The position numbers were made by a program, and so were the translations under genes. Below, one piece after another: positions 1-64,000 of a DNA stretch of 64,000 bases. Under the pieces are notes generated by a model, which searched no databases, had not been told where the DNA came from, and worked only from the letters and a program-made list of their open reading frames with translations. Origin of the DNA: Gilvimarinus sp. 2_MG-2023 (lineage in GTDB: Bacteria > Pseudomonadota > Gammaproteobacteria > Pseudomonadales > Cellvibrionaceae); assembly GCF_030547685.1 (NCBI RefSeq), contig NZ_JAUOQM010000048.1, positions 62,001-126,000 of the forward strand, in the 5' to 3' direction. Positions within the stretch are counted from its first letter, which is position 1, and every line of letters begins with the position of its first letter.

Positions 1-720
1 GCGGTACCGGTAGCGCTTGAGGTGGACGAAAGCCAGGTGAGTTATAAGCAGCGCCGTCGCAACAGAGGGCTGGAACAATACGAAAAACAAAGTGAGCGCA
101 TCGACGGTGAATCTTTAGTGTTGACAGAAGGGCAGGCGAAACTTCTGGTCAACCCTTGGCCTTACTTAGACACTGGTGTGTTTTTGGATCACAGGCCTGT
201 GCGTTTGAAAATTGCCGAGCAAGCCAAAAATAAACGATTCTTAAATTTATTTTGCTATACCGCCTCGGCGAGTATACACGCGGCCGTAGGTGGTGCCCGA
301 TACACCACCAGCGTGGACATGTCGCAAACCTATTTAAATTGGGCGCGTCGCAATTTGGCATTAAATGGCTTGTCCGAATCGAAAAATCGGTTGATTCAAG
401 CCGACTGTTTGAAATGGTTAAATGAGGCGGATGGGCTCTACGATATTATCCTGCTGGACCCTCCCACCTTCTCTAATTCTAAGCGTATGGACAGTGTATT
501 GGATGTGCAACGCGACCATGTAGACTTAATCAGTAAAGCCATGAAATTATTAGATCAGCACGGCGTTCTGTACTTCTCCAATAATTTACGTGATTTTCGA
601 ATGGAAATAGAAGCGCTTAGTGAATTTCAGCTCACAGATATAACGAGCTCAACCATTGATGAGGATTTCAATCGCAATAAAAAAATTCATCACTGTTGGG
701 AAATTCGACACGGCCAATGA
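1..720 (+). CDS. rlmL: 23S rRNA methyltransferase RlmKL, C-terminal part (5' end outside window)
   Basis: The reading frame is open to the window edge, so this is the 3' part of a longer gene; an internal GTG at 22 is not its true start. What remains is the Rossmann-fold RlmK domain, which makes m7G2069 in 23S rRNA; the missing N-terminal THUMP/RlmL half makes m2G2445. Visible motifs are DYLDTGLFLDHR-like residues (here YLDTGVFLDHRPVR), the SAM-binding LNLFCYTASAS loop, an acidic VDMS after the next strand, and the catalytic-loop LDPPTFSNS. The gene ends in an ATGA overlap with the next small gene, implying translational coupling. Confidence 0.93.
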   Translation, partial: AVPVALEVDESQVSYKQRRRNRGLEQYEKQSERIDGESLVLTEGQAKLLVNPWPYLDTGVFLDHRPVRLKIAEQAKNKRFLNLFCYTASASIHAAVGGARYTTSVDMSQTYLNWARRNLALNGLSESKNRLIQADCLKWLNEADGLYDIILLDPPTFSNSKRMDSVLDVQRDHVDLISKAMKLLDQHGVLYFSNNLRDFRMEIEALSEFQLTDITSSTIDEDFNRNKKIHHCWEIRHGQ

Positions 721-998
721 AAGAAGTGATTAGGGGGAGCTCCAATTGGCTGTGGAAAAACAATCCGGTAACTCGGGTTGTTTACGCCCGGGCCCCATGG
801 GAGATTAAGCTAATCGCACTGAGTTTAATGGTGTTGTTGGCCGCCTCGATGCCCTGGTTGTATTACCGGCTTTTGCTGGCCGATGCGGCCCCACCAGATA
901 CAGTTTATTACTGTTTTTCTGCGGGGGCCGTGCTGGCCCACCTCGGGTTTTTTGTGGGTTTGGTTAGTCTGGTGGTTGAGTTTTATAAATCACGCTAA
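717..998 (+). CDS. Small two-helix membrane protein, unknown function
   Basis: About 93 residues. I chose the ATG at 717 because it forms an ATGA overlap with the rlmKL stop; an in-frame ATG at 696 lies inside rlmKL. The protein has a basic N-terminal stretch followed by two hydrophobic segments (about residues 34-54 and 65-86) and ends in a charged FYKSR tail, so it should be an inner-membrane protein with both ends on the same side. I recognise no family. The overlap ties its expression to rlmKL, but nothing in the sequence shows a functional link. Confidence 0.65.
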   Translation: MKEVIRGSSNWLWKNNPVTRVVYARAPWEIKLIALSLMVLLAASMPWLYYRLLLADAAPPDTVYYCFSAGAVLAHLGFFVGLVSLVVEFYKSR

Positions 999-1005
999 CT
1001 GCCCA

Positions 1006-2835
1006 TTAATCTTCACCCAAAAAGCCACCAGATTGATGATGCCATAGCTGTGCGTAAATACCTTTACGTGCGAGTAGCTCAGAATGGGTTCCTTGCTCGG
1101 CTATTTTGCCGTTATCTAAAACAATTAAGCGATCCATCGCGGCAATAGTTGATAGGCGATGGGCAATGGCGATAACGGTTTTATCATTCATTAAAGTAGT
1201 TAAATTGTTCTGTATGACCGACTCCACCTCAGAGTCCAGTGCCGATGTCGCTTCGTCCAAAATCAAAATAGGGGCGTTCTTTAGTAGCACACGGGCAATG
1301 GCAATGCGCTGTCTTTGTCCACCCGATAGTTTTATTCCGCGTTCTCCCACATGTGCATCGTACCCAGTTCTGCCTTCGCTATCCTCCAGCCCCATAATAA
1401 AATCGTGAGCTTGTGCTTGCTGGGCGGCCGTGATCATCTGGTTATCGGTGGCCTTGGGGCGTCCATAGGTGAGGTTGTCTCGAATCGAGCGGTGTAAAAG
1501 AGATGTATCTTGAGTAACCATGCCTATATGCTGGCGCAAACTATCCTGAGTGACGGCCCGAATCGGTTGCTGGTCTATTGTTAATTGGCCTTGGTTTATA
1601 TCATAAAATCTCAGTAGTAAATTAACCAAGGTGGACTTGCCGGCGCCAGAGCGACCGACGAAACCAATTTTCTCGCCGGCTTTAATATGCAGGGAAAAGT
1701 CTTCAATGACGTTTTTCCCTTTCGCATAGGAAAAGTTTACTTGTTCAAATTTTATTTCACCTGCTCGCACTTTTAAGTGGGGCGCTTGAGGGCTGTCAGT
1801 GACTGAAATTGCTTGCGACAGTGTATTGGCACCATCTTGCACGGTACCGATATTTTCAAACAAAGTGGATACTTCCCACATAATCCACTGCGACATACCA
1901 TTGATACGCAGCACCATGGCCAGTGCTGCGGCAATGGCGCCTGTACTTATATCGCCCTGTATCCACAGGGTAATCCCCAAGGCTGCCAGGGTGAAAATCA
2001 GTGCCGAATTAAGTGTCCAGACGGATATATTTAATCGGGTGGCCAAACGCATTTGCGGGTGTACGGTTTGCAGGAAATTGTCCATACCTTGCCGGGCATA
2101 TTCTGCCTCTCTTCCGGCATGAGAAAAGAGCTTAACTGTGTGGATGTTAGTATAGGTGTCGACAATACGCCCGGTCATATCGGCTCTGGCGTTAGCCTGA
2201 GCGGTAGCCACTCGGCGCAACTTGGGAAGAAAGTAAATCAGTATTAAGCAGTAAATAATAATCCAGATTACCATCGGCACTGCAAGGCGCAAATCCAAAG
2301 TGGCCATAAGCACCACCATGCTGACAAAATACACAGCGACATACACGGCAACATCTAACAGCTTCATGACGCTTTCACGTACCGCCAGGGCTGTTTGCAT
2401 AAGCTTGGTGCTAAGCCGGCCGGAAAACTCTTCCTGAAAATAGGCAAGGCCTTGCTGTAATAAATAGCGGTGCGCCTGCCAGCGAATAGCCATGGGGAAA
2501 TTACCCAGCATGGTCTGATGTATAAGCATGGAGTGCAGAGCTACCAGCAGTGGTAAGCCAATTAATAGAGTGCCTCCCAGTGCCAGAAGCTTGCCGCTGT
2601 GTGCTTGCCATAAGCGATCGGGAGAGGTTGTATTGAGCCAATCCACCAAATTACCCAATGCTGCAAAAAGCGTGATCTCTATCACGGCAAGGCTCGCTGC
2701 GAGCATGGCCATTAAAATGAGATAACGTTTGGCACCACGACTAAAATGTAAACAAAAAGCCAATAGAGTGCTCGGCGGCTGTTTTGCCTCTGCCGTAGGA
2801 AATGGCGTGAGAAGTCGTTCGAAAAAAGAAAACAT
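1006..2835 (-). CDS. ABC exporter, fused membrane and ATPase domains (MsbA/MdlB-like)
   Basis: A 609-residue half-transporter with an N-terminal six-helix ABC membrane domain (about 35-330) and a C-terminal nucleotide-binding domain. The ATPase motifs are complete: Walker A GRSGAGKST near 395, Q-loop VTQDTSLLH, signature LSGGQRQR near 503, Walker B ILILDEATSALD near 525 and H-loop AIAHRLST. It should work as a homodimer in the inner membrane, exporting a lipid, drug or peptide. The substrate cannot be read from the sequence, and neither flanking gene suggests one. It converges on the small membrane protein gene with a 7-bp gap. Confidence 0.9.
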   Translation of the reverse strand: MFSFFERLLTPFPTAEAKQPPSTLLAFCLHFSRGAKRYLILMAMLAASLAVIEITLFAALGNLVDWLNTTSPDRLWQAHSGKLLALGGTLLIGLPLLVALHSMLIHQTMLGNFPMAIRWQAHRYLLQQGLAYFQEEFSGRLSTKLMQTALAVRESVMKLLDVAVYVAVYFVSMVVLMATLDLRLAVPMVIWIIIYCLILIYFLPKLRRVATAQANARADMTGRIVDTYTNIHTVKLFSHAGREAEYARQGMDNFLQTVHPQMRLATRLNISVWTLNSALIFTLAALGITLWIQGDISTGAIAAALAMVLRINGMSQWIMWEVSTLFENIGTVQDGANTLSQAISVTDSPQAPHLKVRAGEIKFEQVNFSYAKGKNVIEDFSLHIKAGEKIGFVGRSGAGKSTLVNLLLRFYDINQGQLTIDQQPIRAVTQDSLRQHIGMVTQDTSLLHRSIRDNLTYGRPKATDNQMITAAQQAQAHDFIMGLEDSEGRTGYDAHVGERGIKLSGGQRQRIAIARVLLKNAPILILDEATSALDSEVESVIQNNLTTLMNDKTVIAIAHRLSTIAAMDRLIVLDNGKIAEQGTHSELLARKGIYAQLWHHQSGGFLGED

Positions 2836-2976
2836 GGGGTTTCACAAACCTTTTAACCTGTCTATAGTAGCCAAGCCTAGTTTCAGCTAGAGTGTTCTCA
2901 GTGGCGGGGGCTTTGACTACTCGACGATTGGTGTGGTTATTAATAACTACAAATTGTAACAAATACCTACAATGGC

Positions 2977-3375
2977 ATGTGTAAAATAATGAGAAAATGG
3001 TTATTGGTTTACGGTTGCGGCAGCTTCGCGGCACTATTGGTAACTCTAGCGCAATGGTTGTTAGCGAAATTCGGCGTATATTACGAACTGGGTGCAGATT
3101 TGTCACCCAGCATCAGTGCTGTGGGTTTATACCCTAAAATGGTGTGGGGCGGCGTGTGTGGATTTTTGATCCTTATGCCGCTCACGGCAAGCCGCTGGTT
3201 GCTGCGTTCTGTTTGGGTCGCGCTAATTCCAGCGTTAATACAGCTGTTTGTGATTTATCCCGTCATGACGAGTTTTGGTGTGGCGGGCTTAGCGTTAGGC
3301 GTGTTAACTCCCGGTGTGGTTTTTCTATTTTTTTGGGCTTGGGCGCTATTAGCGCTTACTCTGTATCGTTTTTAA
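2977..3375 (+). CDS. Unrecognised membrane protein with about four helices
   Basis: About 132 residues; an in-frame ATG at 2989 is an equally good start. The sequence is strongly hydrophobic with segments near residues 10-30, 52-70, 75-95 and 100-128, separated by short polar turns, and it ends FFWAWALLALTLYRF. I recognise no family. It lies 33 bp upstream of a secreted-protein gene on the same strand and may be co-transcribed with it. An overlapping minus-strand frame (2741-3106) would collide with the ABC gene start and has no recognisable content. Confidence 0.55.
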   Translation: MCKIMRKWLLVYGCGSFAALLVTLAQWLLAKFGVYYELGADLSPSISAVGLYPKMVWGGVCGFLILMPLTASRWLLRSVWVALIPALIQLFVIYPVMTSFGVAGLALGVLTPGVVFLFFWAWALLALTLYRF

Positions 3376-3408
3376 CAAGATTTAAGTCTTTGCTTTAGGA
3401 GATTAGGT

Positions 3409-3945
3409 ATGCAATTTCAATCAATTCGTGGCTTGGCAATGCTGTGTGCTGCGCTTTTGCTTTCATTGTTGTCGGTTGTTGCCTCGGCTGCGGAAAAATT
3501 GACTAATGCCGATGTGGAAGCATGGTTGGGTGCCACGGAACAACTGATGCCTATGCAAGATGCTTTTACCAAAATGGCAAAAAATGAAACCATTGCCAAT
3601 CAGTATACAGAAGAAGAGTTCAAAGCTTTGGCGCCGGCAAAGCAAGATGAGGTTATGGATGAAATGCTCAAGCAAGAGGGCGTTTATGATCAAATCTACC
3701 CAGTGCTAAAACAGTTTGACTGGGAAAGCGCTGGCGAATATATGCGAGTGAGCTCTCGCATTGGTTTGGCCATTGGTGCATACATGCGGGAACAGTTGTT
3801 GGCCTCAGTGCCAGAAGATCAGCGCGAGCGTATGGAACAAGTGGCGAAACCCGTGGATGCCAACCCTGAAGACGTGGCCGTGGTCAAAGAAAATTGGGAG
3901 CAAGTCTCTCAGTTTATGAATAAGCATATGAGACCACCACAGTAA
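3409..3945 (+). CDS. Secreted periplasmic protein of unknown function
   Basis: 178 residues starting with a classic signal peptide: a basic start, a hydrophobic core LAMLCAALLLSLLSVV and an AxA cleavage site at about residue 27 (ASAAEK). The mature part is acidic, helix-rich and cysteine-free, with many Glu/Gln/Met residues. A good ribosome site (TAGGAG) precedes the ATG. It follows the small membrane protein gene and ends in a hairpin shared with the convergent pirin gene. I do not recognise the family and assign no function. Confidence 0.75.
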   Translation: MQFQSIRGLAMLCAALLLSLLSVVASAAEKLTNADVEAWLGATEQLMPMQDAFTKMAKNETIANQYTEEEFKALAPAKQDEVMDEMLKQEGVYDQIYPVLKQFDWESAGEYMRVSSRIGLAIGAYMREQLLASVPEDQRERMEQVAKPVDANPEDVAVVKENWEQVSQFMNKHMRPPQ

Positions 3946-3959
3946 TAAATGTGTGTTGT

Positions 3960-3988
3960 AAGCCAGTCGTAAAGCGGCTGGTTTCTAT
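3960..3988 (+). terminator. Terminator hairpin between convergent genes
   Basis: Arms AAGCCAG and CTGGTTT extend inward through a G-U pair and two further pairs around a short TAAAG loop. A T-rich run follows on the plus strand. It sits just after the secreted-protein stop and touches the 3' end of the pirin gene. Confidence 0.55.
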
Positions 3989-4863
3989 GTTTCTGTTAAC
4001 TTCCCGCAGCGATAATCATATATCGCTTGTTCTATCTCTTTATCAGTGTTCATGACAAACGGTCCGTGTTGGGCGATAGGCTCGTTGATGGCTTTGCCGC
4101 CAATGATTAAAGCTCGTGTCGGACCTGTGCCCTGCAGCTCAATAGTGCTCCCGCTGGTTAAAATTCCCGCCTGTGAGCAGGGCAGGCGTCGGTGCAATTC
4201 ACCCACTAATATCTCACCCTGGTATGGGTAGATCATCAGCTGATGGTTGGGTGGTACCGCCAAAGATTCACTCACCCCATCTGGCAAGGTAACATCCCAA
4301 TAAAGAGGGTCGACGCTAGATTTGGGTAGCGCTGCTGCAGTAGTGCCCGCAATGGTAGAGAATTCACCGGCGATAACTTTAACGCTTACTCCACTGTTGA
4401 GGTCTACCACTGGTATAGAGTCGGCATTGATGTCTCGATAGGCCGCCGGCTGCATTTTTTCTGCGGCGGGTAAATTAATCCAGAGTTGAAATCCGCGCAT
4501 TCGGCCTTTCTCTTGCTGGGGCATTTCAGAGTGAATAATGCCTCGGCCCGCGGTCATCCACTGGACGTCTCCAGCGCGTAAGTTGCCCCGGTTGCCTAGG
4601 TGATCTTCGTGTAACATATGCCCGTCGAGCATATAGGTGACAGTTTCAAAACCTCGATGTGGATGTGCCGGAAATCCAGCAATATAATCATCGGCCTGAT
4701 CGGAATTAAACTCATCGAGCATCAGAATGGGGTCGAGTCTGGTTTCTGCTGACTGGCCCAAGCTGCGTTTAATCTTTACCCCCGCGCCGTCTTGAGTTGT
4801 AAGCGCAGGAATGATTTGTCGTAACTCCCGAACTTGTCGTATTTCACTTTTCACTGCGTTCAT
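3985..4863 (-). CDS. Pirin family protein
   Basis: 292 residues, the usual length for bacterial pirins: two cupin barrels with one metal site in the N-terminal barrel. The metal ligands are visible as HPHRGFET near residues 65-72 and GIIHSEMP near 108-115 (the His/His/His/Glu set). Pirins of this type can act as quercetin dioxygenases or as metal- or redox-sensitive protein partners; which applies here is unknown. The gene follows azoR by 17 bp on the same strand, so the two probably form an oxidative or electrophile-response operon controlled by the divergent LysR protein. Confidence 0.88.
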   Translation of the reverse strand: MNAVKSEIRQVRELRQIIPALTTQDGAGVKIKRSLGQSAETRLDPILMLDEFNSDQADDYIAGFPAHPHRGFETVTYMLDGHMLHEDHLGNRGNLRAGDVQWMTAGRGIIHSEMPQQEKGRMRGFQLWINLPAAEKMQPAAYRDINADSIPVVDLNSGVSVKVIAGEFSTIAGTTAAALPKSSVDPLYWDVTLPDGVSESLAVPPNHQLMIYPYQGEILVGELHRRLPCSQAGILTSGSTIELQGTGPTRALIIGGKAINEPIAQHGPFVMNTDKEIEQAIYDYRCGKLTET

Positions 4864-4880
4864 TGCTCTGCCCTTATTGA

Positions 4881-5486
4881 TTAAGCCGCTGCCAATTTTT
4901 TAATTTCTTTTGTCGCCTCTAATAGGGCATGGGAGCGAATGTCTTCCTGCATATTAAGGCCTTCGGCGTAGACAAATTGTACATCGGTCAATCCAATAAA
5001 GTTTAAAAAGGTTTTCATATAGCCCGATTGAGAGTCCGCTTGGGTGCCTGAATAAACCCCACCGCGGGCGGCCAATATATAGACTGGTTTATTTGCCAAT
5101 AAACCTTGGGGGCCATGAGCGGTGTATTGAAAGGTTACCCCGGCTCGCGCAATATGATCAAAATAGGCTTTGAGCGTTGAGGGAATACCCAAATTGTACA
5201 TCGGCAGTCCAATGGTGATGACATCGGCTGTTCGTAACTCGTCAATCAGCTTGTCTGAGAAAGCGACAATACTCTGCTCACGTTCGCTTCGCTCAGAGTG
5301 TTTGGTTAAAAAGGCGGCGAATCGTTCGGCATCGAGGTGTGGCACAGGTGTTTGTGCTAGATCGCGAGTGACCACCGTTCCCTCTGGGTTTTCACCCATC
5401 CAGCGTTCGCTAAATAGGTGGCTTAATTGCGACGATTGCCCTGAGCTGCCGTTCAGGCTACTTTTTATTTGCAGTAAGGTTTTCAT
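4881..5486 (-). CDS. azoR: FMN-dependent NADH-azoreductase / quinone reductase
   Basis: 201 residues, the size of E. coli AzoR. The flavodoxin-like fold is shown by the N-terminal strand MKTLLQIKSSLNGSSGQSSQL, the FMN loop GLPMYNLGIPSTLKAYFDHI and the ILAARGGVYSG loop. The enzyme is a cytoplasmic FMN homodimer that reduces quinones and azo compounds by two electrons, which protects against electrophilic and thiol stress. It is the first gene of an azoR-pirin unit and is divergent from a LysR regulator across a 124-bp gap with a palindromic operator candidate. Its ribosome site is CGGAG. Confidence 0.92.
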   Translation of the reverse strand: MKTLLQIKSSLNGSSGQSSQLSHLFSERWMGENPEGTVVTRDLAQTPVPHLDAERFAAFLTKHSERSEREQSIVAFSDKLIDELRTADVITIGLPMYNLGIPSTLKAYFDHIARAGVTFQYTAHGPQGLLANKPVYILAARGGVYSGTQADSQSGYMKTFLNFIGLTDVQFVYAEGLNMQEDIRSHALLEATKEIKKLAAA

Positions 5487-5507
5487 GTTTGTTTCTCCGT
5501 GATGAAA

Positions 5508-5535
5508 AGCATAAGACTATTTAAATATCTGGCAA
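5508..5535 (-). promoter_or_regulatory. Predicted sigma-70 promoter of azoR-pirin
   Basis: On the minus strand, TTGCCA and TATGCT are separated by 16 bp and placed about 20 bp upstream of the azoR ATG. The fit is reasonable but not perfect. Confidence 0.4.
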
Positions 5536-5569
5536 ACAGATGATAAATAGCTTATTTTGCGGGCTTTAT

Positions 5570-5584
5570 ATCGAAAATTTCGAT
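5570..5584. promoter_or_regulatory. Candidate LysR operator, 15-bp perfect palindrome
   Basis: ATCGAAA-A-TTTCGAT is a perfect inverted repeat and contains the T-N11-A core expected of LysR-type binding sites (T at 5571, A at 5583). It lies between the divergent azoR and lysR genes, 26 bp before the chosen lysR start, so it may serve both directions. Confidence 0.6.
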
Positions 5585-5610
5585 TGCATGAGCGAGGAGA
5601 AGGAGAGACT

Positions 5611-6489
5611 GTGAAAGTGACCTTAGACCAATGGCGAGCGCTAATCGCCGTTATTGAGGCCGGTGGTTACGCCAAGGCCGCCGAGGCCTTGGGCAAAAGC
5701 CAATCTACGGTTTCGTACGCGATTAACCAGCTAGAGCAAGCGCTCAATATTGCAATCTTTCAACTGGAGGGGCGCAGGGCAATAGCCACACCGGCTGGCA
5801 ATGCACTGTACCAGCGCGCCAAACACTTATTGGCCGAGGCCAAGTCGTTGGAAGGGGCCGCCGAGCGCCTGGGGCAAAGAATCGAGCCCGAGGTGGGGCT
5901 AGCGGCAGACTTATTAGTTCCCAGCTGTCAGTGGTTGAAGTGTCTTGATTTGTTCTCGGAAACCTACCCCGATACTCGGGTCGATGTTCTAGAGTCGGCC
6001 CTCAGTGGTACAGAAGATGCCTTGGTACAAAAACATGTTGATTTAGCTATTACTGCCAGAGTTCCAGCTGGTTTCCTAGGGCAGAGGCTGGGGGCTGTGA
6101 CCATGGTCGGTGTGGCCGCTCCGCAGCACCCTTTACATCACCTAGGGCGCCCCGTCGTACAGGAGGATTTACGTCACCAGCGCCAACTCGTTGTGCGAGA
6201 CACGGGGGTACACAGGCGCTATAGCGCGGGCTGGCAAGAGGCCGAGCAACGCTGGACTTTTGCGCATTTTTCTACCTCACTGGGCGCAGTCAAGCAGGGG
6301 CTGGGCTTCGCCTGGATGCCGGAGGGGTATATTGAACGCGACCTTTTGGAGGGCAGCTTGAAGAAGTTGCCTATCGCTGAAGGTGGCGAAAGGTTACTAC
6401 CGCTCTATTTAGTGTTTGCCAATCAAGATGTGGCGGGGCCTGCGACTCACGCCTTAGCGGATATTCTTCTGGCACAATTCACGGTCTAG
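5611..6489 (+). CDS. LysR-type transcriptional regulator
   Basis: 292 residues from the GTG at 5611. I preferred this start over an upstream in-frame codon at 5557 because a strong purine-rich ribosome site (AGGAGAAGGAGAG) immediately precedes it and LysR proteins start just before the helix-turn-helix. The winged HTH is seen at residues 3-62 (YAKAAEALGKSQSTVSYAIN), followed by the linker helix and an effector-binding domain. The gene is divergent from azoR-pirin, so it is the obvious candidate regulator, sensing a quinone or other electrophile; that is inference from position. Confidence 0.88.
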   Translation: MKVTLDQWRALIAVIEAGGYAKAAEALGKSQSTVSYAINQLEQALNIAIFQLEGRRAIATPAGNALYQRAKHLLAEAKSLEGAAERLGQRIEPEVGLAADLLVPSCQWLKCLDLFSETYPDTRVDVLESALSGTEDALVQKHVDLAITARVPAGFLGQRLGAVTMVGVAAPQHPLHHLGRPVVQEDLRHQRQLVVRDTGVHRRYSAGWQEAEQRWTFAHFSTSLGAVKQGLGFAWMPEGYIERDLLEGSLKKLPIAEGGERLLPLYLVFANQDVAGPATHALADILLAQFTV

Positions 6490-6604
6490 CGCTGAGTCAC
6501 CAGATTCAGGCCCATTTTAGGCGAGCAAAGTACATGCGTCGCTGAAAAAATCGTCGTTTCAGTTACAATGGCGGGTTATTGTGTATTGGATTTTGGAAAT
6601 CTAG

Positions 6605-8608
6605 ATGACGAAAGAATTTGAAGTGGTCAGCGATTACGCTCCTGCTGGTGATCAGCCCACCGCTATAGCGGGTTTGGTGGATGGCATAGATTCCGGCTTA
6701 GCTCATCAGACATTATTAGGGGTTACGGGCTCAGGTAAAACCTTTTCAATAGCTCATGTGATTGCCCAGGCGCAGCGACCTACACTGGTGATGGCGCACA
6801 ATAAAACCCTGGCCGCTCAACTTTACGGTGAATTTAAAGAGTTCTTTCCCGGCAATTCGGTGGAGTACTTTGTCTCGTATTACGATTATTATCAGCCCGA
6901 AGCCTATGTGCCCTCATCGGATACCTTTATTGAAAAGGATGCTTCGGTTAATGAGCACATAGAGCAAATGCGCCTCTCGGCTACAAAAGCATTGATGGAA
7001 CGTAAAGACGCGATTGTGGTGGCAACGGTTTCTGCCATTTACGGCTTGGGCGACCCCGATTCTTATCTCAAGATGATTCTACATTTGGTTCGGGGAGATC
7101 GAATCGATCAACGTAAAATCTTACGTCGATTGGCCGAGCTGCAATACACTCGCAATGACGCCGACTTTCATCGGGCCACCTACCGGGTGCGGGGTGATGT
7201 TATTGATGTTTTCCCCGCTGATTCAGAATATGAAGCTGTGCGAATTGAACTATTTGATGACGAGATCGAGCAAATCTCTATCTTCGACCCGTTAACCGGA
7301 GAAGTATTAAATAAAGTTCCGCGCATGACGATTTATCCCAAGTCACATTACGTGACGCCACGAGAAAAAATTCTGGAAGCGATCGAAGAAATCAAGGTCG
7401 AGTTGGAAGAGCGTCTAAAGCAATTGCGGGATAACGACAAGTTGGTCGAGGCACAAAGATTAGAGCAGAGGGCCCGCTACGATATAGAAATGATGCAAGA
7501 GCTGGGTTATTGCAATGGTATTGAAAACTACTCTCGCTATCTATCCGGCAGGGAGCCCGGTGATGCGCCGCCCACTTTATTTGATTATTTACCGGCAGAG
7601 GCACTACTGGTTATAGACGAGTCCCATGTGACCATTCCGCAAATTGGTGCCATGTATAAAGGTGATCGGTCGCGTAAAGAGACACTGGTTGAATACGGTT
7701 TTCGCTTACCCTCGGCTCTCGACAATCGGCCGATGCGCTTTGATGAGTGGGAGTCGCGCGCCCCGCAAATGATTTTTGTCTCCGCCACGCCGGGCCCTTA
7801 TGAACAAGAACACGCCGGTCAAGTCGTCGAGCAAGTCGTTCGCCCAACAGGTCTGGTGGACCCAGAAATTGAAATTCGCCCGGCCACCACTCAAGTCGAC
7901 GATGTGTTGTCGGAAATACACAAGCGGGTCGATGTCGATGAGCGAATTCTGATTACTGTGTTGACCAAACGCATGGCGGAAGACTTAACTGATTACCTAA
8001 CGGAACAAGGTGTGCGGGTGCGTTATTTGCACTCAGATATTGACACCGTTGAACGGATAGAAATTATTCGCGATTTACGCCTGGGTGAGTTTGATGTGCT
8101 GGTGGGTATTAATCTCTTGCGTGAAGGTTTGGATATGCCCGAGGTGGCTCTGGTGGCTATTTTCGATGCTGATAAAGAAGGTTTCTTGCGTTCAGAGCGA
8201 TCGCTGATTCAGACTATTGGTCGCGCCGCGCGCAATGTGAATGGCAAGGCCATTTTGTACGCCGACCGTATGACCGGCTCCATGGAGCGCGCCATCGACG
8301 AGACCGATCGTCGCCGTACCAAGCAAGTAGAGCACAATAAAGTTCACGGCATTACGCCTAAGGGTATTCGTAAAAATATTGCCGATATTCTTGAAGGCTC
8401 GCAGGTGCCTGGAGCGGGTGGGCGCATGCAACGCAAGGGCGACCGAAAAGGTGTTAAACCTGCGGTTGAGCTGCCGGCCGGCGGTGATGTTTTTAAACAA
8501 ATTGAGCAGTTAGAAACGCTTATGATGAAGGCCGCAAAAGATTTAGAGTTTGAAAAGGCTGCGGCTATTCGCGACCAAATCAATACCCTAAAAGCCTCGG
8601 CCGTCTAG
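6605..8608 (+). CDS. uvrB: UvrABC excision nuclease subunit B
   Basis: 667 residues, full length. UvrB is the DNA damage-verification helicase of nucleotide excision repair and loads UvrC. It has Walker A GVTGSGKT near residue 39, the aromatic beta-hairpin [12 protein letters not shown] near 93-104 that clamps DNA, the helicase motif VIDESHVT, motif [11 protein letters not shown] and a C-terminal UVR helix pair ([13 protein letters not shown]) that contacts UvrC. The ribosome site TTGGAAA precedes the ATG. No CTG-N10-CAG LexA box is visible in the 115 bp upstream, unlike E. coli. The gene converges on the kinase gene with a 6-bp gap. Confidence 0.97.
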
Positions 8609-8614
8609 CGATGC

Positions 8615-11287
8615 TTATTTTAATTCACGAACTAAGCGGAAGCCCACATCTTCATGCAGTGTGTGTGCTGGCTGGTGACGACGCTTAAACGCGGTCACTT
8701 CATCGGCGTCATCCAGCATTGAGCCACCGCGAATAACCCGAGTTGAACAATTGTCTTGAGTGCGGGCTTGTCCGTTGCCGGCTAAACCTTCATAGCTATC
8801 TTGATAACAATCGGCGGTCCATTCTGCGACATTGCCAGCACTGTCATGGATGTTGAAATCGCTGGCTGCAAAGCTGCCGACAGGAGCGGTTTTACTTCGA
8901 AATAATCCTGTGTAATCACTGTCACAATAACGCCGGCAGTTGGCTTTTTGCGACGCATCTCGCACATTGTTGCCCCACCAAAATGCCGTATTACGACCGG
9001 TTTTGGCCACATACTCCCACTCGGCTTCACTGGGTAGGCGGTAAGTGTGCCCGGTTTGCTTGCTTAACCAGCGCGCGTACTGTGATGCCTCTTCCCAGCT
9101 GACGTTAATCACTGGGCGGTCTTTGCGGCCCCATTTATTGTCGCCGGGTAGGGCGAGAGATTGCTGTTGTGCAAAAATCTCGTATTGTGCAAAAGTCACT
9201 TCATATTTGCCGATGGCAAAAGGCTGGTTGAAGCGAATTTTTTGGTACGGTTGGGTGTCGTCATCGGGGCCGCCCAGTGTGAATTCTCCCGCTGGAATTA
9301 CCACCATGGCTGGTGCTTTACCACCTGCCTTTAGTAAGTCAGAAAACTCACTGCCTGCTAGCTTGGCGGGTTTTAAAGTGATTTTGTGAGTTAAGTCTTG
9401 TGAGCTTAACTCAACCCACCGCAAGTATCTTTGATAACCAGGTGCGGTAGCTTCTACACGGTAGCGTCCGGGCTTGAGTTTCATGCCGTCGCTATATTTG
9501 GGGCGGATATTCATAATACGAACCCGAGCAGATGCGGGATCGGTAGTGACGGTCAGTGCAAAACGGGGTGGAGTTGGGTCAGATTCGACCGCTTCTGATT
9601 CACTTTCTTCGTTGGCGCTGAGTGTTTCCGTTGTTTTGTCTGTTGGCGTTTGCAATGTGTCGGTCAGCAGTTCGTCTGAAACAGATGGCGAGGTCAGTTT
9701 CGGCTCAGTAGTGTCGGTTGATTCTGACGTTGTTGCTATCGATTTATTTGTTGTGAGTGCCAAATGCTCGCTAGGTGCGATAGGCTCGGGGTTAGTTTTG
9801 TTGTCTATGGCCTTGTCTGCGCTGGCCGCTAATGCCGTTTCAACTCCGAAAACCTTCGTTTCTTCTCTAAGAGTTGTGTTTGCCTCGTTTGATGGTGTCG
9901 AGGCGGCTTGGCTTAATAATTCAGGGTATGAGCTGTCTAAGTTTACGTTATTACTGCTCAAAGCCGCTGTCTGATCACGGTTAATGCCCGACTCTTGGGC
10001 GCTATGCTCGTGCGGTGTCAGAGAGGTATCGAGTGTCGTTGGTTTAGATATTTGCAATTTGGGGCTGTCAGCTTGAACAGAAACCGTTAAAGGCTTTGTT
10101 GGAGTTTCTTTAACAGGTAGGGTTTCGGCCGACTGCAAAAACAACAATGCGAGGGCCAGTAGAAAAAGTCCGCTGGCGCCGATCAAGGTCCAGCGATAAT
10201 TGACGGGTATCTGCCGCCAAGTGTTTAGCCAGCCGGTTTGCTGATACTGTTGTTGAATTCGGGTGGCGACCAATGTGTTTTGCTGAGTCAATTGATCGCT
10301 TATATTGTGAGTGGTATTTTCTGCTCGATAAAACCCTTGCTCACGATTGAAACGCAGTGATTTACATATTTGCCACAACTTGCTGCTGACTTGAATAAAG
10401 TTGGAGCGAGTTTTACGCAGAAGAACACTGAATAAGCTAGCAAATTGACGCCCTAAGCCACCACCGCTGGATAAATATTCATCGCCTTGATTACGCATCT
10501 GCAACTGCAGCATTTCAATGTCGGCGACCAGCTCGCGTCCGGTTTGATAGCGCTTTTCCGCCTCTTTATCCAGCAATTTATCCAGGATGGGCTGAAAACG
10601 AATAAATTGGGCGGGTAGGGTGGGCAGAGGCGATGCCAAGTGTTTTAAGGCAATGGTGACAGCCTCTTCCCCTTGATAGGGCACAGTGCCGGTCAGCATT
10701 TCATAAAAAACGATACCGAGGCTATAAAGGTCAGAGCGGCCATCCACCGTTTTGCCGCGAGTTTGCTCGGGACTCATGTAGTGTGGTGTGCCGACTACCG
10801 TACCGGCATGGGTGGCACGTGAACCTATAGCGAGCGCGCGGGCGACTCCAAAATCGGTAAGTACTGAGGATCCGTCGTCGCGAAAGAGTATGTTTTCGGG
10901 TTTAATATCGCGGTGAATATAGCCACGTTCGTGAGCATGGTCCAGCGCTGAGCCTATTTCTTTTAAAATTTTAAGTGCTTGCTGAGCGTTGGTTCCCTCT
11001 AGCATTTTATCGTGAATAGAGCCGCCAGGAAGGTAATCCATCGCGATATAATTGTAATTGTTGTGACGCCCTATGTCATATATTGACACAATGTGCGGGT
11101 GCGATAATTGACCAACAATATTGGCTTCACGTTGAAAGCGCTCACTATAACTCGGGTCGCTATTGAGAGCCGGCGACATGATTTTTAACGCCACAACACG
11201 GCCGACGCTCTCTTGGATCGCCAGATAAACGGTCGACATGCCGCCGTGGTTTATTTTTCTAATAAATCGGTAGCCGGGTATCTGCAT
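8615..11287 (-). CDS. Membrane Ser/Thr protein kinase with PEGA and FGE-like (SUMF1) domains
   Basis: 890 residues. The N-terminal Hanks kinase (about 6-265) has all key motifs: glycine loop INHGGMSTVY, VALKI lysine, HRDIKPEN catalytic loop, DFGVAR and GTPHYMSPEQ. A juxtamembrane region leads to one transmembrane helix near 365-385. Outside lie a Ser/Thr-rich, low-complexity stretch (about 390-570), a PEGA repeat (about 575-645) and a C-terminal FGE/sulfatase-modifying-like domain (about 659-888; VVIPAGEF, YRLPSEAEWEYV, AGNVAEW, RVIRGGS). The cysteines needed by aerobic formylglycine-generating enzymes after RGGS are absent, so it is more likely a ligand-binding domain. The layout resembles PpkA-type kinases, but no type VI secretion genes are nearby. 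A PP2C gene 8 bp upstream is its likely antagonist. Confidence 0.92.
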   Translation of the reverse strand: MQIPGYRFIRKINHGGMSTVYLAIQESVGRVVALKIMSPALNSDPSYSERFQREANIVGQLSHPHIVSIYDIGRHNNYNYIAMDYLPGGSIHDKMLEGTNAQQALKILKEIGSALDHAHERGYIHRDIKPENILFRDDGSSVLTDFGVARALAIGSRATHAGTVVGTPHYMSPEQTRGKTVDGRSDLYSLGIVFYEMLTGTVPYQGEEAVTIALKHLASPLPTLPAQFIRFQPILDKLLDKEAEKRYQTGRELVADIEMLQLQMRNQGDEYLSSGGGLGRQFASLFSVLLRKTRSNFIQVSSKLWQICKSLRFNREQGFYRAENTTHNISDQLTQQNTLVATRIQQQYQQTGWLNTWRQIPVNYRWTLIGASGLFLLALALLFLQSAETLPVKETPTKPLTVSVQADSPKLQISKPTTLDTSLTPHEHSAQESGINRDQTAALSSNNVNLDSSYPELLSQAASTPSNEANTTLREETKVFGVETALAASADKAIDNKTNPEPIAPSEHLALTTNKSIATTSESTDTTEPKLTSPSVSDELLTDTLQTPTDKTTETLSANEESESEAVESDPTPPRFALTVTTDPASARVRIMNIRPKYSDGMKLKPGRYRVEATAPGYQRYLRWVELSSQDLTHKITLKPAKLAGSEFSDLLKAGGKAPAMVVIPAGEFTLGGPDDDTQPYQKIRFNQPFAIGKYEVTFAQYEIFAQQQSLALPGDNKWGRKDRPVINVSWEEASQYARWLSKQTGHTYRLPSEAEWEYVAKTGRNTAFWWGNNVRDASQKANCRRYCDSDYTGLFRSKTAPVGSFAASDFNIHDSAGNVAEWTADCYQDSYEGLAGNGQARTQDNCSTRVIRGGSMLDDADEVTAFKRRHQPAHTLHEDVGFRLVRELK

Positions 11288-11295
11288 GAGGCAAG

Positions 11296-12132
11296 TTACT
11301 TAAATGTCCAATATAGCAAGGCGAGCAGTAATAAAAATGCGGTGCCGAATATTAATTTGTCCAGTGTACGGTTGTGAGTAAAAATCGGTACCCACTGAGA
11401 TAGCGCACTAAAAACACCGGGTTTTGTTGTTGGGGCTGCAATCGCCTGGACGGTAATGTTATCGCGACCACCGGCGCGTAAAGCGGCTTGTATCAATTCT
11501 CTGGTAACACTCTTAACGTCGGTGCACTGTTTAATTATTCGACTCATTTCACTGGTTTCTAATTCATCCGATAAACCGTCACTGCAAAGAATGATCCACT
11601 GATTGTCTTGCCAGGATTTGGTGAGTGTATCGACGGTCACTTCGTCGAGCTCTTGCGAGCCTAAACACTGAGTAATGATGTTTTTGTCGGGGTGTGTGTG
11701 AGCTTCGTTGGGCTCGATGGCACCGCTTTCGAGCAGCATTTGGACGTAGGAGTGATCTGTGGTGAGGGCTTCGAGGTCTTGGCCCGGGGTGTAGAGATAG
11801 GCGCGGCTGTCACCCACCCAGGCAATTTCATAATGATCGCCCCAATGTTTCATTGCGACCACGGTCGACCCCATGCCTTCGGCACCAATACCCTTGGCGG
11901 CGGCGGATAATACTGCTTTATGGGCGTTTTGAATGGCCGTTTGCAGCGAGCTGGTGGTTTGCTCTTTCAGAGTACGTCGAACTATATCACTGGCGACTTC
12001 ACCGGCTTCGTGCCCACCCATGCCATCGGCAACCATCCACAGGTTTTGCTCCGGTAGGCTGAGGTAGCAGTCTTCATTATTACTGCGTTTACGTCCCGGG
12101 TTGGTCAGTGAACTCGATTCCAAACCTTGCAT
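11296..12132 (-). CDS. PP2C-type Ser/Thr protein phosphatase with C-terminal anchor
   Basis: 278 residues from the ATG at 12132, preceded by GGAAG at good spacing; a TTG at 12162 is the alternative start. The metal-binding and catalytic motifs of Stp/PppA-like PP2C enzymes are present: SNNEDCYL, VADGMGGHEAGEVAS, WVGDSRAYLY, TTDHSYVQMLLESG, ILCSDGLSDEL and GGRDNITV. Unlike the shorter soluble PppA type, it ends in a hydrophobic helix (LIFGTAFLLLLALLYW), so it is tail-anchored with the catalytic domain in the cytoplasm. It is in an operon with the downstream membrane kinase and should dephosphorylate the kinase and its substrates. Confidence 0.92.
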   Translation of the reverse strand: MQGLESSSLTNPGRKRSNNEDCYLSLPEQNLWMVADGMGGHEAGEVASDIVRRTLKEQTTSSLQTAIQNAHKAVLSAAAKGIGAEGMGSTVVAMKHWGDHYEIAWVGDSRAYLYTPGQDLEALTTDHSYVQMLLESGAIEPNEAHTHPDKNIITQCLGSQELDEVTVDTLTKSWQDNQWIILCSDGLSDELETSEMSRIIKQCTDVKSVTRELIQAALRAGGRDNITVQAIAAPTTKPGVFSALSQWVPIFTHNRTLDKLIFGTAFLLLLALLYWTFK

Positions 12133-12283
12133 GTATGGCTTCCGTCCTGATGCTCCACTCAACTGGCGCGCTACACGTCAGTGCGTTGTCTCAGCTGTTT
12201 AATCGCCGAGATATATCTTTTTTATAGATTAGCATGGCTTAGAGCCCCTCGCTCGGTAATAAGGGGCAACCTTTTCAATGAGT

Positions 12284-15202
12284 TTACAGGGTTTTAACCT
12301 TCAGCCCTAGTTGCTCTAGTTCTCGATTGGCAGATTTTGGTGCAACAACCGCGATACTGGCATTATCGGCTTGCAAATACTGAGCTGCCACACGTTTTAA
12401 ATCAGGGCCACTCACTTCAAGCACACGCTGACGAAATTGCTCGCGTTTTTCTCTTGTACGGCCAAACAGCTCGGCATGGTAGGTTTGTTTGGCCTCTCCG
12501 GCGGGAGAGCCGGGTTTATCGATACTGCTTACAACGCCCAATATTGCCTGCTCAATATCCTCAGGTTCAATTTCACTGTTTAATAGCCAGTCGATCGAGG
12601 CGTCAAAGTCGGCCAGTGTCTCTGTTAGGCGTGGGTCGCGATAAGAGAAGAAGCGAAAAGCACCACTATTACTGTCCTGGCTGGCTCCACCCCCATAGGC
12701 GCCGCCTTGTTCGCGAATTACCCGGTGTAAGTAGCCATTTCTTAATATGCCAGCCAGTACGGTTAATACCGCTGCATCGGGGTGGTCAGAGGCGACCGTG
12801 GGATAGGCTTTGGCGCAAAAATTAACCTGTGTATTGGTTACCCAACCCTCGCGAATACATTCATTGACTGGGTTAAAGGTCAAGGCTTTGGCCTCAGCTG
12901 GAGGGTTTTCCAGCCACACCTTTTGTAGGATGTCTTTGTAATCGGGTAATGGTTCGCTTTCCCCCACCACCAACAGCTGTCTTGGTGCGTTAAGCAGTCG
13001 TTGATGCAGTGCTTGTAAATTTTCGCTAAAGGCACGCAAATGTTGTTCATCGCGATTGGATTCGTCCAGTTCTATCGCGTGAGCGATGCCGGCAAGTCCA
13101 CTCAGTTGATGATTCACTTTTGCCGAGGGCGACATACCAGCCGTTGCCGCAGCCATGGCTAATGCGTGACCATTGCCTGTGACAGATTGTTCTCGCCGAG
13201 CGCGAAATTGCGCCATGAGCTCTTGCAGTCTCGGCCCTTCATCAAAACGTGCTTGGATGAATGTGTCATACATTAACTGTGCACACGCATTAGCATTCTG
13301 AGCCAGCGCTTTGGCGGAGATAATTAAATAGCCATCGGTAAATTGTGTATCGGTTCCGTTTGAGCGAATACTGACACGTGCCGATATCGAGCCGACAGTT
13401 TTGGCTTGCCTTTGCTGGGCGGCAAGGTAATCCAGATCGGCGTGGCCTACCTCGGTCAAACTGATACTGTATACCGTTAATAATTGCAGTTGTTCGGCAC
13501 TTAGCTCTGGCAGATGTACAATCAGTTGTTGGTACACTAAACCATTGGTACCAGCTGCATAACTGCACAGCGGATATTGACCAAGCGTCTCGTGAGTGCC
13601 AGCAATATACGCCATATGCTCTGGAATATCGTTGATCTCAACCTTGGGCAAAATAGTTTCGTCGTCTTTTTGTTGTTGACGCGCATCCAGCGCTTGCGCC
13701 TGGTCGATAATGGATTGGTAGTCGGCTTCATTAAGACTGGCTTTTATATTGGCCAAGCGTGTTTGTTCCGCTTTTTGTGCCCGAGTGTTTAATTGTGAGT
13801 CAGGTCGTAAAGTTAGGGTTACCCGGTGGGTGTTCTCTAATAGAGATTGTTGAACGAGGTTTTGAATAAAATCGGGCTGTTGGATTTTTTTGCGCAAACC
13901 TTGCAGTGCCAGTTCGAGGTCCAGTTGCGCGATTGGATCGCCGCGGTGTGTGGCGGCCGTTAACGCCATCATAATCAGTTGCAATCCATAGGGAAAACCA
14001 TCGCCGCCAATTTCTCGCTGGGCGAGTTCTAATTGGTGCAGCGCCGATTCAATGTCCTCAAGGGGAACGCCTTTATCGGCGACTTCTTGTAAGGTGTCGA
14101 GAATCAGGGCCTCCACTTTACGTGTGTCGTCTTCACCGCAGCCTTCCAATCCGCAGACAAAGCTCATTTCAAACTGACTGTCTTCCAGTCCGCACAGCGG
14201 GGAGGGGGCCTGTCCGAGGTCGGTTTGCTCTAACGCACGCTGCAGTGGAGATGCGCTGTTGTCGAGCAGAATCATAGCCAGTAGATGCGATTCAAGAGCC
14301 GATTCTAAATCGGTCACCTTGCCCAGTAGCCACCCCATAACGATATGGGTCTTGTTGTTGGTGTCTTCATCTTCAGCTTCAAGAGGGTAGGCGTCTTCTA
14401 CTCGAATGGGGCTGTGTAAACGTTTTTCAGGGTTTACCTGTATGGTTTTATCCAAGGCGTCAAAATGCTGTAGTGCTTTTGCTTCAAAGGCTTGTTGATG
14501 CTCTGCAGCGGGGATATCCCCATAGGTCATAAAAGTGGCATTACTGGGGTGGTAATGTTGGCGGTAAAACGCTTGCAAATCGGCGTATTCAAGATCGGGA
14601 ATATGCTCTGGTTCACCGCCGCTGTTGTGGTGATACGTCGCGGTGGGGAATAAATGGCTGCAGAGTTTTTGCCACAATTGCGAAGGCACTGAGCTCATTG
14701 CGCCTTTCATTTCGTTGTATACCACCCCTTTAAAGACCAGAGGCGAATCGCTGTTACCCGACTCCTGAAAATCGAGACGGTGCCCCTCTTGGGCAAAATC
14801 GAGTGGGTCGAGGGTGGCGAAAAATACAGCGTCGAGATAGACATCCAATAGGTTGTTAAAATCTTTTTTATTTTGGCTGGCAAAGGGGTAGGCGGTCCAA
14901 TCGGGGCTGGTAAAGGCATTCATAAAGGTGTTGAGTGACCGGCGAGTCATCATAAAAAAAGGATCGCGGACCGGAAAGCGCTGACTGCCGCACAACGCAG
15001 TATGCTCGAGAATGTGGGCGACACCCGTAGAGTCTTCGGGCACGGTGCGCAAAGCCACTAAAAATACGTTTTCTGAATTATCACAAGCCAGGTGGATATG
15101 CTGTGCGCCGGTAGCACTGTGAACGTACTCTTCAACGGTTAAGTTAAGAGCATCGTTGCGTTCGCGGCGAAGTAAAGTAAAGGTGCTTGGGGTATCAGTC
15201 AT
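12284..15202 (-). CDS. M16C family zinc metallopeptidase (presequence protease / PreP-like)
   Basis: 972 residues, the full length of a one-chain PreP/Cym1-type M16C peptidase made of two homologous halves that clam-shell around peptides. The inverted zinc motif HILEH is near residues 62-66 (AHILEHTALCGSQRFPVRDPFF region), and the distal ligand region follows in VVYNEMKGAMSS. The C-terminal half has the RYVGG-like substrate-gripping loop EQGGAYGGG. No signal peptide is seen, so it probably degrades free peptides in the cytoplasm. It sits between the DTW gene (21 bp upstream) and the PP2C gene (about 120 bp downstream) on the same strand. Confidence 0.9.
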   Translation of the reverse strand: MTDTPSTFTLLRRERNDALNLTVEEYVHSATGAQHIHLACDNSENVFLVALRTVPEDSTGVAHILEHTALCGSQRFPVRDPFFMMTRRSLNTFMNAFTSPDWTAYPFASQNKKDFNNLLDVYLDAVFFATLDPLDFAQEGHRLDFQESGNSDSPLVFKGVVYNEMKGAMSSVPSQLWQKLCSHLFPTATYHHNSGGEPEHIPDLEYADLQAFYRQHYHPSNATFMTYGDIPAAEHQQAFEAKALQHFDALDKTIQVNPEKRLHSPIRVEDAYPLEAEDEDTNNKTHIVMGWLLGKVTDLESALESHLLAMILLDNSASPLQRALEQTDLGQAPSPLCGLEDSQFEMSFVCGLEGCGEDDTRKVEALILDTLQEVADKGVPLEDIESALHQLELAQREIGGDGFPYGLQLIMMALTAATHRGDPIAQLDLELALQGLRKKIQQPDFIQNLVQQSLLENTHRVTLTLRPDSQLNTRAQKAEQTRLANIKASLNEADYQSIIDQAQALDARQQQKDDETILPKVEINDIPEHMAYIAGTHETLGQYPLCSYAAGTNGLVYQQLIVHLPELSAEQLQLLTVYSISLTEVGHADLDYLAAQQRQAKTVGSISARVSIRSNGTDTQFTDGYLIISAKALAQNANACAQLMYDTFIQARFDEGPRLQELMAQFRARREQSVTGNGHALAMAAATAGMSPSAKVNHQLSGLAGIAHAIELDESNRDEQHLRAFSENLQALHQRLLNAPRQLLVVGESEPLPDYKDILQKVWLENPPAEAKALTFNPVNECIREGWVTNTQVNFCAKAYPTVASDHPDAAVLTVLAGILRNGYLHRVIREQGGAYGGGASQDSNSGAFRFFSYRDPRLTETLADFDASIDWLLNSEIEPEDIEQAILGVVSSIDKPGSPAGEAKQTYHAELFGRTREKREQFRQRVLEVSGPDLKRVAAQYLQADNASIAVVAPKSANRELEQLGLKVKTL

Positions 15203-15223
15203 AGTGTTCTCTGTGGTTTGCCG

Positions 15224-15805
15224 TCAACGATTTGGGTCAAAATCGGCCAAATGGGTCATATATTGAGCGAATTGTTCGAGCAAAGGGCGGTATTTATCCG
15301 AATTGCTCTCTATTTGTTGTAGAGCGTAACAACTTGCTTCCAGTGTGGAAAGTTGATGTTGATCGCGCGCGCTGCGAATACGGTAAAGACTGCTATATTG
15401 CGCGGTTAATGCTAGGCGCGGCAAGCGCTGTAACGCGGGGTTGAGCTGCAGCATTTTATGACTCTTGCGCCAAGTTGCGTCCAAAACAATCAGACAGCTG
15501 GGCGGTTGAGTGTATGGGATCTGGCGGGTAGTCGAACCATTGTCGTTAGGCTCCGTCGGATACAACAAGGCGGCCCCTTGCAGCCAGGGTGAGAGGCTTT
15601 GCGGGGTAAATTGCTCACCTTGAAGCAGCGTTGCATTTGATAAGCTGCGCACTAATAGCTCGCCGGTATTTTTGGGGTGACCATGCTCCTTAGGGTGTTG
15701 TAAAAGCACAATCGGACAATAATTGTCCGTAGGTTCTATATAGGCACATAAGCAGCGCTGGGGTGGGCGCTGGCAAGCCTCGCACTGGCTGCGTTTTGCA
15801 TTCAT
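15224..15805 (-). CDS. DTW-domain tRNA-uridine aminocarboxypropyltransferase
   Basis: 193 residues. DTW proteins transfer the 3-amino-3-carboxypropyl group of SAM to uridine in tRNA (acp3U). The N-terminal cysteine cluster C-x2-C-x6-C-x-C (CEACQRPPQRCLC) and the signature DATW in LIVLDATWRKSHKM are visible, along with the HPKEHGHPKNTGEL loop and SLYRIR. It differs in detail from E. coli TapT, so I leave the symbol blank. The start codon overlaps the stop of the upstream GIY-YIG gene by one base (TAATG), showing translational coupling. Confidence 0.85.
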   Translation of the reverse strand: MNAKRSQCEACQRPPQRCLCAYIEPTDNYCPIVLLQHPKEHGHPKNTGELLVRSLSNATLLQGEQFTPQSLSPWLQGAALLYPTEPNDNGSTTRQIPYTQPPSCLIVLDATWRKSHKMLQLNPALQRLPRLALTAQYSSLYRIRSARDQHQLSTLEASCYALQQIESNSDKYRPLLEQFAQYMTHLADFDPNR

Positions 15806-16110
15806 TAGGATTTGACCGTGGTAAGCAGTGTGGGGCAGGGGTGAGGTGAGCCAGCCTCGATAAGAGACAGCTTAGCCTTGCGGTTGAGTTTTTTAATGGC
15901 AGCTTCACGCTGGCTGGCCGAGGATCGACTCGGATGTGACTCCAACCAACGCAGTACACGCGGGGGGCTGCTGTGAAAAAAACGCGCGCCTTTTTTGCCT
16001 GTACAGTGTTCTGACCAGCGGCGCTCCATATCGGTGGTGATGCCGGTATAAAGTAAGCCTTTTTTGTTTTCGATGATGTATGTAAACCACATAGGGCTAT
16101 AATACGACAT
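15805..16110 (-). CDS. GIY-YIG nuclease-superfamily protein (YhbQ-like)
   Basis: 101 residues from the ATG at 16110, which has AGGGAAAG just upstream; the frame continues to 16215 but that would run into the divergent cmoM gene, and an ATG at 16092 has no ribosome site. This single-domain protein has the YIIENKKGLLYTGIT motif (GIY-YIG: YII...LYTG), the conserved Arg in DMERRWSEH and the KGARF loop typical of UPF0213/YhbQ proteins. The E. coli homologue has been linked to DNA damage and nuclease activity, but its role is unsettled. It is co-translated with the DTW gene. Confidence 0.85.
   Translation of the reverse strand: MSYYSPMWFTYIIENKKGLLYTGITTDMERRWSEHCTGKKGARFFHSSPPRVLRWLESHPSRSSASQREAAIKKLNRKAKLSLIEAGSPHPCPTLLTTVKS
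16098..16103 (+). promoter_or_regulatory. Perfect -10 hexamer for cmoM
   Basis: TATAAT, 35 bp before the cmoM start and inside the first codons of the divergent GIY-YIG gene. No good -35 hexamer is visible at 16-18 bp. Confidence 0.35.
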
Positions 16111-16137
16111 CTTTCCCTGACAATTCAGTAAATCGCC

Positions 16138-16944
16138 ATGCCAAAACAATTCTCTGGAGTCGATCGCAATTTTGATGATCTGGCAGAGCGCTTTGACCGC
16201 AATATATACGGTCAATTAAAAGGGAAGATTCGATTGGCGGTGTTACATCGTGACTTTGCTGATTTTTTGCCCATTGCACCTTATGTACCTCTGACGCCGG
16301 ATAAGACTTGCAACATACTAGACGCCGGTGGTGGGCAGGGACAATTTTCGCTGCCTTTGGCCGCGGCGGGCCACTCTTTGACCTTGTGTGATCTTTCACA
16401 AAAGATGTTAAGCAAAGCCAAAATTAGGGCGGCGCAACTTGGGGCTGAAGGCGTTCGGTATATTCATAGCCCGATCCAGTCTCTGCCAGAAACAGTGCAC
16501 TATGATGTGATTTTATGTCATGCCGTCATGGAGTGGGTTGTTGATCCCCAAGCGTTGTTACAGTGCCTGTGGCACAAAATACAGCCAGGCGGCTATGTTT
16601 CGATTATTTTTTATAATCACCACGCTTTGGTGTATAAAAATCTACTGCGCGCCAATTACAAAAAGGTGATCGCAGCCGATTACCGAGCATCTCGAGGCAG
16701 CCTTACCCCCATTAACCCCATAGAGCCTGAGCAAGTACTGGGGTGGGCCGACTCACTGGGGGCTGAATTATTGTGTCACAGTGGTATACGAGTATTTCAC
16801 GATTATATTCTCGACCCGCAGAGCCGCCAGCAGGCCCCAGACCAGGTGATTGAGCTTGAGCTCAGCTATTCTCGCCGGCCACCCTTTCGCGATTTGGGTC
16901 GTTATGTCCACTTGTTGTTGCGTAAACCCATGGTTGAGGATTAA
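16138..16944 (+). CDS. cmoM: tRNA 5-carboxymethoxyuridine methyltransferase CmoM
   Basis: 268 residues. CmoM methylates cmo5U34 to mcmo5U in tRNAs that read four-fold boxes. The N-terminal DRNFDDLAERFDRNIYGQLKG is the clear family signature. The class I SAM fold follows: ILDAGGGQGQFSLPLA (motif I), LCDLSQKML and VILCHAVMEWV. The C-terminal extension RDLGRYVHLLLRKP is also typical. The gene overlaps the convergent J-domain gene by 4 bp at its 3' end. Cma/Cmo partners (cmoA, cmoB) are not in the window. Confidence 0.93.
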   Translation: MPKQFSGVDRNFDDLAERFDRNIYGQLKGKIRLAVLHRDFADFLPIAPYVPLTPDKTCNILDAGGGQGQFSLPLAAAGHSLTLCDLSQKMLSKAKIRAAQLGAEGVRYIHSPIQSLPETVHYDVILCHAVMEWVVDPQALLQCLWHKIQPGGYVSIIFYNHHALVYKNLLRANYKKVIAADYRASRGSLTPINPIEPEQVLGWADSLGAELLCHSGIRVFHDYILDPQSRQQAPDQVIELELSYSRRPPFRDLGRYVHLLLRKPMVED

Positions 16945-17417
16945 ACCTCTTGCAGTAATACGTCTTTTGCTTGATTAACCCTCTGAGCGAGATAATCATT
17001 GCCGCCACGATCGGGGTGTACCTTTTGCATAAGTGCTTTATGAGCTTTTAATAACTCCGATTGGGTGAGTGTGCCTTGATTAAAGCTTTGTTTTAATCCC
17101 AGCACCTCGGCCGCCTCTGAGGGGGACATTCGACCATTGGTGGTTGCTTGAGGATTTTGGGTGCGACGTTTTAGAAAGGGTAATATTTGTACAATCAGCC
17201 CCAGGGCAACTTTGCCCAGTGGGAGGAGTGCCGCTAGCGCTGCTCCTAACCAGTGGATTCGTCCGGTCATCACCAGATAAATCAGTAGCACCATTAATAC
17301 AGCAAACAGTGTTTGTAAGATTGCTCGACGCTTTTTCCCCGCCGGTTGGCTTTTCAGCCATTGATAACCGAAAAAAACCAAGGCAATAAATAATAAAACG
17401 GGTAATAGTCGAAACAC
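16941..17417 (-). CDS. Membrane-anchored J-domain protein (TIM14/DjlA-like)
   Basis: 158 residues. Two or three hydrophobic segments occupy roughly residues 1-85, and a C-terminal J-domain (about 100-157) carries the essential HPD in KVHPDRGGNDYL. The arrangement (N-terminal membrane helices, short C-terminal J-domain) matches DnaJ-domain proteins of the TIM14/Pam18 type found widely in proteobacteria. It should recruit DnaK to the inner membrane. The gene is convergent with cmoM, overlapping by 4 bp. No partner gene nearby indicates its client. Confidence 0.82.
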   Translation of the reverse strand: MFRLLPVLLFIALVFFGYQWLKSQPAGKKRRAILQTLFAVLMVLLIYLVMTGRIHWLGAALAALLPLGKVALGLIVQILPFLKRRTQNPQATTNGRMSPSEAAEVLGLKQSFNQGTLTQSELLKAHKALMQKVHPDRGGNDYLAQRVNQAKDVLLQEV

Positions 17418-17633
17418 GCGAGAGCTCCATAGTCAGAATAAGTCTACTTTAGCATTACTTTGGTGTGAGTTTTAGCGTAACCCCTAGTAGATATGGATGT
17501 CATATCGATTGTTTTGCGCGCAAGGCTGAATGTTGGGACGACAATCGCGATCTAGGGGTATCTTTTGGTCTATTTTGCCCGTTATGATTGCCTATATCTT
17601 ATATGCTGCTCTATTTCTGACTGGGAAATCTGT

Positions 17634-19565
17634 ATGCTCCGACTGCGAGATTCAAGGATGAATATAAAATCACTGTTAATATTGAACACTCTAGTGTTAG
17701 CTGCCTGCGGCGGCGGTAGCGATGGGGGCGCGCCCCCTGTGGGATCGACCTCGTCAAGCTCAATCCAAACCAGCTCTACGCAATTCAGCTCGTTACAGTC
17801 CAGTGTGGGGTCGTCCAGCTCAGTACAATCGAGCTCTGTACTGTCGAGCTCAGCCCGCAGTAGCAGTCTGTCGAGCGATTCTAGCGCCAGTGTATCGAGC
17901 AGCAGTGCGTTGTCATCGAGTATCAGTAGTGTGCCGGTAAGTAGTTCATCCAGCAGCAGTGTTATTGCCATCAGCAGCTCTTCGGTCAGCTCTGCTGCTA
18001 GTAGTTCAACAAGCTCCTCAGTCAGCTCTACCAGCAGTAGTGCTCAATCCAGTGCGTCGAGCAGTTCAGCCGAGGTCGATATCACCGGCACCGTGACCTA
18101 CGATAGGGTGCCTGTTACGTCTACCGGTTTAGATTATGCCAACACTTATGAGCAACCAGTGCGCGCCGCTGTTGTTAATTTGGTGGACTCATCGGGCCAA
18201 ATATTGGCAAATACCGAAACGAATGATGCGGGCAGCTACTCATTCACCATCGATGCCAATACCTTGGTTAAAATTCAGGTTGAGGCACGATCACAACGCA
18301 CAGGTACGCCGCGTTGGCATTTACGGGTGGAAGATAACACCAATGATAATGCACTGTATGTGCTGGAAGGGGCGTTGTTTAATTCCGGCAGTTCCCATTC
18401 CAATCGCGATTTACACGCGCCGTCTGGCTGGACCGGCAACAGTTATGGTGATGTCAGGTCTGCTGCCCCATTTGCCATCCTCGATACAGTCTATGATGCC
18501 TTAACAAAACTGTTGGAATCGGATGCTAATTTACAGTTACCCGTCTCGCGCTTGCGTTGGTCGCCTCTGAATAAAACTGCCAATGGTGCATTAACCAGTG
18601 GCGACATCGGCACCAGTTTTTACTCCAATTCGGTTATTTATATTCTTGGTGACGAAGATAATGATACCGATGAGTACGATCAGCATGTGGTGGCCCACGA
18701 GTGGGCGCACTATTTAGAAGATAAGCTTGCCAATCGGCAAGATTCGGTCGGCGGTTCTCACAGTGGCAGTGATAAGTTAGATATGCGAGTAGCTTTCTCT
18801 GAAGGGTTCGGTAATGCCATTGCTGGGCATGTATTGGCAGATGCCCTCTATCTGGATACTTATTCTGCTCAGCAAGGGTTTGCCGGTGGCTTTGATATTG
18901 CAGCGGGGTCTTACTCAGACAGCGGTTGGTTTAACGAATCTTCCATTCAAAGTATTCTCTATCGATTCTCACAAACGACTGGCGGGTTTGACGCGGTTGT
19001 TGATGTGTTAAGTTCCCCGCACTACCGCGATAGTGAGGCGCATTTAAGTATTTTTACCTTTGCCGATGTGTTGTCCAACGTTGAACCGACTAAATTATCG
19101 AGTTTTGAAAGTTTTTATAATGCCGAAACCATTCATTCGACGGATGCCTTTGCGCTGGGTGAAACCAATGATGGTGGCACCCCTAATGCGTTGCCAATTT
19201 ATAAAACTCTACCCACCGATGGCTCAATCACTAATGTATGTAGTACCCAAATTAACGGTACATCGCAAGGCTCTAATAAATTGGGTTCCTGGGTGTATTT
19301 CACAATTCAACCGACGGTGACCGGAACCTACCGGTTGGATATAAATAAGACCAGTCCCGCGGCCAGAGCCACCGACCCCGATTTTATTGTCGCCCTACGT
19401 GGCCAGTCGATCGCTGAGGGATATTCGGCCGAGGTTGATGCCGAGAGCAATAGTTTTTCTCTGGTCAATGGAAATCTTTATGTCGTATCGGTGCAAGATT
19501 GGAATGCTCATAGCGACAGTAACGAGGCATCTTGTTTTGATCTTACTTTGGCCCAGTTACCTTAA
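17634..19565 (+). CDS. Poly-serine lipoprotein with gluzincin-like metallopeptidase domain
   Basis: 643 residues from the ATG at 17634; the ATG at 17658 is an alternative. The N-terminus is a lipoprotein signal (LVLAAC lipobox, then GGGS). Residues about 36-146 are almost only serine with Val/Ala/Gln, the long poly-Ser linker typical of Cellvibrio relatives. Next come a carboxypeptidase-regulatory-like beta domain (about 148-230) and a catalytic domain with HEWAH near residue 354 and a second glutamate in FSEGFGN about 31 residues on, the spacing and context of a gluzincin zinc peptidase. A C-terminal beta domain (GSWVYFTIQPTVTGTYRLDI) resembles the PPC domain. It probably sits on the outer membrane surface. 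The next gene, 10 bp away, is a second lipoprotein. Family-level assignment of the peptidase is inference. Confidence 0.8.
   Translation: MLRLRDSRMNIKSLLILNTLVLAACGGGSDGGAPPVGSTSSSSIQTSSTQFSSLQSSVGSSSSVQSSSVLSSSARSSSLSSDSSASVSSSSALSSSISSVPVSSSSSSSVIAISSSSVSSAASSSTSSSVSSTSSSAQSSASSSSAEVDITGTVTYDRVPVTSTGLDYANTYEQPVRAAVVNLVDSSGQILANTETNDAGSYSFTIDANTLVKIQVEARSQRTGTPRWHLRVEDNTNDNALYVLEGALFNSGSSHSNRDLHAPSGWTGNSYGDVRSAAPFAILDTVYDALTKLLESDANLQLPVSRLRWSPLNKTANGALTSGDIGTSFYSNSVIYILGDEDNDTDEYDQHVVAHEWAHYLEDKLANRQDSVGGSHSGSDKLDMRVAFSEGFGNAIAGHVLADALYLDTYSAQQGFAGGFDIAAGSYSDSGWFNESSIQSILYRFSQTTGGFDAVVDVLSSPHYRDSEAHLSIFTFADVLSNVEPTKLSSFESFYNAETIHSTDAFALGETNDGGTPNALPIYKTLPTDGSITNVCSTQINGTSQGSNKLGSWVYFTIQPTVTGTYRLDINKTSPAARATDPDFIVALRGQSIAEGYSAEVDAESNSFSLVNGNLYVVSVQDWNAHSDSNEASCFDLTLAQLP
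17740..18072 (+). repeat. Low-complexity poly-serine codon tract
   Basis: A run of AGC/AGT/TCG/TCC/TCA serine codons with interspersed Val, Ala, Gln and Thr codons encodes the linker of the metallopeptidase lipoprotein. The GAGCTC/TCGAGC units recur, so the tract is a plausible site of slippage length change. Confidence 0.8.
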
Positions 19566-19575
19566 GGGATAGGTT

Positions 19576-20121
19576 ATGAATATTGTAAGCAAAATTTGTT
19601 TATTAGTGGTGTGTGTTTGGGGTCTCTACGGTTGTGAGAGAGGGCAGTCGCCGTTAAGTCTAGACAAGAAACCGATCAGTCGCGCCTTGCCTATAATCAC
19701 GGCAAAATCATTGCACTCACCAGTGGGTAAGCCCTCAATGAATGTAGCGATTAAATACTCTGAATATACAGTGCCGATGGGGGAGGTGTTTGAACTTGAG
19801 ACACCACTGCTTAGCGGTTTAGATGCGGGTGAGCTTGAGGTGACTGCCACAGCCGATAATGCAGTTACTTTGTACGATGGCGTCTTTAAGCGTTTTTCTC
19901 CGGTTCGTCGAGGAGAGCTGCCCTTCACTTTAAACGTATTGGTTCAGCAGCCCGGCAAGCATTACCTGACGCTTGAGTTGACGCACCGTAAAGAGCGGGT
20001 AAAGTTTCCTCATAAGACAGTTAAACTTATTTTATGGGTTGGCGAAAAGCCTGAGCTAACGCTAAAGAAGGCATCAAGCTTATCCAAACACACCGTCTTG
20101 CCGGCGCAAGAGCGCGAGTGA
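19576..20121 (+). CDS. Lipoprotein of unknown function, partner of the metallopeptidase
   Basis: 181 residues with a lipoprotein signal peptide (LLVVCVWGLYGC; Cys at about residue 20). The mature protein is rich in beta strands (YSEYTVPMGEVFELETPL, LTLELTHRKERV) and looks like a single immunoglobulin-like domain with a charged C-terminal tail. It has no catalytic motif that I recognise. It begins 10 bp after the metallopeptidase stop with GGGATAGG as ribosome site, so the two are one operon and may form a complex or be substrate and enzyme. Function is unknown. Confidence 0.7.
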   Translation: MNIVSKICLLVVCVWGLYGCERGQSPLSLDKKPISRALPIITAKSLHSPVGKPSMNVAIKYSEYTVPMGEVFELETPLLSGLDAGELEVTATADNAVTLYDGVFKRFSPVRRGELPFTLNVLVQQPGKHYLTLELTHRKERVKFPHKTVKLILWVGEKPELTLKKASSLSKHTVLPAQERE

Positions 20122-20167
20122 TCGAAGCTCGTTATGCATACTCTCCGTCCAGTGTGGGCAAAAGGCT

Positions 20168-21205
20168 ATGACGCAATTTGAATTATTACCCGAATGGAGC
20201 CCGCAAGCGGCGGTGCTCTTGACCTGGCCTCATGCTGACACCGATTGGCAGCCCATTTTATCTGAGGCGGAGCTAGTCTATGCTCAGTTAGCCCGCGCTA
20301 TATGTCAATCTGCAAAATTGATAGTGGCAGCTCCGGCCTTTTTACACGAGCACATATTCACTCAATTAGATGGGCAGGGTTTAACCGTCAACCAGTTCAA
20401 ACTCTACCCTGTTAATAGCAATGATACCTGGGCCCGCGATCACGGCCCGCTCTCGGTCAGTGATGGACGCTCCTTTAAAATCATGGACTTCACATTTAAC
20501 GGTTGGGGGGAGAAGTACGAGGCGGATTTGGATAATCAAATAACCGGTACGCTGGCGTCTCAGGGTGTGTTCTCAGTTCCTGTGGAGGCCAGCCCTTTTG
20601 TCTTAGAAGGTGGCGCTATCGAAGTAGATGAAACCGGCGCCCTGCTAACCACGGGGAAATGCCTATTAAATCCTAACCGCAACCCCACATACTCACGTCA
20701 AGAAATTGAGGCTGTATTGCATAAAAGCTTAGGAGCCAAAAAAATTAATTGGCTGGATTACGGCTATTTGGCCGGGGATGATACTGACAGCCATATTGAT
20801 ACTCTGGCGCGGTTAGGCCCTAATAATGCCTTGTTGTATGTGGCCTGCGATGATCCTACAGATGAACACTTTATCGAATTGAACCAAATGCAGGCGCAGC
20901 TGCAAACCTTCAGTAACGCCAAGGGGCAGGCTTATCGATTATTTGCCTTGCCTTGGCCCAAAGCCATATTTAACCAAGCAGGCGAGCGGCTACCCGCTAC
21001 TTATGCAAACTTTTTAATTGTAAATAAGACGGTATTGGTGCCAACCTATAATGACGTGAATGATGCAAAAGCTCTGGAGGTGATCGGGCGCGCCTTCGCG
21101 GATTTTGTCATAATAGGCATTGATTGCCGTGTGTTGATTAAGCAACATGGCAGCTTACATTGCGTTACTATGCAGCTACCGGTAGGAGTGGTCGATGGTG
21201 AATAA
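20168..21205 (+). CDS. aguA: Agmatine deiminase
   Basis: 345 residues, a typical AguA (PAD superfamily). It hydrolyses agmatine to N-carbamoylputrescine and ammonia in the arginine decarboxylase route to putrescine. The family motifs are visible: NDTWARDHGPLSV, DFTFNGWGEKYEADLDN, FVLEGGAIEVDETGALLTT, DDTDSHIDTLARL and the catalytic cysteine near the C-terminus in KQHGSLHCVTMQ. It overlaps aguB by 11 bp, so the two pathway enzymes are translationally coupled; a diguanylate cyclase and a peroxiredoxin follow on the same strand. Confidence 0.95.
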   Translation: MTQFELLPEWSPQAAVLLTWPHADTDWQPILSEAELVYAQLARAICQSAKLIVAAPAFLHEHIFTQLDGQGLTVNQFKLYPVNSNDTWARDHGPLSVSDGRSFKIMDFTFNGWGEKYEADLDNQITGTLASQGVFSVPVEASPFVLEGGAIEVDETGALLTTGKCLLNPNRNPTYSRQEIEAVLHKSLGAKKINWLDYGYLAGDDTDSHIDTLARLGPNNALLYVACDDPTDEHFIELNQMQAQLQTFSNAKGQAYRLFALPWPKAIFNQAGERLPATYANFLIVNKTVLVPTYNDVNDAKALEVIGRAFADFVIIGIDCRVLIKQHGSLHCVTMQLPVGVVDGE

Positions 21206-22076
21206 TTTAAAAGTTGGGGTTATACAGCAAACGTGCAGCGCTGACCTCAACGCCAATATGGATAAAACCCAACAAACCATTCGTGCATTGGCAAATCAGG
21301 GGGCACAGTTGATTGTGCTGCAGGAGCTGTATCGCGGGTTGTACTTTTGTCAGCAAGAAGATGTAACTCAGTTTGATCAAGCAGAGCCGATTCCTGGCCC
21401 GTCAACGGATGTATTAGGTGTGTTGGCCAAAGAGTTGGGTGTAGTCATTGTGGTCTCACTGTTTGAGAAGCGTGCGGCGGGTCTCTATCATAATACAGCC
21501 GTGGTCCTAGAGCGTAATGGAGATATCGCGGGCACTTACCGTAAAATGCATATTCCTGACGATCCTGGCTTTTACGAGAAATTTTATTTTACCCCAGGCG
21601 ATAAGGGTTTTGAGCCAATTGACACATCGGTTGGGCGTTTGGGGATATTAGTGTGCTGGGACCAGTGGTTTCCCGAGGCGGCTCGACTAATGGCAATGGC
21701 GGGGGCTCAAATACTTATTTACCCAACGGCTATTGGCTGGTGTCCATCGGATGACCCCGCCGAGAAAAAACGTCAGAAAGACGCCTGGGTTACTGTGCAG
21801 CGCGCTCATGCTATTGCCAACGGCCTGCCGGTGATAAGCGTGAATAGGGTTGGACATGAAGACGACCCTGCCGGCGGTGAAGGAATAGATTTTTGGGGGA
21901 ACAGCTTTGTGACAGGGCCTCAAGGCGAATTCTTAACCGAATTGGATGCGACTGAGCAAGCACAAGTGGTTAACATAGACTTGCAACGCTCAGAAGATGT
22001 GCGACGTATATGGCCATTTTTGCGCGATCGACGTATTGATGACTACCAAGACTTAACCAAACGCTATCGCGATTAA
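21195..22076 (+). CDS. aguB: N-carbamoylputrescine amidase
   Basis: 293 residues of the nitrilase superfamily. It converts N-carbamoylputrescine to putrescine, CO2 and ammonia, the step after AguA. The catalytic triad is visible: Glu in LQELYRGLYFCQ, Lys in RKMHIPDDPGFYEKFYF and Cys in LVCWDQWFPEAARLMA. The ribosome site TAGGAG lies in the aguA 3' end. Together with aguA it makes a complete agmatine-to-putrescine module. Only 5 bp separate it from the GGDEF gene. Confidence 0.95.
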   Translation: MVNNLKVGVIQQTCSADLNANMDKTQQTIRALANQGAQLIVLQELYRGLYFCQQEDVTQFDQAEPIPGPSTDVLGVLAKELGVVIVVSLFEKRAAGLYHNTAVVLERNGDIAGTYRKMHIPDDPGFYEKFYFTPGDKGFEPIDTSVGRLGILVCWDQWFPEAARLMAMAGAQILIYPTAIGWCPSDDPAEKKRQKDAWVTVQRAHAIANGLPVISVNRVGHEDDPAGGEGIDFWGNSFVTGPQGEFLTELDATEQAQVVNIDLQRSEDVRRIWPFLRDRRIDDYQDLTKRYRD

Positions 22077-22081
22077 CATGA

Positions 22082-22777
22082 ATGACTGATAAAGCTGATC
22101 GTAATGAAGATTGTGTGGTGTGTGGACCCAGTTGTCCCTATCGGGATGAGGTGCTTTGTCTGCGCAAAAAAATCGACGACCTGCAAACCATTGCCCGCAC
22201 CGACGCCTTAACGGGATTATTTAACTACCGGCACTTCTGTGAAACCTTAACCAATGAGATGGAACGGGTCAGGCGAAGTGGTCAGCCAATGGCACTTGTG
22301 ATTGGCGATGTCGATCATTTTAAACACTTTAACGATGCTCACGGTCATGAACTCGGCAACGAGGTTCTTAAGGGCGTGGGGCGTTGCATCGATCGTACTT
22401 TGCGTAAGCTAGATGTGGCTTGTCGCTATGGCGGTGAAGAATTTGCGCTTATATTACCTGGCACCAATCTGCGTCAAGCACAAAGAGTGGCCGAGCGGGT
22501 CAGAAAATCGGTAGCCGCTGAACAAATAAGCGCCGAAGACGGTTCTGTATTAACCGTCACCATGAGCCTGGGTTGTACATTGTTTTCCACAGATTGCAGT
22601 GTAACGCCAGACCAGCTTGTGGCTGCGGCCGATAAACAATTGTACCAAGCTAAAAATCAAGGGCGTAATTGCGTTTGTGTGGAAGAGCGCAAAGTGGCGA
22701 GTAGTTCACCTGTTACGCAAGAAGAAAAGTCGGCCTTGTTTGAATTGCTAAATAACAGTGCCAACCAAGATGATTAA
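22082..22777 (+). CDS. GGDEF diguanylate cyclase with N-terminal cysteine cluster
   Basis: 231 residues. A short N-terminal region holds four cysteines in about 25 residues (CVVCGPSCPYRDEVLC), then a short coiled coil leads to a GGDEF domain (about 40-200). The active site is intact: TDALTGLFNYRHF, GDVDHFKHFND and GGEEF near residue 117. An RxxD inhibitory site (RKLD) sits five residues before GGEEF, so product feedback is expected. The cysteines suggest a metal, Fe-S or redox-sensing module. It is soluble (no membrane segment) and lies in the aguAB operon, 5 bp after aguB and 9 bp before bcp. Confidence 0.88.
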   Translation: MTDKADRNEDCVVCGPSCPYRDEVLCLRKKIDDLQTIARTDALTGLFNYRHFCETLTNEMERVRRSGQPMALVIGDVDHFKHFNDAHGHELGNEVLKGVGRCIDRTLRKLDVACRYGGEEFALILPGTNLRQAQRVAERVRKSVAAEQISAEDGSVLTVTMSLGCTLFSTDCSVTPDQLVAAADKQLYQAKNQGRNCVCVEERKVASSSPVTQEEKSALFELLNNSANQDD

Positions 22778-22786
22778 GGAGTTGTA

Positions 22787-23260
22787 ATGAGCTTTCCCAA
22801 AGTGGGTAATCTAGCCCCAGCTTTCAGTTTGAAAAATCAAGCCGATGAAAAAATCAGCTTAAAAGATTTTCGGGGCAAGAAAAATGTTGTGGTCTATTTT
22901 TACCCGAAAGCATTAACCCCAGGTTGTACCACACAAGCCTGCGCTCTTCGTGATGTTAAACAAGAGCTGGATGATCGTGATGTGGTGGTGCTGGGGGTCA
23001 GTCCTGATCCTGTTGCTCGGCTACCCAAGTTTATCGATAAACACGAGTTAAACTTTGATCTACTCTCAGATGAGGATCACAAAGTTGCCGACAAATACGG
23101 TTGCTGGGGTTTGAAGAAGTTTATGGGTAAAGAATTTATGGGGTTGATCAGAACCACATTTATTGTGGGTAAAGATGGCAAGCTATTACTAGTGATGGAT
23201 AAATTTAAAACCAAAACACATCATGAAGACCTGTTGACTGAGCTGGATCGTTTACTATAA
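22787..23260 (+). CDS. bcp: Thiol peroxidase of the Bcp/PrxQ type
   Basis: 157 residues. Bcp reduces H2O2 and organic peroxides using thioredoxin. The peroxidatic motif reads YPKALTPGCTTQACALRD, with the peroxidatic Cys followed five residues later by a resolving Cys, as in E. coli Bcp. The rest of the thioredoxin fold is intact (VLGVSPD, FDLLSDEDHKVADKYG, RTTFIVGKDGKL). A strong ribosome site (AAGGAG) precedes it. It ends the agu operon; no obvious terminator follows. Confidence 0.93.
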   Translation: MSFPKVGNLAPAFSLKNQADEKISLKDFRGKKNVVVYFYPKALTPGCTTQACALRDVKQELDDRDVVVLGVSPDPVARLPKFIDKHELNFDLLSDEDHKVADKYGCWGLKKFMGKEFMGLIRTTFIVGKDGKLLLVMDKFKTKTHHEDLLTELDRLL

Positions 23261-23625
23261 GTACATGAGTGATGATTATTTTTGTCGCCTAATAACACAA
23301 AGTTATAAACGCCGCCATTAATAGTGTGATATGTCTCACAAAAGTCTGGAAAAAGCGGGGGCGATTTTATCAGAATTCACCAAATAGCCTATAATCGCAA
23401 GCTATTATTCCAAGATGGCCTTAGAACGAGCCACCAGTAGTATGCTCTGGAGCCCAATAAAACGTTTTATATGCCAAGCGGCTCTAATAATGCTCGAGCT
23501 TTGGCGAAACTAGTCTTAAAAATGCGCCATTAAGCATTGTCACTTGCCTGAAATGCCTCTATATTCATTGGAGACATTTTGATCGCAAAATGATCGAATG
23601 CTCTAATGGCACAAGGAGAGCCCCA
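23261..23625 (+). other. Intergenic region upstream of the AraC-type gene
   Basis: A 365-bp AT-rich gap. It contains a good sigma-70 promoter near its end (listed separately) and no gene, RNA or repeat that I can support. Two TGATCG/GATCGC-like words near 23580-23598 are too weak to call an operator. Confidence 0.5.
23537..23565 (+). promoter_or_regulatory. Predicted sigma-70 promoter for the AraC-type gene
   Basis: TTGTCA and TATATT with an exact 17-bp spacer (5/6 matches each), about 60 bp upstream of the chosen ATG. Confidence 0.55.
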
Positions 23626-24063
23626 ATGATTCAGCTGCAAAGATTAGGTCCACAGATCGCAGACGAGGAAGGTTTTTCTCGCTCTGGCATCCGCTCCTTT
23701 CACGAGTATGTGGTTTTAGCGAGAATACCCCAAGTGGATGGTGTTGCAGCTCGGGTTGTCGAGGCGCTCGATAAGCGTATTGGCCATTCGCCGATGGCGA
23801 TTGAGCAGATTGCCGACGACCTGAACCTATCCAAGCGCACCCTACAACGGCGGTTACAGCAACAAGATTCCAGTTTCGCACAGTTGCGTGATAGCTTAAG
23901 GTTTCACTACGCTATTAAGTATTTGATTGACGATCATATGAGCGTTGATGCGGTATCTACGGCACTGGATTTTTCCGATCGAACAAGCTTTACCAACGCA
24001 TTCAAGCGCTGGACGAATTTATCTCCCAGTGTGTTTCGCAAGCTGTTTCGCGATTACGCTTAA
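23626..24063 (+). CDS. Short AraC/XylS-type DNA-binding protein
   Basis: 145 residues from the ATG at 23626, which has AAGGAGAG upstream; an earlier ATG at 23590 lacks one. The C-terminal 100 residues are a full AraC HTH pair: MAIEQIADDLNLSKRTLQRRLQQ and VDAVSTALDFSDRTSFTNAFKRWTNLSPSVFR. The N-terminal 40 residues are too short for a sensor domain, so the protein resembles the stand-alone MarA/SoxS layout, though it could also be a remnant of a longer regulator. It has its own promoter and terminator. Target genes cannot be named. Confidence 0.82.
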   Translation: MIQLQRLGPQIADEEGFSRSGIRSFHEYVVLARIPQVDGVAARVVEALDKRIGHSPMAIEQIADDLNLSKRTLQRRLQQQDSSFAQLRDSLRFHYAIKYLIDDHMSVDAVSTALDFSDRTSFTNAFKRWTNLSPSVFRKLFRDYA

Positions 24064-24084
24064 TCCTAGCGTTGTTATTACTCC

Positions 24085-24110
24085 AAAGCCGGGCGTGTCC
24101 CGGCTTTTTT
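24085..24110 (+). terminator. Rho-independent terminator after the AraC-type gene
   Basis: Stem AAAGCCGGG / CCCGGCTTT with a 5-base loop followed by a T run. Placed 22 bp after the stop codon. Confidence 0.92.
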
Positions 24111-24202
24111 GTAGGCGCTTAGTTGGCCTCATGTTGCCCCTAGCGTTGCCTGATATCGGCAAACAGGGTAGAGTTACGCCTTTTTAAATTGAGAGGTTTT
24201 CC

Positions 24203-24532
24203 ATGGGTTTTCTATTCGAGTCTGCCGTTGCGCAGACACAGGCCGCTCCGCAGGGTGCCCCAATGTACATTAACCTGTTGATGTTCGGTGGTTTGTTCCT
24301 GTTTATGTACTTGCTGATTATTCGACCCCAGCGCAAGCGTCAAAAAGAGCACCAAAACTTGGTGACCAGTCTGCAAAAGGGCGATGAAGTTCTGCTTACC
24401 AGCGGTATGCTAGGCAAGGTTGTAAAAGTAGATGATAGTTATATCGTGTTGGAAACCGGCACTGTGGAGCTGAAGTTTCAAAAGGTGGCGGTGCATGCCG
24501 TTCTGCCTAAGGGCACCATCAAAAGCATCTGA
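24203..24532 (+). CDS. yajC: Sec translocase accessory subunit YajC
   Basis: 109 residues: a short periplasmic N-terminus (VAQTQAAPQGAP), one transmembrane helix (INLLMFGGLFLFMYLLIIRPQ) with the family signature RPQRKRQKEHQ directly after it, and a small cytoplasmic beta domain (LQKGDEVLLTSGMLGKV). YajC associates with SecDF-YidC at the SecYEG translocon. In most gammaproteobacteria it lies in tgt-yajC-secD-secF; here secDF does not follow, and the next gene is a PLP enzyme, so the copy is detached from its usual operon. Confidence 0.93.
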   Translation: MGFLFESAVAQTQAAPQGAPMYINLLMFGGLFLFMYLLIIRPQRKRQKEHQNLVTSLQKGDEVLLTSGMLGKVVKVDDSYIVLETGTVELKFQKVAVHAVLPKGTIKSI

Positions 24533-24544
24533 TCTTTAGTCCTG

Positions 24545-24592
24545 ATCCCGATCCCCCTATAATGGTTTAAACCCTTAAGTGGAGATCGGGAT
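24545..24592 (+). promoter_or_regulatory. 9-bp inverted repeat covering the ribosome site and start of the PLP-enzyme gene
   Basis: ATCCCGATC (24545-24553) and GATCGGGAT (24584-24592) are perfect complements. The right arm covers the end of the GGAG ribosome site and the ATG. A perfect TATAAT lies between the arms at 24558-24563. In read-through RNA from yajC the arms could pair and hide the start; RNA made from the internal promoter would lack the left arm. Confidence 0.45.
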
Positions 24593-25583
24593 GCCTTCCC
24601 CATTGCAGTTCCCAGATTCAATCCCTCTGGCCCAGTGCCCCACACCTTTGCAAGCATTACGCTATAGGCAGAAGCAAAGCCCTAATATACGTCTGTGGTG
24701 TAAACGCGATGATCTTACCGGCTCGGTGCTCAGCGGTAATAAAGTTCGAAAATTAGAGTTTATCTTGGCCGATGCCCTGCGTCAGGGCGCCGATACATTG
24801 ATAACTTGTGGTGGCTTGCAGTCCAATCACTGTCGGGCTACGGCGCTGGTCGCGGCCCAATACGGACTTCGTTGTCGACTTATTTTACGAGGTGAGCAAA
24901 ATTCGGCCAGCTCCGATGGTAACTTGCTGCTCAGTGAGCTGGCTGGTGCCGAGATCGAAATTTACTCCCCCCGTGAATACCATGCCAATTTACCGCAGTT
25001 ATTTCTCCGTGCTGAACAGGTGGTCAAAGCGCGTGGCAGCCAGCCTTATTCAATTCCTACGGGTGCGAGCAATGACGTGGGCTTATGGGGTTACGTGGCC
25101 TGTGCGCGCGAATTAGCCCTGGATTTCGAACGACACAACATACACAGCCCGTTGGTCGTGTGCGCAGCCGGCTCAGGGGGCACATTGGCGGGGCTGTCCG
25201 CAGGGTTGAATCATTTCAGTCCTGGTGCTCAGGTGTTAGGTGTGGCCGTTTGCGATAGTGCCGAGTATTTCGCAAAGCGAGTCAAGGCTGACATTCAGGC
25301 CGCTCAAGCGCGTTTTGTCGATAGCGGTCTGTCGCTGCCACATCCACCGATGATCGTCGATGACTATATTGGCCCAGGTTATGCTATAGGTTATCCCGAA
25401 GTGTTTTCGGTAATCCGAGATCTGGCTCGCTCTGATGGTTTGGTTTTGGATCCGGTTTATACTGGCAAGGCCTTTTATGGCATGTTGGAGGAGCTCGCTC
25501 AGGGGCGTCATCAACAGCGTGAGATAGTGTTTATTCATACCGGCGGGGTTTTCGGCCTGTTTCCGTACAAAAACGAATTATAA
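24591..25583 (+). CDS. D-cysteine desulfhydrase / ACC deaminase-like PLP enzyme
   Basis: 330 residues from the ATG at 24591 (GGAG six bases upstream); a GTG at 24579 is an in-frame alternative. It is a fold-type II PLP enzyme of the D-cysteine desulfhydrase (DcyD) / 1-aminocyclopropane-1-carboxylate deaminase family. The PLP lysine is in VLSGNKVRKLEF; other motifs are GGLQSNHCRATA, the phosphate-binding AAGSGGTLAGL and HTGGVFGLF. Distinguishing D-cysteine from ACC or other D-amino acids from sequence alone is not safe. It lies 13 bp before an alanine-type symporter on the same strand, which fits uptake plus degradation of a small amino acid. Confidence 0.85.
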   Translation: MPSPLQFPDSIPLAQCPTPLQALRYRQKQSPNIRLWCKRDDLTGSVLSGNKVRKLEFILADALRQGADTLITCGGLQSNHCRATALVAAQYGLRCRLILRGEQNSASSDGNLLLSELAGAEIEIYSPREYHANLPQLFLRAEQVVKARGSQPYSIPTGASNDVGLWGYVACARELALDFERHNIHSPLVVCAAGSGGTLAGLSAGLNHFSPGAQVLGVAVCDSAEYFAKRVKADIQAAQARFVDSGLSLPHPPMIVDDYIGPGYAIGYPEVFSVIRDLARSDGLVLDPVYTGKAFYGMLEELAQGRHQQREIVFIHTGGVFGLFPYKNEL

Positions 25584-25596
25584 CGGCGAATATAAA

Positions 25597-26931
25597 ATGG
25601 AAGATCTATTCATTGTAGTAAGAGATTTTATTTGGGGGCCGTGGTTTCTACTCTGGCTATTGCCACTGGCCGGTGCCTTTTTGATGGTTCGCCTAGCTGC
25701 TTTCCCCATTGTGAATGCTGCGGCAGCTTTTCGCACTCTTTGGCGCGGCAGAAAAAGTAGTGGGCCGGGAGAGGTAACCTCTTTCAACGCTCTTATGACG
25801 GCACTGTCTGCCACGATTGGCACGGGCAATATTGTCGGTGTTGCGACTGCTATTGGTATTGGTGGCCCAGGCGCGCTTTTTTGGATGTGGTGCACGGCAC
25901 TGCTGGGGATGGCGACCAAATACGCTGAGGCGGTTTGTGCCGTACATTATCGCGATTGCGATATTAATGGCCACAACGTGGGTGGCCCTATGTACTACAT
26001 TAAAAACGGGCTTGGGAAAAAATGGGCTTGGCTGGGCACTGCGTTCGCTTTTTTTGGCTGTATGGCGGGGTTTGGAATAGGTAATACGGTGCAAGCTCAC
26101 TCTGTGGCTGACGCGCTTTATGGCAATTGGCACATTCCTAAAGTGGCGACGGCTTTGGCGTTGATGGTGCTCGTGTTTGTCGTGCTTATTGGGGGCGTTA
26201 AGCGTATTGCGGAACTGGCTGGTAAGTTGGTGCCTGCAATGGGGTTGCTTTATGTTTTTTGTGGCATAGCTGTACTGATTACTGTGGCTGATCGAGTACC
26301 AGATGCCTTTGCGCTTATTATTAATAGTGCGTTTAATGGTACCGCGGCCGCAGGCGGTTTTGCGGGCGCAGGCATTGCGTTGGCGATTCAGTTCGGTGTG
26401 GCACGCGGGGTTTTCTCCAATGAGGCAGGGCTGGGTAGTGCACCTATTGCCCATGCTGCAGCGCAAACCAAAAGCCCAGTTGAGCAGGGGGTGATCGCGA
26501 TGCTGGGCACCTTTATCGATACAATTGTCGTCTGTACGATTACAGGTTTGGTTATTGTGGCGACAGGTGTCTGGAGTGGTGTGGCGAAAGGCTCGCAAAT
26601 GTCGCAGGCCGCCTTTGCAGTAGGTATACCCTATGGTGAGGTGGTCATTACTTTAGCCATTGTTTTGTTTGCATTTACCACCTTGCTGGGCTGGAGTTAC
26701 TACGGAGAACGTTGTGCCCAGTTCTTATTTGGCCCTCGGGTCATTGTGCCTTTTCGTGTGGTTTGGGTGTTGGCGATTTATTTTGGCGCAACAGCGAAAT
26801 TACATTTTATTTGGATTGTGGCTGATGTGCTTAATGGTCTAATGGCCATCCCCAATTTAATTGCGTTGGTTTTACTGTCTGGTATCGTGGTCAAATTAAC
26901 CAAAGAGTATCGCCGTGAAAAGCAACACTGA
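25597..26931 (+). CDS. Sodium:alanine/glycine symporter (AGCS family)
   Basis: 444 residues with about ten to eleven transmembrane segments. Family signatures are the N-terminal FNALMTALSATIGTGNIVGVATAI, the GGPMYYIKNGLGKKWAWLG loop and the FSNEAGLGSAPIAHAAAQT motif. AGCS carriers import alanine, glycine or related D- and L-amino acids with Na+. The gene follows the PLP-enzyme gene by 13 bp, suggesting they act together on the same amino acid. It converges on tusE with a hairpin terminator at the junction. Confidence 0.92.
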   Translation: MEDLFIVVRDFIWGPWFLLWLLPLAGAFLMVRLAAFPIVNAAAAFRTLWRGRKSSGPGEVTSFNALMTALSATIGTGNIVGVATAIGIGGPGALFWMWCTALLGMATKYAEAVCAVHYRDCDINGHNVGGPMYYIKNGLGKKWAWLGTAFAFFGCMAGFGIGNTVQAHSVADALYGNWHIPKVATALALMVLVFVVLIGGVKRIAELAGKLVPAMGLLYVFCGIAVLITVADRVPDAFALIINSAFNGTAAAGGFAGAGIALAIQFGVARGVFSNEAGLGSAPIAHAAAQTKSPVEQGVIAMLGTFIDTIVVCTITGLVIVATGVWSGVAKGSQMSQAAFAVGIPYGEVVITLAIVLFAFTTLLGWSYYGERCAQFLFGPRVIVPFRVVWVLAIYFGATAKLHFIWIVADVLNGLMAIPNLIALVLLSGIVVKLTKEYRREKQH

Positions 26932-26936
26932 TCTGT

Positions 26937-27257
26937 CTAAAAGCAATTGGCGGGCCTGGGTAGGCCCGCAATTTTAGCGATAATCAGGGCCGGGTGTGGT
27001 GGAAACAGAGACAGTAAATATAGGCTGCGGCCTTTTTCTGGCCCCAGCTTTTGCTGGATGTAGCGCACCAATGCTCGACTAGCCGGGGCTAAATCAAACT
27101 CTTGGTAAAAGGCCTGTACCGTGTCAATTACCTCCCAGTGGGCCTGGGTAAGCTCAATGTTTTCATTGCGCGCTAATTGCTCGCCTATGTCCCGGCTCCA
27201 GCTCGACAACTGCAAAAGATAGCCGTCTTTATCAAGGGGGGGGAGGTCGCAAGACAT
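26937..27257 (-). CDS. tusE: Sulfur-relay protein TusE (DsrC family)
   Basis: 106 residues. TusE takes persulfide from TusBCD and passes it to MnmA for 2-thiolation of U34 in tRNA Lys, Glu and Gln. The DsrC fold is clear (DKDGYLLQLSSWS, LTQAHWEVIDTVQAFYQEF, KLGPEKGRSLYLLSLFPP). The C-terminal arm reads GLPRPANCF, keeping only the penultimate cysteine, as in TusE and unlike dissimilatory DsrC with two cysteines. It is the last gene of a tusDCBE operon. Confidence 0.92.
   Translation of the reverse strand: MSCDLPPLDKDGYLLQLSSWSRDIGEQLARNENIELTQAHWEVIDTVQAFYQEFDLAPASRALVRYIQQKLGPEKGRSLYLLSLFPPHPALIIAKIAGLPRPANCF
26950..26975 (+). terminator. Terminator of the symporter gene, inside the 3' end of tusE
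   Basis: Stem GCGGGCCT / AGGCCCGC with loop GGGT followed by AATTTT on the plus strand. It falls in the last codons of the convergent tusE gene. Confidence 0.75.
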
Positions 27258-27260
27258 TGC

Positions 27261-27566
27261 TTAATACCAGCTCTGGATGCACTGGTGTGTGCAGGAGAGC
27301 TTTACAAAGCCTGGGTAATCAACGAGCTCCACTCCCTGCAGAAAAGTATGTAAGCCTCGAGCGCTGGCATCGTTTTCCAGTACATACACGTTGATACCAT
27401 CTTCCATTAAACGCGTTAGCGGCTCACGGCAGGGAGAGCTTTCGCACCCCCCGTAGGTCCCATCTTCTATCAATAAAATACTATCCTCACCACTACAAAG
27501 CTGTAAGCAAGAAGTAAGTGAGTTGTTCTCAAATGGAGATTTATTGACGGTATGCAGTGTGCTCAT
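27261..27566 (-). CDS. tusB: Sulfur-relay protein TusB (DsrH family)
   Basis: 101 residues, the smallest subunit of the TusBCD hexamer. The fold signature is SILLIEDGTYGG followed by a short helix and INVYVLENDASARGL; the C-terminus is rich in aromatic and basic residues. Its start overlaps the tusC stop by one base and its stop lies 3 bp before tusE. It carries several extra cysteines (about six) compared with what is usual, with no role that I can assign. Confidence 0.87.
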   Translation of the reverse strand: MSTLHTVNKSPFENNSLTSCLQLCSGEDSILLIEDGTYGGCESSPCREPLTRLMEDGINVYVLENDASARGLHTFLQGVELVDYPGFVKLSCTHQCIQSWY

Positions 27567-27925
27567 TAAAAACTCAATAGCTGATCATGCTGTTGTATCA
27601 GGGTGCGAACTTCATTGTTGGTTACTAATTGTACGGCATCTAGGTGTAAGGAGTCACGTGTTAGGCCGCGCTGAGTTAAGGAGGGAGTGTGAATATAAAC
27701 TTGCTTCACGCCGAAAAGTGGCAGCGCTGCCATTTTTTTACCGATGCCTGTGCGCCCTAGTAACGATGCCTGTTGGTTCTTGATGGCCTGCCACACGCCT
27801 TCATTCATAAGCAGTAAGGAAACCTCTTGATCAAAGGCACCGGCGGCTAACACCGCGTCTAATGCGTCACAGGCACTGCTGGTCTGATAAGGTGAGTGGC
27901 GGCTGATGCAGAGAATACGGCTCAT
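27566..27925 (-). CDS. tusC: Sulfur-relay protein TusC (DsrF family)
   Basis: 119 residues. TusC is a structural partner of TusD in the TusBCD complex. The family pattern is visible: ILCISRHSPYQTSSACDALDAVLAAGAFDQEVSLLLMNEGVWQ, then PLFGVKQVYIHTPSL. It starts 4 bp after tusD and overlaps tusB by one base, so the operon is tightly coupled. Confidence 0.9.
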   Translation of the reverse strand: MSRILCISRHSPYQTSSACDALDAVLAAGAFDQEVSLLLMNEGVWQAIKNQQASLLGRTGIGKKMAALPLFGVKQVYIHTPSLTQRGLTRDSLHLDAVQLVTNNEVRTLIQQHDQLLSF

Positions 27926-27929
27926 TGAG

Positions 27930-28328
27930 TTAGCTACCGAAGGTTATGGTTCTATCGCTGACGGAACTGGCGGCAATTAGCTGGCCTAAACCGCTAAGGC
28001 TAAAGCAGGCCCCTAAATTGGCGGCATTTTTTTCATAGCGTGTTTGCTCGTTGTGGTCCAGAATGCCGCGCTTTAATGCAGCGGCAATGCAAACCACGGC
28101 ATCCAACTTATATTCGTTAATTAATTGAGACCAGCTGGCGGGGAGGTCGGCTTCATCTTGAGGCGGGGCGATCAGCGAGCTGGCATTATGAACGCCGTCA
28201 GCATAAAAAAACAAACGCTCAATTTGATGATTTTGCTCCAGCAATGCGTGGCAAAATTCCAGTGCTGAACGACTACTGAGGCTACCCTCGGGCGCGCCTA
28301 AAATAACAACGGTAAATTTCATGGGCAT
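27930..28328 (-). CDS. tusD: Sulfurtransferase TusD (DsrE family)
   Basis: 132 residues. TusD accepts sulfur from TusA on a catalytic cysteine, seen here in LDAVVCIAAALKRG. Other markers are the N-terminal FTVVILGAPEG strand and the RLFFYADGVHNAS loop. Two ATGs (28328 and 28322) are possible; neither has a clear ribosome site because both lie immediately after the T run of the yccA terminator. This implies that tusDCBE is expressed by read-through of that terminator, or from a promoter inside yccA. Confidence 0.9.
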   Translation of the reverse strand: MPMKFTVVILGAPEGSLSSRSALEFCHALLEQNHQIERLFFYADGVHNASSLIAPPQDEADLPASWSQLINEYKLDAVVCIAAALKRGILDHNEQTRYEKNAANLGACFSLSGLGQLIAASSVSDRTITFGS

Positions 28329-28330
28329 TA

Positions 28331-28353
28331 AAAAAGCCCCATTAGGGGCTTTT
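28331..28353 (-). terminator. Terminator of yccA, immediately upstream of tusD
   Basis: Stem AAAAGCCCC / GGGGCTTTT with a 4-base loop, followed on the minus strand by a T run that reaches the tusD start codon. The stem is also nearly terminator-like in the other direction. Its position makes it a possible attenuator for tusDCBE. Confidence 0.85.
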
Positions 28354-28373
28354 CCGTTGGCGGAGCTAATTGA

Positions 28374-29051
28374 TTAATCTTCACCCGCACCCAGTAAGTG
28401 CAGCAGGCTGGTGAAAATATTGATGATGGCTAGGTACAAGCTGGTTGTGGCCATAATGTAGTTGCGCTCGCCGCCGTGAATAATGTTGCTGGTTTGAAAC
28501 AAAATGATGGCTGACATCAAAATAATCACACCGGCCGAGAATGCAAGGCTGAGCATTTCTAGGTGGTAGCCAAATAAGGAGGCGCCCATCAGAAGCAGCA
28601 TGGCTCCAATCATTACCATAACACCCATAACCACAAAGCCTTGTAAAAAGCTAAAATCTTTGCGGGTAACTAAGGCGTAACCGGACAAGCCCAAAAACGC
28701 AAAAGCGGTGCCGCCGAGTGCTTGTAATACAATGGAGGTGCCGTTGGCAAGAGCTAGGTAGTAGTTCAGCATGGGACCCAAGCTGGCGCCAATTAAGCCG
28801 GTAAAGGCAAAAACGACCACTAAGCCTGCGGATGAGTTGGCCGTGCGGGGTAGTACAAACCACACCAGAGCGATAGCGACTAGGGACATGATTAGCCCGG
28901 CGCCGTGGGACATATTAGCGGCCATAGCAATACCCGCTGTTAACGCGCTAAACGCTAAAGTCATTGATAATAAAAGATAGGTGTTGCGCAAAACACGGCT
29001 GACTTCGGTAGTTTCCGGTATAGCGGTTTGTGCTGTGCGAATATGTTCCAT
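28374..29051 (-). CDS. yccA: BAX-inhibitor-1 family membrane protein YccA
   Basis: 225 residues with seven predicted transmembrane helices, beginning with a short cytoplasmic tail (residues 1-22, RTAQTAIPETTEVSRVLRN). YccA interacts with and modulates the FtsH membrane protease in E. coli, and the wider family forms Ca2+/H+-leak channels. The conserved pattern of small residues in the helices and the acidic C-terminus (LLHLLGAGED) fit the family. It is upstream of tusDCBE on the same strand, the gene order also seen in Pseudomonas. Confidence 0.92.
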   Translation of the reverse strand: MEHIRTAQTAIPETTEVSRVLRNTYLLLSMTLAFSALTAGIAMAANMSHGAGLIMSLVAIALVWFVLPRTANSSAGLVVVFAFTGLIGASLGPMLNYYLALANGTSIVLQALGGTAFAFLGLSGYALVTRKDFSFLQGFVVMGVMVMIGAMLLLMGASLFGYHLEMLSLAFSAGVIILMSAIILFQTSNIIHGGERNYIMATTSLYLAIINIFTSLLHLLGAGED

Positions 29052-29190
29052 TCAGAATGCTCCAATTACTCAAAAGTTAGGGTAATCATACAACCTTGGG
29101 AAAGCAATGCAATGATTTCCGGTGTATTTACAGTATTAGATATGGGGTTGCAGGATAAGTTTCTTCAAGGGTTGGTAAAGAAATTTTAAG

Positions 29191-29226
29191 CATAAAAAAA
29201 GCGCCAATTAAGGCGCTTTTTTTATG
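29191..29226 (-). terminator. Bidirectional terminator after tRNA-Ser
   Basis: A perfect 15-bp inverted repeat: CATAAAAAAAGCGCC and its complement around loop AATTAA. Both strands end in a run of seven T. It ends the tRNA-Ser transcript on the minus strand. Confidence 0.93.
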
Positions 29227-29242
29227 CTCGTTAGAGCCAATA

Positions 29243-29333
29243 TGGCGGAAGGGCAGGGATTTGAACCCTGGGTAGGCTATTAACCTACGCCGGTTTTCAA
29301 GACCGGTGCTTTCAACCACTCAGCCACCCTTCC
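29243..29333 (-). tRNA. tRNA-Ser (anticodon UGA)
   Basis: 91 bases including an encoded CCA. The acceptor stem is GGAAGGG / CCCTTCC with discriminator G. The anticodon stem CCGGT / ACCGG closes a loop with TGA. A long variable arm (GCGTAGGTTAATAGCCTACCC region) marks the class II serine type. The T-arm is AGGGTTCAAATCCCT. It reads UCA, UCG and related serine codons and is a cmo5U34 tRNA, a target type for CmoM. Confidence 0.97.
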
Positions 29334-29345
29334 GAAGTGGGGCAA

Positions 29346-29373
29346 ATTATACATGGGATTTTAGGACTGGCAA
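29346..29373 (-). promoter_or_regulatory. Promoter of tRNA-Ser
   Basis: On the minus strand TTGCCA and a perfect TATAAT are separated by 16 bp; the expected start is about 6 bases before the mature 5' end of the tRNA. Confidence 0.65.
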
Positions 29374-29443
29374 GTAATAAATCCTAAAAAAACCTTTTTT
29401 TTCTTACACTTGCATAATTATTCGGTTATTTGTACAAGGACTG

Positions 29444-29473
29444 AGCACCTGGCCGAGAAGTCGGCCAGGTGCT
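29444..29473 (-). terminator. Strong hairpin after rne
   Basis: A perfect 13-bp stem, AGCACCTGGCCGA / TCGGCCAGGTGCT, with a 4-base loop, starting 5 bp after the rne stop. No T run follows at once, so it may terminate weakly or protect the 3' end of the mRNA. Confidence 0.6.
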
Positions 29474-29478
29474 GTACT

Positions 29479-32469
29479 CTATTGGCTTGAGTCGCCTTGT
29501 TTTTGGGCCACGCGTGGGTCATTAGCGGGGCGTGTCAGGTTACGCGGATTGTGAATAACCCTCGACGGTTTGCTGGTGTCCAATGCCCGGGGCAGAGGCG
29601 TGGTGCGTTTCTCCGTCTGGATGCGAATCTGCTGCACGGGTTTTGGGCTTGTGCGTGGATCATTGCTCGCTCTGCTAAAAACACGGGCAGTTTCTTGCCC
29701 GCCATTTTTATTGGCAATTTGCACGGTTTGGTTTTTTTCTGCACCAGATGTATCCGTCTTATCAGCCGACTTTTCCGTCTCAGTTGTAGGCGAGGCGCTT
29801 TCCGCTTGTGTGTCTGAGGTGGTTGATTCAGCTTCGGCTGCAGGGGCTGAGACTTGTTGATCGGTCGATGGTGCTTGTTCATCAGCCGGTGAAGCCTGCT
29901 CAACTTCAGCTTGAGCAGGTTCAGTAGCCTGGGCGTTGTTTTGCTTAGACTCTACCTCTGCACTGGCTGTAGGTTTCTGCTCAGTCTGTGCATTGTTGGT
30001 TTGCTCAGCATTTGGCTTAGTGTCAGCCGGTGTAGCGCTAATTTGCTCACTAGAGGCGTTTGACTCTTTGTGTGCAGGAGCTTCTTGCTTACTGACAGAG
30101 GCAGCTTCTGGAGCGGGGTTTTGATTTTCCTCGCGTTTAGCTTCTGTTGGATTACGCTGGGCCGGTTTTTGCTCATCGTTAGTGTTTGTAACGTGAGTTT
30201 GCACTTTACCTTTGTTATCCGCTCTGTTGTCGGTTTTGTCATTTGCGGGGCTGTCTTTGCGGTTGCCGCCTTGTTTTTCATTGGCTGATTTTTCGTTAGG
30301 CGCATTGTTTTCTGTATTCGCATTTTGTTTTTGCGTGTCGCCGGTTTCGCCATCGCGACGACGACGGCGCTGATTGCGACGACGGCCCGAGGGGCGTTTC
30401 GCTGGGCGCTGTTCATCTTTGTCGGCCACAGCTGCGGCCTGTGGTTCATCGCTTTGGTTTTGTTTTGTCGGCTCGGCATCGTTTTGCTGGGTGCGGTTAT
30501 CATCGCGATCGCGGTTGCGATTGCGGCCGCGACCACGGCGTCCACGGTTAGAGCGGTTGTCGCTGCGCTCTTGCTTGCCTTGGTTGTCGTCGTTGTCTTT
30601 TTCTGGCTTATTCGCTTTGCCTTTGGTTGTGTCTTTGGTTTTGGCGTTAGCTTGCGAATCGCGCTCATCGTTTTTACCGCTGCCACGACGGTTGCGGTTT
30701 TGTTGTTTGCCGCCACGACGCGAGCGTTGATTGTTGTTTTTACGATTGTGCCCTTTGCCCTTGGGTTGTTCCTTTTTCTCCTTCTCTTCGTCGGCAAATA
30801 CCTCTTGCAGCCATGAAATTAAGCGTGCAATAAGGCCAGGTTGGGCTTTGGCGACTGGAGCCGGTGCTTGTTCAACGGGTGCTGTAGGCTGCACTAAAGG
30901 TTTCGGCAGTGCCACAGGCGGCTCTTCAGAGGTAGAGTCGTGCTCGTGATGTTCGTCGCTGGCAACAATTTTATAGCTGGTTTCCAAGGTGCCGTCGTCA
31001 TCATCGCGCAGGCGCTGTACTTCAAAATGCGGAGTGGTCATTTCACCGTTGGGTACGATAACGACTCGCGTATTATTGCGCTGCTCGATACTGAAAATCG
31101 TTTTACGTTTTTCATTGAGCAAATAAGTCGCCACAGACATGGGCGTAATTGCCCGAATTTCTGCACTGCGTTCTTTTTGCGCTTCTTCTTCGACCAGTCG
31201 CAAAATAGACAGTGCCAGTGAGCGCGTGCCGCGAATAGTGCCTTGACCGTTACAGCGTGGGCAGGGTTTGGAGTGCACTTCGCCCAGTGATGGGCGCAAT
31301 CGTTGGCGTGACATTTCCAGCAGGCCAAAACGAGAGATGCGACCAATTTGAACACGAGCGCGATCCATGGATAGGGCGTCGCGAATGCGAGTTTCTACTT
31401 CGCGCTGATTGCGGGTGGATTGCATATCGATGAAATCGATTACTACCAAGCCGCCCATGTCGCGCAGGCGCAATTGGCGGGCAATTTCATCGGCCGCTTC
31501 TAAGTTGGTTTGAACGGCTGTCTCTTCGATGTCTCCGCCTTTGGTGGCGCGTGAAGAGTTGATGTCAATTGATACCAAAGCTTCGGTTACATCGATAACA
31601 ATCGAGCCACCGGACGGTAATTTCACTTCGCGCTGAAAGGCGGTTTCTATCTGACTTTCTATCTGGTAGCGATTGAATAGCGGGATATCATCTTCATAAA
31701 GTTTTACCCGGCTGCCAAAGTTAGGCATCACCTGGCGAATAAATCCGGAGGCTAGTTCAAACGATTCTTTATTGTCGACAATGACTTCGCCTACGTCTTG
31801 ACGCAGGTAGTCTCGAATGGCGCGAATGATGACGTTACTTTCTTGAAATAAGAAAGTGGGGGCGCTTGAATTTTTGCCGCCTTTGTCGATGGATTCCCAC
31901 AGTTGCAGTAGGTAGTTTAAGTCCCACTGGAGCTCTTCGGCGCTTCGGCCAACACCGGCTGTGCGAATAATAATGCCCATGCCGTTGGGGATTTCGATAT
32001 GGCTGAGGGCATCGCGCAGTTCGGCGCGATCTTCACCTTCAATGCGGCGCGAAATACCACCTGCGCGTGGGTTGTTAGGCATTAATACCAGGTAGCGTCC
32101 GGCTAGGCTGATAAAAGTTGTCAGGGCAGCGCCTTTGTTACCACGCTCTTCTTTATCAACTTGAACAATAACCTCAGTGCCTTCTTTAACCACCTCTTTG
32201 ATTTTGACGCGACCGTCTGAATCGCCAGATTTGGCAAAGTATTCGCGGGAAATTTCTTTCAGGGGCAGAAAGCCGTGGCGTTCAGCGCCGTAGTCGACGA
32301 AGGCAGCCTCTAGGCTGGGTTCGACTCGTGTGATGCGGCCTTTATAGATATTGGCCTTTTTTTGTTCGCGATTGCGGTTTTCGATATCGAGGTCGTACAG
32401 CCACTGGCCGTCAACCAGTGCAACGCGCAACTCTTCGGGTTGAGTTGCGTTAATCAGCATTCTTTTCAT
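29479..32469 (-). CDS. rne: Ribonuclease E
   Basis: 996 residues. The N-terminal catalytic half (about 1-520) has the S1 domain ([25 protein letters not shown]), the 5'-sensor/RNase H-like region, the DNase I-like domain with active-site Asp residues ([20 protein letters not shown]) and the zinc-link CPRCNGQG near 405. The C-terminal half is disordered: an Arg/Asn-rich RNA-binding stretch (about 560-720), a Glu/Gln/Ala/Thr-rich spacer and a tail with two NDPR motifs. RNase E starts mRNA decay and processes rRNA and tRNA at the inner membrane. It is divergent from rluC, with a roughly 540-base leader. Confidence 0.97.
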
Positions 32470-33018
32470 GCGTTTCCTAGTCTTACTTTGTTGGGCGCAG
32501 CAGCCCAGCGACTCATCAACGCTAGAGTGTCTTGTGTTGTCGCGCCAAGCCAGTCAAGGCTCGGCGGCTAATCGATTGAATTCTTATTGAACTTCGTCGT
32601 CAGCCAGAGGCGATGGGCTCTTCGGGCTGAAATGTCAATATTCTGTCGGTTAACCTAATGTCCGGGCGCTCCCGGTACGTCACGTTTGCCTTTTCGGTGC
32701 AGTAGGCCAGTAGGGCCGTTAACTGTGTGCTCAGGAGAGGCGTTCTCTCCGATGTACATTTCTGCAAGCGTCCGGCTTGGTAATTCACAAAACACGTTTA
32801 GCGGATCAATCGCATTGCGCCAGCTGCGCAATGGTTTGGGTGTTCGCGCTGCGGCTAAGCCTGTTTGATGGCTCTGCGCGCGCGTCGCACCTGCTCAATT
32901 GCTTTCTTGTGGCCCCTTAATACTCATCTTAGTCGGTGCCAGTTAGCTGGCAGCGGTATTCCCTCGCGACACGCCTAAAAATGCAATGTCCGGAAACCTG
33001 CCTGTCCCAGCTGGCTCG
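32470..33018 (-). promoter_or_regulatory. Long 5' leader of rne
   Basis: About 540 bases lie between the predicted rne promoter and the start codon, with no gene. RNase E mRNAs in related bacteria have long leaders that RNase E itself cleaves, so autoregulation is likely. I can see only small hairpins, for example GGAGAG / CTCTCC at 32734-32750. A 62-codon frame at 32600-32788 has no ribosome site or recognisable content and I do not call it. Confidence 0.55.
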
Positions 33019-33047
33019 AATATATCAGCTATAACAAGTTGCAGCAA
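33019..33047 (-). promoter_or_regulatory. Predicted promoter of rne
   Basis: On the minus strand TTGCTG and TATATT are separated by 17 bp. The -10 matches at 5 of 6 positions; the -35 is poor. Confidence 0.4.
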
Positions 33048-33087
33048 ATCTTTATTTGCTTATGCGTTCCGGCTGGGGCGGGTTTGC

Positions 33088-33103
33088 TGGTAAACTAACG
33101 CTT
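33088..33103 (+). promoter_or_regulatory. Extended -10 promoter placed for a leaderless rluC
   Basis: TGGTAAACT has the TGn-TAnnnT form of an extended -10 (hexamer 33091-33096). The expected transcription start at about 33103 falls on the rluC ATG at 33104. Confidence 0.4.
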
Positions 33104-34099
33104 ATGACAAGCCATTCAAAACCCGCCCCCTCGCTCGATGACCGTTTTGCTCGTGTGCAACTGTTAGAGGTTGATGCCGATCTTGCTGGACAGCGAATTG
33201 ATAATTTTCTTGTGGCGCGCCTTAAAGGTGTGCCGCGTACCCATGTCTATAAATTGCTGCGCAAGGGGGAAGTGCGGGTCAATAAAGGCAGGATTAAAGC
33301 CGACTACCGTATTAAAGCTGGGGATATGGTTCGCTTGCCGCCCATTAAGGTGGCCGCACGCACCCCGCCGGGTAAATTAACTCAGGGGTTGGGGCGTAAG
33401 CTCAGCGAAGCCGTACTGTACGAAGACGACGGTATGTTGGTGATTAATAAGCCCCCGGGTATAGCTGTGCATGGCGGCAGTGGTGTGAACTTGGGGTTAA
33501 TTGAGGCGTTGCGTCAGTTGCGCCCTGAGGCGCGCTACCTAGAATTAGTGCACCGTTTGGATCGCGACACGTCGGGATGCATCATGGTCGCCAAAAAACG
33601 TAGTTATTTGCGTCATTTGCAGCAGTGTCTGCGAGAAAAAACAGCTGGCTCAGACTCGATCACTAAAGTGTATCAGGCGCTGGCTGTAGGGCGCTGGCCT
33701 AAAGGTGCAGCCGAGGTAAGGGCCCCTTTGTTAAAGCTTGACTTGGCTGGCGGTAAAGAGCGTATTGTTAAGGTGCATCCCGATGGCAAGCACAGCTTGA
33801 CCCGGTTTAAGGTGCTTGAACGCTACGAGGATTTTACCTTGCTGGAGGCGCGCCCGGTGACGGGGCGTACCCATCAAATTCGTGTGCACGCCCAATATAA
33901 ACAGTGCCCATTGCTGGGGGATGAGAAGTACGGACGCGATGAGGTGAACCTGCAAATGCGTAAGCTCGGCGCCAAGCGTTTATTTCTGCACGCCAGTTCA
34001 TTAACGTTCCATCTGCCTCATGAGCTCGGTCGGGTCACCGTAGAGGCGCCGCTGGCGGATGATCTGGCCTTGTTTATTCAAAAGCTGCAGGAGCGTTAA
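33104..34099 (+). CDS. rluC: 23S rRNA pseudouridine synthase RluC
   Basis: 331 residues. RluC makes pseudouridine at 955, 2504 and 2580 of 23S rRNA. An N-terminal S4 domain (GQRIDNFLVARLKGVPRTHVYKLLRKGEVRVNKGR) is followed by the RluA-type catalytic domain with Asp in HRLDRDTSGCIMVAKK and the late motifs GRTHQIRVHAQ and LLGDEKYG. I chose the ATG at 33104 because it aligns with the E. coli N-terminus; a TTG at 33056 and an ATG at 33062 add an unlikely Gly-rich extension. No ribosome site is visible, and an extended -10 lies 7 bases upstream. The next gene follows by 3 bp. Confidence 0.94.
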   Translation: MTSHSKPAPSLDDRFARVQLLEVDADLAGQRIDNFLVARLKGVPRTHVYKLLRKGEVRVNKGRIKADYRIKAGDMVRLPPIKVAARTPPGKLTQGLGRKLSEAVLYEDDGMLVINKPPGIAVHGGSGVNLGLIEALRQLRPEARYLELVHRLDRDTSGCIMVAKKRSYLRHLQQCLREKTAGSDSITKVYQALAVGRWPKGAAEVRAPLLKLDLAGGKERIVKVHPDGKHSLTRFKVLERYEDFTLLEARPVTGRTHQIRVHAQYKQCPLLGDEKYGRDEVNLQMRKLGAKRLFLHASSLTFHLPHELGRVTVEAPLADDLALFIQKLQER

Positions 34100-34102
34100 T
34101 CG

Positions 34103-34762
34103 TTGTTCTTTATATTTGACTGGGATGGAACGCTCAGCGATTCCACTGCCACTATTGTGTTAGCAATGCAGCGCGCTGCCGAGGATATCGGCTGGCAGCG
34201 CCCAGAGGCCGAGGTTGTGCGCAATATCATCGGTTTGGGGCTGCCCGAGGCAATTGAGCGTATTTACCCCGGTATTAATACTGCAAGCTCCGCCGCGCTG
34301 CGCGATGCGTACCGTGAGCATTACACGTTGATCGATCAGGCCGACCCGGCTCAGCTCTATCCTAAAGTGCTCGATACCTTGCATCAATTGCGTCAACAGG
34401 GGCATATATTGGCCGTGGCAACGGGCAAGAGCCGGCGCGGCCTGGATAGGGTGCTTAAAGCTCTGGAGTTGGAAACCTTTTTTCATGCCAGTCGCTGCGC
34501 GGATGAGACTGCCTCGAAACCGGATCCATTGATGTTGGATCAATTAATGGCTGAAGTTGCCATGGGGCCAGAGGTATCGGTTATGATTGGCGATACCGAG
34601 TACGATATGGAGATGGGGCGACGGGCTGGTATGGATCGAATTGCTGTATCTTATGGGGCTCATATTCGCGATCGTTTGATCCCTTATGAGCCGGCCCTGT
34701 GTATGGATTGTTTTTCTCAGCTGCTCAGCTGGAAGCGCTTGGCCAACCCTCTTGAAAAATAA
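34103..34762 (+). CDS. HAD-family phosphatase (Gph/YjjG-like)
   Basis: 219 residues from a TTG start with GGAG ten bases upstream, 3 bp after rluC. All HAD motifs are present: motif I FDWDGTLSDS, motif II AVATGKSRRGLDRVL, motif III lysine in ASKPDPLML and motif IV MIGDTEYDMEMGRRAG. The helical cap fits the phosphoglycolate phosphatase-like class. The same rluC-HAD pair occurs in Pseudomonas, but the substrate is not established. It converges on yceF with a 26-bp gap. Confidence 0.87.
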   Translation: MFFIFDWDGTLSDSTATIVLAMQRAAEDIGWQRPEAEVVRNIIGLGLPEAIERIYPGINTASSAALRDAYREHYTLIDQADPAQLYPKVLDTLHQLRQQGHILAVATGKSRRGLDRVLKALELETFFHASRCADETASKPDPLMLDQLMAEVAMGPEVSVMIGDTEYDMEMGRRAGMDRIAVSYGAHIRDRLIPYEPALCMDCFSQLLSWKRLANPLEK

Positions 34763-34788
34763 TTGTTACATGTAAGCTCGGTTGCCGG

Positions 34789-35385
34789 CTATTTTGATGG
34801 CTTGGGGCTCAGTGGGTCGATACCGGCCAGAGTTAATAGAGATGTTAGAGTGATCAGTGGCAGTCCGATTAAACCTGTTGGGTCTGCACCTTCCATTTGT
34901 TCAAACAGGGTTATTCCGAGTCCTTCACTTTTAAAGCTTCCGGCACAATCGTACGGCTTCTCTAATGTTAGGTAGGTGTCGAGCTGCTTTTCGGTTAATG
35001 ATTTAAATTTGACGCGGTAGGTGGCAAGCTTGCTGTACTCCTGTCCGGTTTTGCTGTCGTAGACACATACGCCTGTATGAAAATCAACCCATTCTCCTTG
35101 TGCTGCTTTGAGCTGCAGTAGTGCGTTTGTATGGGTGCCCGGCTTGCCCATTGCTTGGCCGTTTAGGCAGGCCACTTGGTCGGAGCCTATAATTAAGCTG
35201 TCAGGGTGGGTGCCCGCCAGTGCACAGGCTTTGTCACAGGCGAGGCGCTGGGCCAGTGCCGCAGGTGTCTCTGTGCTTCGGGCTGTTTCGTCAACTTCGG
35301 GCGACAGGGCTTGAAAGGGCAAGCCCAGGCGCTTTAAGAGTTGGGCGCGGTAGGGAGAGCTGGAGGCGAGTATAATGGAGCGCAT
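34789..35385 (-). CDS. yceF: Maf-family nucleotide pyrophosphatase (YceF type)
   Basis: 198 residues. YceF hydrolyses 7-methyl-GTP and probably clears modified nucleotides. The Maf signatures are IILASSSPYRAQLLKRLG at the N-terminus, the catalytic Asp region IIGSDQVACLNGQAMGKP and the YDCAGSFKSEGLG loop. It is convergent with the HAD gene and divergent from yceD; the yceF-yceD-rpmF-plsX neighbourhood is conserved in gammaproteobacteria. Confidence 0.92.
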   Translation of the reverse strand: MRSIILASSSPYRAQLLKRLGLPFQALSPEVDETARSTETPAALAQRLACDKACALAGTHPDSLIIGSDQVACLNGQAMGKPGTHTNALLQLKAAQGEWVDFHTGVCVYDSKTGQEYSKLATYRVKFKSLTEKQLDTYLTLEKPYDCAGSFKSEGLGITLFEQMEGADPTGLIGLPLITLTSLLTLAGIDPLSPKPSK

Positions 35386-35525
35386 TGGTTTAGTAGTCTC
35401 TGTAAGCAGGGCCGGTTATTGTAACAAATCATGCTTTTTTTCTGTGTTTTGCCTTTGTCACTGAGCAAAGGCACTGGAATGTGGCAAAAACCGGGTTAAA
35501 TTTAAGAATTTAGGGCGATTTCCCT

Positions 35526-35554
35526 TTGACAGACTGGGGTTGTATCCCTATTAT
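35526..35554 (+). promoter_or_regulatory. Strong sigma-70 promoter of yceD-rpmF-plsX
   Basis: A perfect TTGACA, an exact 17-bp spacer and TATTAT (5/6). The predicted start at about 35560-35563 is only 1-4 bases from the yceD ATG, implying a leaderless or nearly leaderless mRNA. Confidence 0.8.
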
Positions 35555-35563
35555 TGCGCGCTT

Positions 35564-36106
35564 ATGTCTCAAGCAACTACGAGTAAGTCATTGCCGCGGC
35601 GGGGAGATCCTCGCAAGTACGCCCAGCAGGGTGTAGAGCTGACCGGTTATTTGGCGCTTGACTCACTGCCGCGTTTAAGAGCTGCGGTGGTTGATGGCGA
35701 GGGTAAAATCCATGCTCGCTTGTCTTTCGGTATTAGTGACGAAGGTAAGCGGGTTCTCGATGGGCGAATTGAGGGCTGTGTCAATTTAATTTGCCAGCGC
35801 TGTTTGGAGCCTGTGGAGCACGAGATAAGCAGCACAATCTATGTAGGTATTGTGTGGAGCGAGGATCAGGCGAAAGCGTTACCGCGTTCGATTGACCCTT
35901 GGATAGTAGGCGAAGGCCAGGCCGACTTTTACGATATTGTCGAAGAAGAAGTGCTGTTGGATTTGCCGCAGGTAGCCTATCACGCAGAACAGTGTGTCCC
36001 CCGGGAACGCTTTTCTAGTGAGTCTGCCGAAGAGGTCGGGGCTAAAGGGCCCAGGCAAAACCCGTTTCAAGTTCTGGAGCAACTTAAAGGAACGCCGAAA
36101 AAGTAG
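35564..36106 (+). CDS. yceD: YceD (DUF177) ribosome-assembly protein
   Basis: 180 residues from the ATG at 35564. YceD/DUF177 is linked to 23S rRNA accumulation and large-subunit assembly and is conserved upstream of rpmF. The two-cysteine signature is present (CVNLICQRCLEPVEH), along with the acidic middle region and the C-terminal RQNPFQVLEQLK motif. A TTG at 35540 would add eight residues but lies inside the promoter. No ribosome site precedes the ATG. Confidence 0.9.
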   Translation: MSQATTSKSLPRRGDPRKYAQQGVELTGYLALDSLPRLRAAVVDGEGKIHARLSFGISDEGKRVLDGRIEGCVNLICQRCLEPVEHEISSTIYVGIVWSEDQAKALPRSIDPWIVGEGQADFYDIVEEEVLLDLPQVAYHAEQCVPRERFSSESAEEVGAKGPRQNPFQVLEQLKGTPKK

Positions 36107-36159
36107 TTTAACTACCCGAGGCGCCCCAGCTTCAGTTTTTTGTTATATAGGAGTTAATC

Positions 36160-36342
36160 ATGGCTGTACAAAAAAGTAAAAAGACCCGTTCCAAGCGTGG
36201 AATGCGTCGTTCTCACGATGCGTTGACCGGACAAACCTTGTCTGTTGATCCAACCAGTGGTGAGAAGCACCTGCGTCACCACGTAACGGCTGACGGTTTC
36301 TACCGTGGTCGCAAGGTTATCGAAACTGCATCAGACGAGTAA
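36160..36342 (+). CDS. rpmF: 50S ribosomal protein L32
   Basis: 60 residues, the usual size. The basic N-terminus [21 protein letters not shown] is the family signature; the rest ([17 protein letters not shown]) aligns throughout. No zinc-binding cysteines are present, so it is the C- form. A good ribosome site (AGGAG) precedes the ATG. It lies between yceD and plsX, the standard order. Confidence 0.97.
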
Positions 36343-36371
36343 GCTTGTCTAGCCGATGAGTCGATTCAACC

Positions 36372-37376
36372 TTGGCTGAATCAATAAGATTGGCATTTGA
36401 TGCGATGAGCGGGGACTTCGGTCCCCGTATTACTATTCCTGCTGCACTCGCTTTCGCCGAGTCTGCCCCCAGTGCGCACTTGCAGTTATATGGCAATGTC
36501 AGCGCTCTCAACGAATTTCTGCCTGCCCAGCTACCTTCTAATATCTCATTGCATGACTGCAAAGGGGTTGTGGCGATGGATGCCGCCCCCAAAACTGCAC
36601 TGCGTACGGCTCAGGGCTCTTCCATGGCTGAGGCATTAGAGGCTGTGGCCAGTGGTCGGGCTGAGGCCTGTGTCAGTGCGGGCAATAGCGGTGCGCTGAT
36701 GTTACTTGCCCGTCGCCAGTTGGGCACCTTGGCCGATATTGAGTGGCCGGCCTTTTGTAAGGCGATGCCTGTCGAGCAAGGGTCAACTCTTATGCTCGAT
36801 CTGGGTGGTAACGTGCAGTGTGATGCTGATCAGTTGATTCAATTTGCACGTATGGGCAATGTGTTGGCGCGCGGTCAAAGTATTGGTCCGGGTAGCGTTA
36901 CACCGACCATAGCACTGTTAAATATCGGAACAGAGCCCGGCAAGGGTACCGCTGCGATTCGACAGGCAGCCCAGCAGTTGTCTGCGCTGAGTGAGCTGAA
37001 TTATGTTGGCTTTGTAGAGGCGAATGATATCTTTACCGGCAAGGTGGATGTCATTGTCTGTGATGGCTTTAGTGGCAATGTCGCACTGAAAGCCAGTGAG
37101 GGGGTGGCTCGCTTAATAACCCGACGCATCGAAAAAAGCTTTAGCCGGTGGCCCGGTAAGCTGGCCGGGTTGATGCTTTGGCCCATTTTGCGGCATTGGC
37201 GTCGCGAACTGAATCCAGATGCGTATAATGGCGCGATTCTGGCGGGTCTTAAGGGAACCGTTATAAAAAGCCATGGCGGAGCGCAAGTACAGGCAACCCT
37301 CAACGCGTTAAATTTAGCTTTACAGCAAGCAGGCTTAGATATTCCCAACAAAATTAGCCGCGCCTTAGATTGTTAG
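36372..37376 (+). CDS. plsX: Phosphate acyltransferase PlsX
   Basis: 334 residues from a TTG codon. PlsX makes acyl-phosphate from acyl-ACP for phospholipid synthesis. Markers are the N-terminal LAFDAMSGDFGPRITIPAAL, the SAGNSGALMLLA loop and VDVIVCDGFSGNVALK. The TTG start aligns with the E. coli N-terminus; no strong ribosome site is seen. fabH, which in E. coli lies between plsX and fabD, is absent here, as in Pseudomonas. Confidence 0.95.
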   Translation: MAESIRLAFDAMSGDFGPRITIPAALAFAESAPSAHLQLYGNVSALNEFLPAQLPSNISLHDCKGVVAMDAAPKTALRTAQGSSMAEALEAVASGRAEACVSAGNSGALMLLARRQLGTLADIEWPAFCKAMPVEQGSTLMLDLGGNVQCDADQLIQFARMGNVLARGQSIGPGSVTPTIALLNIGTEPGKGTAAIRQAAQQLSALSELNYVGFVEANDIFTGKVDVIVCDGFSGNVALKASEGVARLITRRIEKSFSRWPGKLAGLMLWPILRHWRRELNPDAYNGAILAGLKGTVIKSHGGAQVQATLNALNLALQQAGLDIPNKISRALDC

Positions 37377-37474
37377 TAGCTGTCGTTTTAACAATCAGGG
37401 GGCATGGCCAGGATTAACCATCATTTACCTGGCTGATTAATACATTTTTTTGCAGATAAACAAAAGAGAAAATT

Positions 37475-38416
37475 ATGACCATTGCAAATCTGGCCTTTGT
37501 TTTCCCCGGTCAGGGCTCACAAAAAATTGGTATGTTGAGTGAGCTCGCCGCCGAGTACCCATTGGTATCAGAAACTTTCGCCGAAGCCAGCGAGGTTCTC
37601 GGTTATGACTTGTGGGACCGTGTGCAAAACGGCACGCAAGATGAGATCAATATGACTGAGTGCACGCAGCCGCTCTTGTTAACAGCCAGTGTGGCCTGTT
37701 GGCGTGTGTGGTGCGAGCGCGGCGGTGCCCAGCCTGCCTTTATGGCAGGCCACAGCCTCGGTGAGTGGTCTGCACTGGTCTGTGCTGGTGTGGTCGCATT
37801 TGCTGACGCGGTTAATCTGGTCCGTCAGCGCGGTAAGTTTATGCAAGAAGCTGTACCTGCAGGCCGGGGGGCTATGGCTGCCATTATTGGTTTGGATGAC
37901 GACGCTATTGTTAAGGCGTGCAGTGAGGCGGCCCAGGGCGATGTTGTTTGTCCGGTAAACTTCAACTCCCCAGGGCAGGTGGTTATCGCAGGTACCGCTG
38001 ATGCCGTGCAGCGCGCCATGGAGTTGTGCAAAGAGGCGGGGGCTAAGCGCGCACTGCCGTTGCCAGTGAGTGCGCCGTTTCACACCAGTCTAATGCGGCC
38101 GGCGGCGGATCGACTGGCTGAGTTGGTTGAGGCGACAGAGTTCAGTGCCCCCAATGTGCCAGTTGTGCATAACGTCAACGCGAAAACCGAGTCGGATCCG
38201 GCGCGCATAAAAGCGCTTATGATTGAGCAAATCTATGCGCCAGTGCTGTGGGTGGATTGCGTCAATGTCATGGTGGATGCGGGTGTAACTCAAGCGCTAG
38301 AGTGTGGGCCGGGTAAAGTGTTGTCGGGTTTGGCCAAACGTATTAACCGCTCTTTGGCGGCGGCCGGCTTGGAGTCACCTAAAGATATTGACGAAGCGTT
38401 GTCGACAATAGAATAA
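37475..38416 (+). CDS. fabD: Malonyl-CoA:ACP transacylase
   Basis: 313 residues. FabD loads malonate onto ACP for fatty-acid synthesis. The nucleophile elbow GHSLGEWSAL holds the catalytic serine; the catalytic histidine is in PVSAPFHTSLM. The N-terminal FVFPGQGSQKIGML motif is standard. It is the first of the fabD-fabG-acpP-fabF series, 20 bp before fabG. Confidence 0.97.
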   Translation: MTIANLAFVFPGQGSQKIGMLSELAAEYPLVSETFAEASEVLGYDLWDRVQNGTQDEINMTECTQPLLLTASVACWRVWCERGGAQPAFMAGHSLGEWSALVCAGVVAFADAVNLVRQRGKFMQEAVPAGRGAMAAIIGLDDDAIVKACSEAAQGDVVCPVNFNSPGQVVIAGTADAVQRAMELCKEAGAKRALPLPVSAPFHTSLMRPAADRLAELVEATEFSAPNVPVVHNVNAKTESDPARIKALMIEQIYAPVLWVDCVNVMVDAGVTQALECGPGKVLSGLAKRINRSLAAAGLESPKDIDEALSTIE

Positions 38417-38436
38417 GTTTTACAAGAGATAACATT

Positions 38437-39180
38437 ATGAGTTTAGAAAATAAAGTAGCTTTGGTTACTGGTGCTAGTCGTGGTATCGGCGCTGCAATCG
38501 CCGATCATTTAGGTAAAGAGGGGGCGATTGTTATTGGTACAGCCACTTCTGAAAAAGGGGCTGAGGCCATCTCTGCAACACTAAAAGCGGCGGGCCATCA
38601 AGGCTGTGGTATGGTGCTTAATGTGACCGATGCCGATTCAGTGCAAAACTTGCTCTCAGCAGTGAATGAGCAGTATGGTGCGCCTGTAATACTGGTGAAT
38701 AATGCTGGTATCACCAAAGACAACTTATTGATGCGCATGACGGATGAGCAATGGTTCGATGTGATTAATACAAATTTAAGTGCCATTTATCGTCTCAGTA
38801 AGGCCGTGTTGCGCGGTATGATGAAAAATCGCTGGGGCCGCATCGTCAATGTCGGTTCGGTAGTCGGTTCTATGGGCAATGCTGGTCAATCGAACTACGC
38901 TGCCACCAAGGCTGCTGTGGCAGGATTTGCACGCTCACTGGCCGCTGAGGTAGGTTCACGTGGTATTACGGTTAATACGGTTGCACCTGGCTTTATTGAT
39001 ACTGATATGACTAAGGTGTTGCCGGAAGAACAAAAAGCCGACCTGTTAACAAGAATTCCATTGGGGCGCTTGGGTAAACCCGAAGAGATCGCCGCTGTGG
39101 TAGGATTTTTAGCATCTGACGCAGGTGGCTATGTATCTGGTGAGACAATCCAGGTAAATGGCGGCATGTATATGTGTTAG
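38437..39180 (+). CDS. fabG: 3-oxoacyl-ACP reductase
   Basis: 247 residues, a classic SDR enzyme that reduces 3-ketoacyl-ACP with NADPH. It has the TGASRGIG cofactor loop, NNAG, catalytic Ser in VGSVVGSMGN and YAATK active-site Tyr/Lys, with a C-terminal SGETIQVNGGMYM. It lies between fabD and acpP in the expected order. Confidence 0.97.
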   Translation: MSLENKVALVTGASRGIGAAIADHLGKEGAIVIGTATSEKGAEAISATLKAAGHQGCGMVLNVTDADSVQNLLSAVNEQYGAPVILVNNAGITKDNLLMRMTDEQWFDVINTNLSAIYRLSKAVLRGMMKNRWGRIVNVGSVVGSMGNAGQSNYAATKAAVAGFARSLAAEVGSRGITVNTVAPGFIDTDMTKVLPEEQKADLLTRIPLGRLGKPEEIAAVVGFLASDAGGYVSGETIQVNGGMYMC

Positions 39181-39219
39181 TGAGATTTGTAACTCATTGA
39201 TATTATTGGAATAAATAAT

Positions 39220-39244
39220 AAAGGGTAAAGTTTTTTTACCCTTT
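39220..39244 (+). terminator. Hairpin between fabG and acpP
   Basis: A 10-bp stem AAAGGGTAAA / TTTACCCTTT with a short T-rich loop. The T run after it is short, so it probably acts as a partial terminator or processing site separating highly expressed acpP from fabG. Confidence 0.5.
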
Positions 39245-39370
39245 GCGTTACAACCAGGCGAAATAGATGTAAAATGCGCGTCGATTTCGCCGTAGATAAT
39301 ATGGAACCGCCACAGTGGTTCTGAATGTGACGGTTTCGTCGATACTACCTATTAGGAGTTGAATTAGATC

Positions 39371-39607
39371 ATGAGCAGCATTGAAGAACGCGTAAAAAAA
39401 ATCGTTGCTGAGCAACTGGGCGTTAAAGAAGATGAAGTGAAAGCCGAGGCTTCTTTCGTTGAAGATTTAGGCGCGGACTCACTGGACACAGTAGAGCTTG
39501 TAATGGCTTTGGAAGAAGAGTTCGAAACAGAGATTCCGGATGAAGAAGCCGAGAAGATCACCACTGTTCAGCTGGCCATCGATTATATCAATGCCAACCT
39601 GGCGTAA
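39371..39607 (+). CDS. acpP: Acyl carrier protein
   Basis: 78 residues, strongly acidic. The phosphopantetheine serine is in [18 protein letters not shown], identical in pattern to other AcpP. It has a strong ribosome site (AGGAG) and its own terminator, consistent with high separate expression. It lies between fabG and fabF. Confidence 0.98.
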
Positions 39608-39638
39608 TCTGCGAATTTCTTGATTCCAGATTTGTACG

Positions 39639-39672
39639 AAAGCCGTATTATTGCAAAATAGTACGGCTTTTT
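39639..39672 (+). terminator. Terminator after acpP
   Basis: Stem AAAGCCGTA / TACGGCTTT extended by two weaker pairs, then TTTTCTTTT. Placed 31 bp after the acpP stop. Confidence 0.85.
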
Positions 39673-39745
39673 CTTTTCATCGTTGTTCACTTTTACAATA
39701 AAGTGACGGCGTGGGTTAATTACCTGTGCATGGAGAATGTGTTTC

Positions 39746-40987
39746 GTGTCGCGCAAAAGAGTTGTCATTACTGGCCTAGGCATGGTGAGCCCACTGGGTA
39801 ACACCGTAAACGATACTTGGTCTGGTATTTTAAATGGTAAGAGTGGCGTTGCTCCCATCACCACTTTTGATGCTTCGGCATTTGCCACACAGTTTTCCGC
39901 CTCAGTGAAAGACTTCTCTGTTGAAGGCTACTTTCCAACCAAAGACGCCCGCAAAATGGATCCTTTTATCCAGTATGGGATGGTGGCAGGTATTCAGGCG
40001 ATGCGTGACAGCGGCTTGGAGGTCAGCGAGAGTAACAGTGCTCGCATGGGCGTTTCCATTGGCTCTGGCATTGGCGGTATAGGTACCATTGAAAATGGCA
40101 CCTTGGTCGTAGAGCATAAAGGTCCGCGCCGGATGTCGCCATTTTTTGTACCCGGCGCCATTATTAACATGATTGCCGGCAACCTCTCTATTCTTTACGG
40201 TCTGCGCGGCCCGAATCTAGCAGTCACTACAGCTTGCACTACGGGTACTCATAGTATCGGTTTGGCGGCACGTTCTATTATGTATGGCGATGCCGATGTG
40301 ATGCTGGCAGGCGGTGCCGAAATGGCAACAACTCCGGTCGGTTTGGGTGGTTTTGCGGCGGCTCGTGCATTGTCTAATCGCAACGATGATCCCCAGGCGG
40401 CCAGCCGTCCTTGGGATAAAGACCGCGATGGTTTTGTGTTGGGCGATGGTGCTGGTGTGCTAGTGCTTGAAGAATACGAACACGCTAAGGCTCGTGGCGC
40501 AAAAATGTACGCCGAACTGGTCGGTTTTGGCATGAGTGGCGATGCTTACCACATGACATCGCCACCAGCTGATGGTGCGGGTGCGGCTCTGTCGATGCAA
40601 AACGCCATCAACGACGCTGGTATTGAACTTGCGAGCATCAATTATATTAATGCTCACGGCACTTCTACGCCAGCGGGTGATAAGGCCGAGTGTCAGGCGG
40701 TTAAAACGGTTATGCAGTCGGCTATAGATCAGGTTGCGGTTAGTTCAACCAAATCAATGATCGGTCACTTGTTGGGCGCTGCTGGTGCCGTTGAAGCTAT
40801 CTTTAGTGTGTTAGCTATTCGGGATCAGGTAGCACCGCCGACCATCAATCTAGATAACCCAGATGAAGGTTGCGATATCAATCTCGTGCCACACACCGCG
40901 CAAGAACGAGAAATCCAAGCGGTGCTGAGTAACTCATTTGGCTTTGGCGGAACCAACGGGTCGTTGATCTTCTCCAAGGTTCAATAA
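39746..40987 (+). CDS. fabF: 3-oxoacyl-ACP synthase II
   Basis: 413 residues. I chose the GTG at 39746 because GGAG sits ten bases upstream and the protein then begins [17 protein letters not shown] as in Pseudomonas; the ATG at 39737 leaves almost no spacing. The Cys-His-His catalytic set is visible: [18 protein letters not shown] and [12 protein letters not shown]. FabF elongates acyl chains with malonyl-ACP. It is 22 bp before pabC. Confidence 0.97.
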
Positions 40988-41009
40988 TTCCACAGGGTAG
41001 GCTTTTGCA

Positions 41010-41885
41010 GTGACCGCGAATCAAGCTCCAGTAGTTTGGGTGGATGGGGTACGTGATAAGCGCCTATCGCCCCTCAATCGCGGTCTAGCTTACGGCGATG
41101 GTTTGTTTGAAACCTGCCGCCTTGAGAGTGGTTGTATTGCGCTTTGGCCCTGGCATAGAGCGCGTATGATCGATGGCTTAGCCCGTCTGGGTATTGAGCT
41201 GTCTGGTTCAACGTTAGAGTCACTTGTCCAAAGTGCCCTAGACGATACGTCAGGCTCGGGGATTCTAAAGGTTATTGTTACACGCCAAGACGGCGGGCGA
41301 GGCTATCGAGCATCGGGAATCTGCGGCGCTTGCACCGTTATCATTCATTACCCTGCATCTATCCCGCCGCCCTCAAGCTATCGTGTTCGACTCTGCCATA
41401 CACCGATTGCACAGAACCCCGCCACGGCGGGGTTGAAACATTTGTGCCGACTGGAAAACGTTATCGCGCGCTCTGAGTGGTCTGACGATACTATTCATGA
41501 AGGCCTGCTGTTGACTCAGGCCGGTGAGGTTGTTGAGGCGACTGCGCACAATATTTTTATCGCTCATAGCAATGTGTTAATAACACCAGATTTAAGCGAG
41601 TCTGGCGTCTGTGGTGTTATGCGACAGGTGATATTAAACGAAGTGGCGCCGAAGATAGGTATACCGACTAGAGTGGCCCCGCTCACGCAGGCAGAAATGA
41701 TCTGTGCCAGTGAAATATTCTTATGTAACAGTAATGTGGGAATTGTACCTGTGGTGGATGTGCTTAATTCAGAGGGTGGCTCTTTGCAGCAATATGTTTC
41801 GGGCCCTGTTGTACAAAATTTGCAAGCTGCTCTGGAGCAGTTTCTGGCGAGCCAGCAATTACTGTCACCCATGCGGAGGTGCTAA
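41010..41885 (+). CDS. pabC: Aminodeoxychorismate lyase
   Basis: 291 residues from a GTG start. PabC releases 4-aminobenzoate and pyruvate from aminodeoxychorismate for folate synthesis; it is a fold-type IV PLP enzyme. The PLP lysine is in GLKHLCRLENVIA, with the RGLAYGDGLFETCR N-terminus and EVVEATAHNIFIA phosphate-binding region. It lies between fabF and mltG, the standard gammaproteobacterial order. Confidence 0.93.
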   Translation: MTANQAPVVWVDGVRDKRLSPLNRGLAYGDGLFETCRLESGCIALWPWHRARMIDGLARLGIELSGSTLESLVQSALDDTSGSGILKVIVTRQDGGRGYRASGICGACTVIIHYPASIPPPSSYRVRLCHTPIAQNPATAGLKHLCRLENVIARSEWSDDTIHEGLLLTQAGEVVEATAHNIFIAHSNVLITPDLSESGVCGVMRQVILNEVAPKIGIPTRVAPLTQAEMICASEIFLCNSNVGIVPVVDVLNSEGGSLQQYVSGPVVQNLQAALEQFLASQQLLSPMRRC

Positions 41886-42947
41886 GTGGGGCGGGTGGCG
41901 CTTGGTGTTATACGTAAACTTATTTTGTTGGCTATTTTGGCGGCAGCCGCTGCTAGCTTTGGTGCCTATCAATATTTCACCCAGTGGCTGTATGCGCCGC
42001 TGTCGTTGACGCCTGCTGGAATGGTATACGAGCTAAAACAAGGCAGCAGCTTAAGTCACGCTGTTACCGATTTAAGCCAGCAACAAGTATTAAAGCACCC
42101 TCGTATTTTATACTACTTTGCTCGAGCCACCGGTCAGGGGCAAGTAAAAGCTGGCGAGTATAAAATTGCCCACGGCACAACACCGGCTCAGTTACTAGTA
42201 TTGTTTCATCGCGGTGAAGTGGTTGAGCACAGTATTACCTTAATTGAAGGTTGGACCTTTGCTCAAGCGGTAGAGGCGTTATCACGAGCGCCTAAGTTAA
42301 CGTCCTTGCTGACTGGAAGGCCCGTTGAGACGCAGCTGTCTTTGCTGCAGCTACCCATCGATCATCCCGAAGGTTGGTTTTTCCCTGATACCTATTACTA
42401 CACTGCGGGCACTACCGATGTCGAAATTATGCAGCGTGCCTATAAAAAAATGCGTGCCACATTAGATGATCTGTGGTCGGCGCGAGAGCAAAGCTTACCT
42501 TATGACAGTCCGTATCAGGCACTGATTATGGCCTCGATCGTCGAGCGCGAAACCGGAGCGTCCTGGGAGAGGCAAAAAATAGCGGGTGTGTTTGTGCGCA
42601 GGCTGAGGCAGGGAATGCGCTTACAGACAGACCCAACCGTTATTTATGGGATGGGAGCAATGTATAAAGGGCGCATAGGGCGAGCTGATTTAAGGCGGCC
42701 AACACCCTACAACACCTACACCATTAATGGTTTGCCGCCCACTCCGATTGCAATGCCAGGTCAAGAGTCGATATACGCCAGTTTGCACCCGGAGCAGGGG
42801 ACTGAGGTTTATTTTGTGGCCCGTGGTGATGGTACGCACAGCTTTTCAACGACCTTGGCAGAACATAATGACGCTGTTCGGCGCTATCAACTACAGCGAG
42901 CAGACGATTATCGATCGACCCCTCCTGTGCCGGAGTCGGCGCAGTAG
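41886..42947 (+). CDS. mltG: Endolytic murein transglycosylase MltG
   Basis: 353 residues from a GTG directly after the pabC stop, with GGAGGT upstream. One N-terminal membrane helix anchors a periplasmic LysM-like subdomain and a YceG-type catalytic domain with Glu in ASIVERETG, the QTDPTVIYGMG motif and YNTYTINGLPPTPIAMPG. MltG cuts nascent glycan strands and sets their length. In many relatives tmk and holB follow; here glnS comes next. Confidence 0.95.
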   Translation: MGRVALGVIRKLILLAILAAAAASFGAYQYFTQWLYAPLSLTPAGMVYELKQGSSLSHAVTDLSQQQVLKHPRILYYFARATGQGQVKAGEYKIAHGTTPAQLLVLFHRGEVVEHSITLIEGWTFAQAVEALSRAPKLTSLLTGRPVETQLSLLQLPIDHPEGWFFPDTYYYTAGTTDVEIMQRAYKKMRATLDDLWSAREQSLPYDSPYQALIMASIVERETGASWERQKIAGVFVRRLRQGMRLQTDPTVIYGMGAMYKGRIGRADLRRPTPYNTYTINGLPPTPIAMPGQESIYASLHPEQGTEVYFVARGDGTHSFSTTLAEHNDAVRRYQLQRADDYRSTPPVPESAQ

Positions 42948-43029
42948 GAAAACAACTCCCTAGGTTATACAATAGTGAGCTTTTCTGGTGCCATTATGGC
43001 GCCGCCATTGAATCTGGATTGAGAGCAGT

Positions 43030-44730
43030 ATGAGCGACAACCCCGTAGCGGAGAAAAATGCGGTCGAAAAACCCGCGCATTTTTTGCAAAACATTATTAA
43101 GGCTGATCTGAGTGCTGGGCAGGTGGGCGCTATAGTGACCCGGTTTCCACCAGAGCCAAATGGTTACCTGCATATTGGGCACGCCAAATCAATCTGCCTT
43201 AATTTTGGACTCGCTAAAGAATTTGGCGGGCAGTGCAACTTGCGTTTTGATGACACCAACCCTGCCAAAGAAAGTGATGAGTATGTCGAGGCAATCAAGA
43301 AAGATGTTTCTTGGTTGGGTTTTCAATGGGCGGGTGATATTTGCTTTACCTCCAACTATTTTGATCAGCTTTACGCTTGGGCGTTGGATTTAATTCGAGC
43401 GGGTAAAGCCTATGTGTGCGATCTATCTCCAGATCAGGCACGAGAGCACCGTGGTACCTTGAAAGAGCCGGGTAAAAACAGCCCCTTTCGCGAGCGCAGT
43501 GTGGATGAAAACTTAGCTCTTTTTGAAAAAATGCGTTCGGGCGAGATGCCAGAGGGTAGCTGCTCACTGCGCGCCAAAATTGATATGGCCGCGCCCAATA
43601 TCAATATGCGCGACCCCATTCTTTATCGTATTAAGCATGTCAGTCACCATCATACAGGTGATAAGTGGTGCATTTACCCTTCCTATGACTTTGCCCACGG
43701 TCAAAGTGATGCTCTTGAGGGGGTGACTCACTCCATTTGTACTTTAGAGTTTGAAGATCATAGACCTTTATATGAATGGTTTATTGAGAATCTACCTGTT
43801 CCTGCTGCACCCAAGCAGTATGAGTTTGCACGTTTAAATCTGAATTACACCATAACCAGTAAGCGTAAATTGCTACAGTTGGTTGAAGACGGACATGTAG
43901 ATGGTTGGGATGACCCGCGAATGCCGACAATTTCTGGCATGCGCCGCCGCGGTTATACCCCAGCATCACTGCGTAATTTCTGTGAGCGCATCGGCGTCAC
44001 TCGCTCGGATAGCGTGGTTGATGTGGGTATGTTGGAGTTTTGTGTGCGTGATGATTTGGATAAAAACGCGCCTCGAGCTATGTGTGTGCTGCGCCCGTTA
44101 AAAGTGACCCTAACCAATTATGACGAAGGTAAAACACAAACCTTAACGGCGCCAGGCCACCCTAACCGTGATGATTTGCCAGTGCGTGAATTGACTTTCA
44201 GCAAAACACTGTATATTGATTGCGAAGATTTCCGTGAAGAAGCCAACAAAAAATATAAGCGTTTGGTAATTGGCAAGCGAGTTCGTTTGCGTAATGCCTA
44301 TGTGATTGAAGCCGATGAGTGTGTTAAAGACAGTGCCGGTAATATCGTTGAGGTGAAAGCGCGAATCATTGACGATACCATCGGTAAAGATCCAGCCGAC
44401 GGTGTTAAGCCCAAAGGTGTTATTCATTGGGTAAGTGACAGCAATCATATTGATTGTGAGGTGAGGCTGTACGACAGATTGTTTCAAGATGAAAATCCAG
44501 GTGCCGGAGGAAGTGATTTCCTTGAATGTATTAATCCGAACAGCTTAGAAGTATTAACCGGCTGTAAAGCGGAACCTTCTTTGGCCGATGCGCAATCTGA
44601 AGCACCTTACCAATTTGAGCGCGAAGGTTATTTTTGTTTTGATGAGACCTATAGCCAGCAGGCTGGCAAGCCGGTTTTTAACCGAACGATAAGCCTGCGT
44701 GACAGCTGGGCAAAAATCTCTCAACAATAA
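43030..44730 (+). CDS. glnS: Glutaminyl-tRNA synthetase
   Basis: 566 residues. The class I signatures are [21 protein letters not shown] (HIGH) and [11 protein letters not shown] (KMSKS equivalent); the GlnRS-specific anticodon-binding beta-barrels follow. A hairpin at 42990-43006 precedes the gene. It is 34 bp upstream of cysS, a pairing shared with Pseudomonas. Confidence 0.97.
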
Positions 44731-44764
44731 CCATTTTTTTAATTTTTGTATTACAGGAAGCGTA

Positions 44765-46153
44765 ATGTCTCTCAAAATTTACAGCACACTAACGCGACAA
44801 AAAGAAATTTTTACGCCCAATCAGGCTGGAAAGATTAGCTTGTATGTGTGTGGTGTCACCGTGTATGACTTCTGCCATGTCGGTCATGCACGGGTGCTGG
44901 TAGCTTTTGATGTTATTACGCGTTTTCTCAAAGCTCGTGGCTGGGAAGTCGATTATGTACGCAACATTACCGATATCGATGACAAAATTTTGCAACGCGC
45001 GGACGAAAATGGTGAAGACTACACTGATCTGACCGCTCGGTTTATCGATTTTATGCACGAAGATGAGCGGGCTCTGGGTATTTTACCACCCAACAAAGAG
45101 CCCCGTGCGACAGCGCATATCGATGATATTATTAATATGGTGAAAGCACTCATTGATAAAGGCCACGCTTATGCCGCTGCCAATGGCGATGTTTACTACC
45201 GCGTCAATAGCTTTGCTGACTATGGCAAACTAACCAATAAGAACCTTGAGGATTTACTGGCAGGCGCTCGAGTAGAAGTGGGTGAGGTTAAAGAAGACCC
45301 GCGTGATTTTGCATTGTGGAAACATGCCGAACCGAATGCCGTTGGTTGGGAATCCCCATGGGGCAAAGGTCGGCCGGGTTGGCATATTGAGTGTTCAGCC
45401 ATGAGTAAACATTGCCTGGGTGCTAATTTCGATATTCATGGTGGCGGCCCCGATTTGCCATTTCCGCATCATGAGAATGAAATCGCACAAAGTGAGGCGG
45501 CTAATGGTTGTACCTATGCCAACTACTGGATGCATGCAGGAGCCGTTCGCCTGGATGGTGAAAAGATGTCTAAATCATTGGGCAATTTTTTCACCATTCG
45601 TGAGGTATTAAAGAAATACCACCCAGAAATAATCCGTTATGTTCTATTGGGTAGTCATTATCGCAGTCCCATTAATTACTCTGAAGACAGTCTAGTTGAA
45701 GCGCGTTCTGGTCTTGAGCGTTTCTACAGTGCACTGCGTGGTCATGAAGCCGTACCTGCCGCCTCCTTTGATACCCTGACAGATGAGTATAGCGCACGAT
45801 TTGTCGTGGCAATGGAAGACGACTTTAATACCAGTGTGGCTCTGGCAGCGATGTTTGACGCAGTACGAGCCCTGAATAGCGCCACTGAAGAAGCAGTGAC
45901 CAAACCATTGGTCGCAGCCATTAAATCAATGGGGCAGGTGTTGGGTATTTTGCAAGACTCTCCAGAAGCATTCTTACAGGCAGGGGCGGCGGACGAAATG
46001 TCGGCGGTCGAGGTTGAAGCTCTGATTGAGGAGCGAATAAAGGCTAAAGCGACAAAAGATTATGCCCGGGCTGATGAGATTAGAGGCTTATTAACCGACG
46101 CGGGTATCGTGTTAGAGGATTCGCCGCAAGGGACCTTATGGCGTCGAAGTTAA
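44765..46153 (+). CDS. cysS: Cysteinyl-tRNA synthetase
   Basis: 462 residues from the ATG at 44765 (ribosome site AGGAAG); the frame extends upstream into glnS but the family starts at MSLKIYSTLTRQKE. The zinc site (YVCGVTVYD, HIECSAMSKHCLG, HHENE), HVGHARV (HIGH) and KMSKSLGNF are all present, and the anticodon-binding tail is full length. It charges tRNA-Cys. Confidence 0.97.
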   Translation: MSLKIYSTLTRQKEIFTPNQAGKISLYVCGVTVYDFCHVGHARVLVAFDVITRFLKARGWEVDYVRNITDIDDKILQRADENGEDYTDLTARFIDFMHEDERALGILPPNKEPRATAHIDDIINMVKALIDKGHAYAAANGDVYYRVNSFADYGKLTNKNLEDLLAGARVEVGEVKEDPRDFALWKHAEPNAVGWESPWGKGRPGWHIECSAMSKHCLGANFDIHGGGPDLPFPHHENEIAQSEAANGCTYANYWMHAGAVRLDGEKMSKSLGNFFTIREVLKKYHPEIIRYVLLGSHYRSPINYSEDSLVEARSGLERFYSALRGHEAVPAASFDTLTDEYSARFVVAMEDDFNTSVALAAMFDAVRALNSATEEAVTKPLVAAIKSMGQVLGILQDSPEAFLQAGAADEMSAVEVEALIEERIKAKATKDYARADEIRGLLTDAGIVLEDSPQGTLWRRS

Positions 46154-46184
46154 TAAATTCAATATTAATAATGAGGTGTAACGG

Positions 46185-46529
46185 ATGAAATGGTTGGGCT
46201 TAATTGCATCTTTAGCGGTATTGTTATGGGTTCAAAGTTCATTCGCGCATGGTGAGGGGCGAGTGGTGATTGATGTTCGTAGCGCAGAGGAGTATGCCGC
46301 AGGGCATGTTGCGCAAGCTGTCAATATACCGCACGATGAAATCGCCGAGGGTGTTATCGATATTAATGCCGAAAAATCCACCGAAATTATTTTGTATTGT
46401 CGCAGTGGGCGCCGAGCGGAGTTGGCAAAAGAGGTTTTGCATGAGCTGGGCTATACACATGTTGTTAATGCGCAGGATGCGGTTGGTGCTGAAGCAATGA
46501 TTGCAGAGCATGACCATAATGCAGAATAA
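46185..46529 (+). CDS. Periplasmic single-domain rhodanese (PspE/GlpE-like)
   Basis: 114 residues with a signal peptide (LGLIASLAVLLWVQSSFAHG). The rhodanese domain has DVRSAEEYAAGHVAQAVNIPHDEI and the active-site loop CRSGRRAE with the persulfide-carrying cysteine. It is likely a periplasmic sulfurtransferase such as PspE; the acceptor is unknown. It lies 31 bp after cysS and 18 bp before a small membrane protein gene. Confidence 0.87.
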   Translation: MKWLGLIASLAVLLWVQSSFAHGEGRVVIDVRSAEEYAAGHVAQAVNIPHDEIAEGVIDINAEKSTEIILYCRSGRRAELAKEVLHELGYTHVVNAQDAVGAEAMIAEHDHNAE

Positions 46530-46547
46530 TTCGAATGAGGTAAGGTA

Positions 46548-46751
46548 ATGATTCGCAACCTAGGTCGCTATCGCCGGTTGGCCGCTACCTGCTTTTTAGC
46601 ATCAGCCTGCTTTGTGGCGCTGGCTATTTATGGTTGGGGCTTAAGCTGGCAGGAAGCTGGGTCGTATTTGTTGATTACAGTTGTATTGTTGGCCGTATTG
46701 CTATTGCTCGCTGCCGTAATGGGATGGGTGATCCACAAATTACGTCGCTAA
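46548..46751 (+). CDS. Small two-helix membrane protein, unknown
   Basis: 67 residues with a basic start (RNLGRYRRL) and two hydrophobic helices (about 12-30 and 37-60), ending in HKLRR. A GAGGTAAGG ribosome site supports expression. I recognise no family. It is 18 bp after the rhodanese gene, so it may be its operon partner. The 118 bp after it hold a TATAAT-like word but no clear promoter or terminator. Confidence 0.6.
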   Translation: MIRNLGRYRRLAATCFLASACFVALAIYGWGLSWQEAGSYLLITVVLLAVLLLLAAVMGWVIHKLRR

Positions 46752-46869
46752 TGCTAACCATGGAGAACCCTTAATTCCGTATAATTAGACTGACATTGCT
46801 ACTGAAAAGAATGAATGGCAATGATTGTGCGTGTTTAAATGATATTTTATATCTCGTTGCAGGAGTGGG

Positions 46870-48144
46870 TTAAACAACTGTTTCGTCCATTTGCACCCGA
46901 AACCAGCCGATCATTTTGTCGGTGATCTCAACGGTTTCAAAAATATACTGGTCAATACTAAAGCTGACGTTGCCGTCGGGGATGCGTTCCATATACTCCA
47001 TGGCCAATCCGTTTAGGGTTTTGGGTCCATCGGTGGGTAGCGACCAGTCGAGTGCGCGGTTAATGTCACGAATAAATGTACCACCGTGTATTTTAAATGA
47101 GCCGTCTTCTTGCTCAATAATATCTTCTTCACTCTCTTCGGCAATATTGGTGGTGAAATCACCGACGATTTCTTCTAGTAAATCCTCCAGAGTCACAATA
47201 CCTTGGACCTCACCGTATTCGTTAACCACTAAAGCTATACGACATTTCTGTGATTGGAAATTCAGAAGCTGAGTGTGCAGTGGGGTGGATTCTGGAACAA
47301 AATATGGCTCATCCGAAAATGACAATATTTGATCTTGTGTAACTTGGGCGTCATCGCCATTTAGGAAACGCGATACATTGCGCAGGTGCAGTATGCCGGC
47401 GACGTTGTTTAAGTCATTACTGTAAACCGGAAGGCGGGTGTACTCACTGGAGCGTATTTTTTCCAGCAAGGTCTCAACGCTATCGTCCAGGTCTAGCCCC
47501 GCCACTTCATTGCGGGGAATCATAATGTCCTCGACGGTCGACTTTTCTAAATCGAGAATATTAAGTAGCATGCCCTGATGCTGATCCGGAATTAACTCAC
47601 CGGCTTCATCCACGACTGTTCTGAGCTCCTCGGGGTCGAGGTGTTCTATCGTGCTGTGTACCTTATGGATGCCAAAGAGCTTGGTCACGCCGTTGGAAAT
47701 AGCATTAACTAACATAACCGCCGGCATCAGCAAATAAGATAGTGGTTTTAGGATCAGGCTGGAGCCGAATGAAATACGTTCTGGGTAAAGGGTCGCTAAG
47801 GTTTTGGGGGTTACCTCGGCGAACACCAACATAAATAACGTCAGGACAATACCACCCACAAGGGCGCCAGAATCGCCCAACAGACGAATGGCTATAACGG
47901 TGGTGACGATGGCGGCAAAGTTGTTGGCAAGATTGTTGCCAATCAAAATAAGGCCAATAAGGCGATCGGGGCGCTTTAAAAGCTGCTCAACCCGTTCGGC
48001 GCCGCTGTGGCCTTTTTTACTGAGGTGTTTTAGACGATAGCGGTTAATGGCCATCATTGCCGTTTCGGAGCTCGAAAAGAACGCCGATGTGATCAGCAAT
48101 ATAGCCAGAATGCCATACAGCAGCTCTAGGGGGATATCGTTCAA
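46870..48144 (-). CDS. CorB/CorC-like membrane protein (CNNM-CBS-CorC)
   Basis: 424 residues. An N-terminal DUF21/CNNM membrane domain (about 1-180, three to four helices) is followed by a CBS pair (about 200-325; MIPRNEVAGLDLDD, VNEYGEVQGIVTLEDLLEEIVGDF) and a C-terminal CorC_HlyC domain. This is the layout of E. coli YfjD/CorB, tied to Mg2+ or Co2+ transport and resistance. It lies next to ypjD and ffh, an arrangement conserved in E. coli. Confidence 0.9.
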   Translation of the reverse strand: MNDIPLELLYGILAILLITSAFFSSSETAMMAINRYRLKHLSKKGHSGAERVEQLLKRPDRLIGLILIGNNLANNFAAIVTTVIAIRLLGDSGALVGGIVLTLFMLVFAEVTPKTLATLYPERISFGSSLILKPLSYLLMPAVMLVNAISNGVTKLFGIHKVHSTIEHLDPEELRTVVDEAGELIPDQHQGMLLNILDLEKSTVEDIMIPRNEVAGLDLDDSVETLLEKIRSSEYTRLPVYSNDLNNVAGILHLRNVSRFLNGDDAQVTQDQILSFSDEPYFVPESTPLHTQLLNFQSQKCRIALVVNEYGEVQGIVTLEDLLEEIVGDFTTNIAEESEEDIIEQEDGSFKIHGGTFIRDINRALDWSLPTDGPKTLNGLAMEYMERIPDGNVSFSIDQYIFETVEITDKMIGWFRVQMDETVV

Positions 48145-48226
48145 GGAGGTGTCATACCTGTTCTAAAAACCGGCCCAGTATCTTGCAGGAGTTTGGCCGT
48201 TTGCGCAATAGAGTATGCTTGCAAAC

Positions 48227-49027
48227 CTAGCCAATCTTTAGAATAAACTCTAAAACTAGCTTGCTACCAAAATAAGCCAGCATTAGGCAGGCAAATCCCA
48301 CCAAAGTCCAGCGAATAGCGGTGTAGCCGCGCCAGCCCAAAAAGTGGCGGCCCCAAAGTAAAACGCCATAAATACACCAGGCAAGCACTGTAAAGACAGT
48401 TTTATGAACCATGTGCTGTGCTAGCAGATCACTGACAAAGAGCGCCCCGGATATGATGGCGGCGGTGAGGAGTATTTGACCGGCCCATAGCATTTCGAAC
48501 AACAGTGATTCCATCGTCTGCAAGGGCGGTAGTACCCCAACAGGAGGTAGGGCACGTTTATGCTTGAGGCGGTAGATTTGGAAAGTCAAAAAAACGGCTT
48601 GCAAGGTGGCAATGGTTAACAGGCTATAGGCGGTAATGGCCAAGAGTATATGACTGGCGAGCCCCAGCGTGAGTGGTTGTACTTCGCCGGCACCGCTCAA
48701 GTAGAGTGAGCCAAACAAGGCCAGAACAGTCAGTGGTATCAGCAGTATAAATAAATTATGCACCGGTTTTTTCAGGGCGCTAAGTAAAACAATGGTGTTA
48801 ACAGCAAGGAATACCAGCGATAACGTGGGGAAAAGTTGCAAATGTAGGCCTTGATCCCCCACGATAAGCTGGTGACTGGCTATGGCGTGGGCAAATACGG
48901 CTGCGCCAGTGGTGGCCAATAGCCAGCGGTGGCGCGTCGAGCTGAGCGTCTTAAACTTATTGAGTAGCAAAGCACCCGCAGCCAGATACAAGACTGCTGC
49001 GATTATGTGTACGATTAGCACGGGCAT
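48227..49027 (-). CDS. ypjD: Cytochrome c assembly-like membrane protein YpjD
   Basis: 266 residues with about eight transmembrane helices and the CcsA/CcmC family layout. The characteristic late GAxxVSDxLAxHxxHKTVFT region (here GALFVSDLLAQHMVHKT) and a tryptophan-rich loop (LLWGRHFLGWRGYTAIRW) are visible. The E. coli homologue has no firm function although the family handles heme. It is divergent from ffh, as in many gammaproteobacteria. Confidence 0.85.
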   Translation of the reverse strand: MPVLIVHIIAAVLYLAAGALLLNKFKTLSSTRHRWLLATTGAAVFAHAIASHQLIVGDQGLHLQLFPTLSLVFLAVNTIVLLSALKKPVHNLFILLIPLTVLALFGSLYLSGAGEVQPLTLGLASHILLAITAYSLLTIATLQAVFLTFQIYRLKHKRALPPVGVLPPLQTMESLLFEMLWAGQILLTAAIISGALFVSDLLAQHMVHKTVFTVLAWCIYGVLLWGRHFLGWRGYTAIRWTLVGFACLMLAYFGSKLVLEFILKIG

Positions 49028-49221
49028 CCGGTTGAAATTCCCTTATTTACCTTAATCTCTATCTGTAGAGTGTGTCATAAGCGAGCGAGCTTGAGAAGTG
49101 TTAAATGAGAAACGTTATTAACTATTCCGATTATGGTTAGCCCCCGGTGTTGGCGTTGTTCTGGCATGTTGAGTTTGCTTAAGTCGGGTCTCAGGGCAAG
49201 ACGAGAGGGGGTCATACACGG

Positions 49222-49227
49222 TATAAT
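49222..49227 (+). promoter_or_regulatory. Perfect -10 hexamer for ffh
   Basis: TATAAT lies 45 bp upstream of the ffh ATG. No matching -35 hexamer is seen at 16-18 bp. Confidence 0.35.
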
Positions 49228-49272
49228 TTGCCCAATGTTTGCAATACGCCCAAGATTAGGTGTCATTTAGTT

Positions 49273-50661
49273 ATGTTTGAGAATCTCCAAGATCGGTTGT
49301 CTGCCACCTTTAAAAAGGTGTCGGGTAAAGCTCGTCTAACTGACGACAATATTCAAGCGACTTTGCGCGAGGTGCGCAAAGCACTGCTGGAGGCAGATGT
49401 CGCCCTGCCAGTGGTGAAAGATTTTGTCGGACGTGTGCGCTCCCGGGCACTGGGTACCCAGGTGGGTAAAGCGCTTAACCCAGGCCAGCAATTTCTGAAA
49501 ATTGTTGAAGCCGAGATGGTCGCGGTGATGGGCGAGTCTAACGAGTCCTTGAATTTAGCGGCGCAACCGCCAGCGGTCATATTAATGGCTGGCTTGCAAG
49601 GTGCCGGTAAGACCACCTCTGTGGCCAAGCTCGCCAAGTTTCTTACTGAGCGTGAAAAGAAAAAGGTTTTGGTGGTCAGCGCCGACGTTTATCGTCCGGC
49701 TGCGATTGAGCAGCTCAAAACCCTGGCGCTTGAAATCGGTGTCGAATGTTTTCCCTCTACCGAGCAAGATAAGCCATCGGCGATTGCTGATGCGGCACTG
49801 GATCATGCCAAACGTCAATTTTACGATGTCCTGATTGTCGATACAGCCGGCCGGTTACATATTGACGAAACCTTGATGGGGGAGATTCAGGGGCTGCATA
49901 AGCAATTAAACCCGGTAGAGACCCTGTTTGTGATCGATGCCATGATCGGTCAGGATGCTGTTAACACTGCCAAAGCATTTAATGAAGCGCTGCCTCTAAC
50001 TGGTGTGGTACTAACCAAAGCGGATGGTGATGCTCGCGGTGGTGCGGCTCTTTCGGTACGTCATGTAACGGGTAAGCCAATTAAATTTCTTGGCATGGGT
50101 GAAAAAGTCGATGCCTTAGAGCCGTTTCACCCGGATCGTATTGCATCGCGAATTCTCGGTATGGGCGATATTATGTCGCTTATCGAAGAAGCTGAGCGAA
50201 AAATAGACAAAGATAAAGCCGAAAAGCTGGTTAAAAAAGTCTCTAAAGGCAAAAGCTTTGATTTGGAAGATTTGCGCGACCAGCTCCAGCAAATGCAAGA
50301 TATGGGTGGCTTGGGCAGCCTGATGGACAAGTTACCGGGTATGGGTAATATGGGGCAAATGGTTCAGCAAGCCGATATGGGCAGTCAATTTAAGGTTATG
50401 GAGGCTCTCATTGGTTCAATGACTCCGTGGGAGCGCAAGCACCCAGATGCCTTAAACAGTTCGCGTAAACGACGAATTACTGCCGGTTCTGGAACACAAA
50501 TCCAAGACCTTAACCGTTTGCTAAAACAACATAAGCAAATGGCTAAAATGATGAAAAAAATGAAAGGTGGCGGCATGTCGAAAATGATGCGTGGTTTGGG
50601 CGGTATGATGCCCGGTGGTGGCGCTCCAGGCGGTGGCTTGCCCCCAGGTTTCGGTCGGTAA
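49273..50661 (+). CDS. ffh: Signal recognition particle GTPase Ffh
   Basis: 462 residues from the ATG at 49273; the frame extends upstream but the family begins MFENLQDRLSATFKKVSG. The NG domain (GLQGAGKTTSVAKLA, DTAGR, TKADGDARGG) is followed by the methionine-rich M domain that binds 4.5S RNA and signal sequences (MKKMKGGGMSKMMRGLGGMMPGGG). Ffh targets membrane proteins to FtsY and SecYEG. The usual follow-up gene rpsP is absent; a terminator and an HslJ-like gene come next. Confidence 0.97.
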   Translation: MFENLQDRLSATFKKVSGKARLTDDNIQATLREVRKALLEADVALPVVKDFVGRVRSRALGTQVGKALNPGQQFLKIVEAEMVAVMGESNESLNLAAQPPAVILMAGLQGAGKTTSVAKLAKFLTEREKKKVLVVSADVYRPAAIEQLKTLALEIGVECFPSTEQDKPSAIADAALDHAKRQFYDVLIVDTAGRLHIDETLMGEIQGLHKQLNPVETLFVIDAMIGQDAVNTAKAFNEALPLTGVVLTKADGDARGGAALSVRHVTGKPIKFLGMGEKVDALEPFHPDRIASRILGMGDIMSLIEEAERKIDKDKAEKLVKKVSKGKSFDLEDLRDQLQQMQDMGGLGSLMDKLPGMGNMGQMVQQADMGSQFKVMEALIGSMTPWERKHPDALNSSRKRRITAGSGTQIQDLNRLLKQHKQMAKMMKKMKGGGMSKMMRGLGGMMPGGGAPGGGLPPGFGR

Positions 50662-50676
50662 GACTTTCCTCAATAG

Positions 50677-50700
50677 CGCCGAGCACTGCTCGGCGTTTTT
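50677..50700 (+). terminator. Terminator after ffh
   Basis: Stem CGCCGAGC / GCTCGGCG with a 3-base loop and five T. Placed 15 bp after the stop. Confidence 0.9.
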
Positions 50701-50736
50701 GTATTTAGGGGGTGTACAAAGTACTAAAACTGGCTA

Positions 50737-50761
50737 AGATCATACAAACAGTGAATGATCT
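50737..50761. promoter_or_regulatory. Inverted repeat upstream of the HslJ-like gene
   Basis: AGATCAT and ATGATCT are separated by 11 bp, about 35 bp before the start codon. It could be an operator or a leader hairpin; no regulator is identified. Confidence 0.35.
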
Positions 50762-50795
50762 GCCTGATTCGGCAAAGTGCTGATTAAAGGAGCGA

Positions 50796-51242
50796 ATGAT
50801 GTATCGTGGTATTGTTTTTCTAGCTTGCTTCATTTTGGCAAGCTGTCAGTTAATGGATTCTGGTTCAACCTCGGACGCTGGCCATACTGAAGCGGATTTA
50901 GCTGTACTTATTGCAGGCACTTGGCAGCTGGAGTCGGTTGGCGGCAACACAGTAAATCCTGACTTGCAGGCACATTTGGCCTTCAATTCGCCGTCTAAAC
51001 TTGCTGGCAATAGTGGCTGTAATCAATTTGTTGGGCGTTATAGCATTGATGGCAACGTTTTGCAGATTGCCGACAATCTCGCCACCACTCGAAAGATGTG
51101 CCTGCCCGGTATCATGCAAATTGAACAACGATTATTACAGGCATTACAGGGTCAATGGCGGGTTGAAGTTGTCAATGACCAGCTCGTGTTTATCGATGAG
51201 CACGGCAAGCCCCAATTACAAGCACGTAAAGTAATCGAATAA
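50796..51242 (+). CDS. META-domain (HslJ-like) lipoprotein
   Basis: 148 residues with a lipoprotein signal ([13 protein letters not shown]). The mature part is a single META domain: WQLESVGG near the start, [22 protein letters not shown] with the family GNSGCN motif, and [22 protein letters not shown]. HslJ-type proteins are envelope or heat-induced proteins; HslJ in E. coli affects novobiocin resistance. It lies 37 bp before maeA on the same strand. Confidence 0.88.
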
Positions 51243-51279
51243 CACTTACGCGCGTTCATATTTAAAGACAGGTAAACTT

Positions 51280-52965
51280 GTGAATTCCAGACCTATTTAT
51301 ATTCCCTTTGCGGGCCCTGCATTGCTTGAGGCGCCTCTGCTTAATAAAGGCAGTGCGTTTAGCCGCCAAGAGCGCCAAGCATTTAATCTTGAGGGGCTAT
51401 TGCCTTTTAGTATTGAAACCATTGAAGAGCAAAAAGCGCGGGCCTATGAGCAATTGTGCTCATTCAAAACAGATATTGATAAGCATATTTATTTACGCAA
51501 TATTCAAGATACCAATGAAACACTGTATTTTCGCTTAGTTACCGAACATTTAAGCGAGATTATGCCGTTAATTTACACTCCTACTGTAGGTGAAGCCTGT
51601 CAGCTTTTCTCAAAAATTTATCGTCGTAAGCGGGGTCTTTTTGTCTCCTATCCAGACCGTCACCGGCTGGATGATATTTTACAAAATGCCACCAAACACA
51701 ATGTGAAAGTCATTGTAGTCACTGATGGAGAGCGAATACTTGGCTTGGGCGATCAAGGGATTGGAGGTATGGGCATCCCTATTGGCAAACTTGCTCTGTA
51801 TACTGCGTGCGGTGGTATTAGCCCGGCCTATACACTGCCTGTAGTTTTGGATGTGGGCTGCAATAATCGCGAGTTAATCAACGATCCAATGTACATGGGC
51901 TGGCGGCATGAACGAATCAGCGATGACGAGTACTACCAGTTCGTCGACCAGTTTATTCAGGCGGTTAAGGTGCGCTGGCCGAATGCATTGCTACAGTTTG
52001 AAGATTTCGCACAAAACCATGCAACACCTTTGCTGGAAAAATATCGCGACGATATTTGCTGTTTTAATGATGATGTTCAGGGTACAGCATCGGTAACGGT
52101 GGGGACCTTATTGGCGGCTTGTTTAACTAAAAAAGAAACGCTGGCTGAACAAACCTTTGTTTTTGCCGGAGCAGGGTCAGCCGGTTGTGGAATTGCTGAC
52201 CAAGTTATTGCCGCCATGATTGAGTCGGGGGTTAGTGAAGAGCAGGCACATTCTCAGGTGTATCTGGTTAATCGTGACGGTTTACTAACCACGGGTTCAC
52301 AAAATCTTTTGTCATTTCAGAAGCGGTTCTGTAAGCCTGAGTCTTTAATTAGTGAATGGTTGTTGGATAAGCCGGGTGTGGTTGGCTTGGCGGATGTGGT
52401 GCGTAATACAATGCCCACAGTCTTGGTAGGCGTGTCTGGTCAACCGGGCTTATTCAATAAAGCTCTTGTTGACAGTATGCAAGCTCATTGCGAGCGACCC
52501 ATAATTTTACCTTTATCCAATCCAACATCTCGGGTTGAAGGTCAGCCGGTGGACATTCTGCGCTGGACGGGTGGTCGCGCTATTGTGGCAACCGGCAGTC
52601 CGTTTGCGCCGGTTGATATAGGCGGTCGTTTACACCCGATTGCCCAGTGCAACAACAGTTACATTTTTCCGGGGGTCGGCTTAGGTGTTTTGAGTGCCAA
52701 AGCAAACAAAATTACCGACAGTATGATGTTGGCGGCCTCTCGGGCTCTGGCCAAATTATCGCCCCTGGCGAATACAGGCGAGGGTCCGCTTTTGCCAGAT
52801 TTAGAAGATATTCGCAGTGTGAGTAAAACCATTGCACTCGAGGTGTTTCGTCAGGCGGTATCCGATGGTGTTGCTATGTCGGTACCAGAAGAGCTGATGG
52901 TCACTAAAATTGAGAAGAATTTCTGGCACCCCAGTTACCGTGACTATCGTAGAACTTCATTTTAA
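51280..52965 (+). CDS. maeA: NAD-dependent malic enzyme
   Basis: 561 residues from a GTG start. It oxidatively decarboxylates malate to pyruvate. Motifs include [38 protein letters not shown], catalytic and metal residues in [19 protein letters not shown] and the NAD loop [15 protein letters not shown]. Length and motifs match E. coli MaeA (SfcA) rather than the larger NADP type MaeB, which carries a phosphotransacetylase-like tail. It is 12 bp before an XRE regulator and in line with fadBA, suggesting a role in turning fatty-acid-derived malate into pyruvate. Confidence 0.95.
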
Positions 52966-52977
52966 ACAGAGGTCGAT

Positions 52978-53541
52978 ATGGCAGTGACGCAGTCCGGTAT
53001 TGCCCTGGGGTTAAAGTTAAAAGCAATTCGCGAGGGAAACGGATTCTCTCAACGCGAACTGGCTAAGCGGGCGGGTGTGACCAATAGCAGTATTTCCATG
53101 ATTGAGCAGGGGCAGGTAAGCCCCAGTGTACAGTCGCTGGAAAAAGTTTTGTCCGGTATTCCTATGACGTTATCGCACTTCTTTGCTTGTGGTGAGAACC
53201 AGACTGAAGATGTATTTTATGGCGAGAACGATATGCAAAAGCATGATAAGCCCTATGGTTACATGCAAGTTCTAGCGGAAAAGTTAGTGGGGCGAAGCGT
53301 GACTTTTAAGCGATTGTATTTTCGCCCCGACTCCGGCACTGGAGATGCACCGTTAACAAGTTTTTTTGATCAAGCTGGCTGGATATTTTCCGGCAATATA
53401 CTACTATCAGCAGGGTCAACTGTGCGTAAATTAACGGCGGGAGAGGGCTTTTATTTGCAGGCCTACACGCCTTTTCGCGCCTGTAATGAGTCGCTAACTG
53501 AGCCGGCTGAAATAATTGTCGCTTCTCAGGAGGGCGAGTAA
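52978..53541 (+). CDS. XRE-family regulator with C-terminal cupin
   Basis: 187 residues. The HTH (about 10-62; SQRELAKRAGVTNSSISMIEQGQVSPSVQSLEKVL) is followed by a cupin-like sensor domain (about 105-185), the PuuR/SutR type layout that senses small metabolites. It sits between maeA and fadB, 12 bp and 17 bp from each, so it is the probable local regulator and may be autoregulated. Its ligand cannot be read from sequence; an acyl or amino-acid-like metabolite is a guess. Confidence 0.88.
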   Translation: MAVTQSGIALGLKLKAIREGNGFSQRELAKRAGVTNSSISMIEQGQVSPSVQSLEKVLSGIPMTLSHFFACGENQTEDVFYGENDMQKHDKPYGYMQVLAEKLVGRSVTFKRLYFRPDSGTGDAPLTSFFDQAGWIFSGNILLSAGSTVRKLTAGEGFYLQAYTPFRACNESLTEPAEIIVASQEGE

Positions 53542-53558
53542 CCTACCCGAGGTTCCCT

Positions 53559-56892
<3,334 letters not shown>

Positions 56893-56961
56893 CTCTTGTT
56901 GATAGGGCCTAATAATCTCTTTATACCCGCCGAGGCTAAAAAACAGCACAGGCTTTACCTA

Positions 56962-56990
56962 TTCGGCGCGGCTGTAAAACGCCGATTTTT
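56962..56990 (+). terminator. Terminator after fadA
   Basis: Stem TCGGCG / CGCCGA with an 11-base loop, then six T. About 70 bp after the fadA stop. Confidence 0.7.
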
Positions 56991-57136
56991 TGTTTGGTTG
57001 ACGCTGCCTGCGTTTTTTTTGTGAGCAATTCCACCAAATAGTTTACCCGGATCATGCTGGCAGGCTCTGTTCTGTCTCAAAATTGATCAATTAACGGTAT
57101 TCTTGCTGCTATTTTCAATAATTCTTAAAGGAGTTG

Positions 57137-57165
57137 TTGAACCCTTTGGTGGAGTGTGGCAAAAT
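57137..57165 (+). promoter_or_regulatory. Predicted promoter of tRNA-Leu and tig
   Basis: TTGAAC and CAAAAT (4/6 each) with a 17-bp spacer, about 90 bp upstream of the tRNA. Confidence 0.45.
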
Positions 57166-57256
57166 CTGCACCCTTCTCGCATCCGTCATCTTGATTGATT
57201 GGAAAATCGTTTAAAAATCAAGGGTTTGAGGTGGGTGTGTGAGCCTGAAAAGGCAC

Positions 57257-57341
<85 letters not shown>

Positions 57342-57418
57342 TTATAAGCGAAGGCGTTGTTAATGATAATGACGCTTCAAACGATGCACTAAGCATTGAT
57401 GTATTTCACGAGGACACT

Positions 57419-58735
57419 ATGCAGGTTTCAATCGAATCGACTTCTGGCTTAGAGCGTCGCCTGACCATCGGCGTACCCGCTGATACTGTGGAAGGCGAAA
57501 TTGAAAAGCGCTTAAAAGAAGCTGCTAAAAACATCCGCTTGAACGGCTTCCGTAAAGGCAAAGTGCCGATGAAAGTGGTTAAGCAGCGCTACGGTGCCGG
57601 TGTTCGTCAGGAAGTTGTGGGTGAAGTAATCAGCCGTTCTTTCTACGAAGCGGCTCGTAAAGAAGACGTTAAACCTGCCGGTCAACCAAGTATCCAGCCT
57701 AAAGAAATGAGTGAAGGTAAGGATCTTGAATTTGTCGCGACCTTTGAAGTCTACCCTGAAGTAGCACTTAAGGATGTTGACGGTTTTAAAGTGACCCGTT
57801 ACAGCGCCGATATTACCGACCAAGATGTCGATAATATGATTGAAGTTTTACGCACTCAGGCCGCCACCTGGGAAGAAGTAGACCGTGCTGCGAAAGAGGG
57901 AGATCAGGTAAATATTGATTTTACCGGTACTAAAGATGGCGAAGAATTTGACGGTGGTAAAGCCTCCGGTCATAACTTAACACTCGGTTCGAACTCTATG
58001 ATCCCGGGTTTTGAGGATGGTATTGTTGGCATGAAAGCCGGTGAGGAGAAAACCATCAAGGTTACCTTCCCGGACGATTACCAAGCTGAAGAGCTAAAAG
58101 GTGCCGATGCTGAATTTTTGATTAAAGTGAATACTGTTTCAGAGCAGCAGTTACCTGAGCTGAAAAAGCCTTTTTTCCAGCAGTACGGTTTAGAGAAGGG
58201 CGGTATTAAAGCTTTCCAGAAAGAAGTGAAAGCCAATATGGAGCGCGAGTTGAAAAATGCGCTTAAATCTAAGGTTAAGTCTCAGGTGATGGATCAGTTG
58301 ATCGAGTCGCATGAGGTTGAGCTGCCAAAAGCGCTTGTTGCCAATGAGGTCAACGTTCTGCGCAATCAAATGATGCAGCGTTTTGGTCAGCAGCCCAAGG
58401 GTTTTGATGCCAAGTCACTCCTGCCGGACACCATGTTCGAAGAAGACGCCAAGCGTCGCGTCTCTTTAGGTTTGATTGTGGGTGAGGTGGTTAAAGACGC
58501 CAAATTACAGGCCGATCCAAAATCTGTGAAGAAAATGGTAGAAGAGATCGCCACTACTTACGAAGATCCGCAAGAAGTTATTGACTATTACTACGGTCAG
58601 CGTGAGCTTTTAGCCGGTGTAGAGTCAGCTGTTTTGGAAGATCAAGTTGTGGAGCATATTCTCGCCAAGGCCGAAGTGAGCGAAGAAACCTCGACCTATG
58701 ATGAAATTATGCAGCCTCAAAAGGCTGAAAAATAA
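57419..58735 (+). CDS. tig: Trigger factor
   Basis: 438 residues from the ATG at 57419 (AGGA upstream); the frame is open through the tRNA but that is not coding. Trigger factor is the ribosome-bound chaperone and peptidyl-prolyl isomerase. The ribosome-binding signature GFRKGKVPMKVVKQRYG near residue 42 is present, then the FKBP domain (GDQVNIDFTGTKDGEEFDGG) and the long helical C-terminal arms. It heads the tig-clpP-clpX-lon cluster. Confidence 0.96.
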   Translation: MQVSIESTSGLERRLTIGVPADTVEGEIEKRLKEAAKNIRLNGFRKGKVPMKVVKQRYGAGVRQEVVGEVISRSFYEAARKEDVKPAGQPSIQPKEMSEGKDLEFVATFEVYPEVALKDVDGFKVTRYSADITDQDVDNMIEVLRTQAATWEEVDRAAKEGDQVNIDFTGTKDGEEFDGGKASGHNLTLGSNSMIPGFEDGIVGMKAGEEKTIKVTFPDDYQAEELKGADAEFLIKVNTVSEQQLPELKKPFFQQYGLEKGGIKAFQKEVKANMERELKNALKSKVKSQVMDQLIESHEVELPKALVANEVNVLRNQMMQRFGQQPKGFDAKSLLPDTMFEEDAKRRVSLGLIVGEVVKDAKLQADPKSVKKMVEEIATTYEDPQEVIDYYYGQRELLAGVESAVLEDQVVEHILAKAEVSEETSTYDEIMQPQKAEK

Positions 58736-58753
58736 CGCTTTTTGAATAAAAAT

Positions 58754-58777
58754 GCCGCGAAACGCTCGTTTCGCGGC
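58754..58777 (+). terminator. Hairpin after tig
   Basis: A 10-bp stem GCCGCGAAAC / GTTTCGCGGC with a 4-base loop, 18 bp after the stop. The following tract is T-rich but interrupted. Confidence 0.65.
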
Positions 58778-58905
58778 CACTTCTCTTACCTTTTTGTTGT
58801 CACCTCTGGCCAATCCTTTCATCTCAGGTTAAGCTCCTTCTTAATAAGTAGTCCGAAATCGATCGGATTGTATTTTGAATGTTTTAGAAAAGGGTGTGTA
58901 ACCAA

Positions 58906-59541
58906 ATGTCCTATCAGTTAGAAGATCGCAATTCGCTGGAAGTATCCGCAAGTGGCCTGGTGCCAATGGTGGTAGAGCAAACCGCTCGTGGAGAGCGTTC
59001 GTACGATATTTACTCCCGGCTGTTGAAGGAGCGCGTGATTTTTCTCACCGGACAGGTTGAAGACCATATGGCCAATCTGGTGGTGGCGCAATTACTGTTT
59101 TTGGAAGCCGAGAATCCAGATAAAGACATTCACTTGTATATCAACTCTCCCGGCGGGTCAGTAACAGCAGGGATGTCCATTTACGACACTATGCAGTTTA
59201 TTAAGCCCGATGTGAGCACCATGTGTATGGGGCAAGCTTGTTCTATGGGGGCTTTCCTGCTGGCATCAGGGGCAGCGGGTAAGCGCCACTGCTTGCCTAA
59301 CTCGCGAGTCATGATTCATCAGCCTAGTGGCGGTGCCCAGGGGCAGGCTTCCGATATCAACATTCACGCTCAAGAAATTCTGAAAATTCGCCGTCGTCTG
59401 AACGATCTGCTGGCTTCTCATACCGGTCAGACACTGGAGCAAGTCGAACTGGATACTGAGCGTGATAAGTTTATGTCGGCGGAAGAGTCCAAAGAGTATG
59501 GAATTGTCGATTCTGTGGTACAGATACGCTCAGAATCCTAA
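58906..59541 (+). CDS. clpP: ATP-dependent Clp protease proteolytic subunit
   Basis: 211 residues from the ATG at 58906; a GTG at 58894 would add four residues not found in the family. The Ser-His-Asp set is visible: catalytic Ser in [15 protein letters not shown], His in [14 protein letters not shown] and the later Asp. A short propeptide precedes [21 protein letters not shown]. ClpP forms a 14-mer that degrades proteins with ClpX, encoded next. Confidence 0.97.
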
Positions 59542-59639
59542 GATATCATCAGTTGTGCCTTATGCAGAGCGCCATAGGGCTTGAAAAATTGAGTTAAAGG
59601 GGTCATCTTTAACTCTGAGAGAAGAATTGGGAGTGGGTA

Positions 59640-60938
59640 ATGACCGATCACACCGGAGACAACGGCGACAAAAACGGCAAGCTCTTATATTGCTCGTTTT
59701 GTGGTAAAAGCCAGCACGAGGTGCGCAAACTAATTGCGGGCCCCTCGGTGTTTATTTGCGATGAATGTGTCGATCTTTGCAATGACATCATCCGTGAAGA
59801 AATACAGGAAAGCACGACTGAGGGACAGTCCGACAAGCTGCCAGTGCCAGCCGAAATTTCGGCGATTCTGGATGAATACGTTATTGGTCAAAAAAGAGCC
59901 AAAAAGGTATTGGCGGTCGCTGTCTACAACCACTACAAGCGGTTGCGGGTAGGTAGCAAGACTAAAGATAAGGACGCCGTTGAGCTGGGTAAAAGTAATA
60001 TTCTGTTGGTCGGCCCCACAGGCAGTGGTAAAACATTGCTGGCGGAGACTTTAGCCCGCCTTCTCAATGTGCCTTTTACCATTGCTGACGCCACCACATT
60101 AACCGAAGCCGGTTATGTGGGGGAAGATGTAGAAAACATCATTCAGAAACTCCTGCAAAAGTGCGACTACGATGTCGAAAAGGCGCAGCAAGGTATTGTT
60201 TATATTGATGAAATTGACAAGATTTCCCGTAAGTCTGACAACCCCTCTATCACTCGCGATGTGTCGGGTGAGGGCGTACAGCAAGCGCTGCTTAAGCTGA
60301 TTGAAGGTACGGTGGCATCCGTGCCGCCTCAAGGTGGACGCAAACACCCGCAGCAAGAGTTTTTGCAGGTCGATACCAAGAACATTTTATTCGTTTGTGG
60401 TGGCGCTTTCGCTGGCCTAGATAAAGTGATTCGTGAGCGTTCCGAAAAAGGCGGCATTGGGTTCTCTGCCCAAGTGAAGAGTAAGGCTGAAGATAAAAGC
60501 TTTGGCGACACCCTACACGAGCTTGAGCCTGAAGATTTAGTGCGTTATGGGTTAATTCCTGAGTTCGTGGGCCGTTTGCCGGTCATCGCGACCTTAGATG
60601 AGCTCGATCGTGAGGCGTTGGTTGAGATTCTGGCCGAGCCTAAAAATGCCATAACCAAGCAATATCAGCGTCTGTTTGAAATGGAAGGGGTTGAGCTGGA
60701 TTTCCGTCGCGATGCTCTTGAGGCGGTGGCCCAAAAAGCCATGGATCGCAAGACTGGAGCGAGGGGGTTACGCTCGATTATGGAATCTATGTTGTTAGAT
60801 ACCATGTATCAGATTCCCTCCGAGGAAGATGTCAAAAAAGTGGTGGTGGACGAAACCGTCGTCAAAGGTGAGTCTGATCCTATTCTGGTTTATGAAACAC
60901 CAGAGCCCGCTCCAGCCAAGGTGGCGAAAGAGGATTGA
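59640..60938 (+). CDS. clpX: Clp protease ATPase subunit ClpX
   Basis: 432 residues. The N-terminal zinc-binding domain ([25 protein letters not shown]) is followed by an AAA+ module with Walker [13 protein letters not shown], Walker [10 protein letters not shown], the GYVGEDVE pore loop and the IGFSAQV loop of the IGF type that docks on ClpP. It unfolds substrates for ClpP. It is 98 bp after clpP. Confidence 0.97.
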
Positions 60939-60961
60939 TCGAATAATCTTCAGCTGTAACA

Positions 60962-60988
60962 AAAAAGGGTGCTTCTGGCACCCTTTTT
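60962..60988 (+). terminator. Terminator after clpX
   Basis: Stem AAAAAGGGTGC / GCACCCTTTTT with a 5-base loop; more T-rich sequence follows. Confidence 0.9.
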
Positions 60989-61008
60989 GCGTTTTTTACT
61001 ATGACTAT

Positions 61009-61038
61009 CTTGTAATTGGCGAAGACAGTCCCCACCCT
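61009..61038 (+). promoter_or_regulatory. Candidate sigma-32 heat-shock promoter of lon
   Basis: CTTGTAA and CCCCACCC with a 14-bp spacer resemble the sigma-32 consensus (CTTGAA, N13-15, CCCCAT). It lies about 50 bp upstream of the lon start. lon is a heat-shock gene in E. coli. Confidence 0.5.
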
Positions 61039-61086
61039 TATAGTAACCGGTGGCTTTTTGCCACCACGGCCTGAGAGGGGTCAAAC

Positions 61087-63501
61087 ATGCATCAAGATGA
61101 GCAAGATTCAATGAATACCGATTTACCGCTTCTGCCGTTGCGCGACGTTGTCGTGTACCCACATATGGTTATTCCTCTGTTTGTTGGGCGACAAAAATCC
61201 ATAGAGGCGCTGGAAAGTGCTATGCGTGCCGATAAGCAAATCGTGTTGGTCGCTCAGAAAAACCCAGCAGACGATGACCCTAAGGCCGATGACTTATACG
61301 ATGTTGGTACCCTTGCCAGTATTCTGCAATTGTTAAAGCTGCCCGATGGAACCGTTAAGGTTCTGGTTGAAGGTGGCGAGCGTGTTTTTATTGAGAGTTC
61401 AGAAGAAGTCGAGGGGCATCTGCGAGTTGCGGTTCGGGTTTTTGAAGAAGAGTCGATTGATGCAGAAGAAGCTGAGGCTTTGGTTAAAGCTGCGCGCGAT
61501 CAATTTGAGCACTATGTCAGCTTGTCACGTAAAGTGGCCTCAGAGGTTATGAGTTCTCTCAGTGGTATTGATGAGCCTGGCCGACTGGCTGATACCATCG
61601 CTGCGCATATGACGCTGGAGCTGGATCAAAAGCAAGCGGTGCTGGAGTTAACCGGAATTCGTGAAAGAATTGAAACCTTGCTGGGGCTTATGGATGGCCA
61701 GATGGATCTACTGCAGGTTGAGAAAAAAATTCGCGGCCGGGTCAAAAAGCAAATGGAAAAAAGCCAGCGCGAGTACTATCTGAATGAGCAAATGAAAGCG
61801 ATTCAGAAAGAACTAGGCGATATGGGAGAGGAGGTCAACGAGGTTGATGAACTCGAACAAAAGATTGCCGATAGCGGTATGCCCGATGAAGCCCTAGAGA
61901 AAACCCGTGCTGAACTGGCCAAATTGAAAATGATGTCGCCTATGTCGGCGGAGGCCTCAGTGTTAAGGGCCTATATCGACTGGATGATTAAGGTGCCTTG
62001 GAAAAATCGCAGCAAAGTTCGCCACGATTTGGAACGCGCCGAAAAGGTTCTGGAGAAGGATCACTACGGTCTGGAGGAAGTGAAAGAGCGTATTTTGGAA
62101 TACCTCGCTGTACAAAAACGCGTGAAAAAAATTAAAGGTCCGATTTTGTGTCTGGTCGGGCCTCCAGGGGTTGGTAAAACCTCTTTGGGCGAATCCATAG
62201 CGCGAGCCACTAACCGCAAATTTATCCGTATGGCTCTCGGTGGGGTGCGCGATGAGGCCGAAATTCGTGGCCACCGCCGCACTTATATCGGCTCTTTGCC
62301 GGGTAAATTGGTGCAAAAAATGGCTAAGGTCGGAGTCAGGAACCCACTGTTTCTACTCGACGAAGTCGATAAAATGGGTATGGATAATCGTGGTGATCCA
62401 GCAAGTGCGCTGTTGGAGGTGCTCGACCCAGAGCAAAATAACCACTTCAACGATCACTACCTTGAGGTTGATTACGATCTGTCCGATGTCATGTTTGTCT
62501 GTACGTCGAACTCCATGAACATTCCAGGCCCACTGCTGGATCGTATGGAAGTGATTCGGATTCCGGGCTATACCGAGGCGGAAAAGGTCAATATTGCACG
62601 CAAGTACCTTATTCCCAAGCAAATTAAGGCCAATGGACTAAAGCCCTCCGAGCTCAGTGTGGCCGATGAGGCCATTCAGGATATTATCCGTTATTACAGC
62701 AAAGAGGCGGGTGTGCGAGGGTTGGACCGCGAGATCGCCAAGTTAGCCCGCAAAATTGTAACCAAGCATACACGTAATAAAACCACGGCTGCGGATCATA
62801 TCGGCCCTGAAAATCTAGAAGAGTTGCTTGGTGTACGCAAGTTCGATTTTGGTCGCGCCGAGGCCGACGATCAGGTGGGGCAGGTGACAGGCTTGGCTTG
62901 GACTCAGGTTGGTGGAGAGCTGTTAACCATCGAGGCTACGGCGGTGCAAGGTAAGGGGCGGATCGTTAAAACGGGCTCTTTAGGCGATGTTATGCAAGAA
63001 TCCATACAAGCCGCTCTTACCGTTGTTCGCTCACGGGCTCAGGTGTTGGGGATAGCGCCCGATTACCATGAGAAGGTCGATCTGCATATTCATGTGCCAG
63101 AGGGGGCGACCCCTAAAGATGGCCCCAGTGCCGGTGTTGCTATGTGCACGACATTGGTATCGGTGTTGACCGGTATTCCAGTTAAAGCTGAGGTGGCAAT
63201 GACGGGTGAAATCACCTTGCGCGGGGAAGTGTTGAAAATTGGCGGTCTAAAAGAGAAGCTGTTAGCTGCTCATCGCGGCGGCATTAAAACGGTCTTAATT
63301 CCGCACGATAACGAGCGTGATCTCAAGGAAATCCCGGATAACATTAAAGCCGATCTGGACATACGTCCGGTCAGGTGGATTGATGATGTGTTGCAGGTAG
63401 CCTTACAGCATACTCCTAAGCCTCTGTCCGATGAAGAGTTTAAGGCTATGGAAAAGGCCGCTAAATCTGATTCGGCTGGGTCCAGGATTAATACCCACTA
63501 G
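61087..63501 (+). CDS. lon: ATP-dependent protease Lon
   Basis: 804 residues. The N-terminal substrate-binding domain (LPLLPLRDVVVYPHMVIPLFVGR) is followed by a coiled coil, an AAA+ module (Walker A GPPGVGKTSLGES, Walker B LFLLDEVDKM) and the Lon protease domain with the Ser-Lys dyad: Ser in PKDGPSAGVAM and Lys in GGLKEKLLAAHRGG. A good ribosome site (GAGAGGGG) precedes the ATG. Lon degrades misfolded and regulatory proteins. hupB follows, as in E. coli. Confidence 0.97.
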   Translation: MHQDEQDSMNTDLPLLPLRDVVVYPHMVIPLFVGRQKSIEALESAMRADKQIVLVAQKNPADDDPKADDLYDVGTLASILQLLKLPDGTVKVLVEGGERVFIESSEEVEGHLRVAVRVFEEESIDAEEAEALVKAARDQFEHYVSLSRKVASEVMSSLSGIDEPGRLADTIAAHMTLELDQKQAVLELTGIRERIETLLGLMDGQMDLLQVEKKIRGRVKKQMEKSQREYYLNEQMKAIQKELGDMGEEVNEVDELEQKIADSGMPDEALEKTRAELAKLKMMSPMSAEASVLRAYIDWMIKVPWKNRSKVRHDLERAEKVLEKDHYGLEEVKERILEYLAVQKRVKKIKGPILCLVGPPGVGKTSLGESIARATNRKFIRMALGGVRDEAEIRGHRRTYIGSLPGKLVQKMAKVGVRNPLFLLDEVDKMGMDNRGDPASALLEVLDPEQNNHFNDHYLEVDYDLSDVMFVCTSNSMNIPGPLLDRMEVIRIPGYTEAEKVNIARKYLIPKQIKANGLKPSELSVADEAIQDIIRYYSKEAGVRGLDREIAKLARKIVTKHTRNKTTAADHIGPENLEELLGVRKFDFGRAEADDQVGQVTGLAWTQVGGELLTIEATAVQGKGRIVKTGSLGDVMQESIQAALTVVRSRAQVLGIAPDYHEKVDLHIHVPEGATPKDGPSAGVAMCTTLVSVLTGIPVKAEVAMTGEITLRGEVLKIGGLKEKLLAAHRGGIKTVLIPHDNERDLKEIPDNIKADLDIRPVRWIDDVLQVALQHTPKPLSDEEFKAMEKAAKSDSAGSRINTH

Positions 63502-63934
63502 TCATCATGGCTATTTTTGCGTTGGGTGGGCAGGCTTGCAGCATCGCTTGTTTAGCCCACCCAGCTCGATGTTGACGTAAAGGTGTTCTTTGCTGGGGCG
63601 CTACTGGACGATGGGTCCAGCATAAAAAGGTTGACATTCGGTTTATTTGGCTATTTATTTCCGGCGAAAATGTTACCCAATGTGTTACTTTATTGCGGTC
63701 AATTGTTGCGGTCTTGGCTTGAGTTGTATAAAACCTATCCAAAATACAAACCAATTCAGTATTTACCTACGCCAGCCTTGACCCGCATCCACCCACTTGG
63801 TATAAATCGCAGTTCAATAGTGAGTGGTGGTGCTGGACCTCACCGTGTTACTCGTTGATAGCACCGAGTCAATAAAAAACACTGCACAAATATAAAACGT
63901 GTTCTGGAAAATCTATTTTTAAGGGGTTAAACGT
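63502..63934 (+). other. Intergenic region between lon and hupB
   Basis: A 433-bp gap. It has a strong inverted repeat (GTTGGGTGGGC at 63521-63531 and GCCCACCCAGC at 63555-63565) just after lon, a TTGACA at 63631 and a TATAAA at 63727, which may belong to multiple hupB promoters. A 91-codon frame at 63583-63858 has no recognisable content and I do not call it a gene. Confidence 0.5.
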
Positions 63935-64000
63935 GAACAAAACTGAGCTGATCGAAGCCATTGCCGCATCTGCGGATATTTCTAAAGCTGCTGCTGGCCG
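63935..64000 (+). CDS. hupB: DNA-binding protein HU-beta (5' end only)
   Basis: Only about 22 codons are inside the window. It starts with GTG, preceded by TAAGGGG, and begins NKTELIEAIAASADISKAAAG, the N-terminal helix region of HU. HU bends and compacts DNA. Its place after lon matches other gammaproteobacteria. The rest lies beyond the window. Confidence 0.9.

Follow-up and report, generated by a model that had tools for sequence, protein, structure and literature searches.

Two adjacent genes of Gilvimarinus sp. 2_MG-2023 raise two questions: what kind of peptidase the first encodes, and what the second does beside it. They lie in a 64,000-nucleotide stretch of contig NZ_JAUOQM010000048.1. 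This whole stretch is called the window here, and positions are those of the window. All features of the two genes given below are on the forward strand.

Architecture of gene A

Gene A is located at 17634 to 19565 and appears to encode a lipid-anchored, M36-like gluzincin of 643 amino acids when read from 17634. When it is read from an alternative start, at 17658, the protein begins with a typical lipoprotein signal peptide, MNIKSLLILNTLVLAAC (17658 to 17708). The lipobox Cys, read from the sequence, is at 17706 to 17708 (residue 25, LVLAAC). A lipobox was found in 48 of 56 enzymes with a crude pattern that makes visible errors both ways. After the signal peptide and Cys25, the protein contains a Gly-rich start, a Ser linker, a beta domain, the catalytic region, and a C-terminal beta domain. 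The linker (17745 to 18074, residues 38 to 147) has 68 Ser among its 110 residues. The lipid anchor and serine linker of roughly 110 residues described in the first-pass annotation are both borne out. In the accessible text of one study, long polyserine linkers are known from carbohydrases of Teredinibacter and its relatives, and Teredinibacter lipoproteins are taken as likely outer membrane anchored (PMC2699552). By this comparison, gene A may be exposed at the cell surface.

The first beta domain (18078 to 18404, approximate boundaries) resembles the Pfam family CarboxypepD_reg. The window core matches it with an E value of 2e-4, and all 30 enzyme members searched match it at E <= 0.1, with the window protein below the curated cut-off. 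These sequence matches support a regulatory-like domain weakly but consistently. The C-terminal domain (19173 to 19562) may be PPC-like. A Pfam search did not detect PPC (PF04151) in the window protein; five of five distant relatives matched it at E values of 3.4e-5 to 0.012, all below the Pfam cut-off. Of the two flanking domains proposed earlier, the regulatory-like one therefore stands on weak matches, and the PPC-like one was detected in distant relatives only. Two NCBIfam matches were rejected as far below the cut-off. One was to an ECF transporter family in the N-terminal domain (E value of 0.0024), and the other was to an amidase in the linker (E value of 4.1).

Catalytic motifs and their conservation

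The catalytic region extends from 18405 to 19172 (approximate boundaries, from alignment A1 and profile comparison). Its HExxH motif, HEWAH, is at 18696 to 18710 and starts at residue 355, as read from the sequence and the family alignment. The family motif GGxH occurs as GGSH at 18750 to 18761. The Glu of SEG (18801 to 18803, residue 390) is the proposed third metal ligand. It lies exactly 31 residues past the last His of HEWAH, as the first-pass annotation had estimated. Among 56 enzymes, HExxH is conserved in 55 and the distal Glu in all.

The 56-member alignment includes the window protein, is given in core numbering, and leaves out the fragments L062, L066, and L071. It restores two members that the 30-row alignment A1 omits, the fused enzyme L017 and the HExxH-less L030. 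W161, D201, E208, H211, D235, E242, and D260 are identical in 56 of 56 enzymes. At H207, E199, G225, G226, and H228, 55 of 56 enzymes agree. These counts support the motif set directly, and by this alignment the pattern of HExxH and distal Glu is beyond chance. H228, the His of GGxH, is conserved like the proposed ligands and may belong to the active site. The C-terminal domain contains a conserved Cys pair (C388 in 48 of 56 and C486 in 46 of 56).

An enzyme model was built from alignment A3, which has four rows (the window protein and L041 to L043). Its pLDDT was 44 and its pTM was 0.32. Because this fold prediction failed, the metal site is proposed from conservation.

One paralogue, L030 (G012:C1:2455873-2460372), has Tyr in place of the first HExxH His and has lost GGxH; the distal Glu is retained. 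It has no adjoining partner gene. Judged by these residues, it is a probable inactive copy.

Enzymes were retrieved from 24 of 58 related genomes. At the level of the class, they were found in 23 of 369 genomes (profile, E <= 1e-5), with misses possible for both enzyme and partner since at most 4 or at most 9 candidates per genome were scored initially. A set of 388 genomes from the phylum contained 5 with an enzyme match, of which 2 were new, all within the same class. Three further loci came from the genome collection and two from plasmid records. Among viral contigs, the first search retrieved no enzyme relative. The second retrieved two loci, both of one phage region, and their motif match was taken as chance.

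Assignment to a peptidase family

The window enzyme matched no peptidase family in Pfam or NCBIfam. The Pfam listing was made at E <= 10, and HMMER filters discard most matches above about 0.1. Both libraries were searched with the window proteins, and Pfam was searched with 30 enzymes and 25 partners. The first-pass annotation had called the protein gluzincin-like and could not place it in a named family. Both statements agree with the conserved motifs and with the profile comparisons, in which M36 appears nearest and M4 weaker.

Matches to M36 (PF02128) were found in 3 of 30 enzyme members at E <= 0.1, the best with an E value of 0.011. Among 8 further proteins, only L065 exceeded the M36 cut-off (25.1 versus 23.3 bits). 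It belongs to a distant clade (L063, L064, L065, L069, and L070) that is joined to the family by profile at E values of 7e-18 to 7e-32 and by hhalign at 99.9%. In this clade, L063 and L070 match M36 below the cut-off, and L064 and L069 do not match it.

Profiles were compared by using 46 family members, seven of eight M36 loci (L079 was dropped), and 14 of 16 M4 loci (L091 and L095 were dropped). The family matched the two weak M36 loci at 92%, the seven M36 loci together at 83%, the five strong ones alone at 55%, and the 14 M4 loci at 39%. Three reversed controls were under 1%. The distant clade matched the seven M36 loci at 91%, the five strong ones at 71%, the two weak ones at 54%, and M4 at 18%. 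For the two weak M36 loci, the match to M4 (97.0%) is about as good as that to M36 (97.6%), and the M36 and M4 profiles match each other at 92%. The stretches aligned between families are short (33 to 70 columns). Since the alignments are short and the weak M36 loci are about equally M4-like, we call gene A a gluzincin nearest to M36 and go no further. By this weak profile link it appears M36-like, with M4 weaker, and the Pfam test places it outside M36.

An FTP/PepSY-type propeptide is typical of M36. No FTP or PepSY domain was listed for the window enzyme in Pfam at E <= 10. M4 (PF02868) was rejected on the profile probability of 39% and on spacing, as the window has SEGFGN at 31 and not an NE-type Glu at about 20. 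Metzincins have the motif HExxHxxGxxH; this group was rejected since HEWAHYLEDKL has neither Gly nor His at the motif places. M30 is not among 25 of the 26 Pfam families listed for the 30 enzyme members at E <= 0.1. A PDB sequence search with the window core alone gave no match. With A1, it gave macroglobulin stretches in the N-terminal domain only (best E value of 0.011).

Gene B and its tail

Gene B starts 10 bp past gene A on the same strand (19576 to 20121) and encodes a partner lipoprotein of 181 amino acids. Its lipobox Cys is residue 20 (GLYGC). The model of the mature protein is all beta, and gene B is in both respects the beta-rich lipoprotein that the first reading had described. A crude pattern found a lipobox in 24 of 39 partners, so that some partners are probably not lipoproteins.

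The model, made from four alignment rows, had a mean pLDDT of 74, with 67 to 90 in the blocks of a sandwich and 40 to 51 in the blocks of the tail. The model and fold searches place an Ig-like sandwich at 19729 to 20040. It opens with K52, which is identical in 39 of 39 partners and usually begins KPGA. In VIA-align, 47 of the 50 matches listed were macroglobulin or complement chains, and across these 50 the Z values were 9.6 to 11.3 and the rmsd values 2.0 to 7.7 over 93 to 121 residues. We take the matched macroglobulin stretch to be MG7, partly from recall. The top Foldseek rows were fimbrial chaperones, sperm proteins, complement, and other Ig-like folds, at E values of 4e-5 and above. The partner core is thus predicted to be an Ig-like sandwich that is similar to macroglobulin MG-type domains in fold alone. 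The Ig-like fold is common and gives little information on function.

After the sandwich comes a flexible tail. Its conserved C-terminal motif is PAxE, which reads LPAQE in the window (20098 to 20112). A strict pattern ([LIMVTSA]PAxE with at most 6 residues after it) was present in 26 of 46 partners. In 2,000 shuffles of the last 14 residues, the mean was 0.15 and the highest count was 3. A loose pattern, AxE, was present in 34 of 46 (shuffled mean of 3.9, highest 11); even by this pattern, 12 of 46 partners lack the tail or have an altered one. Conservation of the tail is directly supported by these counts. We also searched open frames of at least 150 amino acids, not all of them genes, in 464 kb of the window's own contig. 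The strict pattern occurred in 1 of 362, the window partner itself, and the loose one in 19 of 362. A general sorting signal was rejected for that stretch on the strict count.

The window partner matched no Pfam family at E <= 10. Among 25 partner members, 13 Pfam families were matched by one member each, and none is an inhibitor by name. A duplicated enzyme domain was rejected at hhalign probabilities of 18% or less. Two PDB sequence matches (E values of 0.12 and 0.91) were taken as chance.

Side matches of the partner profile include three proteins. One further partner-like lipoprotein, L146 (G295:C14), lacks the PAxE tail (E value of 5.7e-15). The C-terminal part of L124 (G019:C1:51831-52064), presumably an anti-sigma factor, matches weakly (E value of 5e-4). 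L140 (G330:C84) is a large frame in a genome without the enzyme, and it also matches weakly (E value of 3.3e-6). We take this frame to be a bacterial alpha-2-macroglobulin, and its match agrees with the similarity of the partner model to MG-type folds.

Linkage of the two genes

The partner profile, A6, contains 39 rows. It omits the partners of L043, L055, L060, L063, and L068 and those of the distant clade, as well as the copies that are fused, broken, or far from the enzyme (G033). It retrieved partners from 24 of 58 related genomes, the identical set to the 24 that encode the enzyme; this agreement is partly built in, as the profile was built largely from these genomes. It is more telling that the profile was silent in the other 34 genomes and that it found partners in G030, G012, and G033, which contribute no row. 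The profile was needed, as a search with the window partner as a single sequence found 10 of 58 relatives only.

Partners were retrieved from 21 of the 369 genomes of the class (E <= 0.001). Nineteen of these also encode the enzyme, including G095, in which the partner match is an unrelated large protein. The enzyme occurs without a partner-profile match in G067, G237, and G109, where support for the adjoining ORF is weak or marginal. It also does so in G366, where a weak enzyme match lies within a 3,766-amino-acid frame. The partner without the enzyme in G188 is a weak match inside an unrelated protein. Co-occurrence, put forward in the first-pass annotation as a check, was observed in both sets of genomes, and there was no wide absence of the partner, the result named there as refuting.

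A partner-type gene adjoins 54 of 60 testable enzyme loci, counting fused and broken cases, counting a single ORF in G109 for both flanking enzymes, and excluding L062, which is cut by a contig end. The share was 24 of 29 in the related genomes (22 separate genes, 1 fused, and 1 broken), 3 of 3 in the genome collection, 24 of 24 testable loci in the class, 2 of 2 new loci in the phylum, and 1 of 2 on plasmids. The partners of L043, L148, L150, and L151 are clear (E values of 1.5e-9 to 3e-30). Support for the adjoining ORF is marginal at L063 (2e-4), L055 (4e-4), and L064 (3.2e-4). The ORFs at L060 (0.007) and L068 (0.1) are not above background, as the best of 506 other frames reached 0.0075. 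Three of the partners in the distant clade are located upstream of the enzyme, and a fourth is flanked by an enzyme on each side. A profile of four distant-clade partners matches A6 at 96.6%.

The distance matrices of 39 pairs were correlated (Mantel r of 0.60, reached in 0 of 2,000 permutations), and shared ancestry contributes to this value. The mean pairwise identity was 20% for the partner versus 38% for the enzyme.

Enzymes that contain HExxH without an adjoining partner are L016, the paralogues L026, L028, and L029, and the plasmid-borne L149. The genome of L016 encodes a partner 47 kb away. The partner next to L021 in G012 is split between two frames, and this break is either real or a sequencing error. 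Given these loci and the broken partner, the enzyme may be able to do without a partner.

In G030, enzyme and partner form one open frame of 709 amino acids on one assembled contig, with the partner fused in frame at the C terminus of the enzyme. The last conserved Cys strand of the enzyme is followed directly by KPGATVSM, the sequence with which the partner sandwich usually begins. No second signal peptide occurs within the fused frame, which makes a simple missed stop unlikely. It ends in RAQEQRY, which keeps the tail as RAQE.

Genomic neighborhood

Upstream of gene A, on the opposite strand, 16941 to 17417 encodes a small membrane protein that presumably ends in a J-domain-like segment. Directly downstream of the pair, the genes at 20168 to 22076 are, we assume, an agmatine deiminase and an N-carbamoylputrescine amidase. 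An agmatine deiminase-like gene, by the same assumption, follows the pair in all seven same-genus loci (L003 to L009) and in L010 and L012. Genes that we take to be uvrD- or ruvC-like follow it in several other genera. Scans for promoters and terminators gave no clear excess over shuffles.

How the pair may work

Whether the two genes form one working unit, a two-subunit surface peptidase with a docking partner, is to us an evenly balanced question, and this is the reading that we prefer. The M36-like zinc metallopeptidase would be held at the cell surface by its lipid anchor and long linker, and the Ig-fold subunit would be exported together with it. HExxH and the distal Glu would bind zinc and cleave peptides. 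The partner, in effect an extra domain that can detach, would dock at the C-terminal side of the enzyme, the position that it has in the fusion. The flexible PAxE tail would reach the enzyme and set stability, latency, or substrate access. Of the parts of the partner, the tail is the one most likely to contact the enzyme at a fixed site. The motifs, the linkage with its one fusion, the predicted sandwich, and the conserved tail are the direct support; we infer that the enzyme is exposed at the surface, binds metal, and is active, and that the partner docks on it. The fusion and the partner-free enzymes lean toward a subunit. The conserved tail and an enzyme without a recognized propeptide lean toward restraint. 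The first-pass annotation had suggested enzyme and inhibitor or a surface complex. Co-occurrence, adjacency, and one fusion uphold a linked pair, and its two products may bind each other. The partner tail, the fusion, and the GGxH His go beyond that annotation, as one stretch of DNA cannot reveal their conservation.

A more specific form of the two-subunit reading is tentative. The gluzincin family would have an active-site His of its own, in GGxH, and would be gated by a detachable Ig-fold subunit. The tail would insert in trans (in cis when fused) and replace the propeptide of M4 and M36.

It is possible, if doubtful, that the partner serves as a dedicated inhibitor or as an immunity protein; its sandwich would then bind the enzyme, and its tail would plug the active-site cleft until the enzyme arrives at the surface or at its target. 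A conserved C-terminal tail would suit a plug, the window enzyme has no recognized inhibitory propeptide, and there are co-encoded precedents in the accessible text of two papers, protealysin with emfourin (PMC9505478) and, in Listeria, a metzincin with a lipoprotein likened to TIMP (PMC8235301). However, the fused enzyme would be self-inhibited unless processed, and G012 retains two HExxH enzymes, one of them beside a broken partner. The window partner has no Pfam family, and the scattered matches of the 25 members include no inhibitor family.

We consider it improbable that the partner is the substrate of the enzyme or an unrelated neighbor held by conserved gene order. The partner evolves fast, as its lower identity indicates, but the pair persists across different neighborhoods, on a plasmid, and once as a fusion, and the partner is upstream in the distant clade. 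Most improbable is that gene A is no peptidase and uses a zincin fold for scaffolding or binding; we know of no activity for it, and L030 has lost the first His and GGxH, but the catalytic Glu and the proposed ligands are present in 55 or 56 of 56 members.

If the two-subunit reading is true, two genes without a function name in plasmid records become one system with testable roles. In those records, the enzyme is a "hypothetical protein" in 2 of 2 and the partner is "hypothetical" in 1 of 1. The enzymes would be an M36-like branch that may have swapped the usual propeptide for a separate, co-inherited subunit. The short conserved tail would be a candidate docking or inhibitory peptide.

Comparison with known systems

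A metallopeptidase with a co-encoded protein is a known arrangement, and the pairing of these families is unnamed in the Pfam and NCBIfam libraries searched. Our literature search found precedents and no name for the pair itself; one topic was swamped by a general term, and we make no claim of absence from print.

Gene A shares HExxH and a downstream Glu with M36 (fungalysin, PF02128), the Glu being in a GEGW/SEGF context. From the last His to this Glu, the spacing is 24 residues in the five strong M36 loci and 31 in the window enzyme. Unlike M36, gene A has a conserved GGxH, a lipid anchor, and a separate partner, and no FTP or PepSY domain is listed for it. With M4 (thermolysin), of which protealysin is a member, it shares the gluzincin motif arrangement. 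The M4 spacing is 20 in 12 of 14 loci, in contrast to 31 in gene A, where SEGFGN replaces the NE-type segment.

The protealysin gene is in an operon with that of emfourin, a small protein that binds the metalloprotease 1:1 and restrains it, according to the accessible text (PMC9505478). Protealysin is called intracellular in the literature available to us, whereas the window partner is predicted to be exported and has no Pfam match. In Listeria, a secreted metzincin of phage origin adjoins a TIMP-like lipoprotein, again by the accessible text (PMC8235301). That partner is likened to TIMP, whereas the window partner is a predicted Ig/MG sandwich and its enzyme is no metzincin. The macroglobulin MG7-type domain is alike in fold; gene B differs from it in that it stands alone, appears to be exported, and has a conserved C-terminal tail.
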